From assembly GCA_012521105.1 (NCBI GenBank), contig JAAYNA010000116.1, positions 1 through 64,000 on the forward strand: 64,000 bases of DNA. The letters are read 5' to 3'. Of this stretch, positions 1 through 64,000 are shown in pieces (the first letter of the stretch is position 1; each line of letters starts with the position of its first letter). The notes below the pieces were generated by a model, which did no database searches, was not told the DNA's origin, and saw only the letters and a program-made list of their open reading frames with translations. The position numbers and the translations under genes were made by a program. Source of the stretch: Clostridiaceae bacterium (GTDB lineage: Bacteria; Bacillota; Clostridia; DSM-8532).

Positions 1-3000
1 CCTTAATTATTCCTGCCTTTGAAAAGTCTTTTACCTGTACTGTAATTTCATCCTGTGCAAAATTCCCTGCCCGATCGTAAACAGTTAAAACCACCCTGTA
101 TTCCCCTGCTGCCGCGTATATATGAGTTGGCCTGGCAAGTGATGATACCTGCCCGTCTCCAAAATCCCAATGGTATTTTTCGATCCTGTCATTGTCATCT
201 GACATTGTTCCGTCGAAGGCAACCTCCATGCCAACCAAAGCAAGTTTATTTCCACCCGCATTGGCAACAGGAGCGTATGGATCTTCACTTGTGGGAACTG
301 CAATTTCTGTGTTGCTCCAGATTGCGTTGCCGTATATATCCAAGGCAAGAATTCTGTAGTAGTAGGTCTGACCGGGAGTTAACATCTCATCTTCATAGCT
401 GTTTTTCGTTGTTTCTTTAATCATTTTAAATGACCCGTTAGGTGTTGTACTTCTATAAACTCTGAATCCTGAAAGGTCAGAGTCATTCCCATATGTCCAG
501 GAAAGACTTACCTTCCATCCTCCGGGTACTGCTGTCAGAACCGGTTTTTCGGGCGGAAGAAGATTCAATTTGAATCTGCAAATCAGCGGATCGCTTATAT
601 TTCCCATATGATCCGCTGCTGTTGCTTTAATGAGGTATTCGTCTTCAGTTAAGCCTTCGGTAATCCATGTTACAGAATAAACATCGCTTGCAGAATTTAC
701 TTTTTTTGTGCCGATTGTAGTCCATTGATCATCACCGGCACCTGCCAATTTATATTCCAGAGTGATGCCCGACAGTTTGTAATTGTCACCGGCAAATACA
801 CTGATTTGTGGGTTTGCCGGAAGAGTTCCGTTATATGACGGGCAATTCATGCTGTATATTACAGGCGGCTGGGTATCTGTCAAAAGTTCGCCCGAAACGG
901 GTTCGGTCAAAAGGCTTTCATTTCCTGCCAGGTCGACAGCCTGGAGTTTATAATAATAGGTCTTGCCATGTGTAACAATCCTGTCGTGGTAGCTAAGGCT
1001 GGATATCTTATCTGCAATTGCTGAATATGTACCGTCTTCAGAATCTGCCCGGTATAACCTGAAATATGCCAGGTCATCGTCATCGCCCCGCTCCCAGGTA
1101 AGTGTAAGGGGTGGCTCATGGTTGGGATTAATTTAAATCCTTTGGGGATATTTGGTGCAGTCCTGTCAATTATATATTCAACTGCAAGTGCATGGACTGT
1201 ACTGCTTTCATTGCCCGATTCATCAGCAGCGATTCCGCGTATGTAGCATGAGCCTTCAGCCAGGACAGAAACATCATAATTATATGAGAATGAAGCATTT
1301 GGCTTTGCATCATCAAGAATAAATTCCTTTATATCAACCCAGGTATTAAGGTCACGGGACATCTGGAACTTGAAATATTTAACACCAACGTTATCGCTTA
1401 CCTGTGCAGTTAAAGGAATACTTGTTCTTACCCTTGACGGGGAAGGTTTTATTGAGTTAATTACAGGTGGGGAGGTATCTGCCGTTGTCTGAGCAATTAT
1501 CACATCTGATTCTGTTCCACGGTTTCCAAAAATATCATATGCAACGACCCTGAACCAGTATTTTGTTAGGGGTTTAAGGTTTTCTATACGCATACCAAGG
1601 ATTGAGGAGGTTCTGTTATAATAAACAAACTCGCCCTCTTCGCTGTCTTTCCATTCAACCTCGAAGAAAGCCAGATCCTGATCGGGTACGTCATTCCAAC
1701 GTAAAGTAATAACTGTTGTTGAAGGTGTTGCAGTAACATTGGTAACCTTTGCAGGTCCCTGGGTGTCTATTGTATATGTGCGTTCAGGCAAGCCGTTGCT
1801 TTCGTTTCCTGATGAGTCTTTTGCAATTGCCCGTATTTTAACAGTTTCCTGAACAGAAATATTTCCTAATCTGAACACTGCTGTACTGCTGGTTTTAATG
1901 GTTTCTACATCGAACCACGTGTTTCCGCCGTCCGGTGAATATTGCAATGTAATGGCTGATAACTTAAGATTATCTTCCGCTCTTACTGTTATATTGGTGT
2001 TCCTGCCTATAACTGTGCCGGACAGGGGCTCTATGCCAAGCACAACAGGCGGTATGGTATCTGCTATTGCAGTTGCTTCTACAGCATTCGAATACTCGCT
2101 TTCCTGATCAAACCTGTCGCAGGCGGTAACTTTATAGTAATAGGTCTGACCCGGGTTAACACTGCGATCGGTATAGCTTAAATTTTTCAGGTCAGTTATG
2201 GTTGCAATATGCGAATACCAGCCATCTTCACTTTCAGACCGGTAAATTTTATAGCATTTTATATCGGCTTCCGGACAGGGATCGAAGGTTAAGCGGATTA
2301 TTCCCGAATCTGCTTCAGCAACAAGGTTTTCAGGTGCAGAAGGCGGAGTTCTGTCAACCTGGTATGAAACAATAATGCTGTCTGAAGCTCCCGATTCATC
2401 GATAACAGTGCACCTTACATAGTAATTTCCACTGGGTACACCAGTAAGGTTCCAGCCAATGTAGTGCCAAATTTCCGAGGAATTTTGATATGGACCACGA
2501 ACAGTACCGGTTATTTTGGTCCACGATTCACCGTCTTCCGAATATTCAAAGTTTGCTGTTGAGCCTGTAGCATTTTGAGTGTTGGCGAGATAAACGTATA
2601 TGCCGGTTTCTTTGGCTCCGCCTATTACCTGTCCGTTCACCGGGGATATCCTTGTAATATGCGGTGCTAAAGGAATAACTGTTATCTCTTCACTTAACGG
2701 AGACTTATTTCCTGCTGCATCATATGCAAGAACAGAATATTTATAAGTTTTGCCTGTCTCAAGATTTTCATCCTTATATGAATTTGTGGGCGATGTTCCG
2801 ATTAAAACTCCGTCCCTGTAAACTTCATATCCTGTCACACTGACATTATCGAATGGAGCATACCATGCAAGAGTAACCGTTGCAGCGGTTTTTGATGAAA
2901 CTGTTAAGTTTGATGGTGCAGCCGGAGGCTCGGTATCAACTACCGTTTCTATTACCAGTTCATTGCTTTTTTCTGATCGGTTACCGGAAGTATCGTAGGC

Positions 3001-4949
3001 TATAACATAATAAGTATATTCTGTGTCTGGTGACAGCCCTGAGTCTGTATACGTTGTACCAGTCTGCGTTCTTATTCTGGTTCCGTTACGGTATAACTCG
3101 TATCCTGCTACCCCTATGTTATCTGAAGACTCATGCCATTTTAAAACTATTTGCGTAGTATTTTTAGATACAGCATATAATTCGGGAGGAGTTGGAGGTT
3201 CATTATCATATATAACTGAATTGCTCTGCTCCGATAAATTATCGAAAGCATCAACCGCCTTTACATAGTATGTATATGTACCTGGAAGAAGCCCTGTATC
3301 AACAAAGCTTGTACCATTTGAAAAATCAACTTCCTCATTGTTTCTGTATATTTTGTAACCTGCCAATTTAACATTATCAGTTGACCCTGTCCAAACAAGG
3401 GAAACAGATGATTCTGTTCTTGAAGATATTCTAAGGTTTTGAGGAACTGTTGGTGCTGTTGTATCCTTATCAGTGGCAGCATTTACAATGTTACTGCTTT
3501 CAGATTGGTTTCTCATTATGTCATATGCAACAACGAAGTACATATATTCGGTATCAGGTGAAAGCTTTGTATCCAGGTAAGTATTTGTACTGGATGAAGC
3601 AATACGTATACCATCCCTGTAAATATCATAGCCTATTACAGCAACATTATCGGTTGATTCGTCCCAGGAAAGGCTGACTGTCGTTTCGGTTACTTTTGTA
3701 ACCTTCAGGTTAGTCGGTGCTGTAGGAGCTTCCTCGTCTGCAGGCTCTTCAATTAGTTCATTCCATACATGGGTTCTGTTAAACTTGTATCCAGTATCAA
3801 TAGGTTTAGTAATGACAAGTATGTTGAACCTGGATTCTGCTCTTTCAAAATTTACATTTTGAAGACCTGTTCCACTCAGTATCGTCCTGTGCGTTCCTGT
3901 TGCATAGAAGTTAGAATAATAGCTGTAATATCTTTGATAAAAGTTTCCCTTTACTTCAAGAATCCCCGCCGTCAGATAACCATCATGGCTGTATCGTGAC
4001 TGGGTAACAAAATTCCTGCCTACTCTTACATAGTCATCAGTTTTTATCATTCTTAAGTAACCACTACTTCCGCTGTAACTAATGGTTCCGTCCGATAATT
4101 TGTTTTCTGTTTGGAGACGATAGTTTCCTTCTACTATCAAATGACCACCGTTTACGTACAGTGTTCCGCCCGGTTGTATTACATTGCCTTTTACAGTCAG
4201 TTTTTTCCGTTCAGATTTAATGTTCCACCTTTTATATAAAGATCGCCTATGGTCTTATCTTCAAAAACAGCAGTGTCTGAGGTTATAACTGTATCAGTAA
4301 TAACATTTACAGTATTGCTTTCTCCGGATTCATCCCCTGCTTCATCTCTCGCTGTTACGGTAAAACTACAGCTTGTTCCCGGGTTCAGTCCCGTTACTTT
4401 ATAACGGGTTTCCGAAATACCCTCTGCTATAAGTTTTCTGTCCTGATATACACTAAATGTTATTTTTTTAGTGTCATCAGTGTCTATATCCCAGATTAAC
4501 GTGGCTTCAGAGTCAGTAACATCAACAACAGTTAAATTATAAGGTGCCGGAAGACTTAAAAGATTTATTTTATTTACATGTACAATGGATGTTGCTACAA
4601 ATTGTTGGTAAGTAGCGGTAATAACTGTTACACCCTGCTGATAAGCTGTTATTTTCCCTGATTGATCAATTTCTGCAATTTCACTGTTTGAAGAATTATA
4701 AAGACACCAGTCTGATATATCAAAGACTCTGATATCTGAATAAACAGCGTTCACAACTGTCTGATATTCTTCTCCCGAATTTAATATGTACTGCAGTTTG
4801 TCAAAGGCTATTTTAACAGACTCTGTTTCTGAATCCTGTGCAAAACTATGAATATATTTTACAGGTATTCCTCCTGCTAATAAGCTTTGAAACATAATAG
4901 TCATGCTTAGAAATATTGGTATAATTTCAGTAAATAGATTCTTTTTCAT
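1..4949 (-). pseudogene. Fibronectin-III/PKD repeat surface protein, two frameshifts, 3' end outside window
   Basis: Large secreted, probably cell-surface protein. The N-terminus (MKKN start at 4949) has a signal peptide, then a Big_2-like segment and one FN3 domain. A beta-rich segment follows, then at least seven more FN3 domains (recurrent GYxIYRDG and TYYYxVxAxD motifs), interleaved with Ig-like 'PPVI...DSSGNES' modules. A PKD domain (WDFGDG near 150-190) is followed by the window edge. The reading frame breaks twice, each time by -1. At 4197-4206 a run of six A (coding strand) ends in TGA, while the -1 frame continues the protein exactly. Near 1115-1135 the frame changes after a KGFKLIP segment, and the rest (NHEPPLTLTWERGD...) is in the -1 frame down to base 1. 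Without the shifts this is one protein of more than 1,600 residues. An upstream in-frame TTG at 4991 is less likely as start because 4949 is an ATG followed directly by the signal peptide. The first site could be programmed frameshifting (see findings). The second has no slippery sequence, so decay or a sequence error is the simpler reading there. Confidence 0.85.
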
Positions 4950-5371
4950 AGCAATACCCCAGCAATTAAGATTTTTCAATTTAAGTCCCAAACAATGAAA
5001 ATGAGCAGTTACTTTGATAAAATTCTTAGTGAATCTAAGAGGTAGAGGATAGCATGCTAATTATGTTTGTATTTCCTTTTGTTGTAGATATTTGGAATAA
5101 TTTTATATTGTCATACTAATTATGTCAATAGGCAGAAAGTCTTAAAGTATAATACTGGCATTCCAAAAAAAAGCACCGGATTGACGGTGCTTTTTTATTT
5201 ACTGCAACATATATACATTTGAGTTTGGATAAAAAAGTAAGAATTTGGCGAAACAAATAAGTAGTTTGAAATTTCAGTTAAAAAACCGTAAAGCATAAGA
5301 GATATTATAAATTCAGTTAACAATAAGCACAGCGTTCAAGTAAGGTTTGAACAACTTAAAGAAGATAATGT
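4950..5371. other. Intergenic region upstream of FN3 gene, downstream of metK
   Basis: AT-rich 420-base gap. It holds the strong bidirectional terminator at 5165-5196, and the FN3 gene promoter must lie between that terminator and 4949. I cannot pick a convincing -35/-10 pair, and no small gene with a ribosome binding site is visible. Confidence 0.6.
5165..5196 (-). terminator. Bidirectional intrinsic terminator after metK
   Basis: Perfect 6-bp stem GCACCG/CGGTGC (5173-5178 with 5185-5190) and a 6-base loop. It is flanked by eight A on the left and six T on the right, so it can end transcription on either strand. It closes the radical SAM-metK operon and insulates the FN3 gene. Confidence 0.9.
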
Positions 5372-6556
5372 TCATTCACTTTCCAAGGAATAGCTTCTTA
5401 AATCTTTAAATCTCTCTTTCAATGTTTCAGCAAAATCGGTACGTTCCCAGGGCATGTCAATTGCGTTGCTGCCAAAATGCCCATAACAGGAAACTGCTGA
5501 AAATATCGGGTTATTCAAGCCAAATTTCCTTATGATTGCAGTGGGGCGAAGATCTATATTTTTTTGAATATAACTGCACAGTTCTTCATCAGGCACTTTG
5601 CCCGTACCGAAAGTGTCTATCATGACAGCTACGGGTTCTGTAAGACCAATTGCATAGCTTAACTGAACTTCGCATTTTTCTGCAAGATTTGCTTCTACAA
5701 TGTTTTTTGCTATATACCGTGCCATATATGTTCCGCTGCGGTCCGGCTTTGATGCGTCTTTACCCGAAATTGAGCCTCCACCGCACCTTGAGTATCCGCC
5801 ATAGGTATCTGATACCGTTTTTCTTCCGGTTAATCCTGAATCACCTGCAGGGCCACCTGTTACAAATCTGCCGGTAGGATTTATAAAAATATGTGTATCT
5901 TCATCTATTAGTCTTTCGGGAACAGCAGGATGGATAACCTTGTGAATTACATCGCTGCGCAGTGTTTCTGTTTTTACATTTTCTCTGTGCTGACAGGACA
6001 AGACAACGGTAGAAATTCTTGAAGGGGTGCCGTTTATATATTCCACCGTTACCTGGGATTTGCCGTCGGGCAGCAGGTAGGGTAATTCTCCGGTTTTTCG
6101 TATTTGTTCAAGGCGCTTCGTAAGAGCATGTGCCAGCTCAATCGGAAGCGGCATAAGGCAGTCGGTTTCCCTGCAGGCAAAACCAAACATCATACCCTGA
6201 TCACCTGCGCCCATATCCAGTACATCCTGCTTTCTTGTTAAACCGATAGCTATATCGGGCGATTGCTGGGTAAAATCTGTACGGATATCACAGGTATCGG
6301 CATTAAAACCCAGCCCGCGTTCGGTATATCCAATTTCTCTGATAACTTCCCTGGCTATTCCTTCGTAGTCAACTTCGGCAGTTGTGGTAATTTCACCGAA
6401 GATGTGTACCTGATCTGCAGTGCATGTAACCTCACAGGCCACACGTGCCTGCGGGTCATACACAAGTATTTCATCCAGTATCCGATCTGCGATCTGGTCG
6501 CAGATTTTATCCGGATGACCTCTTGTTACAGATTCTGATGTAAAGTACATTTTCAT
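5372..6556 (-). CDS. metK: S-adenosylmethionine synthetase
   Basis: Makes S-adenosylmethionine from methionine and ATP in the cytoplasm. The 394-residue length fits the family. The diagnostic motifs are present: GHPDK near residue 13 (ATP binding), GAGDQG near 115-120, and a glycine-rich GGGSISGKDASK loop with DRSG following. That loop is usually GGGAFSGKDPTK, so this is a somewhat divergent member. The start at 6556 (MKMYF) has AGGCAGGG upstream; the second Met at 6550 is possible. It lies only 14 bases after the radical SAM gene, with no terminator between, so the two are probably co-transcribed. A strong terminator follows. Confidence 0.95.
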   Translation of the reverse strand: MKMYFTSESVTRGHPDKICDQIADRILDEILVYDPQARVACEVTCTADQVHIFGEITTTAEVDYEGIAREVIREIGYTERGLGFNADTCDIRTDFTQQSPDIAIGLTRKQDVLDMGAGDQGMMFGFACRETDCLMPLPIELAHALTKRLEQIRKTGELPYLLPDGKSQVTVEYINGTPSRISTVVLSCQHRENVKTETLRSDVIHKVIHPAVPERLIDEDTHIFINPTGRFVTGGPAGDSGLTGRKTVSDTYGGYSRCGGGSISGKDASKPDRSGTYMARYIAKNIVEANLAEKCEVQLSYAIGLTEPVAVMIDTFGTGKVPDEELCSYIQKNIDLRPTAIIRKFGLNNPIFSAVSCYGHFGSNAIDMPWERTDFAETLKERFKDLRSYSLESE

Positions 6557-6570
6557 TAGAATTCCCTGCC

Positions 6571-7956
6571 TTACATAACTTCCTTATGGGGCTTCATTTT
6601 ACCACTTGTAATTGGTTTACGTGGAAATTGCCTCCACAATTCGTCTGCAACGGTAGCCCATTTTTCTGCCGTATCTACACACTTATTGCAATAATCACCG
6701 GCTTCTTCAGGGCATTTTAAATCGGTAGATTTTGCTCCGGTTTTCTCAACCATTTCTGTTAGTTTTCCGGGATTGTCCAGAACAGGACAAGGCCTGAGCA
6801 TATTACTGTTAAACGGCTGATTGTCGCGGTAGGCCCGGAAAAAAGGAGACTGATAGGCTTCAAGCAGTGTTTTCTCCCTTATATTGGAGTCGGAGTAGTG
6901 TATAAATGCACAGGGTTCTATGTCGCCATTCGCATTTATATGGATGTATGCTCTGCCTGCTGCAATGCAGCCGCCCACAAACTCACCGTCATTCCAGAAA
7001 TCCAGCGTAAATATCGGTTTTTCTTTCCTGAACTTGCGAATCCGGTGGTACATTAATTTACGCTGTTCAGCGGTCACCATAAGTTCAGGCACTGCATCGG
7101 CACCTATTGGCATATATGTAAACAGCCAGGCAAACTTAGCTCCCAGGTTAATCATCTCATCGAAGAACTCGTCGCTGGCTATAACTTCAACATTTCTGCT
7201 TGTGTAACAGCATGATATGCCAAATGCCAGTTTGTGTTCCCTAAGTATTTTCATGGCCTGTATTATTGCCTGATATGTACCTTTACCACGCCTGAAATCG
7301 GTAGCTTCCTCGAAACCTTCAACACTGATACAGGGAACGAAGTTTTTAACCCTTAGCATTTCCCTGGCAAAATCTTCATCAATTAATGTACCGTTTGTAA
7401 ATGCCAGGAAAGCACAGTCCTTATGCTTCTCGCAAAGCTTTATAATGTCGTCTTTCCGGATAAGCGGCTCTCCGCCTGAATAAAGATAAACATATGTACC
7501 ATGTTCTTTTCCCTGTTTAATAATATTATCAAGCTCTTCAAGTGATAAATTCATTTTGTTCCCGTACTGTGCAGCCCAGCATCCGGTGCATTTAAGATTG
7601 CATGCCGACGTTGGGTCCATGAGTATTGCCCATGGGATATTACAGTTGTACTTTTCCATATATTTTATTTGAATTGGTGTACCAATCATGGAACCATTTA
7701 CAACTAGGCTTTCAAAGAGAGCTTTGCGCTGTCCGGCATTAATATCCGTCCATAAGCTCTTAATCAGTTTTGACCAGTTACTGTCGGGTTCAGAGATGGC
7801 TTCTTTAACTGCGGCAACCTGTTTGGAAACCCCTTTTTCTTTATCGTATTCCAAAAGCCAGTCTAATATTTTTGGAATATTCGTGGTGGGATCTTTATCA
7901 AGGTAACTGTAAACTACCTTCATCCCCAGCCTTTTCACTTTTTCTGATACGTTCAT
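6571..7956 (-). CDS. Radical SAM protein with C-terminal cysteine-rich (SPASM-like) region
   Basis: 461-residue radical SAM enzyme. An N-terminal region of about 100 residues is followed by the cluster motif CNLKCTGC (CxxxCxxC) near 120 and the SAM-binding YSGGEP motif near 158. The C-terminal part has further cysteines (C in GGCIAAG, PCAFIH, RPCP, LKCP, DYCNKC) that could bind auxiliary iron-sulfur clusters. The substrate is unknown; no peptide precursor gene is adjacent. Start ATG 7956 has a near-perfect AAAGGAGGT site. The gene is first in an operon with metK, which makes its co-substrate. It has its own promoter, isolated from the tetR gene by a terminator. Confidence 0.88.
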   Translation of the reverse strand: MNVSEKVKRLGMKVVYSYLDKDPTTNIPKILDWLLEYDKEKGVSKQVAAVKEAISEPDSNWSKLIKSLWTDINAGQRKALFESLVVNGSMIGTPIQIKYMEKYNCNIPWAILMDPTSACNLKCTGCWAAQYGNKMNLSLEELDNIIKQGKEHGTYVYLYSGGEPLIRKDDIIKLCEKHKDCAFLAFTNGTLIDEDFAREMLRVKNFVPCISVEGFEEATDFRRGKGTYQAIIQAMKILREHKLAFGISCCYTSRNVEVIASDEFFDEMINLGAKFAWLFTYMPIGADAVPELMVTAEQRKLMYHRIRKFRKEKPIFTLDFWNDGEFVGGCIAAGRAYIHINANGDIEPCAFIHYSDSNIREKTLLEAYQSPFFRAYRDNQPFNSNMLRPCPVLDNPGKLTEMVEKTGAKSTDLKCPEEAGDYCNKCVDTAEKWATVADELWRQFPRKPITSGKMKPHKEVM

Positions 7957-7992
7957 ATAAACTTACCTCCTTTTGGAACCTTTCTAAATTTA

Positions 7993-8021
7993 AGTTTATA
8001 AAAGCTCACAGCCCTGCTCAA
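7993..8021 (-). promoter_or_regulatory. Candidate sigma-A promoter for the radical SAM-metK operon
   Basis: On the minus strand TTGAGC (8016-8021) is separated by 17 bases from TAAACT (7993-7998), about 40 bases upstream of the start codon and just downstream of the insulating terminator. Confidence 0.45.
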
Positions 8022-8026
8022 CAAAT

Positions 8027-8069
8027 AAAAAAGCGACTTTGTTCAAAAATCGAACAAAGTCGCTTTTTT
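8027..8069 (-). terminator. Strong bidirectional terminator after tetR-like gene
   Basis: Arms 8027-8044 and 8052-8069 are perfectly complementary over 18 bases, including the terminal A/T runs, with a 7-base loop. The GC-containing core is GCGAC/GTCGC. It separates the TetR gene from the radical SAM operon and works in both directions. Confidence 0.92.
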
Positions 8070-8088
8070 GTATAATTTTTAATCAAAT

Positions 8089-8676
8089 TTATAGATTTGT
8101 CTTGTTTTCAGACAAATTATTGTTTTTGTCTGAACAGCTTTTAAGTGCAAGACGTATATTTCCGTCAATAATAGTGCTTAGTCTGTCAATGAATTCATTT
8201 ACATCGGGTTTCATATCATTCCAAAGGTATTTTAGAAAAAAACCTATAAATGCATACTGGTGGAATTCAGCAATAAATTTAATATCATCGTCGGTTACAT
8301 TTAGTCCGTCAGCCTCTTTTTTAACCAATTCGTACATATGTTTATTGGTAGAGTCAAATACATACCTCTCTAATTGATCCCTGTTCAGAGAGTTAAATAT
8401 ATGATATACAATCTGCCTGTTTTCTGTTATCATTTGCATAATATCTTTAAGCATATTCTGCCAGGATTCATTGGTATTAGCTTCTATTACCCTTTCCAGT
8501 TCCTCTTTGAAAAATGATTCCAGAAGATCATATATATCACGGAAATGATAGTAGAAAGTATTTCTGTTAATTTCGCATCTTTCTATAATATTTGTTACTG
8601 TAATCTTGTCCAGTGGTGTTTTTTCAAGCATCTCACGGAATGTTTGAATTATCGCTTTCCTTGTAAAACGCGCCAT
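8089..8676 (-). CDS. TetR/AcrR-family transcriptional regulator
   Basis: 195-residue one-component regulator. The N-terminal helix-turn-helix reads TVTNIIERCEINRNTFYYHF around residues 25-45, a typical TetR signature. The all-helical C-terminal ligand domain has no clear ligand clue and resembles the 'TetR-like C-terminal' group. The start is ATG 8676 (MARF), preceded by AAGGAG. A longer upstream reading frame exists but has no ribosome site and overlaps the hairpin at 8808-8863. It is downstream of groEL by about 200 bases. Targets are unknown; the neighbouring radical SAM-metK operon is one candidate. Confidence 0.88.
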   Translation of the reverse strand: MARFTRKAIIQTFREMLEKTPLDKITVTNIIERCEINRNTFYYHFRDIYDLLESFFKEELERVIEANTNESWQNMLKDIMQMITENRQIVYHIFNSLNRDQLERYVFDSTNKHMYELVKKEADGLNVTDDDIKFIAEFHQYAFIGFFLKYLWNDMKPDVNEFIDRLSTIIDGNIRLALKSCSDKNNNLSENKTNL

Positions 8677-8807
8677 TATTCTTCTCCTTACCTTATGGAA
8701 AACAAAGAAAACAAGTAAATGGTTCCCCCTGCTTCCTACATGCTTCCTGCTACTTCTTATAAAGGGCGATGCTAAAATCCTCTTAAAATATGCATTAGAT
8801 GTAACTG

Positions 8808-8863
8808 CCTTATTGCAATAAGCAGGTTTTGCTACTGCAAAACCTGCCATTGCAATAACAAGG
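8808..8863. repeat. Long imperfect hairpin between groEL and tetR
   Basis: Inverted repeat of about 25 bp per arm. The inner stem CAGGTTTTGC/GCAAAACCTG (8823-8832, 8837-8846) has a 4-base loop. The outer arms CCTTATTGCAAT and ATTGCAATAACAAGG (8808-8819, 8849-8863) pair with one 3-base bulge. No T-tract follows on either side, so it is not a classical terminator. It could be an mRNA 3'-end stabiliser for groESL or a small dispersed repeat. Confidence 0.75.
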
Positions 8864-8884
8864 CTAAATATATTTATGGAGGTG

Positions 8885-10808
<1,924 letters not shown>

Positions 10809-10980
10809 TCAACTCCTTCTTACTAATAATTATTGATATGAGGCATAACCTCGTTATTTCAGGATGCAAACTGCCTTCAAATCGAAACCGGATTATCGTA
10901 TTATATCTTGGCTATCAAAAAATTAATGCGTAATACCTTAAGTAACAATAGAAAGGCAAACAGCCCGACGACAGATTAAA

Positions 10981-11000
10981 CTACATGTTAAGCCTCCTTA
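10981..11000 (-). other. Strong ribosome site followed by a start-stop codon pair in the groES leader
   Basis: In the groES leader the minus strand carries AAGGAGG (about 10993-10999), then seven bases later ATG at 10984-10986 followed immediately by TAG. It encodes nothing longer than fMet, so it is a minimal ORF or the relic of a lost small gene. Confidence 0.5.
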
Positions 11001-11051
11001 TAAGACCTTTTATTAAGAAAGAATAGAAAAACTTTAATCTTTAATATTTAT

Positions 11052-11078
11052 TTAGCACTCACCTTAATAGAGTGCTAA
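11052..11078 (-). promoter_or_regulatory. CIRCE operator (HrcA binding site)
   Basis: Perfect consensus inverted repeat TTAGCACTC-N9-GAGTGCTAA at 11052-11060 and 11070-11078. Known target of the HrcA heat-shock repressor. It sits immediately downstream of the groE -10 element, at the expected transcription start. Confidence 0.97.
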
Positions 11079-11086
11079 CAATTATA

Positions 11087-11114
11087 ATTTTATTCTATTG
11101 CTTTTGATAGTCAA
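11087..11114 (-). promoter_or_regulatory. groESL sigma-A promoter
   Basis: Minus strand: TTGACT (11109-11114), 16-base spacer, TAAAAT (11087-11092). The predicted start falls at the edge of the CIRCE element, the usual layout for HrcA repression. Confidence 0.75.
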
Positions 11115-11399
11115 TTAATGGTGAACGTAAATATCCACAATTACAGCTAAATAGCTGGCAATATTATAAAATATCACGGTTTTCCTAAATAATGCTCGCT
11201 TTTTATGCAAAATTCTTTATTTTTATTAAAGATTATGTAATTCCATCTATTGCTAAAATAAAATTTACTATTTATACTTGTATTATGGTATAAAATTGCA
11301 GCTGGAATAATGACCAAAACATACTTTAAGGGTTCTCTTTTAAGTTCAGTCAAAGCTCGTTAGTGCGATATCTTTAATCTGAAAACAGGAGAGATTAAA

Positions 11400-12113
11400 T
11401 TGCAGAAAAAAATAACAAAGAGGGGCTTTGATCCCGATGATTTTAAATGGTTTTCAGATGAAGCTGTTGAAAAGCTCAGAAAAGCACAGGACGAAGTTCA
11501 ATGGCTTCTTGATAGAGGGTTTAAATTTGATTCGGTTATTCCTTTTGTTTGTAACCACTATTTGTTTTCATCAAGGCAAAGGCTTGCTCTACAAAGATCA
11601 GTTTCCAGCTCTTTCAAATTTGAAAAAAGAAAAAAAACAATGCTACCGCTTGAGTCGGCCAAAGATGGATGCATTTATATTGATGGATTCAATTTGATTA
11701 TTACATTGGAGGTTGCGCTTTCGGGCAGTCCGGTGTTTCTTGGGAAGGATGGTGTTGTAAGAGATCTGGCTGGGCTGCGCGGGACATACAGGTTAATAGA
11801 TAAAACAGAAATAGCGCTGAAGCTGATTGGAAAAAGCTTAAATGACCTTTCTGTCCCGGCAGCGATATTTTTTCTTGATTCTCCTGTTTCTAACTCGGGC
11901 AGGCTTGGAAGCAAAATACTTGAATACTCTTATGATTGGAATATCCCTGTTGATGTGGAACTTGTTCCAAATGCTGATACTACTCTTTCAAAAATGGGCA
12001 GAATTGTCACTTCGGATGCAATAATCCTCGACTCCTGCGCAGGCTGGTTCAACCTTACAAGAAAAATAATAGAAGACCACATAAGTTATGCCTGGGTTGT
12101 AAATTTGTCTTAG
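11400..12113 (+). CDS. DUF434 domain-containing protein
   Basis: 237-residue cytoplasmic protein resembling the DUF434/COG2454 family of unknown function. The N-terminal 60 residues hold the conserved LLDRGF...NHYLFSSRQR stretch. The larger second half has a conserved IDGFNLIIT, then a VRDLAGLRGTYR motif, and ends near DSCAGWFNL. Repeated acidic residues in IDGFN and FLDSPVSNSGRL are compatible with a nuclease or phosphotransfer role, but I do not assert one. TTG start at 11400 follows AGGAG. No signal peptide; monocistronic. Confidence 0.75.
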   Translation: MQKKITKRGFDPDDFKWFSDEAVEKLRKAQDEVQWLLDRGFKFDSVIPFVCNHYLFSSRQRLALQRSVSSSFKFEKRKKTMLPLESAKDGCIYIDGFNLIITLEVALSGSPVFLGKDGVVRDLAGLRGTYRLIDKTEIALKLIGKSLNDLSVPAAIFFLDSPVSNSGRLGSKILEYSYDWNIPVDVELVPNADTTLSKMGRIVTSDAIILDSCAGWFNLTRKIIEDHISYAWVVNLS

Positions 12114-12146
12114 AGTCTTTGTATATGAAAATGAGATTATAACTTT

Positions 12147-12764
12147 CTATAATGTGTTTTTATAATAAAAAACTGCAAGCTGAGTTCTGTCCCGTAAATT
12201 TAGTTTTTCAAGAATTGCGCTTATGTAATTTCTGATTGTGCCTTCACTTAAATAAAGTATTTTAGAAATTTCTTTGTTCGACAACCCTTCAGCTACATGT
12301 TTAATAATTTCAATTTCTTTGTCACTTAAACCAAAGTTCTCTAAATTGCTTTCGGTTCTGGCAATTGCAGGCATTTTATTAATAATTTCATCACCAAAAA
12401 CCCTCTGCCCCATATATACAGCCTTTACCGACGGAATTATGCTTTCAAAATTCTGCTTCAGTATGTACCCTTTCGCACCTATTTGAAAGGCTTTAGTAAT
12501 ATATTCATCATCTAAAAAGGTTGTGAGGAAAAGAACTTTAGCCATTTTATCATCTGCAATTATTTTTTCAGCTGCATCTATACCCGTCATTTCATCCATT
12601 CTGATATCTATAAGAAGAATATCAGGCTTATGTTTTTCATACAGTTCCACAGCCTCCCGCCCGCTGTTTCCTGTTGCCACAACTTCAATCTCATTGTCCG
12701 ACTCCAATATTGTTCTAAGGGAAGAAGTAACTAACCTGTCGTCATCCACAACCAGTATTCTCAT
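12147..12764 (-). CDS. NarL/LuxR-family response regulator
   Basis: 205-residue response regulator. The receiver domain (1-120) has the acidic pair VDDD at 7-9, phospho-acceptor D53 in LIDIRMDEMTG, and the conserved T and K. The LuxR-type helix-turn-helix is at about 140-200 (SNKEISKILYLSEGTIRNYIS). It follows its sensor kinase gene by 21 bases and is divergent from an ABC-2 exporter, so it most likely controls that exporter. The dyad at 13973-13986 is a plausible site. Confidence 0.93.
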   Translation of the reverse strand: MRILVVDDDRLVTSSLRTILESDNEIEVVATGNSGREAVELYEKHKPDILLIDIRMDEMTGIDAAEKIIADDKMAKVLFLTTFLDDEYITKAFQIGAKGYILKQNFESIIPSVKAVYMGQRVFGDEIINKMPAIARTESNLENFGLSDKEIEIIKHVAEGLSNKEISKILYLSEGTIRNYISAILEKLNLRDRTQLAVFYYKNTL

Positions 12765-12785
12765 ACAGCACCTCTGTTATAAACA

Positions 12786-13857
12786 TTATTTTTTAGGGAT
12801 TGAAATGAATATCTTAAAACCATTTCCGGTATTTATATTAATATTCCCGTTAAAAGAGTTCACCCTGTCAGTCATGTTTGTAAGCCCCAGGCCTCTTTCA
12901 AAGCTTTGAACCTTTCCGTTATCCTTTATAATTAACTGGTAAAGGGCAGGGTGTTCATTGAAAACAATGGTCACTTTCGTTGCATCTGAATGCCTTATCA
13001 CATTCGACAATGCTTCCTTTACTATTGAAATAAACGTATATTTCAATTTTTTATCCGGGTTACTGTACATATTATAATCATAATCTACCTCACACAAGGT
13101 GAATTTCTTTATTAACCCCCTTATCTCAACATCCAGGTCTATAGATTCTTCATATACTTTATGTACGCTTGTTCTGATACTGTTCATGGCCTGGTTCAAA
13201 GTTTCATTCAGCTCTTTCAGGTGTTCTGCTATTTGCTCATCCTTATTTATTGTCATAAGTGCTCCAGATTGCAAAATGGCGCTTGAAAGCAAATGACCCA
13301 CATTATCGTGGATATCCCTTGCTATGCGGTTGCGTTCGTTCAATGTTGCAAGATATAGTTCATTATCCTGTTTTTCTATTAAATCAGTATTCTGCTTTTT
13401 TAATTTTATAGACATCTCTCCGGCATCATCGGCTAGTTCATTGAGTTTTTTATGAAGTTTGCCCTGCATTTTAAGGCGATACCGTATTAATATGCTGAGA
13501 GTTATCAATATTATTACTATAAAAAAAAATCTGAGTTGATGAAGTCTGAGAAAAATAAATCAACGGTATTGCGGCAAAAAGATTAAAATACTGAAGTTTT
13601 CCAAAAACCATATCGTAAGCTATTAACCCCATGAAAATGGTAATGGCCGGAGTAAAACAACATAGAACCGAAAACCCGATTGTTAAAATAAGTTTAATTT
13701 TTCCATTGTCAAAATAGCTTAAAAGACCGCTAAAAATGACAGGTACAAGCACTATTGCCACATTTATGCCAAAGTCTGACTGGCTGAGGTATATAATCAG
13801 GCAGCTTATAAATATTATAGTTTTGTCTAGAAGGCTTGTGTAACTAAACATTTCCAC
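12786..13857 (-). pseudogene. Sensor histidine kinase (HisKA_3 type), frame broken at a nine-base homopolymer
   Basis: Membrane sensor partner of the adjacent regulator. The first part (GTG 13857 or ATG 13851 start) has about four hydrophobic segments. The second frame continues with a fifth (IVIILITLSILIRYR), the dimerisation/phospho-acceptor motif ERNRIARDIHDNVGH, and an HATPase domain ending IKDNGKVQ...GLGLTNM. The two frames meet at a run of nine T on the coding strand (bases 13521-13529). Eight T would restore one protein of about 350 residues. This may be a pseudogene, a phase-variable tract or a sequencing artefact. The kinase core itself is intact. No ribosome site is seen for a separate downstream protein. 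Confidence 0.85.
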
Positions 13858-13972
13858 TACCTGCCTCGTTTTAAAAAGATATAGGACGGATGGCGTGAAA
13901 GAATCCCTGCGAAAGCCATTTTACCACATTCCAATCAATTTGTATATTAAGACTGGAACTGTTATTCATTTC

Positions 13973-13986
13973 ATGACATTTGTCAT
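13973..13986. promoter_or_regulatory. Candidate response-regulator operator in the divergent promoter region
   Basis: Perfect inverted repeat ATGACA-TT-TGTCAT, about 100 bases upstream of the exporter ATPase gene and about 115 bases upstream of the kinase gene. Short-spaced dyads are typical for dimeric NarL-type regulators. Binding by the neighbouring regulator is inferred. Confidence 0.5.
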
Positions 13987-14085
13987 ATCAATTTGTGATT
14001 GCTTTCACTTAGAAAAGAAACTTTATAAGAATACAATTATATCAGTGGACATTTAAAAGGACGATAAGCCATGGAGGTCTGAAAA

Positions 14086-15018
14086 ATGGTAGTTAAAGTT
14101 AAGGACTTGGTAAAAAGATATCGCGACATACTTGCATTGGATCATCTTTCTTTTTCTATAAATGAGGGAGAAGTTTTTGGGCTGTTAGGGCCAAACGGCT
14201 CGGGTAAAACAACAGCCATAAACTGTATTTTGTCACTGCTTAAATACGACAGGGGCGAAATATGGATTTTCGGGCAGCCCATGAGGCCTGACGCATATGA
14301 TATTAAGCGGAATATAGGTATTGTTATGCAGAACATAGCCGTATACAACGAGTTAACGGCATACCAGAATATTGACTATTTCTGTGGATTGTATGTTAAA
14401 GACAAAAACCAAAGAAAAAAACTGGTTAATGAAGCTATTGAATTTGTTGGGCTTGGCGAATTCACCAAATTCTATCCGAGAAAACTCAGTGGTGGCCTTT
14501 TAAGAAGGTTAAACATTGCATGCGGAATTGCACACAAACCTAAACTTATAATCCTTGACGAGCCAACTGTTGCGGTTGACCCCCAAAGCCGAAATAAAAT
14601 TCTGGAAGGAATACTGGAGTTGAACAAACAGGGTGCCACCATTATTTACACCTCCCATTACATGGATGAAGTAGAGCAGATTTGCAGCAGGATATTGATA
14701 ATAGACAAAGGCAGGGAAATTGCGACGGGAACAAAAGATGAGCTTAAAGCCATGATATCTCTTGGTGAAAAAATAACCGTTGAATCTTACAGCATAACCG
14801 AAAAGCAGATATCGGCCATTAAGAAACTCCCTGGCATTACTTCGGTTGATTATAAAAACAATGCTTTAATAATTAAATCTGGAAAAGGTACTAATAACCT
14901 TGAAACGGTTTTAGACTTTATCAGGAAAGAGAATATTCATTTTGGAAGAATATACTCGGAAATGCCTACGCTAAATGATGTTTTTCTTGAAATAACCGGC
15001 AAGGAGCTCAGGGATTAA
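14086..15018 (+). CDS. ABC transporter ATP-binding protein (ABC-2 / multidrug type)
   Basis: 310-residue ATPase. Walker A LGPNGSGKTT near residue 36, Q-loop MQNIAVYNE near 80-88, signature LSGGLLRRL near 139, Walker B LIILDEPT near 158, switch His in YTSHYMDE. The C-terminal 90 residues form the extra domain common in CcmA/DRA-type drug exporters. GGAGG precedes the ATG. The gene heads an operon with two ABC-2 permeases and is divergent from a two-component system. That layout resembles the Bacillus LnrJK-LnrLMN linearmycin-resistance cluster, so export of or defence against a membrane-active compound is a reasonable guess. Confidence 0.93.
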   Translation: MVVKVKDLVKRYRDILALDHLSFSINEGEVFGLLGPNGSGKTTAINCILSLLKYDRGEIWIFGQPMRPDAYDIKRNIGIVMQNIAVYNELTAYQNIDYFCGLYVKDKNQRKKLVNEAIEFVGLGEFTKFYPRKLSGGLLRRLNIACGIAHKPKLIILDEPTVAVDPQSRNKILEGILELNKQGATIIYTSHYMDEVEQICSRILIIDKGREIATGTKDELKAMISLGEKITVESYSITEKQISAIKKLPGITSVDYKNNALIIKSGKGTNNLETVLDFIRKENIHFGRIYSEMPTLNDVFLEITGKELRD

Positions 15019-15029
15019 GGAGGATCGTG

Positions 15030-16166
15030 ATGTTTATACACATTTTTACGTACAGGCTGAAATGCCTTTTGCGGGATTATGAAGGTATTTTCTGGACAAT
15101 GCTTTTTCCTTTGATCCTGGCAACCTTATTTAATATGGGGTTTTCAAACCTTAACAGTGCTGAAATGTTTAACCCCATTAACATTGCTGTTGTAAATAAT
15201 GAGTCATACCGGCAAAACCAAAGTTTTAAACAAACTCTTGAAAAAGTATTTACCGGGGATGACAGGCTTTTTAATCTTTCGGTGGTTTCAAGGGAAGAAG
15301 CCGATGAAATGCTTAAAGATAACCATATTGACGGGTATATAATTGCCGAACAGCCAATTAAGCTTGTAGTAAGCAGATCGGGCATAAAGCAAAACATTAT
15401 AAAAAGCTTTATTGATAATTACATGCACACTTTTTCTGCTATCAGCAACATTTTGGAAAAAGACCCGGGAAAACTTCAAAGCCTTATAAATGACATTGAA
15501 AGCAAGGTGAAATATTCCAAAGAGGTATCAGTTACAAATGCCGAACCTGATAATGTTCTTATTTATTTTTATACATTAATTGCAATGGCCTGTTTTTACG
15601 GCGGTTTTTTAGGAATGGGGGAGGTTTCGGATGTTCAGGCGAATATTAAACCGGTGGCGGCAAGGATAAACACAGCACCTGTGCATAAGCTGAAAACATT
15701 TTTTTACAGTTCTGCCGCATCAATTATTATACACCTTACCGAAATGCTCATTTTGCTTGCTTATTTGGTTTTTGCTTTAAAGATTGATTTCGGTACAAAA
15801 ACATCTTACGTTTTACTTACGACCTTTATTGGTTCCATAGCAGGTTTTTCCTTTGGGGCTTTCATAAGTGCAATTGTCAAAAAGTATGAAGGTTTTAAGG
15901 TGGCTGTTATAGTTAGCGTAACAATGCTCTGCTGCTTTCTTGCGGGCATGATGTACCAGGATATGAAATATATTGTTGCAACAAAGGTACCGATATTATC
16001 GTACCTGAACCCTGTAAACCTATTAACCGATGCTTTTTATGCCCTTTATTATTACGACACTCTCACAAGATTTTTTACAAATATTGTTATACTAACAGGC
16101 TTTATAATTGTATTTTGTTCAGGAACATATTTAATAATCAGGAGGCAAAAATATGCAAGTCTTTAA
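15030..16166 (+). CDS. ABC-2 type permease, first of pair
   Basis: 378-residue integral membrane protein. One N-terminal segment (LFPLILATLFNMGF) is followed by an extracytoplasmic domain of about 150 residues, then five hydrophobic segments in the C-terminal half. This is the ABC2_membrane_3 plan. Start ATG 15030 is set by GGAGG six bases upstream; the GTG just before it is less well spaced. It begins 11 bases after the ATPase gene and overlaps the next permease by 14 bases, so the three genes are translationally linked. Confidence 0.87.
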   Translation: MFIHIFTYRLKCLLRDYEGIFWTMLFPLILATLFNMGFSNLNSAEMFNPINIAVVNNESYRQNQSFKQTLEKVFTGDDRLFNLSVVSREEADEMLKDNHIDGYIIAEQPIKLVVSRSGIKQNIIKSFIDNYMHTFSAISNILEKDPGKLQSLINDIESKVKYSKEVSVTNAEPDNVLIYFYTLIAMACFYGGFLGMGEVSDVQANIKPVAARINTAPVHKLKTFFYSSAASIIIHLTEMLILLAYLVFALKIDFGTKTSYVLLTTFIGSIAGFSFGAFISAIVKKYEGFKVAVIVSVTMLCCFLAGMMYQDMKYIVATKVPILSYLNPVNLLTDAFYALYYYDTLTRFFTNIVILTGFIIVFCSGTYLIIRRQKYASL

Positions 16167-17319
16167 GCTTTGTATTAAAGTAATAAATAAAAATAAATAC
16201 CTTCTGCTTGTTTACGTTGTTATATTTCTGGTTATTTCCTTTACATTGTCGTTAACTGCTGTAAGGGAAATGGAAACCAGTACTTCATTCAAACCTGCTA
16301 AAACTGAAATTGCCCTTATAAACGAAGAAAATACTCCCTTAATAAACGGGTTTAGGGCAGAACTGGCCAAGGTTGCAACCTTCGTGGATATTCCTGATGA
16401 AACCGAAGCTTTGCAGGACGCTCTTTATTTCCGCCAGGTTTCCTGTATTATCCGAATCCCTCAGGGTTTTACAGAAAAATTTATGAACGGTGAAAATGTT
16501 CAGCTTGGAAAAATAAGTATACCTAATTCGATAAGAAATGTGTATATAGATTTATGTATTGATAAATATTTTAACACAGCAAGGCTTTACGTGCAAAACA
16601 TGAATGGAATTACACAGCAGGAACTGGTTCAGTATCTTAAGAAAGATTTATATGACACTACATCGGTAGAAATGATAGCAAAGGGCGAAAAAACTTCTGT
16701 GACTAATTTAAATTACTTTTTTAACTTATTTGCATACCCTATGCTATCCATAATTATTTTGGGAATGAGCACGCTTATGCTGATTTTCAACGACAAAGAC
16801 CTGAAAATGAGAAACAGCTGTTCACCAATAAGCAGCACCAATATCAGCATGCAATTCGTATTGGGCAATTTAACCTTTACATTTGTATCATGGCTTATAA
16901 TGGTTTTATCGTGCCTTTTATTGAATTTTAAAAGCATCTTCGACTTTAATACAGTGTTCCTTGTAATAAGTTCATTTGTTTTTGCCTTTTGCTGTTCAGG
17001 AATCAGCTTCCTGATAGGAAATCTGGTTAAGAGCAAGGACGCAATCACAGCGGTAAATAATGTTGTTACCCTCGGGATGTGTTTTATCAGCGGTGTTTTT
17101 GTACCCCAGGAAGCAATCGGAAGTTCGGTTCTTAAAATAGCAAGCTTTATGCCAACATACTGGTATGTTAAAGCAAATAACACCATAGCCAAGCTAACCC
17201 GGTTTACCTTGGACACAGTAAAACCCGTTCTATATGACTTTTTAATAATTATTGCCTTTGGCCTTGCTTTTTTCTCGGTAAGCCTCGCTATAAGAAAAAA
17301 ATACAGGTCATATACATGA
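16153..17319 (+). CDS. ABC-2 type permease, second of pair
   Basis: 388 residues with the same plan as its neighbour: an N-terminal membrane segment (YLLLVYVVIFLVISF), a large soluble loop, and about five C-terminal membrane segments including FISGVFVPQEAIG, typical of drug-type ABC-2 permeases. AGGAGG precedes ATG 16153 inside the upstream gene. Together with the first permease it should form a heterodimeric membrane channel. The coding end lies inside a hairpin at 17301-17326. Confidence 0.87.
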   Translation: MQVFKLCIKVINKNKYLLLVYVVIFLVISFTLSLTAVREMETSTSFKPAKTEIALINEENTPLINGFRAELAKVATFVDIPDETEALQDALYFRQVSCIIRIPQGFTEKFMNGENVQLGKISIPNSIRNVYIDLCIDKYFNTARLYVQNMNGITQQELVQYLKKDLYDTTSVEMIAKGEKTSVTNLNYFFNLFAYPMLSIIILGMSTLMLIFNDKDLKMRNSCSPISSTNISMQFVLGNLTFTFVSWLIMVLSCLLLNFKSIFDFNTVFLVISSFVFAFCCSGISFLIGNLVKSKDAITAVNNVVTLGMCFISGVFVPQEAIGSSVLKIASFMPTYWYVKANNTIAKLTRFTLDTVKPVLYDFLIIIAFGLAFFSVSLAIRKKYRSYT

Positions 17320-17326
17320 CCTGTAT
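17301..17326 (+). terminator. Hairpin at the end of the exporter operon
   Basis: Perfect 10-bp stem ATACAGGTCA/TGACCTGTAT with a 6-base loop, including the permease stop codon. The downstream sequence is T-rich but without a continuous run, so termination may be partial. Confidence 0.55.
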
Positions 17327-17460
17327 TAATATTTGTCTATGTTTTATTGGTAACATTTTTTCTTATAATAATCAAATTGCTTGTAATTTTAATCAGCAAT
17401 AACTCTTTTAAAATCTATCCTTTTACTATTTTCAATTGTATTTTTCACACTCCATGCGAA

Positions 17461-17565
17461 CAAACTAAGAATCAGGATTTTATAGGAAAAGCACAAATGT
17501 ACGTTGAGCAGCATTTGTCCGATACAAATTTATCTCTAAAGTGGATAGCAGAAAACTACCTGTAA
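17461..17565 (+). pseudogene. Remnant of an AraC-type DNA-binding domain
   Basis: A short reading frame ends with QDFIGKAQMYVEQHLSD and LSLKWIAENYL, which match the first helices of AraC-family helix-turn-helix domains as found in clostridial response regulators. The frame stops right after NYL, where YM...LSxxFK would follow, and nothing upstream resembles a receiver or cupin domain. It is a gene fragment. Confidence 0.6.
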
Positions 17566-17637
17566 AAGTATACGAATATGACAACCCGAATGCATTAAAA
17601 TAGTTGCAGACAGATAGAATGGAAATAACCTGCCATT

Positions 17638-20600
17638 TTAAATAAGGTTTGTATTATCAAGCTTTTCAAAGTAAAGCCGGGGCAACACTATTTTAACTTC
17701 ATTTCTGCTGTTTTCATCTTTCCAAAAAACAATGAACCTTATTTTAGCAGATTTAAGTGCATAACCTTTCTCTTTTATTGAGTTTATTTTCTCAATACAC
17801 TTTTTAGAAAATTTTAATACTGCTTGTCCTTCAGAATTTAAACAATATTCATCTTTTACAATAAGGGTATCTCCACTGACCAGTTTTGTTATTAAATTCT
17901 GGCGGTATGCCGGTATGAAAAAGCCGAGATAAACATCTTCATGTGTAAGCTGTATCACCAGTTGTCGCGGTGAAGAATAAGAGTTTCTGTTATAAACTTT
18001 TTCAAGTTTTTCAGCAGGTATATAGTCTAAATAGTATCCATTATAGTGAATAACCAGATTCTTTTTTGCTCTTGTCATGGCAACATAAAGAAGCCTTTTA
18101 TCTTCATCGGTGTTCGGATAAAAACCATCAAGCACTATAAACACATTATCAAACTCACGGCCTTTGGCTTTATGCATTGTTGATACAAATATTGTTTCTG
18201 CCCCTTCATTATAAAAGTCTTCAAGGTTTGATTCCCTCACAAAAACTTCCAGATCGGATTTGTATTTAGTTCTTTTACTTGTTGATTCAAATGCTTTTAT
18301 CAGATTCTTGCATATTTCCAAATTCAGGCTTCTTCGGAACCTTTCTGCAAGCCTTCGCTTTGCCTCCTCCCAGATATCATCGCTTACTGTGCAGCTGTCT
18401 TTGTCCAGGTTCACCTCATTTAAAAAGTGCCTTATCTCCAACAGGTTATATAAATTGAAGCCGTCATTAGACTGAATCAGTTTCGCCTGCATTCGGTTGT
18501 TTACAAGTAAACCTGTTATTTGCAAAGCTTCTTCATTTGTTCTGGTTAAGACACAGGTGCTTCCAATAAGCTCCTGTGACAGGATATCCTCAACCACGGG
18601 AGTAATAAGGTTACCCGAACTGTAGCGAACCAACCTTATCCTGCCGTTATCATTCTGTTTGGGCTGTATTGGTGTATGTTTTAAGCGCTCTTTTATTTTA
18701 ACTGCAAACTGGTTTGCAAAATGAATAAGATTACTTTTACTTCTGAAATTTTCAACCAGTTCATAAACTTTTGCATTTTTATCGTCAATTAATTTTTTCA
18801 TGTATCCCGAACTTGAGCCCCTGAACTGGTAGATATTCTGGTCATCATCCCCCACTGCAATCACACGCATATCTTCATTGTATTCCATAAGGCATCTAAT
18901 GAGCTCGAACTCATATGCATCCATGTCCTGTGCTTCGTCAATAACCAGGACGGTTTTAGTTATTCCTGATGGTTCAACTTCATTATTTTTTATTTTTGTT
19001 ATGGTTTCTTTAATTATATTTTTTGACTTTTCAATGCTTCCAACCCTGCCCAACAAGTCAAAGCAATAAGAGTGGAAGGTTTTAATATCTATATAGTGTG
19101 CGGCATTTCCATAAAGCTCTAAAAGTCTTCTTTTAAATTCGGTGGCTGCTGACCTTGAGAATGTAAGCATCAGCAGCTGTTCGTGCTTTACATCTTCCAT
19201 ATACAAAAGCGAAGCCAATTTATGAACCAGAACACGGGTCTTTCCACTTCCGGGACCTGCAGCAACCACAATATATTTTGATTTGCTGTCATTGATGATG
19301 TTTAGCTGGGCGGGCGACAGTTCGCTGAAAAGCTGTTTGAACTTGGCAGGGGTTATTGTTTTGTTAAGGGCCTGCCTGTTCCCCTTAAAGTACTTATTCA
19401 AAAAAGAATTATAGCTAAGCTGGAAATAATCATCTACAAACTGCAGTGCAGCTTTATAGTCATCAATCATCTTTCTGGCGTATTCGCCGACAATATGGAT
19501 CTGCTGCACTTTGTTTTCATAAAACTCTTTAAGTTTCTGGTAGTCTTCCAGTTTATAGCGCCTCTTATTATCCAGTTCAATGCGTTCAATATTCATAGTA
19601 TTGTGAATAACCAGAAAACCGCCTTCTATGTATACTGTACCTATTCTTGACAGATAAAAAAGGGCATCCTCTATATCATTAATTGTGGCTTTGGTGTTAA
19701 ACATGGTAATTCTGTTATTAAAGGCTTCTTTTAATTGAAGAACTGAAAAAGCCACCCTTACTTCGCCTTTAGAGCTAGGATCCTCGGCAGTTTCGCTTGC
19801 TATATTGTAGAGGTATTCCAGTATAAATTTTGCAAGCTCATAACGTTTATTAAGTCTTTCTTTAAGGAGCTTTTTTTCATGAATACAGTATACTGCAATA
19901 TGGTTTGGTGGAATAGTCCGGCGCTTAATCCATTTAGTTATAGTCCAGAAATTTGTAATTGTTTTCAGTTTATTAGTCGTTACATCTTTACAGCCAAATT
20001 CCTCGGCCTGTTCATTAAGCTCCTTTATGTGAAATGTCTTTTCTTCTTCGGTGAAAACAGTTAATAAAAATTCTTCTATTTCCTGGAATTCAATCAGAAT
20101 TTTAAGTGAATTGTTTACATTTCCTTTTTTCTTTATATACACTGATAAATCCATAGTATCGGCCAATAAGCCTCCTTCCCGAAGCAGATTTACAATATGT
20201 ATTACTGTTCTTTTTTCAAGCCCGAGACGATCAGCAATATAGTCAACCCTTGATTCGGGTTCATCGGTACCGGCATAGCTTCTGCTTCTTGTGGCTATTA
20301 GCATTTTTATTATTCTGATGGCATGCATCCGCTCTTCTCTAGAAAATTTCCCCGAAGCATAAATTTTGTTTATTGCCTCCTCTGCGTTTCTTGCCTGTAT
20401 GCTATTGGCAAAAATCTTAGGAGTATTCTGGCTTCTTTTAATATAGCCTGCTTCTTCAAGAGCATTTATTGCTGTTTTAACTTTTGTTTCCAAATCGTGA
20501 ATACTGTCATCCCACCCGGCTTTTCTGGCAATTTCCAAAGCCGACTGAGAAACCCTTTTCCTCATTCCGGTAATACTTTTAATAGCCCTCCAAATCTGTT

Positions 20601-22458
20601 GAATCTCCTGCATATTCAGTTTGGTCTGATTCAAAAGAATAAAATGCTTGTTCAGATCATCATCATTATATAATACATAACAATCTGCCGAAATGGATTC
20701 ATCCCTTCCCGCCCTTCCGGCTTCCTGAACGTAATTTTCCAGCGAATCCGAAATATCGTAGTGGATAACCATCCCTACATCTTTCTTGTCCACTCCCATT
20801 CCAAAGGCAGACGTTGCAACCATGATTTGAACATCGCCTTTAATGAAGGCATCCTGGTTTTCGGTTTTTATCTGCTTGTCCAATTGTCCATGGTATGGCC
20901 TTGCCTTGTAACCGTCTTCACATAACCTATGCGCCAGAAGTTCGGCACGTTTTGTTCGTGATACGTATATAATTGTTGGACAAGTTTTTTCTTCAACTAA
21001 ATTTCTTATTGTAATATATTTTTCTTCGTCATCCTTTTTTTCCAGTACCCTATAACGTAGATTACTTCTTGTTGCATTTGTTTTAAATAATTCAAGTTCG
21101 ATGGATAGCTTTTCTCTGAAATAATCCCGTATGTCTTCAATAACTTTGGGTTTGGCTGTGGCTGTGAAACATGACACCGGAATGGGCTCTTCAAGGTTTT
21201 TCTTTTCCTGAAGTGATTTTATAAAGTCGCCGATATATAAATAGTCAACTCTGAAATCATGCCCCCAGGTGGAAAAACAATGCGCCTCGTCAATTGCAAA
21301 CCTGACCACATTCCTTCCAAGCAGAAGTCGTTCAATTGTCCTGGAACGTAAGGATTCGGGCGATATATAAAGAATATATGCCGAGCCATCCTCTACCCTT
21401 TCAATGGATTTTGCCCGTTCTATCGGATCCAGCAAACCATTAATGGTTACTGCATTGGTTATACCGATTTTTTCAAGGTTATCAACCTGATCCTTCATCA
21501 GCGATTGCAACGGTGATATGACCACCGTCAGGCCTTTTGAATTTTCACCGATCATCAGTGCAGGCAGCTGGAATGTAACAGATTTACCGCCACCTGTTGG
21601 AAAAATAGCCAACAGGGATTTATTGTCGATAGCTGCCTGTGCGGCTCTTTCCTGCAGCGGTTCACCTGCATAAGTTCTGAATGAGTCAAAGCCAAAAAAC
21701 CGTTTCAGACCTTTATGTATGTCAATAGCTTCATTACAGTAAATGCAGCCTTTTAAACACCGATTACTTTTTAAAAGGCGCATAACCCGCTCTACATCGG
21801 GATAAGTTCTGACTACCCAAGGGGGTGTAATTGAATCTGTCCGTCTTGTTTTAATTAAAGCAAGGCAATATGATAACTCCACCGGATTCTCATGAATCAA
21901 CTTTTCAATATCTGCATTTTCACAAATTAAGGTATGAAATTTTGTGCGGATTAAGGTGTCCAAATCATATTGGAAAGTGCTAAATTCCACAAAAGTAAAA
22001 AAGGCTTTAAATTCTCTTTTATCATGTAAAAGAGTGAAAAAAATCTGTTTCATGTCATTATCCAGCCTTTGAAAAGCTGCCACCTCATCATAAAAGAGGT
22101 CTTTTGCCTTCATCGAATCATTAAGTGGATTATTAATTTCGTCGGTTTGCAGTTTATCATCCTTAAGAAGTGAATGGTAAGGCTTTGCGGGAAAGAGCAA
22201 AGGAGACAGGAACAGGGTGTCGATTATGTTTTCGTCTGATATACCCGCATCAGTAACCGCATTTTGAATATATTTTAGATCATGGTTCAATATGTTGTGA
22301 CCGCATATGTACTCTGAACCCCGTAAAAACTCAATAAAATCCCTGATATAAGCTGAATGGAATTCAGCGCCGTTATCTTTAACGGCACCGATATCTAAAA
22401 TTCTTTTATTTACAGGATTAATCTCGGTATCAATAAAAGTAATTAAGTTCATCTTCAT
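17638..22458 (-). CDS. Fused DEDDh exonuclease - RecQ helicase - UvrD/PcrA-type helicase
   Basis: 1,606-residue three-module DNA enzyme. Residues 1-125 form a DnaQ-like 3'-5' exonuclease: D10 and E12 in FIDTEIN, D60 in HNILNHD, D80, then H95 and D114 in the last motif. Residues 230-245 carry CLKGCIYC, a cysteine cluster. Residues 255-700 are RecQ-type superfamily 2: FPTGGGKS about 286-293, DEAH at 390-393, FTATA about 431, QEAGRAGRDE about 578-587. Winged-helix-like regions follow to about 1030. Residues 1045-1500 are superfamily 1: GPGSGKT 1068-1074, VIDEAQDMD 1172-1180, GDDDQNIYQFRG 1203-1214, then motifs STMHKAKG and YVAMTRAKK. All catalytic motifs look intact. The start may be ATG 22452 (MNLITF), better spaced from GAAGGTA. 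It stands alone with no partner gene on its strand. It is probably a repair, recombination or genome-defence enzyme; which one cannot be read from sequence. Confidence 0.92.
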   Translation of the reverse strand: MKMNLITFIDTEINPVNKRILDIGAVKDNGAEFHSAYIRDFIEFLRGSEYICGHNILNHDLKYIQNAVTDAGISDENIIDTLFLSPLLFPAKPYHSLLKDDKLQTDEINNPLNDSMKAKDLFYDEVAAFQRLDNDMKQIFFTLLHDKREFKAFFTFVEFSTFQYDLDTLIRTKFHTLICENADIEKLIHENPVELSYCLALIKTRRTDSITPPWVVRTYPDVERVMRLLKSNRCLKGCIYCNEAIDIHKGLKRFFGFDSFRTYAGEPLQERAAQAAIDNKSLLAIFPTGGGKSVTFQLPALMIGENSKGLTVVISPLQSLMKDQVDNLEKIGITNAVTINGLLDPIERAKSIERVEDGSAYILYISPESLRSRTIERLLLGRNVVRFAIDEAHCFSTWGHDFRVDYLYIGDFIKSLQEKKNLEEPIPVSCFTATAKPKVIEDIRDYFREKLSIELELFKTNATRSNLRYRVLEKKDDEEKYITIRNLVEEKTCPTIIYVSRTKRAELLAHRLCEDGYKARPYHGQLDKQIKTENQDAFIKGDVQIMVATSAFGMGVDKKDVGMVIHYDISDSLENYVQEAGRAGRDESISADCYVLYNDDDLNKHFILLNQTKLNMQEIQQIWRAIKSITGMRKRVSQSALEIARKAGWDDSIHDLETKVKTAINALEEAGYIKRSQNTPKIFANSIQARNAEEAINKIYASGKFSREERMHAIRIIKMLIATRSRSYAGTDEPESRVDYIADRLGLEKRTVIHIVNLLREGGLLADTMDLSVYIKKKGNVNNSLKILIEFQEIEEFLLTVFTEEEKTFHIKELNEQAEEFGCKDVTTNKLKTITNFWTITKWIKRRTIPPNHIAVYCIHEKKLLKERLNKRYELAKFILEYLYNIASETAEDPSSKGEVRVAFSVLQLKEAFNNRITMFNTKATINDIEDALFYLSRIGTVYIEGGFLVIHNTMNIERIELDNKRRYKLEDYQKLKEFYENKVQQIHIVGEYARKMIDDYKAALQFVDDYFQLSYNSFLNKYFKGNRQALNKTITPAKFKQLFSELSPAQLNIINDSKSKYIVVAAGPGSGKTRVLVHKLASLLYMEDVKHEQLLMLTFSRSAATEFKRRLLELYGNAAHYIDIKTFHSYCFDLLGRVGSIEKSKNIIKETITKIKNNEVEPSGITKTVLVIDEAQDMDAYEFELIRCLMEYNEDMRVIAVGDDDQNIYQFRGSSSGYMKKLIDDKNAKVYELVENFRSKSNLIHFANQFAVKIKERLKHTPIQPKQNDNGRIRLVRYSSGNLITPVVEDILSQELIGSTCVLTRTNEEALQITGLLVNNRMQAKLIQSNDGFNLYNLLEIRHFLNEVNLDKDSCTVSDDIWEEAKRRLAERFRRSLNLEICKNLIKAFESTSKRTKYKSDLEVFVRESNLEDFYNEGAETIFVSTMHKAKGREFDNVFIVLDGFYPNTDEDKRLLYVAMTRAKKNLVIHYNGYYLDYIPAEKLEKVYNRNSYSSPRQLVIQLTHEDVYLGFFIPAYRQNLITKLVSGDTLIVKDEYCLNSEGQAVLKFSKKCIEKINSIKEKGYALKSAKIRFIVFWKDENSRNEVKIVLPRLYFEKLDNTNLI

Positions 22459-22651
22459 TACCTTCAGTAATATAAAACTTTTTCATGGTACAGATCAAAA
22501 ATAGAATCAATAAGTTAAAAATTTTTATTTTATGTAAAATAAAAATATTAAAGGTAATATTTTCTATAGTTAATAATCGACAATTTCATCCCTTTTCTTA
22601 AATTTAGGATGGGTATCTGCTGTGGCTGGTATTAGCCGCCTCACTTCCGGG

Positions 22652-23554
22652 TCATGTGGTTACAATATTTGAAAGCCCCAGTGTTTCTGCATATTTTACA
22701 GCGGCAATATATTCATCCTTGTCAATTCTTCTCGACAGTTCAGGGTAAGACCAGGATTTATGAGCGGGGTAATATTGCGACATTATATTAATAAAAGTAT
22801 TCTTTGATATCTCGCCTGCAATAAACTCCAATATTTTATCGGTATCTGCAACATTTTCAGGCATTACTAGGTGTCTGACCAGTAAGCCTTTACAAGCTAT
22901 GCCTTCTTCATTGGTTTTAAGGTTACCCACCTGTCTGTGCATTTCTTTTACTGCTGCCTTTACAATATCAAAATACTTATTTGCTTTTGTATATTTTTTG
23001 GCTTTTGCATTATCGCCAAACTTAATATCGGGCATATAGATATCAACAATGCCTTCTAAAAGTTTCAGGGTATCGGTTTCGTCATAACCACCTGTGTTAT
23101 AGACAAGAGGAAGTTTAAGACCATCCCTTGCAGCTATACGTACAGCTTCAATAATCTGAGGCACGAAATGGGTTGGTGAAACCAAATTAATATTGTGGCA
23201 TCCTTTGTTCTGCAAAAACAGCATTATTCTGGCAAGCTCTGAAGGACTTACTTCATAGCCTTCACCATAGTAGCTGATACTGCAGTTCTGGCAGAACACA
23301 CATTGCAATGTGCAAAAACTGAAGAAAATTGTTCCAGACCCGCCTTTACCAACAAGTACCGATTCTTCACCGTAATGCGGGCCATAGCCATCTATGACAG
23401 CATTGGCTCCTGCCCTGCAAAAACACCTTTCACCTACTGTTCTGTCCACCTTGCATTGATGCGGACATATAATACATTTTTTAAGCCTTTCATTAAGTAT
23501 TTTAATCCGGTTATCCAGTTCGCCAGTCTCAAGTAACTTTACATATCCCGGCAT
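22652..23554 (-). CDS. Radical SAM protein, PflA-like (COG1313 family)
   Basis: 300-residue radical SAM protein of the family often labelled putative pyruvate formate-lyase activating enzyme (PflX). Two cysteine regions: CIICPHQCKVDR...CFCRAG near the N-terminus and the cluster motif CTLQCVFCQNC near residue 75. The GGYDE and DIYMPDIKFGD segments are characteristic of COG1313. Start ATG 23554 (MPGYVKLLETGEL) matches the family's usual N-terminus, with AAGGAAAG upstream; a GTG nine codons earlier is less likely. There is no glycyl-radical enzyme gene nearby, so the substrate is unknown. Confidence 0.85.
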   Translation of the reverse strand: MPGYVKLLETGELDNRIKILNERLKKCIICPHQCKVDRTVGERCFCRAGANAVIDGYGPHYGEESVLVGKGGSGTIFFSFCTLQCVFCQNCSISYYGEGYEVSPSELARIMLFLQNKGCHNINLVSPTHFVPQIIEAVRIAARDGLKLPLVYNTGGYDETDTLKLLEGIVDIYMPDIKFGDNAKAKKYTKANKYFDIVKAAVKEMHRQVGNLKTNEEGIACKGLLVRHLVMPENVADTDKILEFIAGEISKNTFINIMSQYYPAHKSWSYPELSRRIDKDEYIAAVKYAETLGLSNIVTT

Positions 23555-23783
23555 ATTATTTCTTTCCTTATCACACACCACTACAATACCCTCAATGTCT
23601 TTTTTCAGCCAGCCGTAAATACACCCATCTATATTACCATCGCTGATAACTTCATTGTAATTATAAGCATCTATATTATCAATATATAATCTTTGGTTAG
23701 ATTTTAGTTAATAAACTGATGCCATTACAGCTTGTGTAACAACAGCAAGAATAAGAATAACCCACTCAATATTGTACTAAACA

Positions 23784-25001
23784 TCATTGTCTTTTAGCGT
23801 TAATCAGCTCTGGTTTTCTGGCATTTATATCAGACATCTGGCCAACATAATCCAGCACAAAGGATATAACCTCCTGTGCTTTTCGTGGTTCCACCCATTC
23901 AATATTATCCCATTGAGTCTGAACAATCGGTGGAAAATCCATGGATGAAAAAGCCAGGGTAGGAACATTGCATAAAAGAAATATTGTATGATCCGCACTA
24001 TACCATTGATCAACTCTTTTGATACCGGGGTATTTTTTTAGGAGATTATCTATAAGAGCATTGATATTTGAATCTGTTTCAAAGGATGTTATACAGTTTA
24101 CTCCAACCCTGTTCCCTATTCCGTCAAGATTTATAGCCGACAATATCTTCGGAAACGTATTCCGGTATTTTTCGAGATATACAACCGCACCTTTAGCTGT
24201 GTATTCTTCGTCATTGAAAGCTATTAATTCCAGTCCGATGTTTAAATCTTTATGGGCAAGTATCTCTGCAATAGTTAGTAACGCGCAGGTTCCGCTTGCA
24301 TTGTCGAAAGCCCCTGTTGAATTATATTTAGTATCGAAATTGGCACATATAATAACCTTTTTATCAAAACCTGCCGTCCTCCTTCCAATTATATTGCTTG
24401 CATTTCCTGTTGACCTTTGGCATGGTATTGAAAGCTTAATTGTGCTTTCGGGATGCATCAGTATTTTTAAACCATCAATTGCAGAAACAGTTACCGAAGG
24501 TATATTGAAATCGCAGTCTTCAATAACAGGCCTTGGCTTTTCAAATTCATGGCTGATTGCAATAATAGCGGCAGGGTTTTTCCTTTCAAGTAAACTGATA
24601 ATTGTTTTATGATGTTTTGGGTTAAAAAATTTATTGCTTTTCGGTGTCAGTATTTCTTTTGTAAGTTGTCCGTAAATTACTGCAATTCTGTTTGATAAAT
24701 CAGATAATTCAAGTTCTTCTACATAGCTAAATGTTTCAAAAGGCAAGCTTAACGAACATGGTGGCGTATAGCTGTTTGGAACTGCTGCTAAATAAGTATT
24801 GTTTATAGATAACTCGATTCTTTGATGACTCCAATAGCAGCACGGAAATTCCTGAGTTTCTACTTCATACCCGTTCTTAATAAATACATCATTTATATAT
24901 TGACCTGCCTCACGGTTTCTGCTGGAACCTGCAGGTCTTGGTCCTGCCTTTTGAAACCAGTTTAGGTGATTTGTAAAAAGGTTTATATAGTCCATTTTCA
25001 T
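23784..25001 (-). CDS. M28-family peptidase homologue with an altered zinc ligand
   Basis: About 405 residues. The C-terminal half has the M28 layout: NFDTKYNSTGAFDNASG where the first zinc ligands sit, NDEE with the catalytic and bridging glutamates, LDGIG with the next aspartate, and SADHTIF with the last histidine. The first ligand, normally the His of an AHYD/AHFD motif, is Asn here (AAT codon), so activity is uncertain. No signal peptide is visible, so it is probably cytoplasmic. The ribosome site AAGGGAG allows ATG 25001 or ATG 24995. The next gene upstream is a small unknown 37 bases away. Confidence 0.82.
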   Translation of the reverse strand: MKMDYINLFTNHLNWFQKAGPRPAGSSRNREAGQYINDVFIKNGYEVETQEFPCCYWSHQRIELSINNTYLAAVPNSYTPPCSLSLPFETFSYVEELELSDLSNRIAVIYGQLTKEILTPKSNKFFNPKHHKTIISLLERKNPAAIIAISHEFEKPRPVIEDCDFNIPSVTVSAIDGLKILMHPESTIKLSIPCQRSTGNASNIIGRRTAGFDKKVIICANFDTKYNSTGAFDNASGTCALLTIAEILAHKDLNIGLELIAFNDEEYTAKGAVVYLEKYRNTFPKILSAINLDGIGNRVGVNCITSFETDSNINALIDNLLKKYPGIKRVDQWYSADHTIFLLCNVPTLAFSSMDFPPIVQTQWDNIEWVEPRKAQEVISFVLDYVGQMSDINARKPELINAKRQ

Positions 25002-25041
25002 CACTCCCTTTGTATTTTTTACAATAGGGGAACTTTTATAC

Positions 25042-25353
25042 TCATATTAGATTTGACAAGAATGCCGACTTATATTTTTCAGCACTTTCGTATATTTCAA
25101 TTAATTCCAGGGGCTCAGGTAATCGTTCCGAGCTGTAGTACTGTTTCAGTTCAGGAGAAGCCAGGGTGTAAGTTTTTTTTACTGAAGAAATATGCTTAAT
25201 TAAACTAATCAGACAGTCTTTAAACTTTAACTTTGTTTTTGCTCTTTTTCTTTTCTTTCCGTCGGAAATAACAGCATTATCTAAAGCATTAATTTGAGAA
25301 AGCTGATCATCTAATGTTTTTTCAGGTGAAATTGCATAGTTTGTCTTTGACAC
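25042..25353 (-). CDS. Small hypothetical protein
   Basis: 103 residues, Lys-rich (GKKRKRAKTKLKFK in the middle), no membrane segment and no cysteines. GTG start at 25353 with GGGGGAA seven bases upstream. Probably co-transcribed with the M28 homologue. I do not recognise the family. Confidence 0.55.
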   Translation of the reverse strand: MSKTNYAISPEKTLDDQLSQINALDNAVISDGKKRKRAKTKLKFKDCLISLIKHISSVKKTYTLASPELKQYYSSERLPEPLELIEIYESAEKYKSAFLSNLI

Positions 25354-25441
25354 AAGAATTCCCCCATTCGTATACTATTTCAGGTTCTTAAAATAATCAC
25401 ATATATAACGAATGGAGTTTCCTAAGTGTTGTCAGAAAATT

Positions 25442-26583
25442 TTATTCTGAAATAATAAGCGGAACCATCATTTCTCCTTTTGTTAACCCTGCATGATGCC
25501 CTTTATAAGAATGTTGCTCTGCGGATATGAGTGTTTTATATCGCAGAAGCTTACCGCTTATGCCGCATGCCAGGTAATTTCCTACAAAGTCTGTTATTTT
25601 CCTATGTGATTTTCCTTTTCCAAGAATTCCACTGTTAAGTACTTTTTCTTTAGGGATAAGGATAAAATCATCCTTAAAATGCTTTTTGAACCTTTCTTCA
25701 AAAATTGTCTCCATTCCGGGCTTTACAAATAACGAAGCTGCCCGTGGTTCTATTGAAGGTGGCATAATCAAACATTCATCCAATTCCGGAATGTCATTTA
25801 AATAAATCTCTTCTGTTATATTGATATGTCCATGATCTGCACTGATTATGACTAATGTATCGTTAAGTTCCTTATGCATTTTCGATGTTAATTCATCAAT
25901 TACACGCATATAAATCTTTACATCGTCAATATTACATCCCTTATCATGCATTGTGGCGTCAGGCTCGTGCCAATATGACATAATAAACTTTTTGCCCTGT
26001 TTTTTGGAGATGACTTTAATACTGTCAAAAATATGTTCAACATATTTTACCCTGACAATAATATTAGGACTGTCGGGTATTGTGATTCCTTCGGGTATAA
26101 TAGTGTACGATTTAACAGAATCGTTAACTTCCCCTATCAATTGATAAATTGTTTTATAAGGCATTAAATTATACGCAGCATGCCGGTTGTAATAATTTAG
26201 TTTTGTAAAACTATCCTGATTTGTAAAGGAATACAACCGTTAAATTCCTTGAAATACAGAGACCACCCCAGCCAGCCATGCTCATTCGGTGATAATCCTG
26301 AGTAATATGCGGTCATTGCAGCCGTTGTAGTACTTGGAAACACTGACGTGACCTGCTGTTTCATGTTACTTCTTAAAAAACTTGTATGCGGAAGATGCTT
26401 TTCAAGGATATCCACACCCATGCCGTCAAAAACCATTAATACAATGTTTTTATAATCTTTAAGCAATATTCTATCAAGCAACTCAATTGTGGAGTACTCA
26501 GTCTGCGCACCAAAATGCTTCAGAATTGATGCGATTATATTTAAAATACAATTGTCATAATCGGGTTTTATTATCTCCATCAT
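25442..26583 (-). pseudogene. Type I phosphodiesterase / nucleotide pyrophosphatase-like protein, frameshifted
   Basis: Alkaline-phosphatase-fold metallo-hydrolase split by a -1 frameshift near 26224-26232. The first part (MMEII start 26583, GGGG site) has the metal/nucleophile region MVFDGMG and FPSTTTAAMTA, then GLSPNEHGWLGW. The second frame continues seamlessly with FTNQDSF, the YWHEPDATMH motif and the metal-binding SADHGH motif near the C-terminus. One added base, for example in ATTCCTTT, restores a protein of about 380 residues. As written, the N-terminal product would lack half of the metal ligands. Confidence 0.82.
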
Positions 26584-26821
26584 TTTTACCCCTTTTAAAA
26601 CTGCTTTTCTATATTGCACTATATTATTCAGAAACCATGAATTCCCTATGAAAAATTTCGGGTTTATTATGAATATACACTAATTTTCCAACAATACATT
26701 TTCGGCTTTCTCTATTTTTTTGAAATCTTCCACCGTTAAATTATTACCTCCATTCAGCCCAATTTTTTCTTTTATTGCAAATAAAAAGACTGTTCTAGTA
26801 TAACATATTTTCATTGAATAC

Positions 26822-26893
26822 TAGCCATTACGGGTTAACAGGCACCCGCCACCTGCAAGAGATAAGGCGGGAACCCGTCTTCTATCCTGGCTA
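26822..26893 (-). ncRNA. Unassigned nested-stem element with a potential pseudoknot
   Basis: Three nested perfect stems: TAGCCA/TGGCTA (26822-26827, 26888-26893), ACGGGTT/AACCCGT (26830-26836, 26872-26878) and CCCGCC/GGCGGG (26845-26850, 26866-26871), with a 15-base terminal loop. Read on the minus strand, the loop sequence GCAGGU can pair with the 3' bulge GCCUGU (four Watson-Crick plus two G-U pairs); on the plus strand the outer two would be mismatches. It lies just 3' of the membrane-protein gene that ends at 26918 and upstream of the broken phosphodiesterase. It has no T-run and matches no riboswitch I know. Confidence 0.55.
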
Positions 26894-26917
26894 TATCTAT
26901 ATTTTAAAAAGAAAAGA

Positions 26918-28294
26918 TTATTGCTTGGATAAAACGGTTTTACCTGAAAAGTAAAGATAAACAAGCTCAGCTAACGAAGCACAAACCACCGCAACAATTC
27001 CTGCTATAGCCATATTTGCACTGGACAGCAATGCTATAAGCAAAACCAGTGTAAGAGTTACCAGATTTATTGTTTTTCCCTTGCTCAGCGGTTTGGTGGT
27101 CTGATTTTTCATCATTTCTCCGGTCAGAAACTGAATGAAAACTATCAGCAACGGAAGTACGGTTGCTATTTGGATTACCCTCTTTGCAAGATTTGCAATG
27201 TTCCGGTCCACCCCAATCCAAACTGTAAATATGTACATACCCACAGGAGTAAACCCAACTATAATGAACAAAACTGTAATTACAGTGCCAAGCAGAAAAG
27301 CGAACCGCTTAACAGCATGTCTGGACTTTGGATCCTCGGGTTTTATAAACCCTATCGGTACCTGGTAAAACTCGGTTACAGGAGACACAATCAGGGTATA
27401 CAGTCCCCAGGCAACAGAAAAGGTTGAAATTGTAACTTCGGGCTCCGGGGTTTGACCCAATGCAGTATTAATTATCGGCAAATTCAATGTATTAAAAAGA
27501 GAAGTAATAATTAACGGCCAGTAAAACCGCCATATGCCGAAAAGCGTCAGGGTATTGTTCTGTATGCTATTAAAGGATTCATCTTTTACAGGACGCAGGT
27601 TCTCTCTTTTTTCAAATGCTTTAACAACATTCTTAACAGTTGCCTTAACTCCAATAAGCGATGTTAAAGCATCAGTATAAAGAGAGCAAATTAATATACC
27701 GCCTGCCAATATTGCAGTTGGTATAAAAGTCAAATGTTTTATAACAGCAACCAACAGTATTAAAGTCAGTACTCGGACTCCGGAACTCACGGGCATCAGC
27801 CATGTTTTGGAAAATTTAATCATAATTCCCTGATTAAAATCCTTCAATAGCAAACCCACCGGATAAAGAATGAATACCGCAAAGATTTTAACTGCTTCAT
27901 CAAGAGTCTTTCCGCTTAATTGGAATGCATAACCGAACACAGCCCTGGTAAGCCCTGTTGCCAGGAAAATAAACATTATTGCTGCTATTGCTGTTGTAAT
28001 GATTATCGCAAACCTTCTTACCTGTTTGTAATTCGGTGCGTTGCCAGCCAGGGATGCTATTGTAGGACTTATTAAATGCAAAGGACTCTGGAACATAAAC
28101 ATAAAACTGTATGCCACAGAGTAAGCCGATATATAAACAATCGGCGAAGGCAGCCTTGCCAAAGCAGCATTTATAAAGTTGCCTGTTGAATATAAAATTA
28201 TGGCCATGCATATTAGCGGGAAATAGAATTTCAGCTGCTTAAAAACTGAATACTCGGTGCGTGAAAAAACAAAGTCATTAAGCTTCTGCTGCAT
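26918..28294 (-). CDS. Polytopic membrane protein resembling the MATE/MOP flippase superfamily
   Basis: 458 residues with about 12 hydrophobic segments in two similar halves (LKFYFPLICMAIILY near 22 and WRFYWPLIITSLFN near 255), the pseudo-symmetric plan of MOP-superfamily exporters and flippases. There is no large soluble domain; a charged loop near 225-245 links the halves. ATG 28294 has GGGGGACAG upstream. It begins 61 bases after citrate synthase with no obvious terminator, so it may share the riboswitch-controlled transcript. Substrate unknown. I am sure of 'multi-pass membrane protein', less of the superfamily. Confidence 0.7.
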   Translation of the reverse strand: MQQKLNDFVFSRTEYSVFKQLKFYFPLICMAIILYSTGNFINAALARLPSPIVYISAYSVAYSFMFMFQSPLHLISPTIASLAGNAPNYKQVRRFAIIITTAIAAIMFIFLATGLTRAVFGYAFQLSGKTLDEAVKIFAVFILYPVGLLLKDFNQGIMIKFSKTWLMPVSSGVRVLTLILLVAVIKHLTFIPTAILAGGILICSLYTDALTSLIGVKATVKNVVKAFEKRENLRPVKDESFNSIQNNTLTLFGIWRFYWPLIITSLFNTLNLPIINTALGQTPEPEVTISTFSVAWGLYTLIVSPVTEFYQVPIGFIKPEDPKSRHAVKRFAFLLGTVITVLFIIVGFTPVGMYIFTVWIGVDRNIANLAKRVIQIATVLPLLIVFIQFLTGEMMKNQTTKPLSKGKTINLVTLTLVLLIALLSSANMAIAGIVAVVCASLAELVYLYFSGKTVLSKQ

Positions 28295-28355
28295 TTTTAA
28301 ACTGTCCCCCTATAAAAAGTCATGGCCATATTGTACTACTTATTCAGAATAATTT

Positions 28356-29753
28356 CTACAGGTTACCTGCCAAACTGTTCATTTCCACGCTTCGCATGTT
28401 AAGCGGTACATATTCTCTGTGGGGTGCAATACTTTTGTATGCAGGTCTTATTATTTTCCCCCTGTTTACCAGTTCTTCCAGCCTGTGGGCACTCCAGCCA
28501 ACAATTCTTGCCACTGCGAAAAGCGGTGTGAACAGTTCCTCGGGGATATTAAGAGCTTTATAAACAAAACCTGAATAGAAATCCACATTAATACTGACAC
28601 CTTTATAAATCTTTCTTTTTTCAGCAATAATCTCTGGTGCCAGGCGCTCTACTTTTTCATATAACCTGAATTCAGCCTCATAACCTTTTTCTTTCGCAAG
28701 CTCCCTTGCATATTCTTTAAATATCTCGGCTCTCGGATCAGATATCGAATATACTGCATGGCCCACACCATATATTAGGCCACTCCTGTCAAAAGCTTCA
28801 CCATTCAGCAGTTTATACAAATAGTCCCGTATCTGGCCATCATCCTCCCAGTCTTTAACGCTCTGTTTCAGATCGTCAAACATCTGGGCCACCTTTACAT
28901 TTGCACCACCATGCCTTGGCCCCTTCAATGAACAAAGTGATGATGCTATTGTGGAATAGGTGTCTGTCCCCGTAGAAGTAATAACATGGGTGGCAAAAGT
29001 GGAATTGTTTCCTCCACCATGCTCAGCATGCAAAACTAAGGACAGGTCCAGCAAAACAGCTTCAAGGTGAGTAAATTTCGAATCGGGCCTTAAAAGATGA
29101 AGGATATTTTCAGCTGTAGAATACCTGCGTTTTGGGGTATGGATAACCAAACTCTTATTCTGATAATAATGGGCTAATACCTGATACCCATAAACCGCCA
29201 ATAATGGGATTTGGGCAATCAACTTAAGACACTGTTTTATAACATTGTTGATTGATATATCGTCTGCCTGCTTGTCGTAGGCATATAATGCAAGCACACT
29301 CCTTGACAGAAGATTCATTACATCCCTGCTTGGGAGCTTCATTATGGCATCTTCAACAAAGGATTCAGGCAATTTTCTGTATTCGGACAGCAAGGTCTTA
29401 AACTCATTTAACTCGTTTATGTCAGGCAGTTCTCCAAACAGTAATAAATATGTCACTTCCTCAAAACCAAACCTGCCTTCTGTCATAAACCCATTCACTA
29501 TGTCTTTTATATCCATTCCTCTGTAAATTAATTTACCAGGGGCGGGAACTGTCTCTCCCTTTTCATTAATGTAGGAAGCGTTTACTTCTCCAATCTCGGT
29601 AAGCCCTGCTAATACGCCCTTTCCGGTGATATCCCTTAATCCTCTTTTTACATCGTATTTTTTATACAGTTCGGGATCAATTTTATTGCATTCCTCAGCC
29701 ATTAGAGTGTATTCTTTTATTAATGTGTTTTTTCTTTTTCTTATTCCTTCCAT
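28356..29753 (-). CDS. gltA: Citrate synthase
   Basis: Condenses acetyl-CoA and oxaloacetate to citrate; cytoplasmic. 465 residues, slightly longer than many bacterial forms because of an N-terminal extension. Active-site residues are present: H245 in LHAEHGGGNNST, H281 in GPRHGGANVK, H332 in GVGHAVY, D391 in INVDFYSG, and the arginine in DPRAEIF. AGGAGG sits seven bases before the ATG. It is preceded by an intrinsic terminator (29828-29855) and a cyclic-di-AMP riboswitch (29856-29990), so expression is probably set by that second messenger. Confidence 0.95.
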   Translation of the reverse strand: MEGIRKRKNTLIKEYTLMAEECNKIDPELYKKYDVKRGLRDITGKGVLAGLTEIGEVNASYINEKGETVPAPGKLIYRGMDIKDIVNGFMTEGRFGFEEVTYLLLFGELPDINELNEFKTLLSEYRKLPESFVEDAIMKLPSRDVMNLLSRSVLALYAYDKQADDISINNVIKQCLKLIAQIPLLAVYGYQVLAHYYQNKSLVIHTPKRRYSTAENILHLLRPDSKFTHLEAVLLDLSLVLHAEHGGGNNSTFATHVITSTGTDTYSTIASSLCSLKGPRHGGANVKVAQMFDDLKQSVKDWEDDGQIRDYLYKLLNGEAFDRSGLIYGVGHAVYSISDPRAEIFKEYARELAKEKGYEAEFRLYEKVERLAPEIIAEKRKIYKGVSINVDFYSGFVYKALNIPEELFTPLFAVARIVGWSAHRLEELVNRGKIIRPAYKSIAPHREYVPLNMRSVEMNSLAGNL

Positions 29754-29827
29754 TAGACACCTCCTAAAAATAAAATAAATTAAAGTCAGTTTATGTCATA
29801 TTATCCAGATTTTTGGGAGTGACGTTT

Positions 29828-29855
29828 AAAAAAACCATGGAGTATATCCATGGTT
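29828..29855 (-). terminator. Intrinsic terminator between riboswitch and citrate synthase
   Basis: Minus strand AACCATGG / CCATGGTT 8-bp stem with a 7-base loop, followed by seven T. It directly follows the 3' arm of riboswitch P1, the classical position for transcriptional attenuation. Confidence 0.88.
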
Positions 29856-29990
29856 ATATGCTATACCCCTCTTTCACGGCCTACGAGGTTAGCGGCCGGG
29901 CTCGGACTGAAAGAGTTATCCTATCCACAAAGGAATTCGCCCCCTTAGGTGGTTCCCCCGCTTCACTAATGTGAATTAAGCCTATATGAT
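29856..29990 (-). promoter_or_regulatory. Cyclic-di-AMP riboswitch (ydaO/yuaA type)
   Basis: The minus-strand RNA carries the conserved blocks of the ydaO class: GGGGGAACCA, then GGGGGCGAAUUC, then CCGAGCCCGGCCGCUAACCU, CGUAGGC and GAAAGAGGGG. A weak P1 can form between AUAU..GC near the 5' end and GCAUAU near 29856. Binding of cyclic-di-AMP in this class usually favours the terminator. The first gene downstream is citrate synthase rather than the usual potassium, osmolyte or wall-hydrolase genes. Confidence 0.92.
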
Positions 29991-30088
29991 TTTAAGAAAT
30001 AATGGACTGAATTAATATAGATTTTACTATATGGTATTTCATTTGTCAAACAAAAATTGCCTTAAGGATGGTGCCATGTAACGCCGGT

Positions 30089-30841
30089 TTATGCTATTCT
30101 ATCCTTTAAATAATCATAGCTCTGTTTCAAACTGTCAAAGGGATCTCCCAAACAAGTGTCCTGTTCAATGGCAGCCCATTCTATACCCGTTTCTTTGCAA
30201 GCCTCAATAATTGACTTCCACTCCAGATTTCCATTGCCAATTTCGGCAAAAATCTGTTGATCGTTAAGAATAGCCATGTCTTTAAAATGGATAACACCCA
30301 TGCGGTCCTTTAGCCTGTGGATCCACTTGACAGGATCTGCCCCGCCCGATTGGACCCAATATGTATCCAGCAGAAACCAGAAATTCTCCGGAGAGGTTTC
30401 GTTCATAAGAATTTCCATGCCCAATTTCCCATTAAACTTTTCAAACTCAAACCGGTGGTTATGATAAACAAACTGAAGACCGTTCTTTTTCAGTTCTGCA
30501 CCTATCTCATCAAATTCCTTAGCAAAACGATAAAAACCCTCTTCGTTTCGGAATTCAACAGGCATTGAACCAATTCCAACATAAGGGCACTCATACAATT
30601 GATGTTCCTTTATTACATTTTCCAGATCCTCCTTAAACCGAACGTAAGGAATGTGTGTTGCGCAAATGGACAAGCCTAGTTCGTCGGTTATTGCTTTCAG
30701 TTCTTTAGGATCAATGGGCCCTATTCCTGAAACCTGAACAGATGTATAACCTATATCCCTTACTTTTTTCAAGGATGCCCGGATATCCTTGGGTGTTTTC
30801 ATAAATTCACGCACAGTGTACAATTGCGCTGCAAGAATCAT
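30089..30841 (-). CDS. Sugar phosphate isomerase/epimerase family protein (TIM barrel)
   Basis: 250-residue xylose-isomerase-like TIM barrel. Expected metal-site motifs: CATHIPY near residue 60, YHNHRFEF near 128, LLDTYWVQSGG near 161, VIHFKDM near 188, and AIEQD near 228. No signal peptide; cytoplasmic. ATG 30841 follows AATAGTT, a weak site. It stands alone between the riboswitch region and a GH88/105 remnant. The substrate, a keto-sugar or inositol-type compound, cannot be decided. Confidence 0.87.
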   Translation of the reverse strand: MILAAQLYTVREFMKTPKDIRASLKKVRDIGYTSVQVSGIGPIDPKELKAITDELGLSICATHIPYVRFKEDLENVIKEHQLYECPYVGIGSMPVEFRNEEGFYRFAKEFDEIGAELKKNGLQFVYHNHRFEFEKFNGKLGMEILMNETSPENFWFLLDTYWVQSGGADPVKWIHRLKDRMGVIHFKDMAILNDQQIFAEIGNGNLEWKSIIEACKETGIEWAAIEQDTCLGDPFDSLKQSYDYLKDRIA

Positions 30842-31093
30842 AACTATTCCCCCATTCTCAATCCCGTAGTGTCAAAATTTCCAGTTGTGACCTGAAATAT
30901 TTATTTTACAGGCTTTCAATATTTTTATCCCGCATCATATTTCACAACGGTGTTTCTACAAGGTGGTAACTTAATTTTCGACGGGTCCTGAGCCTGATTA
31001 TAATCATTTTAGCACTATTATCCATAGCATTCATTGCGAATCTTATCCGAAATATTGAAGATTATCGACTTTTTCACTATTTGTCAGAATTAC

Positions 31094-31432
31094 TTATTCA
31101 TACTTTTTACAATTTAATGCTTCTGCCAACAGCATCAGAGCCATTGACTGCCCATATGGCATAGGACAAACCGGAACATTCTTATATTCCTCAGCAGTTC
31201 TGAATACCGGGGTTCCATAAGATACACCGTGCAAAATGCCGTTATTGTCAATTTTGCCTAATACAGCATTCAGTGCTTTTTCTCCAACTTCCAAAAATGC
31301 TTTATCCAGGTAACCTTTTCTTACCATATCCATTTTTATTAAACTTACAACCATGACAAGGGTAGTTAATGCCACATATATAAAAATGTGAAGAAGTGTC
31401 TTCGGTACAAGGGTGCTTTTTCTTTTTTTCAT
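31094..31432 (-). pseudogene. C-terminal remnant of a GH88/GH105-type unsaturated glycosyl hydrolase
   Basis: The frame ends with GILHGVSYGTPVF and NVPVCPMPYGQSMALMLLAE, matching the end of YteR-like GH88/105 enzymes. Upstream the family motif 'ETSxS.F.Y' appears as EDTSSHF in the neighbouring frame (around 31390-31405), shifted by one base at a run of five T (minus strand, 31382-31386). No catalytic N-terminal barrel is present upstream. Truncated and frameshifted relic of a pectin- or polysaccharide-degrading gene. Confidence 0.7.
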
Positions 31433-31679
31433 GCCTGATCACCTTATTGTTCTTCAGATGCTGAGAATAAAAACAAGCAACTTCTGACGATTTATAAATT
31501 ATACGGTAAGCAGGGAGTTCCAAACAAGAAATTTGCAGCCAATAATATTTTGCTGAAAATTCTTTTCCCTGACTTATTTAATTTTTACTATAAATCTATT
31601 ATAGCACAGTTAATAAGCATATCTATTACGAATAGTATCTAAACATTGGATTATTCAGTTTTTTGTATAAAACACAGGA

Positions 31680-33122
31680 TTATTGATTCATCACTTTGAT
31701 AATCAAATCGGCGAAACTATTATCTCCTACAATAAGAGCATAGTTTAGAAAAAGAACTTCCTGAATTTCGTTGTCCTGTATAAGATTAAAAATATTCTTT
31801 CCATACTGCCTTGGATCCACTACATATATTTCCTCGTAATGGGGCAGCAGGAATGGCACCATTGCATTTCCGTAAGAGTCCTTTATAATAAGGATTTTTT
31901 TGCCATTGCTAACTTCTGTTTTTATGATGCCCAAAGGCCTGTCGCCACTTATAAAAACCCGGTATTTATTCTTTTGGGTGGCATGATACATATCAATAAC
32001 CTTAAGTTTTACAGGACCCTCATACCAAACATTGTATTCGCTCTTCACAAAGGGTTTGTACACAGTGATGGTATCCGGGTTTTTTCTTAGGGTACTGCTT
32101 GAGGTCATATCATACATTGAGCCAAGATAGTTTTCAATATTTTCGGTCTCGTACCTGTCCAGTGATACTGCGTCAAACCCGGCACTATCAGCAAAAGCGG
32201 TATAGGCATAATATGCCCCTAAGGCTGTCCAATGGTGGTCAGTTCTGAAATAAATGTATTCACCTTTATGTTCCTTAAGCTTTGTGTAAGCATCAACAGG
32301 AATTACACCATTAAGCTTATCATTAACCCGGGTAATTGCATCTTTTTGCGAGTCTGTAAGGCTTTTATACTTGTCATTGTCAATAAACTCGGCACTTGTT
32401 GGGGCAAGAAGGGAATATACCTTTATTTGATCTGCCGCCCTTTCCTTAAAACTGTTTAAAGTGTTCGCATAGTGGGCTTCAGCATCAGAATTTGCTTTAA
32501 ATAGCTGCATTGCACTGTTGTTATAAATAAGTATTCTCCCAATTCTGCGCCCGTTATCATCCTTTTCCGATGCAGGTATTGGTGTGGGTTCCGGCTTTTC
32601 TGTCGGCTTCTCTGCTGGTTCCGGGGTTGATTCCATCACCGGATCATTAGTAGGCCCAGGTGTAATTTCGGGTTTCTCATTTCCATAAGCTTCCAGATCA
32701 GGCGTTAGCTCGGGCTCTGCGGAAGGCTCGGGAATTACTTCCTCAGGTCTGCTATCAGGTTCAGGCGCCACTTTTTCACCCCATTCATTAATATCGGGTA
32801 AACTGTCGTGTTCTTCTGCGTCATTGAAACCTCCCTGTACAATAATGGTTGCACCGTCGCTGCCGGGAAGGCCTTTGAGCTCTTTCACCCCACTACTGAT
32901 ACGGACAAAAGAATCCCTCCACAGGAACTGATCTGAAAAATACAAATCAATCTTTTTAAAATAATCTCCTGAAAAAAGAACCTGTACAGAAAACTCAGGA
33001 AACTGCTCCAGGGCTCTGTTTTCGTACTCAGAAATGAGCCTGTCTTCTGTAAATAGGTTTACAAGCCCTATACCTGTTATACATATAAAAAATAAAATTA
33101 TATTAATATACTTGCTTTTCAT
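31680..33122 (-). CDS. DHHW-family SGNH/AlgJ-like protein, membrane anchored
   Basis: About 480 residues. N-terminal signal-anchor (INIILFFICITGIGLVN), then the ENRALEQFPEFS and SDQFLWRDSFV motifs of DHHW proteins, a long Pro/Glu/Thr-rich linker (about 125-190), then the SGNH-like domain with DHHWTALGAYYAY near 305 and KDSYGNAMVPFL near 425 (nucleophile Ser). Such proteins act outside the cell with MBOAT acyltransferases to O-acetylate polysaccharides. Start ATG 33122 has GGGAGAG six bases upstream; an ATG five codons earlier is possible. It follows the MBOAT gene almost immediately. Confidence 0.86.
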   Translation of the reverse strand: MKSKYINIILFFICITGIGLVNLFTEDRLISEYENRALEQFPEFSVQVLFSGDYFKKIDLYFSDQFLWRDSFVRISSGVKELKGLPGSDGATIIVQGGFNDAEEHDSLPDINEWGEKVAPEPDSRPEEVIPEPSAEPELTPDLEAYGNEKPEITPGPTNDPVMESTPEPAEKPTEKPEPTPIPASEKDDNGRRIGRILIYNNSAMQLFKANSDAEAHYANTLNSFKERAADQIKVYSLLAPTSAEFIDNDKYKSLTDSQKDAITRVNDKLNGVIPVDAYTKLKEHKGEYIYFRTDHHWTALGAYYAYTAFADSAGFDAVSLDRYETENIENYLGSMYDMTSSSTLRKNPDTITVYKPFVKSEYNVWYEGPVKLKVIDMYHATQKNKYRVFISGDRPLGIIKTEVSNGKKILIIKDSYGNAMVPFLLPHYEEIYVVDPRQYGKNIFNLIQDNEIQEVLFLNYALIVGDNSFADLIIKVMNQ

Positions 33123-33139
33123 CTTAAACTCTCCCATGG

Positions 33140-34555
33140 CTAAAACCTGAAGTATAAAAATGGATTATAAGTTCTTCCCACAAGGAAGGCAGTGCATAGA
33201 AGAATGAGTATAACATTTACCGCAGGATGGCATATATCAAACACTAACTCCCTATACTTCCAATTTTTCATCCTTGACCGTATCCAATTATTCAAAACCG
33301 GTATAACCGGTGTGCATCCCAATGCAGCAATTATAAAAAATACTCCATTATTCAAAATAGTCATGGAATCCTGTATAGAATAGAACCCATTTCCGCCTAT
33401 ACCAAACATTACTCCAATATAACCAATAGCTTTCCTTATGTCGGTGAAATAGAAAAAGACCCATGCCACCATAACTACCAGCAAAAGATAAATGTGGGAT
33501 ATAAAAGCAGGAATTTTCCTTAATAATTTCGACAACAGCTTCTTTTCCAGTATAATTATTATCCCGTAAAACATACCCCATATTACAAAGTTCCAGCTTG
33601 CACCGTGCCATAGCCCGGTCAGAAACCAGACTATTATCAGGTTACGTATATGATGACTTCTGTTTCCGCCTAACGGTATATAAACGTAATCACGGAAAAA
33701 GGAACCTAGTGAGATATGCCATCTCCTCCAGAACTCAGTAACAGTTTTTGATACGTATGGGTAATTGAAATTCTCCTTATAGTGAAAACCAATCATTTTC
33801 CCCATCCCTATTGCCATATCGGAGTACCCTGAAAAGTCAAAATATATCTGAAATGAGTAGAGGATAATTCCTATCCACGCACCTGCAGTTGAAAGCTGCT
33901 GCAGATCTCCGTTTAAAAAAGGCTGGGCTATTTCACCCGCTGTATTTGCTAAAAGAACTTTTTTACCAAGACCTGATACAAATCTGTTTATTCCGCTATA
34001 CATCTCCGGAATGGTTATATGGCGGTCATCAATCTCTCTGGCAATATCGTTATATCTTACAATGGGTCCTGCCACCAGCTGATGAAATAATGAAACAAAA
34101 AGCAGGAACTTCATAAATGAGGTTTGAGCCTTAGTTTCATTGCGGTAAACATCCACAACGTAGGAAATGGTCTGAAAGGTGTAAAAGGAAATCCCAATAG
34201 GCAAATGGAAATCATTTGAGGGAATATTAGTTCCAAACAGAACATTTATGTTTTGTGTTAAAAAATTTGAATATTTAAAAAAGCCAAGCAGGGTCAGATT
34301 CAGAACCATTGACGATACCAGCGCGGCTTTTGCTTTCCAGTTTTCCCGGTTTCTTTCTATAATCAGTCCATGGACATAGTCGAAAGCAGCACTGAAAATC
34401 AAAAGTATAACCCATACGGGTTCACCCCAGGCATAGAAAGCAAGAGAAAAAAGCACTAGAATAACATTTCTGTAGTTTAGATTCTTGCACAGAAAATATA
34501 AAAGCAAATTTAACGGCAAAAAAAGATAAAGAAAAATTAAGCTTGAAAAAACCAA
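33140..34555 (-). CDS. MBOAT family O-acyltransferase (AlgI/DltB-like)
   Basis: 471-residue multi-pass membrane protein. The family's signature active-site region is intact: YSDMAIGMGKMIGF near 248, FWRRWHISLGSFFRDYVYIP near 280, and the invariant His in GLWHGASWNFVIWG near 322. Passes acetyl or similar groups across the membrane to an exported polymer, working with the adjacent DHHW protein. TTG start with a GGTGGTG site. No polysaccharide synthase is adjacent, so the acceptor is unknown. Confidence 0.93.
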   Translation of the reverse strand: MVFSSLIFLYLFLPLNLLLYFLCKNLNYRNVILVLFSLAFYAWGEPVWVILLIFSAAFDYVHGLIIERNRENWKAKAALVSSMVLNLTLLGFFKYSNFLTQNINVLFGTNIPSNDFHLPIGISFYTFQTISYVVDVYRNETKAQTSFMKFLLFVSLFHQLVAGPIVRYNDIAREIDDRHITIPEMYSGINRFVSGLGKKVLLANTAGEIAQPFLNGDLQQLSTAGAWIGIILYSFQIYFDFSGYSDMAIGMGKMIGFHYKENFNYPYVSKTVTEFWRRWHISLGSFFRDYVYIPLGGNRSHHIRNLIIVWFLTGLWHGASWNFVIWGMFYGIIIILEKKLLSKLLRKIPAFISHIYLLLVVMVAWVFFYFTDIRKAIGYIGVMFGIGGNGFYSIQDSMTILNNGVFFIIAALGCTPVIPVLNNWIRSRMKNWKYRELVFDICHPAVNVILILLCTAFLVGRTYNPFLYFRF

Positions 34556-34776
34556 CTCAACACCACCGTTTCAACTATCACCTAACTGAAAATATCACAG
34601 GCACCCGTTATTTGTCAACAAAAAGAGCCAGGCATAAGTCTTAAGAACATTTTATAATAAAAGTAATAATTAGTAACAAACAATTCACAATCAGTTAAGA
34701 AATTAATGGTTGCTTTCTGTTATAATTATAATGTGTGTGGACTTTCAATAAACAAATGAAAACGAGGTAGATTTAG

Positions 34777-35154
34777 TTGAGCATATATCAAAATGTATTG
34801 GTTTGTGTCACAAAACAAAAAACATGTGAACGCCTTATAAAAGCAGCTTCAAAACTAAAAGCAGAAAATGGAAATCTACGTGTTTTACACGTTGCTAAAA
34901 ATTCATGGAATATACTTGATAACAGCAGGGAAAGTGAGGCTCTGGATTACCTGTTTAAGGTTTCAAAAGAACACAACGCTGATATGACAATGCTAAGGGC
35001 AGATAATATTTCCAAAACCATTGCCGATTTTGCAAAGAATAACGGAATTGATCTGGTTGTACTTGGCCAGTCAAACAATGAACAGGAGAATAAGTTCTAC
35101 AAGCGCCTTTGTACCCTTTTGAAAGATGAAATAAGTGTTGAAGTCATATCATAA
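34777..35154 (+). CDS. Universal stress protein (UspA-like)
   Basis: 125 residues with a Rossmann-like alpha/beta fold. It begins YQNVLVCVT and ends with a strand ISVEVIS. The LVVLGQSNNE segment corresponds to the UspA ATP-loop but lacks the full GxxGxxG-S-T pattern, so nucleotide binding is doubtful; it resembles the UspA-like domain attached to sensor kinases. TTG start after a GAGG site. Monocistronic with its own terminator. Confidence 0.72.
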   Translation: MSIYQNVLVCVTKQKTCERLIKAASKLKAENGNLRVLHVAKNSWNILDNSRESEALDYLFKVSKEHNADMTMLRADNISKTIADFAKNNGIDLVVLGQSNNEQENKFYKRLCTLLKDEISVEVIS

Positions 35155-35169
35155 ATACCGATGTTAAAA

Positions 35170-35194
35170 AGGACTGTATTGTTAATACAGTCCT
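35170..35194 (+). terminator. Bidirectional terminator between convergent genes
   Basis: 10-bp perfect stem AGGACTGTAT/ATACAGTCCT with a 5-base loop. A T-rich stretch (ATTTTTATGCTTTTTATTT) follows on the plus side and A5 on the other. Confidence 0.8.
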
Positions 35195-35214
35195 GCAATT
35201 TTTATGCTTTTTAT

Positions 35215-36399
35215 TTAATTTCTTGGGGGCAGCTTTGAAAAGACTTTGCCTATTGCCTCCATTGCCCTGTCCATCTGTTCTTTTGTATGAGTTGCCGTAT
35301 AGCTGGTCCGAAGCAGGCACTGGCCAGGTGGTACTGCCGGAACAATAACAGGATTAACATAAACTCCTTCTTCAAAAAGCATCTTTGTTGCCAGAAATGT
35401 TCTGTCGGTATCATAGGTCATAATTGGAATTATAGGAGTTTCGGATTCCATAATGGGAATTCCCATCTTTTTAAGCCCCTGCCTCATATAATCAGCAATA
35501 TCCAACAGGTTCTTAATTCTCCATGGCTCCTGTTCAATGATTTCAAGGGCTCTTAATGCCGCAGCCGCATTTGACGGAGGTATTGATGCGCTGAAAATAA
35601 ACGGACGTGAATTATGCTTTACATAATGTATCACATCTTCACTTGCAGCCACAAAGCCTCCCAAGCTTGCCAGGGACTTGCTGAAAGTTCCCATTATTAT
35701 GTCTACTTTATCTTCAAGACCAAAATACTCAGCGGTTCCACGACCATGTTCACCAATAACCCCAAGTCCATGAGCATCATCAACCATAACCCTTGCGCCG
35801 TATTTCTCAGCAAGTTCAACTATTTCCGGAAGTTTACATATATCCCCACCCATACTGAATACGCCATCGGTTACAATCAAAATGCCTTTGTTGTCGGGGA
35901 TTTGACTTAATACCCGCTCCAGGTCTTCCATATCGCTATGTTCATACCGAACCATTTTTGCATAGCTTAAACGGCAGGCATCGTATATACTTGCATGGTT
36001 TTCTTTATCGCATACAATATAGTCATTTCTTCCTGCTATAGCTGATATAATGCCGAGATTGCTCTGGAAACCCGTACTGAAAGTAATGGCTGCTTCTTTG
36101 TTCAGGAATTTTGCTAATCTTTCTTCCAATTCAATATGTAGCTTGAGAGTTCCATTTAAAAAACGAGACCCTGAACAGCCCGTGCCATATTTAAGTAAAG
36201 CCTCTTTTGCTGCCTCAATTACACGGCTGTCAGATGTAAGACCCTGATAATTATTCGATCCAATCATAATAATCTTTCGGCCTTCCATAACCACTTCTGT
36301 ATCCTGGCCGGTCTCCAGATAATGAAAATAAGGATAAATCCCTGCTGCCATAGCTTCCTTAGCTGCCGTGTAATCATAGCATTTCTGAAACAGGTCCAT
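35215..36399 (-). CDS. PLP-dependent alpha-oxoamine synthase (serine palmitoyltransferase-like)
   Basis: 394 residues from MDLFQ (ATG 36399, AGGAG upstream). Class II aminotransferase fold. It has MIGSNNYQGLT, GTGCSGSRFLNGT, VDDAHGLGVIG (PLP-binding Asp/His) and the Schiff-base lysine in MGTFSKSLASLGGF near 240. The family condenses an amino acid with an acyl-CoA. The lysine region 'TFSKSLASLGGF' and 'FIFSASIPP' are closer to what I recall of bacterial serine palmitoyltransferases than to glycine acetyltransferase (TLGKALGG), 5-aminolevulinate synthase or BioF. Divergent from a short-chain dehydrogenase that could reduce the 3-keto product. Annotation as glycine C-acetyltransferase remains possible. 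Confidence 0.85.
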   Translation of the reverse strand: MDLFQKCYDYTAAKEAMAAGIYPYFHYLETGQDTEVVMEGRKIIMIGSNNYQGLTSDSRVIEAAKEALLKYGTGCSGSRFLNGTLKLHIELEERLAKFLNKEAAITFSTGFQSNLGIISAIAGRNDYIVCDKENHASIYDACRLSYAKMVRYEHSDMEDLERVLSQIPDNKGILIVTDGVFSMGGDICKLPEIVELAEKYGARVMVDDAHGLGVIGEHGRGTAEYFGLEDKVDIIMGTFSKSLASLGGFVAASEDVIHYVKHNSRPFIFSASIPPSNAAAALRALEIIEQEPWRIKNLLDIADYMRQGLKKMGIPIMESETPIIPIMTYDTDRTFLATKMLFEEGVYVNPVIVPAVPPGQCLLRTSYTATHTKEQMDRAMEAIGKVFSKLPPRN

Positions 36400-36593
36400 A
36401 CTAACATCTCCTTGTTTTTTATGAATCTGTCGGGAATAATAAATCATATTATTACCAGGTCATAATACCTATATTGAAGTTAAATACAAAAATATTGTAT
36501 CATACTTTTTCAAAATATCCACATATTTTTGATTTTTTTATAAGTTTGTATTAGAATTATTTCGATATGAAAAAATAAAAAGGGGACTTATTT

Positions 36594-37427
36594 ATGCGGG
36601 AAAATAAGAAAGTTATCCTTGTTACCGGAGCCTCTTCGGGCCTTGGTTTAGCGGTTGCAAACCATCTTGGAAATATAGGGCATACAGTTTATGCCGGAGC
36701 CAGGTCCTTTAATAATGAAGACTCAAATCAAACAAGTCCCAAAAAGGTCTATCTTGACGTAACCGATGAGAAATCGGTTAATGAAGTGGTACATAACATT
36801 ATTAGCACAGAAGGAAGGATAGATGTACTTATTAATTGCGCCGCGATGCTAATTTTAGGTTCTGTTGAGGATATTTCCCTTGCCGAATTTGATCAGGTTA
36901 TGAACACAAACCTGATTGGAACTGTAAGAATGTGTAAGGCCGTTTTACCACATATGAGAAAAAGACAAGATGGGCTTATCATTAATTTTAGCTCTATTAT
37001 GGGTTTACTGGCCATACCCTTTCAATGTGCCTACAGTGCCTCTAAGTTTGCAATTGAAGGGTTTTCAGAAGCTTTGAGCCTTGAGACCAGGGATATGGGT
37101 ATAAAGGTTGTAATTATTGAGCCAACAGATCATAAATCGGGTTCTCAGAAATACAGACCCCATGCAAAAGGGGCAATATCTGAAAATTCCCCATACAGGG
37201 ATACATTCCTTCGAATTACAAAGAAAATAGAATACGACGAAGCCAATGGAAGCGAACCTGAAGTACTGGCCAGGGTTATAGGAAGGATTATTGATACTAA
37301 GAATCCAAGGCTTAGATACAAAATCGGGAAATTTGATCAGAAGCTGTCTGTTTTTGCCAAAGGAATATTGCCCGGCAGGATTTTTGAGCAGGTGATTCTC
37401 TCATATTATAATAGTGGCAGGAAATAA
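36594..37427 (+). CDS. Short-chain dehydrogenase/reductase
   Basis: 277 residues. Rossmann nucleotide site TGASSGLGLAVA near 11, NCAAMLILG near 83, catalytic Ser in NFSSIMG near 138, and YSASK (Tyr/Lys) near 151-155. The C-terminus is long and ends in a basic region, like 3-ketosphinganine-reductase-type or retinol-dehydrogenase-type SDRs. AAAAGGGG lies 11 bases before ATG 36594. Shares a 195-base divergent promoter region with the oxoamine synthase gene. Confidence 0.9.
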   Translation: MRENKKVILVTGASSGLGLAVANHLGNIGHTVYAGARSFNNEDSNQTSPKKVYLDVTDEKSVNEVVHNIISTEGRIDVLINCAAMLILGSVEDISLAEFDQVMNTNLIGTVRMCKAVLPHMRKRQDGLIINFSSIMGLLAIPFQCAYSASKFAIEGFSEALSLETRDMGIKVVIIEPTDHKSGSQKYRPHAKGAISENSPYRDTFLRITKKIEYDEANGSEPEVLARVIGRIIDTKNPRLRYKIGKFDQKLSVFAKGILPGRIFEQVILSYYNSGRK

Positions 37428-37502
37428 CTTTTGCATTATATATATTAATATTTTAAACTTGTTATTGACCAAGACCCAAGAAATAGACATAGAAAGGCAG
37501 TT

Positions 37503-38036
37503 ATGAATATCGAGTCTAAATACCGAAGATTATATAAAAAGGTTTGGAAAAGGATAGATAAGGCTACTTTGCTACCTGACGACTGTGGAGGGCTATGTAA
37601 TGAAAAATGCTGCTCCGGTACCGAAAGCGATGGGATGTTGCTATTCCCCGGAGAAGAATATTTATATCATGACAAGGACTGGTGTTCCATTAAGGATACT
37701 AATATTTCACTGTCCGATGGCTATGTTATAAAACTTTTGGTATGCAAGGGGAAATGCCCGAGGGATGAACGTCCGTTATCATGCAGAATATTTCCCTTAA
37801 TCCCATATATTAATGAGTTCAACAGAGTGGATTTCAGGCTTGATCCAAGAAGCTTACGTGTTTGTCCTGTTGCTCAGAAACCCGATGTATATCCGGTGCA
37901 GAGTAAATTTATTGATAACCTGTATAAAGGATTTCCACCGCTTTTAAAAAAAGAAAAAGTGGTGGAGTTTATCGAACTATTGTCTGAGCAGTATGATGAC
38001 ACAATAGAGGTTCTTGAAAAGTTCATCGGGGATTAG
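37503..38036 (+). CDS. YkgJ-like cysteine-cluster protein
   Basis: 177 residues. Cysteines are arranged as DCGGLCNEKCC near 27-37, CKGKCPRDERPLSCRIFP near 81-98, and a late RVCPV, the CxxxCC...RPxxCR.FP pattern of the YkgJ (UPF0153) family, expected to bind zinc or an iron-sulfur cluster. Cytoplasmic, no signal peptide. ATG 37503 has AAAGGCAG upstream. Precedes the CotH-like gene by about 110 bases; a functional link is not evident. Confidence 0.78.
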   Translation: MNIESKYRRLYKKVWKRIDKATLLPDDCGGLCNEKCCSGTESDGMLLFPGEEYLYHDKDWCSIKDTNISLSDGYVIKLLVCKGKCPRDERPLSCRIFPLIPYINEFNRVDFRLDPRSLRVCPVAQKPDVYPVQSKFIDNLYKGFPPLLKKEKVVEFIELLSEQYDDTIEVLEKFIGD

Positions 38037-38145
38037 TACTTAAAAAAGTCAAACAACACAAAAAGCATAGAATGTTGAATTTTGTAGCAATCCATGCAGT
38101 GTGCTATATTAAAATATGTAAAAAATCTATAGCAGGAATAGTGAT

Positions 38146-41078
38146 ATGTCAAAAAAGACTTTTTTTGTAATTATACTATTGGTTCTGATAATTACATTGG
38201 TTTTCTTATACATAAAAACCCGAGAAACTTTTCCGGTTTATTCTGAACTGAATGAACCAAGATTTTAATAAATGAAGTGATGTCTTGCAATAAGTCAACT
38301 TTAATAGATTTTGAAGGCGACTCATCCGATTGGATTGAATTTGTAAATTTAAGTGATACTGCTGTAGACCTTGAAGGTTATGCACTTACGGATGATCCAT
38401 CCAACCCGGGAAAATGGATTTTCCCTACGGTTGAAGTTCCCCCTAAGGGTTTTCTTGTTGTGTTCGCATCGGGCAAGAATAAAGTGGTTCAAAACCAGGT
38501 ACATACTAATTTTAAAATAAGCTCAAAAGCCGAAAATATTGTTTTAAGTGATCCCCATGGTAATTGTATTCAAGAGGTTAAAGTGCCCGAAATCGGTGAC
38601 AATATTTCCTACGGCAGAAGATTTAACAATCCTGATATATGGGATAAATTTCAACACCCTTCACCAGGCTTTCCGAATTCCGAGGAAGGTGCAAAAGCCT
38701 TTGAAGCAAGCATAATAATGGAAAACTCTCCTATATGCATAAATGAAGTTATGGCCGAGAATATTTCATTGCTACAGGACGAAGATGGTGATTACCCTGA
38801 CTGGATAGAAATTTATAATAGAAGTGACAGGGATGTGGATTTGTCGGATTATTTTTTATCAGGCAATGAAAATGATCTGCTTCAGTGGCAGTTTCCAGAT
38901 AAAACAATTAAACCGGGGGAATACCTAATTGTTTTTTGTTCGGGCAAAAACAGGCGAAACCCCAACGGAAACTTACATACGAATTTTAAAATAAATAAAA
39001 GAAGAGAAACCGTTGTTCTGGCAAACTATTTAGGGGAAATTTCCGACTCAGTTGTTATACATAACCTTTCGGATGATTCATCTTATGCCAGGGAAACACC
39101 TGAAACCTGGGTTGAGTCAAAACAGCCCAGCCCCGGATTTCCAAACACAAAGGAAGGCTATGAAATGTTTTCTGAAGCAAAGTATGGTTCAAATAACTTT
39201 TTTATCTACGAAGTGATGTCTGGAAATGAAACAACATTGGCAGATGAAGATGGGAATTTCTATGACTGGATTGAAATAAAAAATACTACTGAAGAAGTGC
39301 AAAATCTTGAAGGGTATAAGCTTTCAGACGACTCTAATTATCTTTCAAAATGGGAATTTCCGTCATACACTGTTCTGCCCGGTCAATCGGTAATAGTATT
39401 TTTATCAGGTGATTATAGCACTGATACCCGTTCTTGCTTTTTGCATGCTAATTTTGGCCTCAGCAGAAAAGGGGATGTGTTATTTTTTTCTGACCCTGAA
39501 GGAAATATAATACAAAGAATGGATATTCCGGAATTAACATCAGATATATCTTATTGATTTTGGGAAGGCAATTTTGAACCTTTCTTCTTCTCAAATCCCA
39601 CCCCGGGAATGCAAAATGACGAAAAAAGCCGGGCAGTTGCCTATTGTCCGAGACCGGTTTTTTCAGCAGAAGGCGGTTTTTACACCTCCCCTCTTTCAAT
39701 ATCAATAAGTTCGTCCGAAGATGGCACAATAATATATTATACCACCGACGGTTCTGTACCGGGTCCTGGTTCCAAGATATACACAAAGCCTCTTGATATT
39801 GAGTCAACTACAGTTATAAATGCCCGTGCATATAAAGACGGATATCTTCCTAGCCAGGTTGTAACAAATACTTACCTGATTGAGCCAATGAACGGCTTTG
39901 CAACAATATCAATAACCACAGACCCTAAAAACCTGTGGGATGGGGATACAGGAATATATGTTATGGGAAAACATGCTGAACCTGAATACCCATATAAGGG
40001 CGCAAATTTCTGGCAGGACTGGGAAAAAACTGCCCATGTAGAGTTTTTTGAAACGGATGGAAGCCTTGCTTTCAGTATGGATGCCGGAATTTCAATCCAT
40101 GGTGAATATACCCGTGCAGCAGAACAGAAATCCTTTGCCATTGAGGCAAGGAAAAAATACCAAAGTGAATATATTAATTACCGGGTTTTCCCTGAAAAGA
40201 ATTTGTTACAATACCAATCCCTTGTACTTAGAAACTCAGGTCAGGATAACTGTAATACGAAACTCAGGGATGTACTTATCTCCCGGTTAATGAAAGAAAC
40301 GGGTATCGATTATCAGGCCTATCGCCCCGCAGTGTTATATTTAAACGGCGAATACTGGGGGATTTATACTCTCAGAGAATCAACCGACAAACATTTTCTT
40401 TCATTTAACAACCATCTGTCAAACCCTGATAACCTGGATATAATAGAAGGTAATAACCGTATTCACCAGGGGGATTATTCCCATTACAAATCTGTTCTGG
40501 ATTATATAAAAAGTCATGATTTAAGTATTGACGAACACTACGAACATGTAAAAACATTGATAAACGTGGATAATTTCATTGATTACCAGATTGCTGTTAT
40601 ATATGCCGCAAACACCGACAACGGAAATATTAAATTCTGGCGGGAAAGAACCCCTGATTCAAAATGGCGCTGGATTCTGTTTGATTTTGACATGGCTTTC
40701 AGAAGAGTTGATCATGATACTGTAAGTCACGTTTTTAATCCCAAGGGTACCGGTGCAGGCAACTGGTTCTCTACGACTATTCAAATGGGCCTTCTGCAAA
40801 ATGATGAATTCAAAGAAAAGTTCTTAAGGCGCTTCGCATATCATTTGAATAATACCTTTGAAACAAATCATGTAATTTCAGTCATCGATGAGCTTGCTTC
40901 AGAAATTGAACCCGAGATACCGAGAAATTTTAAAAAATGGACAGGTTCATACAGCTTATGGAAACAATGCGTGCAAAAACTTAAAGACTTCATCATGGGC
41001 AGACCTTATTATGTTAAAATGTATTTACAACAGTATTTTGGATTAACCGATGCTCAAATGCAGGAGTATGGATTTTAG
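38146..41078 (+). pseudogene. Lamin-tail-domain / CotH kinase-family surface protein, frameshift plus in-frame stop
   Basis: Starts MSKKTFF at 38146 with a signal-anchor (IILLVLIITLVFLYI). The frame is lost by -1 near 38257-38265 (AGATTTTAA), and the other frame continues INEVM with three lamin tail domains (DSSDWIEFVN, DYPDWIEIYN, FYDWIEIKN). At 39555-39557 a TGA interrupts the third LTD 'DISYG' motif where GGA (Gly) is expected. The same frame then continues with a chitobiase-C-terminal-like domain (DGTIIYYTTDGSVPG) and a full CotH kinase domain (ISIHGEYTR, LRESTDKHF, ILFDFDMAF). Repaired, it would be about 975 residues. CotH proteins are atypical kinases, with known spore-coat members. Here the module lies in an operon with VTC and DUF4956 genes. 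Confidence 0.87.
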
Positions 41079-41102
41079 TTTGAGGTTTAAGAGGTGTTCG
41101 GC

Positions 41103-41818
41103 TTGACCGTGAAAAAATACAGAAATGAGCACAAGTTTTTGATTATTATGGCGAGTACATCCTTCTAAAAAACAGGATTATCCGGTTTATGAGCAAAGAC
41201 CCCAATGGAGATTGCGATAACCGGTATCATATACGAAGCCTGTATTTTGACGACATACACAACAACGCTTACTATGAAAAGCTTAACGGAATTAAGAAAA
41301 GAAAAAAGTACAGAATACGAATTTATAATCATAGTAATTCGGTTATAAAGGTTGAAAGGAAGGGAAAAGAAGGACAATACACCCAAAAGGAATCCGAGCT
41401 TATTTCAGAAGATTTATGTAATGGTTTGATTAGCGGGAATACAAACCTGTTATTAACAGGCAGCCCCCTTCTTTCGGATATGTACATTCAAATGAAAACC
41501 CTCTTTCTTAAGCCGGTTGTTCTTGTTGATTACATAAGAGAAGCCTATATTCACCCTGTTGAGAATGTACGCATAACATTTGATATGGAGCTTAAATCCG
41601 GACTATATTCTACCGAGTTGTGGAATACCCGCACTCCTTTGTTGAGTGTTCTGGAACCAAATCTTATTATCATGGAAGTTAAATTTAATAAGTTTTTGCC
41701 TTCAATTTTTACAACACTGCTTTCGGGTTTGAACAGTGAACAAATTTCAATATCAAAATATATATTATGCAGGAAGTTTGCAGAAAGATGTGTGCGGGGT
41801 GAATGGAATGAAAAGTAA
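41103..41818 (+). pseudogene. VTC domain protein (polyphosphate polymerase-like), frameshifted near its start
   Basis: TTG start at 41103 after AAGAGGTG; begins KKYRNEHKFLI. The frame breaks by -1 within ATTATTATGG (41142-41150); one G (ATTGATTATGG) would restore the sequence. The rest reads through with YHIRSLYFDD, KKRKKYRIRIYN, VIKVERKGK and LIIMEVKFNKFLP, which are the basic and acidic tunnel motifs of the VTC family. VTC proteins polymerise ATP into polyphosphate; most bacterial members are uncharacterised. Overlaps the DUF4956 gene by 11 bases. Confidence 0.85.
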
Positions 41819-42491
41819 CACTATAAATTTCAGCGACATAATCAAGAAAAAGTTTCTTGAGGATATGGGGAATTTATCAATCGGTACAGGCAGGATATTA
41901 ACGGTAATGCTGCTATCATTGGCATTGGGATTACTGATTTATTTTGTCTACAAAAAGACTTTTCATGGAGTTGTATACAACCGTAGTTTTAATTTTACAC
42001 TTATATTTATATCAATGGTTACAGCTTTTATTATACTGCCCATAACCTCAAATCTGACACTTTCCCTTGGTATGGTAGGTGCATTAAGTATTGTGCGGTT
42101 CCGTACTGCAGTTAAGGAACCTATAGACATAGCATATTTGTTCTGGGCAATAGCAGTGGGGATTACAACGGGCGCAGGATTCTATTCACTTTCATTATTA
42201 GGGTCTTTATTTATTTCAGCAGTAATTGTGGCCTTCAGCTTTATTCGCGGAAACAATGCAAATTTTTATCTATTGGTTTTAAATTATAAAATTGACAGCC
42301 AGAATTATGTTAGTGAAGCAATTGAAAAAATACCAAAAAAGAAATTAAAGACAAAAACTGTTTCTGATAACAATGTTGAAGCTACATATGAAATAAGAAT
42401 AAAAAATAATGACACTTCCTTTATTTCTGAGTTTTCTGATATTGAAGGTGTAACAAATGCAGCCCTTGTAAGCTATAATGGGGAATGTTAG
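41808..42491 (+). CDS. DUF4956 membrane protein
   Basis: 227 residues from MKSNTINF (ATG 41808, GGGGTG site inside the VTC gene). Four membrane segments (ILTVMLLSLALGLLIYF, FTLIFISMVTAFIILPI, LFWAIAVGITTGAG, LFISAVIVAFSFI) with the conserved LGMVGALSIVRFRTAVKEP motif between the second and third, then a cytoplasmic ferredoxin-like tail. Typical partner of VTC and CotH proteins. It is intact although both upstream genes of the module are broken. Function unknown. Confidence 0.9.
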   Translation: MKSNTINFSDIIKKKFLEDMGNLSIGTGRILTVMLLSLALGLLIYFVYKKTFHGVVYNRSFNFTLIFISMVTAFIILPITSNLTLSLGMVGALSIVRFRTAVKEPIDIAYLFWAIAVGITTGAGFYSLSLLGSLFISAVIVAFSFIRGNNANFYLLVLNYKIDSQNYVSEAIEKIPKKKLKTKTVSDNNVEATYEIRIKNNDTSFISEFSDIEGVTNAALVSYNGEC

Positions 42492-42503
42492 TCATTCCCC
42501 ATT
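42477..42503 (+). terminator. Bidirectional hairpin spanning two convergent, overlapping stop codons
   Basis: Perfect 11-bp inverted repeat AATGGGGAATG/CATTCCCCATT around a 5-base loop. The loop region holds the stop codons of the DUF4956 gene (42489-42491, plus) and the lipoprotein gene (42488-42490, minus). The plus side continues TTGTT; strong stem, modest T-tract. Confidence 0.75.
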
Positions 42504-43943
42504 TGTTCCTCGCTATGTGTTCCTGAGTTCAGCAGTATTTTACCATCCTGATCAAAAGAGTAACCTATCCGGTATTCGTTATCTTCGCCAGCATAATAAA
42601 CTATGATCTGACCGTCTTTATACCTTTTTATTTCAAAGGAGTAAAAACCATAATCATCAACATCAAAGAGTTCTGTTTTTTCCAGTATGTTAATTGTTTC
42701 ATAAGTTTCAACATCAAGTACAACAGGAGCAGAACTAAAAAAATCCGAATACAGAATATACCTGTCGCTTAACCAGTAATAATCACCGGTAGCAGGCAAG
42801 CCAATATATTTATCAGGGACACTGTTGTCCATAGTCCTTATAATAAAATAATAGCTCTGGCTATAGTTCCATACATACAGGCTATTATATTTCCCGCCGG
42901 GCGACACAATTCCCTTTTCTTCAAATGACCTGTTGGTAACAATATAATACCTTAGCCCCGATAGCATTCTGTCCATTACATAATCAATATCCATAAAACT
43001 TATGTTAAACTCATGCATGTCCTCCTGTAAATCATACAATTCACCTTCAAAATTGTTATATACAGTTATCTCATCCCCAAAAAACGATTCAATAAAAATA
43101 CCGTTCATTGAATAGGCATACCAGCCCCCGCCGTGGATATGGCCCATGATTCCAAGAAAATCGTGTATTTGATCTGTTTCGGAATCAGACTCAGATGTTC
43201 GATAAAATATTTCATCGTAATTTTTTATTAAGGTTTTAAGGATGTCAGCGGGGTATGGTCCGGGTTTCTGCGCAAAAATGGCCTGTTCAACCCATCCCTC
43301 TCCTTTAAAGCCCAGATAATAATCAGTTGTTTTATAGAACAACGTATTATCAATAATACAGCTTGGCTCTCCAAGTTTTTCTGTAACCTTCGATATATTG
43401 TCACCTATTTTAATATCCAGTATTATCACCGAACCGTTCACTTATAATAAGGAATTCATCATAAACCAACCCGTTTTTGTAATCTTCATAAGAATAACTT
43501 TCCGGGTTTTCAATGAGCCTTTGGATGGAAGGGTTCAAAGTAAAGTCATCAAAATCAAGGTTTGGTATTGTTGTAAGACCTGCTTCCTCTCGGGTTATAC
43601 TGCTTATTCCATCAGGTAACGGGTTTTCTCCGGTTAATTCCGTACTGTCACTATCAGCAGTTCCTTTTTCGGATTCACCTTCACCACTAACCGGCTTTTC
43701 TGCTGTTTCAAAATCCTTAATATCTTCTGTATTATTAATATATCCGCCAGTTACCTGTTCCGGGTTGTCTTCATTATTCGAAGGTTCTGTTGCCGGGCAG
43801 TAAGTTTCCTTATACTCATCAATATGTACCGAATTATTATACCGGCTGTCATCTTCATTATCCATGTTCATAGCGCTGCATGCTGTAAAAGAGATTAGAA
43901 GAAGTAAGAATAAAATAATAGCTGTATATTTTTTCAATTTCAC
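42488..43943 (-). pseudogene. Putative lipoprotein of unknown function, +1 frameshift
   Basis: GTG start at 43943 (AAAGG upstream). N-terminal signal with lipobox-like SFTAC at Cys 22, then an acidic low-complexity linker to about residue 125. The first frame ends shortly after DEFLIISERF. The second frame, offset +1 near 43428-43433 (TTCGGTG), continues VIILDIKIGDNISKVTEKLGEP, a SmpA/OmlA-like opening, and ends at 42488. Removing one G gives a single protein of about 485 residues. No ribosome site precedes the second part, so two separate genes is the weaker reading. Family not recognised. Confidence 0.62.
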
Positions 43944-44020
43944 CGCTTTTACCTTTCATCTAAAGTTTACAATATATAAATATATCTTAGCACAGGAAGC
44001 CTGCTATAACGAGTGACAAG

Positions 44021-45085
44021 TTATGGAATGCACTCCGAAAGCAGATGCATTGTCAGACCTTTTTCTTTTATAGCTGTAATTATTTCATAGAGCCTTTCGG
44101 TGTCGTACGGATTAAAATGCAGAAGGATGATCGAACCGCCTTTTACCCTTTTCGAAATATGAGCAAAAACCTCATCAGCAATAGGAGCAAGCGGTTCATT
44201 CTTTAAATCATGGTGCCTCAGCACGGCATAATAGCTTTCTAAATTCCATCCGACAGGAACGTATCCAAGTTCAGAAACAATCCGCAAAACTCTTTTACTC
44301 TCGTTTCCTGCACCGCCTGGCAGACGGATGAAAGGGAATTCCTGTTTCATTTTATCAAGATATTCCTGTCCGAAGATTTCAGCAGCAACTGATTCCCATT
44401 CCAGTATTTCTTTCTTTACGTCTTCGCTGTTCAATTGCGTAAGCCATTTATGGTTCTGTGTGTGGTTACAGATAAGATGACCTTCTTCAATGGCTTGCTT
44501 CCACAAGTCCTCATTGGTTTTTAAATACTTTCCTATTACAAAGAAAGTGCATTTCACTTCATGCTTTTTTAATACTTCAAGAGCTTTTTTTACGGCTTTC
44601 TGGTTGCCACCGTCATCAAAGGTAAGGCAAATCCGTGTATTATCATTAAAAGACTTGATGGGATATATGAATTCGGAGCCGGTCTCTGCCGCCGGAGTAG
44701 GGGCAGGGCTAACCGAAACAGACCCGGAAGAAGAAATTTGTGTAATTTCTGGTTCCGAGGTGGGTTCTGCAGCCCGAGCGGGCTCTGAAGACGGTGTCTG
44801 CGTAACCGGCAAAGTGGGAGTGGAAGTCTCATATAAAACAGACTCGGGTGATGGTAACGGAGTAACTTCAGGAGTTGGAGTGGGTTCGGCAGAAACACTT
44901 TGCGCAGCACTTGAATCTGGTTCTAATTCAGGTTCTGTATACTCAGCAGGCGAAGATGAAGGCTCCGAACGGGTATCATAAAATTCAACCGTACCGGATA
45001 CCGAAGCGGTAGCAGAAGCACAACCGCTTAAAACTATCATCATGGCAGTCACTACTGCCCAATGAGCATAATGGCATTTTTTCAT
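44021..45085 (-). CDS. Polysaccharide deacetylase (NodB domain) lipoprotein
   Basis: 354 residues. Lipoprotein signal with lipobox LSGC (Cys 22), a Ser/Thr/Pro/Glu-rich linker to about 140, then the NodB domain with TFDDG near 157 (catalytic base and metal Asp), NHTQNH near 208 (metal His pair), RLPGG near 250 and a late LLHFNP motif. Expected to deacetylate peptidoglycan or another envelope glycan outside the membrane. ATG 45085 with AAGGGG upstream. Monocistronic. Confidence 0.93.
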   Translation of the reverse strand: MKKCHYAHWAVVTAMMIVLSGCASATASVSGTVEFYDTRSEPSSSPAEYTEPELEPDSSAAQSVSAEPTPTPEVTPLPSPESVLYETSTPTLPVTQTPSSEPARAAEPTSEPEITQISSSGSVSVSPAPTPAAETGSEFIYPIKSFNDNTRICLTFDDGGNQKAVKKALEVLKKHEVKCTFFVIGKYLKTNEDLWKQAIEEGHLICNHTQNHKWLTQLNSEDVKKEILEWESVAAEIFGQEYLDKMKQEFPFIRLPGGAGNESKRVLRIVSELGYVPVGWNLESYYAVLRHHDLKNEPLAPIADEVFAHISKRVKGGSIILLHFNPYDTERLYEIITAIKEKGLTMHLLSECIP

Positions 45086-45111
45086 TCATAAGTCCCCTTA
45101 ACACAAACAAT

Positions 45112-45127
45112 ACGGCCTGCCGGCCGT
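45112..45127 (-). terminator. Short GC-rich hairpin between DUF1858 and deacetylase genes
   Basis: ACGGCC/GGCCGT stem with a 4-base loop. A TTTTCTTT run follows on the plus side, only a weak T-rich run on the minus side where termination would be needed for the DUF1858 gene. Confidence 0.5.
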
Positions 45128-45164
45128 TTTCTTTAAACATTTTATTTGAAAATGCCATGGATTG

Positions 45165-45395
45165 TCAATGGATTACCGTGAAACCTTTTTCGCTGAATTT
45201 TTCAACAATGGTACTAAGCTCAATCCCCTTCATTTTTGCACCCTTTGGAATGGTCATAACCTTTCCGGCTGTTTTTAGCATTACCGGGTTTGTAATACTT
45301 TCAAAACCAATATTTTTCAATATATCTTTAACTTCAGGATATTCGCTGACCAGTTCGAAAACCGTCTTTTTCATGTTCAGAATTTTTTCATTCAT
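45165..45395 (-). CDS. DUF1858 domain protein
   Basis: 76 residues. Matches the DUF1858 pattern: KKTVFELVSEYPEVKDIL..IGF near the start and MLKTAGKVMTIPKGAKM in the middle. Often an N-terminal partner of hybrid-cluster or heme-binding proteins in anaerobes; here it stands alone. ATG 45395 with AAGGTG upstream. The usual 'C' and 'GC' residues of redox-linked versions are absent. Confidence 0.8.
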   Translation of the reverse strand: MNEKILNMKKTVFELVSEYPEVKDILKNIGFESITNPVMLKTAGKVMTIPKGAKMKGIELSTIVEKFSEKGFTVIH

Positions 45396-45758
45396 TTACA
45401 TCACCTTAATATTTTACTTCACCTATTATTACCCGGCTTATTGGAAAAATAAAACCTTTTTTCTCTGATATGTCATCTTTGCGCCAATCAGCCAATGGAT
45501 ATACTGTCATTTCAGCCTATGGCGAATTTTGATTAAAGCAATAATTTAAATAATATATTACAGATAATTTACAGATATCATCCGGTCATTGTGCTTTTAT
45601 GTAATTAAGTTGTCATGCAGGCATATTACTCCTCCCGGACCTCGTTTGACCGAAAGGATCTTGTCAAGCTGAGAGAATGCTGCTATTTAATATCCAATAT
45701 TGTTATAAAATCTAAGCAAAAAGTTACAGAATGAGAATTGGTGTGAAATAGATGCCTT
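45396..45758. other. Intergenic region without a recognised gene
   Basis: 363 bases. Near 45630-45645 the minus strand has GGGAGGAG followed by ATG, but the frame closes after three codons (Met-Pro-Ala), so it is at most a relic. Promoter for the DUF1858 gene is expected near 45410-45480. No RNA structure recognised. Confidence 0.5.
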
Positions 45759-46235
45759 TTATTCGTCCAGAAGTTTTTTGTAGTTTTCCATAAGTTCTAT
45801 AAATTTTGTACTGTCACTGCCGGTATCTGGGTGATATTTTTTAGCAAGCTCCCGAAACCTTTTCTTAATAGCTTCTCTGTCTGCATTATAAGGAAGACCG
45901 AATTGTGCCAGAAGACTTGGATCATATAAACCTGCATTTAAAAATCCATTCTCTTTGTAGTAGATGAAATAAACATTAAGAAAGAATTCACTGATAACTT
46001 CTTTCAGTTCGTCTTTATCCATATTTAATAATGTATAAAGTGAATATTTGACTTTTTTCTTACAGCAGTCATTCAAATCAAAAAAATCATCCCAGACAAG
46101 CCTTATATTTTTGCTTTTTTCACAAATATCATCCTGCGAGAACCCAAAATTATTAAACCGGATTTTAACTTCCAGCTTTTTAAGCTTCCTGATTTTTCGC
46201 TTAATCTCTTCCCGCGTAAATTTTTCACCCGACAT
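45759..46235 (-). CDS. Protein with a C-terminal J-domain
   Basis: 158 residues. The last 60 or so form a J-domain (FGLPYNADREAIKKRFRELA, then KKYHPDTG with the essential HPD, then FIELMENYKKLL). The N-terminal 95 residues are charged, with a coiled-coil-like start (EEIKRKIRKLKKLEVKI) and no glycine-rich or zinc region, so it is not a classical DnaJ. Probably a dedicated Hsp70 recruiter for an unknown client. ATG 46235 with GAGGG upstream. Confidence 0.85.
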   Translation of the reverse strand: MSGEKFTREEIKRKIRKLKKLEVKIRFNNFGFSQDDICEKSKNIRLVWDDFFDLNDCCKKKVKYSLYTLLNMDKDELKEVISEFFLNVYFIYYKENGFLNAGLYDPSLLAQFGLPYNADREAIKKRFRELAKKYHPDTGSDSTKFIELMENYKKLLDE

Positions 46236-46559
46236 TTAAAATTGCCCTCATCAATCACTATTCTCAAATAAATACATGCTCCTATAAGTGTATGCACTCA
46301 GCAATAATAGTTTACTCTCATTATAACAACGGGAACAATTGCAGGTCAAAAACCAAAATTTATTAAAAAAGTGTATTGAAGCAATCAGCAATATATAATA
46401 TTATATTAATTTAGAAAGTTTTAATAATACGGTTATATGAGACAAAACTTAATTGACCCATTTGAATTCAATACCACCTGTTGTTTATCAGGACAAATAA
46501 AACAGTTGGCAGCCTCCGGACCGAAGCTGCACATTTCATAGGTTAAGGAGTAAATATAT
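46236..46559. other. Divergent region between the J-domain gene and carB
   Basis: 324 bases, AT-rich. A GC-richer patch at about 46509-46531 can form GCAGC/GCTGC around an 11-base loop, 30 bases before carB. No PyrR-type leader or other known riboswitch is recognised. AAGGAG precedes the carB start. Confidence 0.45.
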
Positions 46560-49500
46560 ATGCCAAAGAGAACAGATATCAATAAAATTCTGATTATTGG
46601 CTCGGGACCGATTATTATCGGGCAAGCCTGCGAATTTGACTATTCAGGTACCCAAGCCTGCAAAGCTCTAAAGAAGCTTGGTTATGAAATTGTACTGGTA
46701 AATTCAAACCCGGCCACCATTATGACCGATCCGGGAATTGCAGATGCAACATATATTGAACCTTTAAACCTTGAACGATTAACCCAGATAATTCAAAAAG
46801 AACGTCCCGATGCCCTTCTCCCCAATTTAGGCGGGCAGTCAGCTTTAAACCTGTGTTTGGAGCTGTCAAAAGCAGGAGTCCTTGAAAAATACAATGTTGA
46901 AGTATTAGGTGTTAAAGTAGATGCCATTGAACGCGGAGAAGACAGAATTGCCTTTAAGGAAACAATGGACAGACTGGGAATAGAAACACCGCGCAGTATG
47001 CCGGCATACAGTGTGGAAGAAGCTGAAAAAATAGCCCTTGAGCTGGGGTTCCCGGTTGTTATACGTCCCGCATATACAATGGGTGGTACCGGAGGCGGAC
47101 TCGTTTATAACATTGAAGAATTGCGTTTGGTTGCAAACAGGGGTATTTCAGCAAGCATGGTTGGGCAAATACTTGTGGAAGAGTCGGTGCTTGGCTGGGA
47201 GGAACTTGAGGTCGAAGTGGTACGCGACACAAAAAACCAGATGGTTGCCGTATGCTTCATTGAAAATATAGACTCAATGGGAGTACACACGGGGGATTCT
47301 GTCTGCGCCGCTCCAATGCTTACAATAAGTCCTGAACTTAAACAGCGCCTTAAAGAATATGCATTTAAAATTGTTGAGGCAATAGAAGTAATTGGAGGTA
47401 CCAATGTTCAATTTGCCCACGATCCTGAAACCGATCGGGTTGTTATTATTGAAATAAACCCGAGAACCTCTCGCTCATCAGCCCTCGCATCAAAGGCCAC
47501 AGGTTTCCCCATAGCTTTCATCTCTGCAATGCTTTCAGTGGGGATAACTCTTGATGAAATTCCGTATTATAAATATGGCACTCTCGATAAATATACTCCA
47601 TCTGAAGATTATGTGGTTGTTAAATTCCCACGCTGGGCCTTTGAAAAATTTAAAGGAGCACAGGATAAGCTTGGCACACAAATGAAGGCTGTTGGCGAAG
47701 TAATGAGTATCGGTAAAAATTATAAAGAAGCCCTGCAGAAAGCGGTACGTTCCCTTGAGGTTGGCCGGTATGGCTTAGGTTTTGCAAAAAACTATAACAC
47801 TATGGATTTGCAGGAGTTATTGGAAATTCTGGTAGAGCCTTCAAGCGAGCGTCAGTTTATAATGTACGAAGCCCTTAGAAAGGGTGCGGATATTGAACAG
47901 TTAAACAAAATTACCCACATAAAAAAATGGTTTATACAGCAGATGAAAGAGTTGGTTGAACTTGAAGAGGAAATATTAAAATTCAAAGGGTCAACTCTCC
48001 CCGATGAACTTATCATTAAGGCTAAAAAAGACGGTTTTGCCGACAGATATCTTGCTAAGCTCCTGGATGTTAGTGAAGAGGAAATCCGGAATCAACGGGT
48101 TAAACTGGGAATTGTTCAGGAGTGGGAAGCAATTCCTGTAAGCGGTGTTGAAAATGCTTGTTATTATTATTCCACATACAACGGCTCAAAGAAGGGTGCA
48201 AACCAAAGCCACAGTTCTTCAAATAAACCAAAGGTAATGGTACTGGGCGGAGGACCCAATAGGATAGGCCAGGGAATAGAATTTGATTATTGCTGTGTTC
48301 ATGCAGCATTTGCCCTTAGGGATATGGGCTATGAAACCATAATTGTTAACTGTAATCCCGAAACTGTTTCCACCGATTACGATACTTCAGATCGCCTTTA
48401 TTTTGAACCCCTTACTGTTGAAGATGTGTTAAGCATATACCAGAAAGAAAACCCCATTGGAATTATAATTCAGTTTGGAGGACAGACCCCTTTAAACATT
48501 GCAACAGAACTTTCAAAGGCGGGAGTCAGAATTTTGGGAACAACTCCCGAGACAGTTGACATGGCCGAGGACAGGGATCTGTTCAGACATATGATGGAAA
48601 GACTTGAAATTCCAATGCCCGAGGCAGGAATGGCCAGCACCCTTGATGAAGCACTGGCGATAGCTGAGAAAATAGGTTATCCATTAATGGTAAGACCATC
48701 CTATGTACTCGGCGGACGGGGTATGGAAGTAATATACGACCAGGAAATGCTTGAAAGGTATGTTTCAGAAGCTGCAGGTGTTACGCCAGACCGTCCTCTT
48801 TTGATAGATAAGTTTCTTGAAAATGCAATTGAAGCCGAAGCAGATGCTATCGCCGACGGTTCAAACACCTTTGTACCTGCCGTAATGGAGCATATCGAAC
48901 TTGCAGGTATCCACTCGGGCGACTCGGCTTGTGTAATACCGCCTATCAGTCTTAAGCCTGAGCATATAGAAACCATATCCGAATATACGCGAAAAATAGC
49001 CAATGAGTTAAAAGTTGTAGGCTTAATGAATATACAGTACGCTGTTTACAACGACCGGGTTTATGTACTTGAAGCAAACCCCCGAGCATCAAGAACGGTG
49101 CCATTGGTGTCAAAAGTTTGCAATATATCTATGGCATATCTTGCCACCGAAATTATTCTTGCAATGGAAAAGGGCAGCAAGTCCCCGGTATTGGATTTGA
49201 ATAAGCGGAAAATAACTCATTACGGTGTTAAGGAAGCAGTTTTTCCCTTTAACATGTTCCATGAAGTGGACCCGTTATTAGGTCCTGAAATGCGCTCTAC
49301 CGGTGAAGTCCTGGGTATTGCAAATTCATTCGGGCTTGCTTTTTTTAAAGCCCAGGAGGCAACACAGGCACCTCTTCCTACAGAAGGAACTGTTTTAATG
49401 AGTATAGCAGACAAGGATAAACATTACCTTCTTGACATTGCCCGCAAGTTTTCAGAACTTGACTTTAATATAATTGCCACAGAAGGCACTTACAAATACT

Positions 49501-49799
49501 TAACAAACAACGGAATAAAGTGCCGGAAGGTTAAGAAAATGTATGAAGGCAGGCCCAATATTGTGGACTTAATAGTTAACGGTGAAATACAGCTTATTGT
49601 GAATACGCCGGCTGGAAAACAGAGTCAGTATGACGATTCATACATAAGAAAGAGTGCCATTAGATATAATATTCCTTATATTACCACTATGACAGCTGCG
49701 CTTGCAAGCGTCAAGGGAATTGCAGCATATAAGGAAAGCCATGAAACAGAGGACAAGGTAAAATCCCTGCAGAGTTACCACGAGGATATTGGTAAATGA
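46560..49799 (+). CDS. carB: Carbamoyl-phosphate synthase large subunit
   Basis: 1,079 residues; makes carbamoyl phosphate for pyrimidine and arginine synthesis, using ammonia delivered by CarA. Two homologous ATP-grasp halves: the first with GSGPIIIGQACEFDYSG near 15 and TMGGTGGG near 175; the second with GGGPNRIGQGIEFDYCC near 565 and VLGGRGME near 715. The C-terminal MGS-like allosteric domain starts near 930. Full length and intact. No carA or pyr genes adjoin it in this window, so the small subunit must be elsewhere. Strong AAGGAG site. Confidence 0.97.
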   Translation: MPKRTDINKILIIGSGPIIIGQACEFDYSGTQACKALKKLGYEIVLVNSNPATIMTDPGIADATYIEPLNLERLTQIIQKERPDALLPNLGGQSALNLCLELSKAGVLEKYNVEVLGVKVDAIERGEDRIAFKETMDRLGIETPRSMPAYSVEEAEKIALELGFPVVIRPAYTMGGTGGGLVYNIEELRLVANRGISASMVGQILVEESVLGWEELEVEVVRDTKNQMVAVCFIENIDSMGVHTGDSVCAAPMLTISPELKQRLKEYAFKIVEAIEVIGGTNVQFAHDPETDRVVIIEINPRTSRSSALASKATGFPIAFISAMLSVGITLDEIPYYKYGTLDKYTPSEDYVVVKFPRWAFEKFKGAQDKLGTQMKAVGEVMSIGKNYKEALQKAVRSLEVGRYGLGFAKNYNTMDLQELLEILVEPSSERQFIMYEALRKGADIEQLNKITHIKKWFIQQMKELVELEEEILKFKGSTLPDELIIKAKKDGFADRYLAKLLDVSEEEIRNQRVKLGIVQEWEAIPVSGVENACYYYSTYNGSKKGANQSHSSSNKPKVMVLGGGPNRIGQGIEFDYCCVHAAFALRDMGYETIIVNCNPETVSTDYDTSDRLYFEPLTVEDVLSIYQKENPIGIIIQFGGQTPLNIATELSKAGVRILGTTPETVDMAEDRDLFRHMMERLEIPMPEAGMASTLDEALAIAEKIGYPLMVRPSYVLGGRGMEVIYDQEMLERYVSEAAGVTPDRPLLIDKFLENAIEAEADAIADGSNTFVPAVMEHIELAGIHSGDSACVIPPISLKPEHIETISEYTRKIANELKVVGLMNIQYAVYNDRVYVLEANPRASRTVPLVSKVCNISMAYLATEIILAMEKGSKSPVLDLNKRKITHYGVKEAVFPFNMFHEVDPLLGPEMRSTGEVLGIANSFGLAFFKAQEATQAPLPTEGTVLMSIADKDKHYLLDIARKFSELDFNIIATEGTYKYLTNNGIKCRKVKKMYEGRPNIVDLIVNGEIQLIVNTPAGKQSQYDDSYIRKSAIRYNIPYITTMTAALASVKGIAAYKESHETEDKVKSLQSYHEDIGK

Positions 49800-49890
49800 T
49801 AAACCTAAAGAGCATTCCTGTAATGAATATGGTGAGCTTTGAAAATTAAATCGCCTCATGATAATTCTTACTTGTCGAAAAAATCCCTCG

Positions 49891-49924
49891 CAAAAAGAGT
49901 TGTCCTGTGGACACCTCTTTTTTG
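49891..49924 (+). terminator. Terminator downstream of carB
   Basis: CAAAAAGAG (49891-49899) pairs with CTCTTTTTTG (49915-49924), with inner GTCC/GGAC pairing around a 3-base loop. Works on the plus strand with its T6 run. Confidence 0.85.
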
Positions 49925-50010
49925 CACATCTACCCTTGATTTTTTGCAAATTAGAATTTTTATTATGCAATGAACAAGCTGGGTGGGAGAATAAGAAAGC
50001 AAACTGTATT

Positions 50011-50255
50011 CTATTGTTCGGTCATTAAGATCTTTAATTTAGCAATTGCTCTTTTTTTCATACTATTAACTGCTTGACGTGAGACATTAAGTTGATTAGC
50101 AATATGGGATTCGGGATAATTTAAATAGAACTTTTTGTAAATAACATATTGTTGAGTAATTGGGAGCTTTTTATAAGATCTTTTAGCATTATTTTTTCAT
50201 CAAGAAACTCTAATGAGGCTTCGCTGTAAAACCTATAATTGTATTAAAGAGGTAA
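50011..50255 (-). pseudogene. Remnant of a sigma-70 region 4-like helix-turn-helix protein
   Basis: The minus strand reads LPITQQYVIYKKFYLNYPES, then HIANQLNVSRQAVNSMKKRA and a stop at 50011, a sigma-70 region 4-type helix-turn-helix. Upstream, FLDEKIMLKDLIK continues in the +1 frame; the two join at a run of five A (50168-50172) where six would keep the frame. Further upstream there is an in-frame stop and no start. Decayed regulator or small sigma factor, perhaps from a lost mobile element. Confidence 0.65.
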
Positions 50256-50385
50256 CTCGTAGAATTGAATAGATTTATTTATGTATAGCTGTCATTTACT
50301 TTGATAGAAATAATTAAAGTTGATTATAGAAATTTATTATATTATTATTTAATTAATGTATTTGACATTAAAATTAGGAGGATTT

Positions 50386-51040
50386 ATGAAAAAAATAGTT
50401 TCTATTTTTGTGTTGCTACTATTTTTTGCAATACTACTAATTTTTGCGATACTAAATACATGTTCAGCTGATAGAAAAATACTTGACAGTATTAATGTGG
50501 ATTCAAAAAGTAAATTTCAACTTTATATAGAAAGTAACAATTTAATTCTGAAAAGTGGAATAGAAACTTTTACTCTTACTAGTAACCGTAATTTTGAGTT
50601 AACCGAAGAACAACCAAAGATGCATTTGATTAACCGAGGTGACAGGAAATATATACTTATTACTACTGTATGGGCAACTAATAAAATTGGTTCATCTGTT
50701 TCTATGTGGCTTTATGATTGTCTAAATGAAAAGATTTAAACTATCGATGATGGCGTTGAAAATGTAGATTATATTGTTCAAAAGAATGACAGTAGCTATG
50801 TACTTAAAATTCCTCATTATGATTTAAAATTAAATGTAAATATCGAATCTTCTTATGAGGATATATTTCGAATTGGAGTTTTCGCGCTTTGTAAACTATA
50901 ACATCGAAGCAGATGGTACAATTGTGCTGGAAAGATGGGTACAAACTGGTGCCATGGATTGGTTAGGCAGTAGCATCTTAACCACTGTATATGATATTGA
51001 TGATGGGCATTTAGTACCTATTTCATTTTCCATTAATTAA
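50386..51040 (+). pseudogene. Hypothetical membrane-anchored or secreted protein, stop and frameshift
   Basis: Excellent AGGAGG site before ATG 50386. MKKIVSIFVLLLFFAILLIF is a signal or anchor, followed by a short beta-rich domain. TAA at 50737-50739 interrupts after LNEKI; the same frame goes on with TIDDGVENVDYIVQKNDSSY, and near 50865-50872 a +1 shift leads into FELEFSRFVNYNIEADGTIV and DIDDGHLVPISFSIN at 51040. Repaired length about 215 residues. Base composition is more AT-rich than the neighbours. Family not recognised. Confidence 0.6.
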
Positions 51041-51095
51041 ATTCTTAATATATGTGTATTATTTAGTATCACTTTTATAAGGAGCGTGTTTATTC

Positions 51096-52496
51096 TTGGG
51101 AGGAGTATTCGGGGTTGTATCGAAGAGTGACTGTGTATTGGATTTATATTTCGGTACCGACTACCACTCTCACCTTGGAACAAGCCGGGGTGGAATGGCT
51201 GTATGGTCAGGCAGGTCCTTTACAAGATCCATACACAACATAGAAAATGTACAGTTCCGTTCAAAATTTGAAGTGGATCTGTCAGCCATGAGCGGTCGTA
51301 TGGGCATTGGCTGTATCAGCGACAATGAACCCCAGCCCCTTTTGGTTCGCTCCCATCTTGGTCACTATGCAATAACAACTGTTGGGCGTATAAACAATTT
51401 AGATGAAATTGTTGACTATTGTTTTAAAAGAAATTTAATTCATTTCCTTGAAATGAGCCAGGGCGAAATTAACCCCACCGAGGTTGTTTCGGCATTAATA
51501 GATCAGGAAAGCTCAATTAAGGATGGTATACTGCGTGCTCAACAGACAATTGACGGCTCATGCACATTGCTTGTTTTAACCGATGGCGGTATTTACGCAG
51601 CCAGGGATCGTTTTGGAAGAACACCCCTTATTATCGGTAAAAAGGAAGGGGCTTACTGCGTTACCTTCGAATCCTGCGCTTTGACGAATCTTGGTTACAG
51701 CAATTTCTATGAGCTTGGCCCGGGCGAAATAGTGTTTATTACTCCCGAGGGCATTGAACAGATTTCCCCGCCGGGAGATAAAATGAAAATTTGCTCTTTT
51801 TTATGGGTTTATTTTGGCTATTCTTCTTCGACTTATGAAGGAGTAAATGTTGAGGTAATGCGGAACAGGAACGGTGCTATAATGGCGCGCAGAGACAGCG
51901 TGGAGGTTGATTTTGTTTCGGGGATACCCGATTCGGGTGTAGCCCACGCAATAGGCTATTCGAACGAAGCCAGCATACCATATGTAAGGCCATTTATTAA
52001 GTATAACCCCACATGGTCAAGAAGTTTTATACCCCAAACCCAGGAGGTAAGGGAGCAAATCGCAAGAATGAAGCTTATGCCTATAATTGACCTTATAAAG
52101 GATAAAAGGCTTCTGTTCTGCGACGACTCGATAGTCCGCGGTACACAGATGAGGGAAACTGTCCAGTTTTTATATGGTTTTAACGCTAAGGAAGTTCACA
52201 TCCGTTCAGCCTGCCCTCCACCAATTTTTACCTGCAAGTATCTCAACTTTTCAAGGGCAAGATCTGAAAAGGATCTGGTTTCAAGACGCACAATACAAAA
52301 GCTTGAGGGTAGTTATTCTGTCGATCTGGAACAGTATTGTGACCACAGAACTGAAAAATACCACTGCATGGTTGAACATATTGGCAAAGAGCTTAATTTT
52401 ACATCACTTAAATATCAGGCCCTTCCTGATATGCTTGATGCAATAGGTCTTCCCCACGAAAACCTGTGCACTTATTGCTGGAACGGTAAGGAATAA
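51096..52496 (+). CDS. Amidophosphoribosyltransferase-like protein lacking the N-terminal catalytic cysteine
   Basis: 466 residues, PurF architecture. The N-terminal Ntn-glutaminase fold (GGVFGVVSK, HSHLGTSRGGMAV, ARDRFGRTPLI near 170) is joined to a type I phosphoribosyltransferase domain with the PRPP loop LFCDDSIVRGTQ near 345. Cysteines including CTYC near 459-462 resemble the iron-sulfur ligands of Bacillus PurF. True PurF starts MCG; here position 2 is Gly, so the glutamine-hydrolysing nucleophile is absent. A second Cys at 13 is not in the right place. Probably a paralogue with ammonia-dependent or regulatory function. TTG start, AAGGAG 12 bases upstream. The 3' end overlaps the convergent DUF58 gene by 25 bases. 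Confidence 0.82.
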   Translation: MGGVFGVVSKSDCVLDLYFGTDYHSHLGTSRGGMAVWSGRSFTRSIHNIENVQFRSKFEVDLSAMSGRMGIGCISDNEPQPLLVRSHLGHYAITTVGRINNLDEIVDYCFKRNLIHFLEMSQGEINPTEVVSALIDQESSIKDGILRAQQTIDGSCTLLVLTDGGIYAARDRFGRTPLIIGKKEGAYCVTFESCALTNLGYSNFYELGPGEIVFITPEGIEQISPPGDKMKICSFLWVYFGYSSSTYEGVNVEVMRNRNGAIMARRDSVEVDFVSGIPDSGVAHAIGYSNEASIPYVRPFIKYNPTWSRSFIPQTQEVREQIARMKLMPIIDLIKDKRLLFCDDSIVRGTQMRETVQFLYGFNAKEVHIRSACPPPIFTCKYLNFSRARSEKDLVSRRTIQKLEGSYSVDLEQYCDHRTEKYHCMVEHIGKELNFTSLKYQALPDMLDAIGLPHENLCTYCWNGKE

Positions 52497-53797
52497 AGGC
52501 CTGTCTTCATTGCAATATAACGGTTTACAGAATCGATAGTGAACCTGTCGGGGGTGGATTCAAGTACATGGATACCCGACTTCTCAAGAATTGAAAAGGT
52601 ACGCTGTCTGTCATCTATTAGTTTCAGTGCAGCGCTTTTGGCAAATATGTCTTCAGCTTTTTCAATTTCCTTCTCTGCCATATAATGCAGAGCAGGGTTT
52701 TTTATACTTAAAACCATAACTCTGTGCCCGGGAGCACAAATTTTCCATGAGTTAACTATATCCATCGCATGTTCAAAATTATAGGGATCGGTAAATAACA
52801 ATACCAGGCTTTGCCGGTTTTGCTCTCTTTGTAATGCAGAAAATGCCTTCTGGTAGTCGGCGTAGGTCTCGGTTGTCCGGATATTGTACATGCTTTCAGC
52901 TAATCTTTGAAAGTGGCCTGTTCCCTTTCCTGCAGTAACCATCCTGTTAATTTTACTGTCAAAGGATAAAAGACCTATATTATCCCCATAGTTTATTGCT
53001 GTTTCTGCCACTATAAAAGCTGCATTCACCGCATAGTCCAGCTTGGTTATTTCGTTAATCTCTTCGTTCATGACCCTGCTTGTATCCATCATAATGTATA
53101 CATACTGGTTTCTTTCAGGTTCATAATGGTTTGTATAAAGATGCCCCGTTCTTGCGGTTACGTTCCAGTTTATGTGCCTGAAATCATCACCCTGGCTGTA
53201 TTCGCGAATACTTTCAAACTCGGTTCCCACACCAAGATTCCGAATTTTTCTAAGCCCGGCCAATATTCGTTTTTTCTGTGTAATTAACAGGTGACTGTTT
53301 CTAAGATCCTTCAAGTTTGGGTATACCTTAACCCTGTCGCTTATTTTAAAGGTTTTCGACAAAACACAAAGCCCGAAAACGCCTGTAATTCTGATATACA
53401 TATCGGGAAAAATGTATTCACCACGTTTTGTTGGTTTAACTCTATAGGATATATTTTTAACCTCGCCGGGGTTAATAACAAATTCTATTATTTCATTGTC
53501 AACTTTGAAACTTTCGGGCACACTGTCTCTAAGCTTAGCCTTAAACCTGTAATTAGCATGGTTCTCAATATATAAATCAATTCTGTTCCACGAATAAAGA
53601 GACAGTATTGGTTCCATTTCTCTGCGGAACCCTAAACTCTGAAGCTTTAAGGACAGAGAAAAATCGATAATCAGCAGAGTTAAAAGCAAAAAATTGTACA
53701 CTAAAAAAGCATACACCCCAACACCGGGTATAAGTGATAAAGCTGCCGGTATAACACCTGATATAACCAGAAGAATAAATCGTTTACTGACAAACAT
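52472..53797 (-). CDS. DUF58 domain protein (MoxR-associated)
   Basis: 441 residues. Two N-terminal membrane segments (ILLVISGVIPAALSLI, AFLVYNFLLLTLLII), a beta-rich middle, then the DUF58 signature GTEFESIREYSQGDDFRHINW near 205 and a vWA-like domain with MMDTSR near 250 and LLFTDPYN near 345 (metal-site-like). Last gene of the MoxR operon. Partners MoxR ATPases in assembling or activating envelope complexes. ATG 53797 with GAGG upstream. Confidence 0.9.
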   Translation of the reverse strand: MFVSKRFILLVISGVIPAALSLIPGVGVYAFLVYNFLLLTLLIIDFSLSLKLQSLGFRREMEPILSLYSWNRIDLYIENHANYRFKAKLRDSVPESFKVDNEIIEFVINPGEVKNISYRVKPTKRGEYIFPDMYIRITGVFGLCVLSKTFKISDRVKVYPNLKDLRNSHLLITQKKRILAGLRKIRNLGVGTEFESIREYSQGDDFRHINWNVTARTGHLYTNHYEPERNQYVYIMMDTSRVMNEEINEITKLDYAVNAAFIVAETAINYGDNIGLLSFDSKINRMVTAGKGTGHFQRLAESMYNIRTTETYADYQKAFSALQREQNRQSLVLLFTDPYNFEHAMDIVNSWKICAPGHRVMVLSIKNPALHYMAEKEIEKAEDIFAKSAALKLIDDRQRTFSILEKSGIHVLESTPDRFTIDSVNRYIAMKTGLYSLPFQQ

Positions 53798-53816
53798 AAT
53801 ATGACCTCATCATACG

Positions 53817-54770
53817 TTACCTTGGCACTTCTACGGTTTTTATGATTCCCTCAAGAATATCATCAACCGAAATATTATCGAGCAATGTTTCGGGTTTAAC
53901 TATAATCCTATGCCTAAGAACAGGTTTTACTACTTCTGTAACATCTTCGGGGATCACAAAATCCCGGCCTGAAAATGCTGCAAGGGTTTTGGAGCATTTC
54001 ATAACAGCAATGGATGCCCGGGAGCTTGCTCCTAAAAGTACTGCATGTGAATTTCTTGTTGCAAATATTATCGAAGTGATATAGCGTATTATATTCTCAT
54101 TTATAAAAACCTTGTTAATTTCCTGTCTGATGGATAGCCATTCATCTGGAGTAATAACAGGTGCAACCTTCTCCGGGTTTATATCTCCACCACTCTCATT
54201 TACTCTTTTCAGAAGCAATTCTTCCTGTTCGGGAGGTAAATGAGTTATTGCCAGTTTCATTAAAAATCTGTCCAGTTGTGCCTCGGGCAGTGGATAAGTT
54301 CCTTCAAACTCCAGTGGATTCATTGTTGCCAAAACCATAAAAGGCTTTGGTAGTTCGTATGTTTCACCATCAATTGTGACATTTCCTTCTTCCATGCATT
54401 CCAAAAGAGCAGATTGGGTTTTCGGCGCAGCGCGGTTTATTTCATCTGCCAGCAAAATATTGGTGAAAACCGGACCTTTTTTCATATAAAAGGTGCTGTT
54501 TTTTACATCAAATACTTTGGTCCCTGTTACGTCAGATGGCATAAGATCAGGAGTAAACTGTATTCTTGAAAATTCGGATTCAATGGTCCTGGCAAGGACC
54601 CGTGCCGACAGGGTTTTTCCAATTCCGGGTACACCTTCAATTAAGACATGGCCACCGGTAAATAATGCTATGGCTAAGTGTTCAAGGAATTCATCCTGTC
54701 CGACTAATACCTTTTTCAGCTCATTCATTAACATTTCGTACTTTTTCTGAACAATTGGGTTAATATCCAT
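53817..54770 (-). CDS. MoxR-family AAA+ ATPase
   Basis: 317 residues from MDINPIVQ (ATG 54770; earlier in-frame codons overlap the upstream gene). AAA+ core with Walker A EGVPGIGKT near 53, Walker B ILLADEINRA near 106 with the MoxR-type DEINRAPPKTQ variant (AAPKTQSALLE), sensor 1 ATMNPLEFEG, and an arginine-finger region PEAQLDRF. Chaperone-like ATPase acting with the DUF58 protein. Operon position between the DUF4350 and DUF58 genes. Confidence 0.95.
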   Translation of the reverse strand: MDINPIVQKKYEMLMNELKKVLVGQDEFLEHLAIALFTGGHVLIEGVPGIGKTLSARVLARTIESEFSRIQFTPDLMPSDVTGTKVFDVKNSTFYMKKGPVFTNILLADEINRAAPKTQSALLECMEEGNVTIDGETYELPKPFMVLATMNPLEFEGTYPLPEAQLDRFLMKLAITHLPPEQEELLLKRVNESGGDINPEKVAPVITPDEWLSIRQEINKVFINENIIRYITSIIFATRNSHAVLLGASSRASIAVMKCSKTLAAFSGRDFVIPEDVTEVVKPVLRHRIIVKPETLLDNISVDDILEGIIKTVEVPR

Positions 54771-54777
54771 ACTCAAT

Positions 54778-55794
54778 TCATTCCTTTCTCCTGGTTTGAC
54801 CACTGTTATTAATCTCATACTCCAGCTTTTCAAGACGAAGAACTATATTCTTAAGCTCCTTTTTGCTTAATACTCCCCTTCTTAAATGATACTCACATTC
54901 TGCCAGCAGATTTCCTGCCTTTTCCTTATGAGCACCGGGCATTGTCAGGTACCTGCCATACTTCTGTGTGAAATAACCGTAGTAGTTTGATAATACCAAT
55001 GGATAGGCCTTCATGCGTTGATAAAGACCTGAAAGTGCGTTAACCACTTCATTTTCAGGCCTCATCACCATTTTTTTGTCTCCCCGTACCCGACCGAAGG
55101 GTTTCCACCCCCTTATTACAACAAGCAGAATAACTATGAAAAGCTGTATTACTATTAACTGACCCGTGTGCCCTATTAAATCCCATATACCGGGAGATGG
55201 AAGCTGCATAAAGTGGAAATACTCATTGAATATCACTTTCGGATTGTTAATTCTGGCAAGTACATTGATGAATGCAACTGCTGCACTTGATGTGGCAATA
55301 TTTTCGTTTAAAAAACTGTCTGCATTGTCCAGCACGCAAACAAGCCCCTTTTCCAGCCCGTACCATGTAACTGAAACATTCCCGGCTTTCACAACTTCGT
55401 ACCACTGTCTGGTTTCTGAAATAAAATCAAAAATCCAGAGATCACCGATATTGCGTTCATCCAGAATCAATACAAGTGTATTGCCATTACCAAGCCATTT
55501 TTTCAGTCCATCCTGTTCTTCGGTATCATTAAACAAAGAGTTTACCGGGCGGTAAACAACCATTACAGGATTTTCCCTTATAAATTTTACAGGGTAATGA
55601 TACCGGGAAACCTGAAAACCGCATCTGCCGGTAAGCAGGTATAAAGCTTTAATCCCTGTTTTCTTTGCACTATAGGAAGTGTAATCAGGATAATCCTTTT
55701 CATGCACCGTTACCGAATACAAAACGAGTATTGCAACAAACAATATTAATATTATCAGTATGGAGAGAAGGCACTTCCTTAGCCTGCTTTTCAT
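54778..55794 (-). CDS. DUF4350 domain membrane protein
   Basis: 338 residues. N-terminal membrane segment (LLSILIILILFVAILVLY), an extracytoplasmic domain with GIKALYLLTGRCGFQV and VVYRPVN (DUF4350 pattern), and a second membrane segment near 225-245 (LIVIQLFIVILLVVI). The C-terminal cytoplasmic tail is helical. Overlaps the DUF4129 gene by 4 bases (ATGA), so translation is coupled. Confidence 0.85.
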   Translation of the reverse strand: MKSRLRKCLLSILIILILFVAILVLYSVTVHEKDYPDYTSYSAKKTGIKALYLLTGRCGFQVSRYHYPVKFIRENPVMVVYRPVNSLFNDTEEQDGLKKWLGNGNTLVLILDERNIGDLWIFDFISETRQWYEVVKAGNVSVTWYGLEKGLVCVLDNADSFLNENIATSSAAVAFINVLARINNPKVIFNEYFHFMQLPSPGIWDLIGHTGQLIVIQLFIVILLVVIRGWKPFGRVRGDKKMVMRPENEVVNALSGLYQRMKAYPLVLSNYYGYFTQKYGRYLTMPGAHKEKAGNLLAECEYHLRRGVLSKKELKNIVLRLEKLEYEINNSGQTRRKE

Positions 55795-56453
55795 ACCTGT
55801 TTCTCCTTTTGATTTATATAAAATTTAAACCATTTATCAACACTTGCTTCATCAATGTCCATGTTTCCATAACAACAGGCATTAAAAAGGGTAGAAAACT
55901 CCTGCATAGGCAAGACCAGGGTTTTGTCCCTGAGTCCGATTTCCCGGATATATATGCGGTTTGTTTTCCATTTCTCAATCTTAATTATTTTTCTTTTATC
56001 AAGCTCTAATAAAAGTGCTATGAAAAGAAATCGTAAAGCCATTGGATATTCCCCGGCGGACATATATCCATAATATGTTTCTATGGCTTCATCAGGTTTT
56101 GTGAGGTAATCATACGCCTCGGGAGTTTTAAGCCGCCTTATTTTTCCGGTAAGATACACCTTTTTTATTATAAGCCTTGCCAGAAGAAACACTAATACAG
56201 CTGCTATTAAAATAAGCAATATTTTCAGTACTGTTTGAAGCACCGGGTTATTTATGTCGGGATTAATGCGGATTTCCCGGTCTGGCTGTCTGTATTGCAG
56301 AAGTTGCCTGACCCATTCCTGAATTGCTTCCCAGATACTATTCATAAGCTTTACTATGGGATTTTGTTTCTTTTCCGTATGGAATTCACGCCTTTTTAGA
56401 ATTTCATCCAGTATACTACGTATTTCCTGTTCGCTTATTTTTTCAGTCAGCAT
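55791..56453 (-). CDS. DUF4129 domain membrane protein
   Basis: 220 residues. A helical N-terminal half faces one side of a membrane segment (LQTVLKILLILIAAVLVFLLA near 83-105). The C-terminal cytoplasmic domain carries MALRFLFIALLLELDKRK and the ending FSTLFNACCYGNMDI typical of DUF4129. Starts inside the end of the preceding gene (11-base overlap). Part of the MoxR operon. Confidence 0.87.
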   Translation of the reverse strand: MLTEKISEQEIRSILDEILKRREFHTEKKQNPIVKLMNSIWEAIQEWVRQLLQYRQPDREIRINPDINNPVLQTVLKILLILIAAVLVFLLARLIIKKVYLTGKIRRLKTPEAYDYLTKPDEAIETYYGYMSAGEYPMALRFLFIALLLELDKRKIIKIEKWKTNRIYIREIGLRDKTLVLPMQEFSTLFNACCYGNMDIDEASVDKWFKFYINQKEKQV

Positions 56454-57471
56454 TAGCGGCCTCCTGAAGCTTGAGTTTTTTTCGGTCCAGTTCCTCCCGT
56501 TTTATCTGCCAAAGGTCTATTTCAATATCAAGACCTTCACGCTTAACCCTGAGAGTAATGTATAAGGCTGTCAGGATACATGTTAGCAGGGGACGTAATA
56601 TTTCAGAGAAAATTTGCGTTATCACTGTACTAATCCTGAACAGCTCCACGTCAAAACTCCCTGAAACTAAATTTGCTATACTGAAAACTGAACTTATTAT
56701 AAAGGGAAATAACCAAACTATTATATTACCAAAGGTAAAGGAAAGACCAATAAGATAAAAGTTGTTCTTACCAAGATTGCCACATCTGCCAATGCTTGAG
56801 CCTGCTTTCTGCTGTTCAACACAGATTGCAGGTAGGAACATCCAGTATCTTCCGTAATAAAAACCCACAATAGTTGAAATAAAAAACACTGCTCCAATAA
56901 CAATAATAATACCCAAAACCGAAAGAATAACGGTAACCCATGGAACGGTAAAGCTTGTGACTGCAAGCCCCAATATACCAAAAGTTATTGAAAACACACC
57001 AATAAAAAGAACTATATATAAAACAGCAAGAACAGCACCCTGAATCAGTATATATATCATTCTTCCCAGCAATAACGTGCCAAATTGGCTGAAACATTCC
57101 TTTACCGCCTGTTTTATTGATTTTTTCTGGTTCAAAACAGTGTCGGCATAAAGAATTTTAACAATTGACCCTTCCATTACATTTTTCAGTGTTACCGTAT
57201 AAAGACCCTGCAGAGCCAGCGAACCAAACAGCATTGTAAACATTGAAGAGAAAATTTCGTTCGGGTTGGCAGCCACAATGTCGGTTGGATTCAGAAGATT
57301 CCAGTATTGCTCAGTAAATACCGGGTTGAATATGGTTAAAAGCAGTATTACCGGAATGTTAAATATAAGATTAATTATAAAAAGCTTTTTAAGATGCTTT
57401 TTGAACAAAAAAATTCCGTAATCCAGAACATCGGTAAAAGCCGCTCTTTGCAAGGATCTTAAAGATTCCAT
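56443..57471 (-). CDS. Multi-pass membrane protein heading the MoxR operon
   Basis: 342 residues from MESLRSLQRAAFTDVLDYG (ATG 57471; GGAGG six bases upstream; a longer frame is unsupported). About six hydrophobic segments, including two very long valine/isoleucine-rich stretches near 165-235. The opening 'TDVLDYGIFLFKKH' and overall plan resemble membrane proteins of MoxR/DUF4129 clusters (glycerophosphodiester-phosphodiesterase membrane-domain-like). No catalytic motif. Function unknown. Confidence 0.78.
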   Translation of the reverse strand: MESLRSLQRAAFTDVLDYGIFLFKKHLKKLFIINLIFNIPVILLLTIFNPVFTEQYWNLLNPTDIVAANPNEIFSSMFTMLFGSLALQGLYTVTLKNVMEGSIVKILYADTVLNQKKSIKQAVKECFSQFGTLLLGRMIYILIQGAVLAVLYIVLFIGVFSITFGILGLAVTSFTVPWVTVILSVLGIIIVIGAVFFISTIVGFYYGRYWMFLPAICVEQQKAGSSIGRCGNLGKNNFYLIGLSFTFGNIIVWLFPFIISSVFSIANLVSGSFDVELFRISTVITQIFSEILRPLLTCILTALYITLRVKREGLDIEIDLWQIKREELDRKKLKLQEAANAD

Positions 57472-57550
57472 AAATCCTCCGCATGTAAAAAAATCTATCC
57501 GTATTATCATATAATACCAATTCAAATCTGTCAAACACTGTAAAACAATT

Positions 57551-57577
57551 AAAAAAAAGGGCGGTTTACGCCCTTTT
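57551..57577 (-). terminator. Bidirectional terminator after dacF
   Basis: AAAAGGGCG/CGCCCTTTT stem with a 5-base loop and additional flanking A/T runs on both sides. Ends the deoB-pdp-dacF transcript and insulates the MoxR operon promoter. Confidence 0.92.
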
Positions 57578-57639
57578 GCCATGGATTTATAAAACAGCTG
57601 TATAATTTGCTTAACGATATCAAAACTCTGTTTTTATAT

Positions 57640-58866
57640 TCACTTTCTTGCCAGTGAAAACCAGTGAACTGTAAGTCTTAGAAATAATTTCAGCCATGTG
57701 GCTTTCTCTATTTCCTCGGTCACAATTAACGGTATGCTGAGAATTTCTTTATTTTCAAGTATCAGTATTACTTCACCCGCTCTGTCACCAACTGAAACCG
57801 GTGCATCCAGATACTCGGGAAGTTTAACTTCCTGCTTGACTTTATCCCTCTGCCCTCTTTTCAGAAGAACTGATTTGTTATCTTCATAAGCAACGGGTAT
57901 CGATAAACCCAGCCCTTTTCTTATATTCACATTACCCGCTATAGCACCTTTTCTTTCTATTTTCATTATTTCATAGTTAGAAAAACCGTAATCCAGAATT
58001 TTGGCAGTCTCTGAAAAGCGTAAGCTCATACTGTCTGCTCCAAGTATGACAGAAATTAAATCCATCCCGTCACGGGAAGCAGTAGCTGCAAGGCAGTATC
58101 CTGCTGCGCTTGTTACTCCGGTTTTTAACCCTGTCATCCCCCTGTATTTTCCAATGAGGTGATTTGTATTATCCAAATCAAAGGTCCCGTTTCTGAAAGT
58201 GTCGCGTTTAATTGTTGTATACTCAATGATTAACGGGTACTTGATTATCAGTTCCCTTGCCATAATTGCAATATCCCGGGCTGTACTGTAGTGGCCTTCA
58301 TCTGTTAATCCCGAACAATCCAGAAAATTAGTGTTTGTCATACCCAGTTCCCTGGCTTTTTCATTCATCATGGTTGCAAAAACACCTTCACTGCCTGCAA
58401 CATGTTCTGCCAGCGCAACTGACGCATCATTTGCAGAATGAATTGCAACTGCCTTTAGCAAATCATGAACAGTAAACTCTTCTCCAACAGCGAGATATAC
58501 TTGTGAGCCTCCCATATTTGATGCATGTTCGGAGGTAACAACCACATCGTTTAAAGTAATCTTATTCTCCGCTATAGCTTCCATTACCAAAAGCATGGTC
58601 ATAATTTTTGTTATAGACGCAATAGGGCGTTTTTCATCACAGTTCATCTCAAAAATAATTTCACCCGTATTTGCACACATTAGTAATGCCGACTTTGCTT
58701 TAATTTCAAAGGGGATTTTTTCAATTATCGGTACATTTTCATTCTCAATTAATTGTTTATCATCATCTTTAATCCCTGTTTCACTTTCAACGGCAAGAGC
58801 GCTCCTATTAATTGGAAGGACTAAAAAAACGCATAATAATACCCATATGACCACTTTCCTTACCAT
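57640..58866 (-). CDS. dacF: D-alanyl-D-alanine carboxypeptidase (DacF/PBP5-like)
   Basis: 408 residues from MVRKVV (ATG 58866). Signal peptide (VVIWVLLCVFLVLPI), then the penicillin-binding domain with SITK (nucleophile Ser) near 85, SAN near 145, and KTG (LKTGVTSAAG) near 250. A C-terminal beta domain is followed by a short amphipathic anchor (WLKLFLRLTVHWF). Trims peptidoglycan stem peptides on the outer face of the membrane. Downstream of deoB and pdp, an order close to the Bacillus drm-pupG-dacF operon, where DacF belongs to sporulation; a sporulation role here is inferred. Confidence 0.93.
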   Translation of the reverse strand: MVRKVVIWVLLCVFLVLPINRSALAVESETGIKDDDKQLIENENVPIIEKIPFEIKAKSALLMCANTGEIIFEMNCDEKRPIASITKIMTMLLVMEAIAENKITLNDVVVTSEHASNMGGSQVYLAVGEEFTVHDLLKAVAIHSANDASVALAEHVAGSEGVFATMMNEKARELGMTNTNFLDCSGLTDEGHYSTARDIAIMARELIIKYPLIIEYTTIKRDTFRNGTFDLDNTNHLIGKYRGMTGLKTGVTSAAGYCLAATASRDGMDLISVILGADSMSLRFSETAKILDYGFSNYEIMKIERKGAIAGNVNIRKGLGLSIPVAYEDNKSVLLKRGQRDKVKQEVKLPEYLDAPVSVGDRAGEVILILENKEILSIPLIVTEEIEKATWLKLFLRLTVHWFSLARK

Positions 58867-58950
58867 TTTCAGACAACCCCATAATCTTTTAGTTCCATAA
58901 TAAATGTATGCATGGTCCATATGGGTTTATTCAGGCTTATTTATGTTTTA

Positions 58951-60252
58951 TCATTGAACTTTTCCCAGAATCAAAGGCTGCCTTTGAACAGGGTTTGAAC
59001 TGACACTAATTGCAGTTTTTAAAACGCTAACTGCACCGGATATTCTATTTTCATCTGAAGTATGCAAAATCGCGATGGTTTCGCCTGCTTCCACTTTATC
59101 TGAAGGCTTTTTCACAAGTTCAATACCGGCTGAAGGATCTATAACATCGTCCTTATCTTTTCTGCCTGCTCCCAATATCATCGATGCAATACCCAGTTTT
59201 TCTGCGTGCATTTTTTCTATATAGCCTGATTTCTCGGCTCTCCATTCAGCCTTGAATTGAGCAGACGGCAGTCTTGAAGTATTTTCTATAGCCTTTGGAT
59301 CTCCGCCCTGCCTTTCTACCATTTCCATTAACTTGTTTAATGCAGTACGTTTTTCTATTGCCTCTACTGCCAGAGTGCGGCAGAACTCATTGTCACCCTT
59401 TCCTGCAACAAACAGCATGTTCGTGGCCAGCTCTATGCTTACCTCTCTCAAATCATCAGGGCCTTTACCATTTAGTATGTCAACAGCTTCACTAACTTCC
59501 AGGGCATTCCCTATATTGTTTCCCAAAGGTCTGTCCATATCGGTTATAAGTGCCACAGTTCTTTTTCCTGCACCACGGCCTATGTCTACCATCAACCTTG
59601 CAAGCTTCTCTGCTTTTTCAACTGTTTTCATAAAAGCTCCGCTGCCTGTTTTAACATCCAAAACTATTGCATCTGAACCAGATGCAAGCTTTTTACTCAT
59701 AATGCTGGCAGCAATCAGCGACAGATTTTCAACAGTACCTGTTACATCCCTTAACGCATAAAGCTTTTTATCGGCCGGTGCAAGATTACCCGTCTGCCCG
59801 GTAACTGCAATGCCTATATCCTTTACATTTGAAATGAATTCTTCGGGTGAAAGACCGGTACGGAAACCTGGTATGGATTCAAGTTTATCAATTGTTCCGC
59901 CTGTATGCCCCAAACCCCTTCCCGACATTTTTGCCACAGGGACTCCACATGATGCGACAATGGGTGCTATAACAAGAGTGGTTTTATCTCCAACACCCCC
60001 TGTACTGTGTTTGTCTACTTTTATACCGGGTATACAGGAAAGATCAATCATATCACCTGAATGCAGCATGGCTTCTGTTAACCAGAGGGTTTCATCGGTA
60101 TCCATCCCATTGAAAAAAACAGCCATTAAAAAGGCAGAGGCCTGGTAATCGGGGATTTCACCCTTTGTATATCCATCTACGAAATATTTTATTTCCTCTC
60201 TATTCAGTTTCCCCCCATCACGTTTCTTAATAATCAAGTCCAATGCAAACAT
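58951..60252 (-). CDS. pdp: Pyrimidine-nucleoside phosphorylase
   Basis: 433 residues from MFALDLI (ATG 60252 gives the best spacing from GGGG). Splits thymidine, uridine and deoxyuridine with phosphate. The family signature SGRGLGHTGGTIDKLESIPG is intact near 107-126, as are KHSTGGVGDK (phosphate loop) near 80 and SKKLASGSDAIVLDVKTG near 188. The C-terminal PYNP domain is present. Works with phosphopentomutase upstream in nucleoside salvage. Confidence 0.96.
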   Translation of the reverse strand: MFALDLIIKKRDGGKLNREEIKYFVDGYTKGEIPDYQASAFLMAVFFNGMDTDETLWLTEAMLHSGDMIDLSCIPGIKVDKHSTGGVGDKTTLVIAPIVASCGVPVAKMSGRGLGHTGGTIDKLESIPGFRTGLSPEEFISNVKDIGIAVTGQTGNLAPADKKLYALRDVTGTVENLSLIAASIMSKKLASGSDAIVLDVKTGSGAFMKTVEKAEKLARLMVDIGRGAGKRTVALITDMDRPLGNNIGNALEVSEAVDILNGKGPDDLREVSIELATNMLFVAGKGDNEFCRTLAVEAIEKRTALNKLMEMVERQGGDPKAIENTSRLPSAQFKAEWRAEKSGYIEKMHAEKLGIASMILGAGRKDKDDVIDPSAGIELVKKPSDKVEAGETIAILHTSDENRISGAVSVLKTAISVSSNPVQRQPLILGKVQ

Positions 60253-60327
60253 ATACATACCCCTTTCGGCATTTGAAATGGCTTCGTTTCAGAACATCAG
60301 GCCTTACAAAAAAGCTGCTGGTTCAAA

Positions 60328-61512
60328 TTATATTATCAGGTTTAAAAAACTCTCACCACTGAGGTGGTTTTCCACACCAAAATACTCGGCTATAGTTTTT
60401 GCAACGTCTGCAAAGCTTGTTCTGGTATGAAGATTAACGCCCTTCTTAACATTTTTCCCCGTTACAAGAAGAGGTACATACTCTCTGGAATGGTCTGTAC
60501 TGCTTGTTGACGGATCACATCCATGATCGGCAGTGATCAGCAATATATCCCCATCACTCAGTTGTTCCATTATTTCAGGAAGCCGGATGTCAAATTCAAT
60601 CAATGCTTTTGCATATCCTTCCACGTCATTTCTGTGACCATAATGCATATCGAAATCCACAAGATTTGTAAACAACATTCCTTCATACTTTTCCTTAATC
60701 CATTCAATGGTCCTGTCTATTCCATCGGAATTTGAGTGGGTATGCACTGATTTCGTTATACCCGAACCACTGAAAATATCCTCAATTTTACCAACGCCCC
60801 GAACCTCGTATCCATTTTCGTTAAGATAATTTAATATTGTCTTATTTGGAGGCGCAATAGAGAAGTCCTTTCGCCTGTCAGTCCGTTTGTAATTTCCCGA
60901 CTCCCCTATAAAAGGCCTTGCAATAACTCTTCCCACGCCATAATCTCCGGTAAGCATTTCACGAGCTATTTTGCATATTCTATACTGTTCCTCAATGGGG
61001 ATTACATCCTCATGGGCAGCAATCTGGAACACACTGTCGGCAGATGTATATACAATGGGAGAACCTGTTTTTACATGCTCGTCCCCCAGCTCCTGTATTA
61101 TGACAGTCCCCGATGCAGGTTTGTTTCCGAGGGTTTTACGACCAATTCTTTTTTCAAACTCTTTAATTAAATCATCGGGAAAACCCTCTGGAAAAAGCGG
61201 GAAAGGTTTATCCAATATAATTCCTGCTATTTCCCAATGTCCGGTGGTAGTATCCTTTCCGGCAGATTTTTCAGCCATTTTCCCGTATGAGCCCTGAAGG
61301 CTTATTCCCTGCAGATTGGTTGCTGTGCGGTATGTTTCTTTAAACCCGTCTATATATGCAAGCCCAAGCCTTTCAAGGTTTGGAAGTGAAAAATTCTTTA
61401 CGTTCTGAGAAATATGGCCAATGGTATTACTTCCCTCATCTCCGTAAGCCGTACTGTCTGGCAGTTCTCCTATGCCTGCACTGTCCAATACTATAACAAT
61501 AAACCTTTTCAT
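60328..61512 (-). CDS. deoB: Phosphopentomutase
   Basis: 394 residues, converts (deoxy)ribose-1-phosphate to the 5-phosphate. Metal site motifs: [12 protein letters not shown] near 8-19, [10 protein letters not shown] near 85 (catalytic Thr), [15 protein letters not shown] near 285 and [19 protein letters not shown] near 325. Standard length. GGAGG eight bases before ATG 61512. First gene of deoB-pdp-dacF; a structured RNA lies 134 bases upstream on the same strand. Confidence 0.97.
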
Positions 61513-61645
61513 GGCATTATCCTCCTGTTGTTTAGGATAAAAACATACTATTCATATATTATCATTTATTTGATAAAATAAACAACAAAGAACCGTTGAG
61601 GAACAGCATAGAGTTGTTTCAAGACAAAACAACAGATAAAGTATG

Positions 61646-61840
61646 GCGGGTGATTCGGGTGTTTTATCGGCGCAGAGCAACACACTTCGAAGCCATGCTG
61701 CATTCCTGTCAGTTAAGAGCGTAAAGCTGAGCGACCCGGGATGTGGAGACCCCGGTGCTGGACTATTTTCATAGCCAAGAGCGGGTGTCTGGCAGGTGCT
61801 TTGTTGCTCAAGAAGACAAAACACCCGAAGCAGAACCCGC
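61646..61840 (-). ncRNA. Conserved-looking structured RNA, candidate raiA motif
   Basis: 195-nt GC-rich island in AT-rich surroundings. The ends pair in two steps: GCGGGT/ACCCGC and CGGGTGTTTTGTC with GATAAAACACCCG. Internal hairpins include CTAT-GAAA-ATAG and CCGGG-N10-CCCGG. Orientation: on the minus strand the terminal stem and the GAAA hairpin each contain a G-U pair that would be an A-C mismatch on the plus strand, and the loop is a GNRA tetraloop. Length, end pairing and taxon fit the raiA RNA of Clostridia; this is recognition from memory, not a covariance search. A 96-codon reading frame across it is a by-product. Confidence 0.72.
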
Positions 61841-61877
61841 ACGTAATAACTAATGTATGCAAGAAAGGATAGTATTA

Positions 61878-62702
61878 ATGTTAAAATGGTATATAATAGT
61901 GCCTTTTTCTCTTTTAATGCTCTTTATTTATATGTTCGTTCAGGCTGCAATTTACAAAACAAGGTTTTATAATCTGAATTATGGGATAGGGCTCAGGATA
62001 TTACATCTTACAGATATTCATATTAACCTGCTGCTTATATCTTCTGCACGTTTAAAAAGAACCATATCAAAATCAGACCCCGATTATATATTAATAAGCG
62101 GTGATTTGGTTGAAAAACCTGAAAGTTTAAAAAGGTTTGTTAAATGGTTCAAGGATCTTGATATCAAAGTGCCTGTATTCGCCGTTTATGGAAATCACGA
62201 GCACAGATGTTTCAGACAGGACCCTGCTTTTAAGAACAGGTTTGCTAATGCAATGAAAAAACTGAACATACAGCTTTTAGTAAATGAAACTGTTTTTATC
62301 AAGGGTAAAAATGCAGGTTCTTCGGTTGATGCAAAAGAAATAGCCCTGATTGGTATTGACGACATAAAAACAGGTGAGCCTTTTAACAGTAATATTTTTT
62401 CCGGCTTAAGGAAAAAATGTGATGCTATAATTGCCTTCTCGCATAATCCCGATGTTTCGCTTGAGATTCCTGAAAACAGTGTGGATTTACTTTTAACAGG
62501 CCATTTCCACGGCGGACAGATTTGGATGCCGTTTAAACTTGAATATTTACTTTTTCGCAAGGATAAATTAAGCAGAATGGGGCATATCAAGGGCTTTGCA
62601 ACAATACGCAATAATCTGGTATACATAAGCAGGGGACTTGGAACTGTACTTGTGCCTTTTCGCTTTTTATCCATCCCCGAAGTTACTGTTATTGATATAT
62701 AA
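61878..62702 (+). CDS. Membrane-anchored metallophosphoesterase
   Basis: 274 residues from MLKWYIIVPFSLL (ATG 61878, AAAGGA upstream; an ATG at 61857 is too close to the RNA end). One N-terminal membrane segment, then the calcineurin-like fold: LTDIHIN near 45 (DxH), ISGDLVE near 76 (GDxxx), YGNHEHR near 106 (GNHE), FSHNPD near 185 and TGHFHGGQ near 205 (GHxHxGQ). YkuE-like group, often linked to lipid or envelope phosphoesters. Convergent with the cysteine desulfurase-like gene. Confidence 0.9.
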   Translation: MLKWYIIVPFSLLMLFIYMFVQAAIYKTRFYNLNYGIGLRILHLTDIHINLLLISSARLKRTISKSDPDYILISGDLVEKPESLKRFVKWFKDLDIKVPVFAVYGNHEHRCFRQDPAFKNRFANAMKKLNIQLLVNETVFIKGKNAGSSVDAKEIALIGIDDIKTGEPFNSNIFSGLRKKCDAIIAFSHNPDVSLEIPENSVDLLLTGHFHGGQIWMPFKLEYLLFRKDKLSRMGHIKGFATIRNNLVYISRGLGTVLVPFRFLSIPEVTVIDI

Positions 62703-62710
62703 CACAATTT

Positions 62711-63859
62711 TTAATACATCCCTCTTGCAATGCTTTGTATAGCCTTTATGGCCAGTTCAATTTCTGTTTCATTGTTAAAATAGCCGGGGCTGATTCTGAC
62801 AAGGCCGGTATCAGTTGTTCCCAAAGCCAGATGAGACAAAGGTGCACAGTGAAAACCGCTTCTTGTGCAAATTCCAAATTTCCTGTCAAGTAAATAGCTA
62901 ACCTCGGATGAATCCATATCCTGCACAGACAGTGCAAGAATACCCGAATTCTGCTCCGGTGGCGGAGAATATATATTGATGTTGCTTTCCCTTCCAAGAC
63001 CATCAAAAAGCATTTCTAACAGACTTTTTTTCTGAAATTGTATGTTTTCTATACCGGTATCATTTATAAATAAAATACCTTTACCAAGGCCAACAATTCC
63101 CGGCACATTCAGTGTGCCGCTTTCGAGAACGTCGGGAAAAATCTCAGGTTGAACAAGGCGGTCTGAGAAGCTTCCTGTACCTCCCTGAACCAATGGTTTA
63201 ATAATTACTCCCTCTCTTACATATAAGCCTGCTGTTCCCTGTGGACCAAAAAGCCCTTTATGACCTGGAAATGCCAATAAATCAATATTCATCTTTTCAA
63301 CATCTATTGGTATCACTCCTGCCCCCTGTGCTGCGTCAACCAAAAATGTTATGCCATGTGCTCTGCATATTTTTCCTGCTTCTGCTACAGGCATTATGGC
63401 TCCTGTAACATTTGAGGAAAGCGTCATGCAAAAAAGTTCTATTCCTTTTCTTAATGTCTTTTTAATGTTCTGAATTGAAACCTTACCGTATTTGTCAGGT
63501 TTTATAATTTCCAAATTAATGGTGCCTTCTTTCTCTAATGTCTTTAGCGGACGAAGTACCGAATTATGCTCCATTGCCGTTGTAACAACAGTTGAACCTC
63601 GGGTTATAACCCCATATATGGCTGTGTTCAGTGCGTATGTAGTATTAGGCATAAAAGCAATTCTCATCGGATCATTTATATTGAAGAAATTGGCTATAAC
63701 TTCTCTTACACTAAGCAATGCATCCTCTGCCTGCCGTGCCATGGCATGGGCAGATCTGCCAGGATTTGCACATCCTCTTTTTAAAACATCCAATATTGCC
63801 TGTATTACTTGCGGAGGCTTAGGCCAGGAAGTTGCTGCATTATCCAGATAAATCATCAT
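62711..63859 (-). CDS. Cysteine desulfurase-like aminotransferase (class V)
   Basis: 382 residues. PLP fold with LDNAATSWPKP at the N-terminus, EHNSVLRPL near 97 (cofactor-stacking His), VDAAQGAGVIP near 176, Schiff-base Lys in FPGHKGLFGPQGT near 205, and the persulfide Cys in TRSGFHCAPLSH near 340. This C-terminal Cys context is typical of the CsdB/SufS-related 'cysteine desulfurase family' of Clostridia. Sulfur acceptor unknown; no isc/suf partner nearby. ATGATG start with AAAAGGAG upstream, so 63856 is equally possible. Confidence 0.92.
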   Translation of the reverse strand: MMIYLDNAATSWPKPPQVIQAILDVLKRGCANPGRSAHAMARQAEDALLSVREVIANFFNINDPMRIAFMPNTTYALNTAIYGVITRGSTVVTTAMEHNSVLRPLKTLEKEGTINLEIIKPDKYGKVSIQNIKKTLRKGIELFCMTLSSNVTGAIMPVAEAGKICRAHGITFLVDAAQGAGVIPIDVEKMNIDLLAFPGHKGLFGPQGTAGLYVREGVIIKPLVQGGTGSFSDRLVQPEIFPDVLESGTLNVPGIVGLGKGILFINDTGIENIQFQKKSLLEMLFDGLGRESNINIYSPPPEQNSGILALSVQDMDSSEVSYLLDRKFGICTRSGFHCAPLSHLALGTTDTGLVRISPGYFNNETEIELAIKAIQSIARGMY

Positions 63860-64000
63860 TAAACTCCTTTTATTCGGATACTTAATTATATGACAGTATT
63901 TACTGTAAATTGACTTAAAGTTTTTGGGCAGGCTGAGTGTACCCTATATTTTTCTTGCTTTTTGAATCGGGCTGTGATAGAAATTTATTGTGATAAGTTT

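Follow-up and report, generated by a model that had tools for sequence, protein, structure and literature searches.

What does a bacterium gain from one polypeptide that joins a nuclease of the proofreading type to two different helicases? This question is raised by an uninterrupted open reading frame of 1,606 codons on the minus strand of a Clostridiaceae contig (22458→17638 of the 64,000-nucleotide stretch that we analysed, hereafter the window). The frame opens with an ATG at 22458 and closes with a stop at 17638–17640; its length is far above chance, and the plus strand over 17638–22458 carries 66 stops. Orthologues of the fusion protein were found at 80, 76, 75 and 66% identity. The starts of homologues agree better with another in-frame ATG, at residue 3, than with the ATG at 22458. 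The first-pass annotation had described a single chain with the order exonuclease–RecQ–UvrD and a complete set of catalytic motifs in each part. The single 1,606-residue frame and the domain order hold, and so do complete motifs in both helicase cores; the complete DEDDh set of the nuclease does not, as asparagine (N109) occupies the position of the histidine.

The RecQ-type superfamily 2 core spans residues 246–620 (20599–21723, minus strand) and carries PTGGGKS with K292, a DEAH box at residues 390–393 and QEAGRAGRD as motif VI. Residues 251–619 score 281.4 bits against TIGR00614 (cut-off 219.8), and this score together with the full motif set places the protein in the RecQ helicase family at the subfamily level. 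It falls below the cut-off of the canonical bacterial RecQ equivalog TIGR01389 (330.3 bits against 640), a profile that covers the RecQ C-terminal and HRDC regions as well as the core; the alignment spans its helicase core only (profile positions 4–355 of 591). The UvrD/PcrA-type superfamily 1 core follows at residues 1041–1475 (18034–19338, minus strand), with AGPGSGKT including K1073, DEAQD, GDDDQNIYQFRG and YVAMTRAK as motif VI. It matches PF00580 (E = 1.2e-30) and PF13361 (E = 3.2e-26); UvrD/PcrA/Rep equivalog models reach at most 132.2 bits against cut-offs of 911–1144, but an SF1A core is nonetheless present. The motifs of both helicases are all intact and aligned in around 20 homologues. 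AlphaFold2 (AF2) models, built from family alignments of the window and related loci with the plasmid-record rows left out, gave fold searches that were dominated by RecQ and UvrD domain matches. Modelled residues 242–615 matched the Escherichia coli RecQ core (1oyw/1oyy, VIA-align Z 27), and the best structural matches of the UvrD core were PcrA (1pjr) and UvrD (2is1), with weaker Foldseek matches to RecB, AddA and AdnB.

The remaining segments are less familiar. Between the nuclease and the RecQ core lies a helical connector (residues 133–245; 21724–22062, minus strand) with cysteines C179, C234, C238 and C241, which may form a zinc site; they are conserved in the closer homologues only and are missing from two distant members. 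The two motors are separated by winged-helix-like segments and a helical linker (residues 621–1040; 19339–20598, minus strand), a region in which Pfam recognised neither the RecQ zinc subdomain nor HRDC. The chain ends in a mixed alpha/beta domain (residues 1476–1606; 17641–18033, minus strand) that is conserved in the family; Pfam did not identify it, and profile searches of solved structures gave no convincing match.

The N-terminal domain (residues 1–132; 22063–22458, minus strand) had no Pfam match over threshold when queried alone. A profile of 47 N-terminal domains of the fusion family was more informative: 13 of its 15 matches in the PDB were DnaQ-fold exonucleases, including DinG, PolC and DnaQ (best E = 2.7e-4). 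When searched against genomes, it also retrieved frames of about 1,405–1,465 and 920–970 amino acids, with E values down to around 1e-8; these are the sizes of PolC and DinG. The AF2 model showed the DnaQ-type β-β-β-α-β-α-β order with pLDDT of about 88–95 outside residues 90–110. In a global alignment, D12, E14, D103 and D167 of E. coli DnaQ pair with D10, E12, D60 and D114 of the fusion and DnaQ H162 pairs with N109, and RNase T aligns in the same register; the statistics of these alignments are weak, but the motif register is unambiguous. On the basis of the modelled secondary structure and the profile matches, we assign this domain a predicted DnaQ fold with a DEDD tetrad.

Is this nuclease active? 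D10, E12 and D60 are invariant in the 47 members and D114 is nearly so. The position five residues before the last aspartate, where DEDDh enzymes have their general-base histidine, is N109, and asparagine is found there in more than 90% of the members. Because of this prevalence, N109 is, judging from the alignment, a feature of the family and not a lesion of a single copy. The substitution could mean a weak or altered nuclease. It also lends some weight to an improbable alternative, in which the domain is a non-catalytic module for DNA binding or end recognition and the protein a plain double helicase: nearly all members have lost the general base, and residues 98–106, near the last nuclease motif, are modelled at low confidence. 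Against this reading, the four acidic residues are retained, and the nuclease domain evolves under constraint similar to that on the helicases (dN/dS = 0.084). Moreover, H95 and K99, conserved in the family stretch PYHxLxKD, are candidates that might substitute for the missing histidine.

We then considered which known systems the fusion resembles. RecBCD or AddAB had been offered as the functional analogy. These enzymes and AdnAB do combine helicase with nuclease and have more than one motor domain, but they are multi-subunit and are known to use PD-(D/E)XK nucleases, whereas the motors of the fusion are RecQ and UvrD. Its scores against the curated RecB and AddA models are far below the cut-offs (recB, 62.2 against 696 bits; addA_alphas, 54.7 against 861). 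RecBCD pairs motors of opposite polarity, whereas RecQ and UvrD are both 3′→5′ translocases, and the mechanical analogy is therefore not supported: a RecBCD-type bipolar motor is unlikely because two 3′→5′ motors, each on one strand of a duplex end, would run apart. WRN and DinG are closer analogues. WRN likewise unites the two parts in a single chain, with the DnaQ-fold exonuclease ahead of the RecQ core, and its RecQ core matches that of the fusion structurally. It differs in that its exonuclease is known to be DEDDy, it has RQC and HRDC domains, neither of which Pfam detected in the fusion, and it lacks a UvrD motor. DinG of Bacillus and Staphylococcus also joins an N-terminal DEDD exonuclease to a helicase (family nuclease profile against S. 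aureus DinG 8zef, E = 1.3e-3), and B. subtilis DinG degrades single-stranded DNA in the 3′→5′ direction (PMC12525004). However, its single motor is an XPD-type SF2 helicase, neither RecQ nor UvrD.

Parts of the fusion also resemble components of defence systems. The UvrD part is similar to GajB of Gabija (E = 1.4e-48), and the RecQ part to DpdF of Dpd (E = 8.2e-98) and to PsyrT (E = 4.6e-82), although the NCBIfam DpdF model NF041063 stays below its cut-off (208.9 against 550 bits). No partner of the GajA, Dpd or antitoxin type recurs in neighbour clustering of 31 loci. Two larger sister proteins of 2,160 and 2,262 amino acids (L223:2826–9305 in genome G340 and L224:1451–8236 in G574) share the exonuclease–RecQ–UvrD order. 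Unlike the fusion, they have a long extra N-terminal region and, by our reading of the sequence, keep the DEDDh histidine (HIAEED and HTAEAD); a separate UvrD-like frame lies beside each gene.

The first-pass annotation had named no characterised enzyme with this exact order. The order is widespread and forms an established database family, whose members are labelled 'RecQ family ATP-dependent DNA helicase' in public records. We found no publication on an exonuclease–RecQ–UvrD architecture in the open-licence literature, and the full architecture is not covered by any curated model of Pfam, NCBIfam or PADLOC. This helicase–nuclease fusion family therefore seems to be present in databases but undescribed.

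Next, we asked how the gene is maintained and how it spreads. Relative to its nearest relative (L067, 80% identity), dN/dS was 0.084 for the exonuclease, 0.071 for RecQ and 0.075 for UvrD, and 0.07–0.13 across all domains, values that are approximate because dS is near or above 1. Judged by these rates, the gene is clearly maintained, with all domains under purifying selection. Its distribution is patchy: it occurs in two of the four genomes of the genus, in about 18 of 291 sampled Clostridia (around 6%, own genome included) and, by the nuclease profile search at E < 1e-15, in about 16 of 398 sampled genomes of the phylum (around 4%). Full-length or near full-length homologues are found in Clostridia, Bacteroidota, Campylobacterota, Alpha- and Gammaproteobacteria and Cyanobacteria, many of them on plasmids. 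Family matches occur in 29 plasmid records, at least 20 of which cover most of the exonuclease query; some of these plasmids are conjugative or mobilizable. In a quick FastTree phylogeny, Formosa and a group of gut Bacteroides are each placed inside Clostridial sequences (local support 97–99), and for this reason at least two transfers from Firmicutes to Bacteroidota are likely. A reading as a phage gene was rejected, as 50,697 isolate phage records held no convincing carrier of the exonuclease domain (four weak matches, E ≥ 0.02).

The gene also decays repeatedly. At the syntenic site of a congener, G001, what is left of the fusion gene is a decayed 3′ stump (L217:6595–6740) that contains an in-frame stop. 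The stump indicates that the gene was once present there and then lost, and it rules out recent acquisition into an empty site. One contig of another genome (G644, C1) carries three copies within about 52 kb (L220:2191–7082, L221:9555–9857 and L222:13302–18101), of which one is split in two frames, one is a fragment and one is intact; a copy on a Nostoc plasmid is split by IS1634. In the window, a short intergenic stretch at 25359–25432 has matches near the fusion site in congeners G001 (inverted) and G002, and is possibly a small repeat at a variable boundary. Separately, a Sulfurospirillum plasmid carries a 200-residue frame (L113:9992–10591) whose similarity to the family is confined to the N-terminal part; it adjoins genes for an AbiEii-type toxin and for a restriction endonuclease.

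The first-pass annotation had noted the lack of an operon partner and had suggested that the protein might serve in repair or in the destruction of foreign DNA. The former was borne out, as the clustering of neighbours yielded no recurring companion gene at all across the 31 loci. For the latter, the picture depends on where the gene resides. By eye, the genes around it in the window (two-component system, ABC exporter, radical SAM protein and peptidase) include none for defence. Between the ABC genes and the fusion, at 17480–17563 on the plus strand, there is a short remnant that resembles part of an AraC-type regulator; it reads YVEQHLSDTNLSLKWIAENYL and then meets a stop. Elsewhere, the fusion lies 66 bp downstream of res, on the same strand, in a type III mod–res system (L117); beside a TOTE primase–helicase and a SMEK-domain protein (L128); near an Eco57I/ResIII protein (L121), a ResIII protein (L127) or a DNA methylase (L123); and, in Formosa, just downstream of an McrB-like AAA gene and McrC. 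On mobile contigs and plasmids, members of the family also have type I hsdRMS, CRISPR I-D or viperin genes nearby, and helicase and PLD genes near one family locus resemble DISARM, a likeness read from generic names.

To put numbers on this, we counted the PADLOC models matched by neighbours. In IMG/VR, family loci gave 161 and control RecQ loci from that collection 14, a comparison in which the former are biased towards mobile DNA and the latter look like phage replication modules. Clostridial chromosomal loci showed no enrichment, with 20 models for 101 neighbours against 114 for 101 random-region proteins of related genomes. All these figures count models, not genes; redundant models, and a handful of restriction genes on either side of a comparison, inflate them, and one restriction system is enough to push a count up considerably. 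The association of mobile copies with defence genes is real for the copies seen here and putative in general. The mobile distribution and the defence neighbours found on plasmids and IMG/VR contigs lend some support to the proposed role against foreign DNA; Clostridial chromosomes, where this signal is missing, lend none.

We also asked whether the fusion stands in for a missing repair enzyme. The survey of neighbourhoods and AddAB that had been proposed at the outset showed that AddA presence is independent of the fusion: AddA (TIGR02785) exceeded its cut-off in every well-assembled relative, whether or not the fusion was present, which rules out replacement of AddAB. Replacement of RecQ is not supported either, because canonical RecQ is rare in the group in both cases (missing in 30 of 32 relatives). 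Several relatives share a second AddA-like frame of 1,097 amino acids that scores below the AddA cut-off (G000:C26:5361–8561, outside the window); in G002, some 5 kb separate it from the fusion gene.

Taken together, we favour a model in which the fusion is a self-contained helicase–nuclease carried as a mobile accessory gene, the most likely benefit of which would be interference with invading or replicating foreign DNA; we put the probability of this reading at roughly 0.45. It builds on the domain anatomy, the intact motifs, purifying selection, a patchy and transferable distribution and the lack of a conserved partner, and it predicts in addition the polarity and activity of the nuclease, the division of labour, the substrates and the defence role. 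The N-terminal DnaQ-fold domain, with asparagine for histidine, would act as a 3′–5′ exonuclease; a RecQ motor follows it in the chain, a layout shared with WRN, and after that comes a UvrD/PcrA motor. The RecQ motor would open branched, gapped or forked DNA, the nuclease could remove the 3′ end behind it as it passes, and the UvrD motor might unwind the other arm or strip bound protein.

Ranked second, and a serious though less probable competitor, is a chromosomal or plasmid enzyme of repair and restart, which would act on stalled forks and recombination intermediates by resection or remodelling and whose gene would come and go as other accessory repair genes do. Most Clostridial copies do sit among ordinary genes, and the parts resemble WRN, RecQ, PcrA and DinG, all of which are proteins of repair or replication stress (for DinG, PMC12525004). 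On the other hand, the AddA and RecQ surveys reveal no missing pathway for which it would compensate, and a narrow, patchy, transferable distribution with repeated decay is unusual for core repair. The Aliarcobacter copy, which lies between parAB and a T4SS coupling gene, and the Meiothermus copy, near parAB/rep, are compatible with repair; the former also fits a factor that aids the replication or transfer of its own plasmid or integrative element, or excludes competitors, instead of protecting the host. We consider such an element factor quite improbable: carriage on the 29 plasmid records, some of them conjugative or mobilizable, speaks for it, but many chromosomal copies are without visible element genes, and no plasmid-backbone companion recurs across the 31 loci.

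A bolder and rather doubtful reading is that the fusions constitute a large, undescribed, cross-phylum family of single-gene enzymes against mobile elements, in which a WRN-like exonuclease–RecQ unit with asparagine for histidine and a UvrD motor would form a self-contained machine for DNA destruction, and the longer sister family would keep the ancestral histidine. Two different 3′–5′ motors and a proofreading-type nuclease are combined in one chain in at least five phyla and are maintained under selection; neither RecBCD nor WRN nor Gabija predicts the mechanics of such a machine. A single purified protein would address whether RecQ and UvrD cooperate in cis, whether a DEDD nuclease works with asparagine at the histidine position, and whether one gene by itself could confer protection from foreign DNA.
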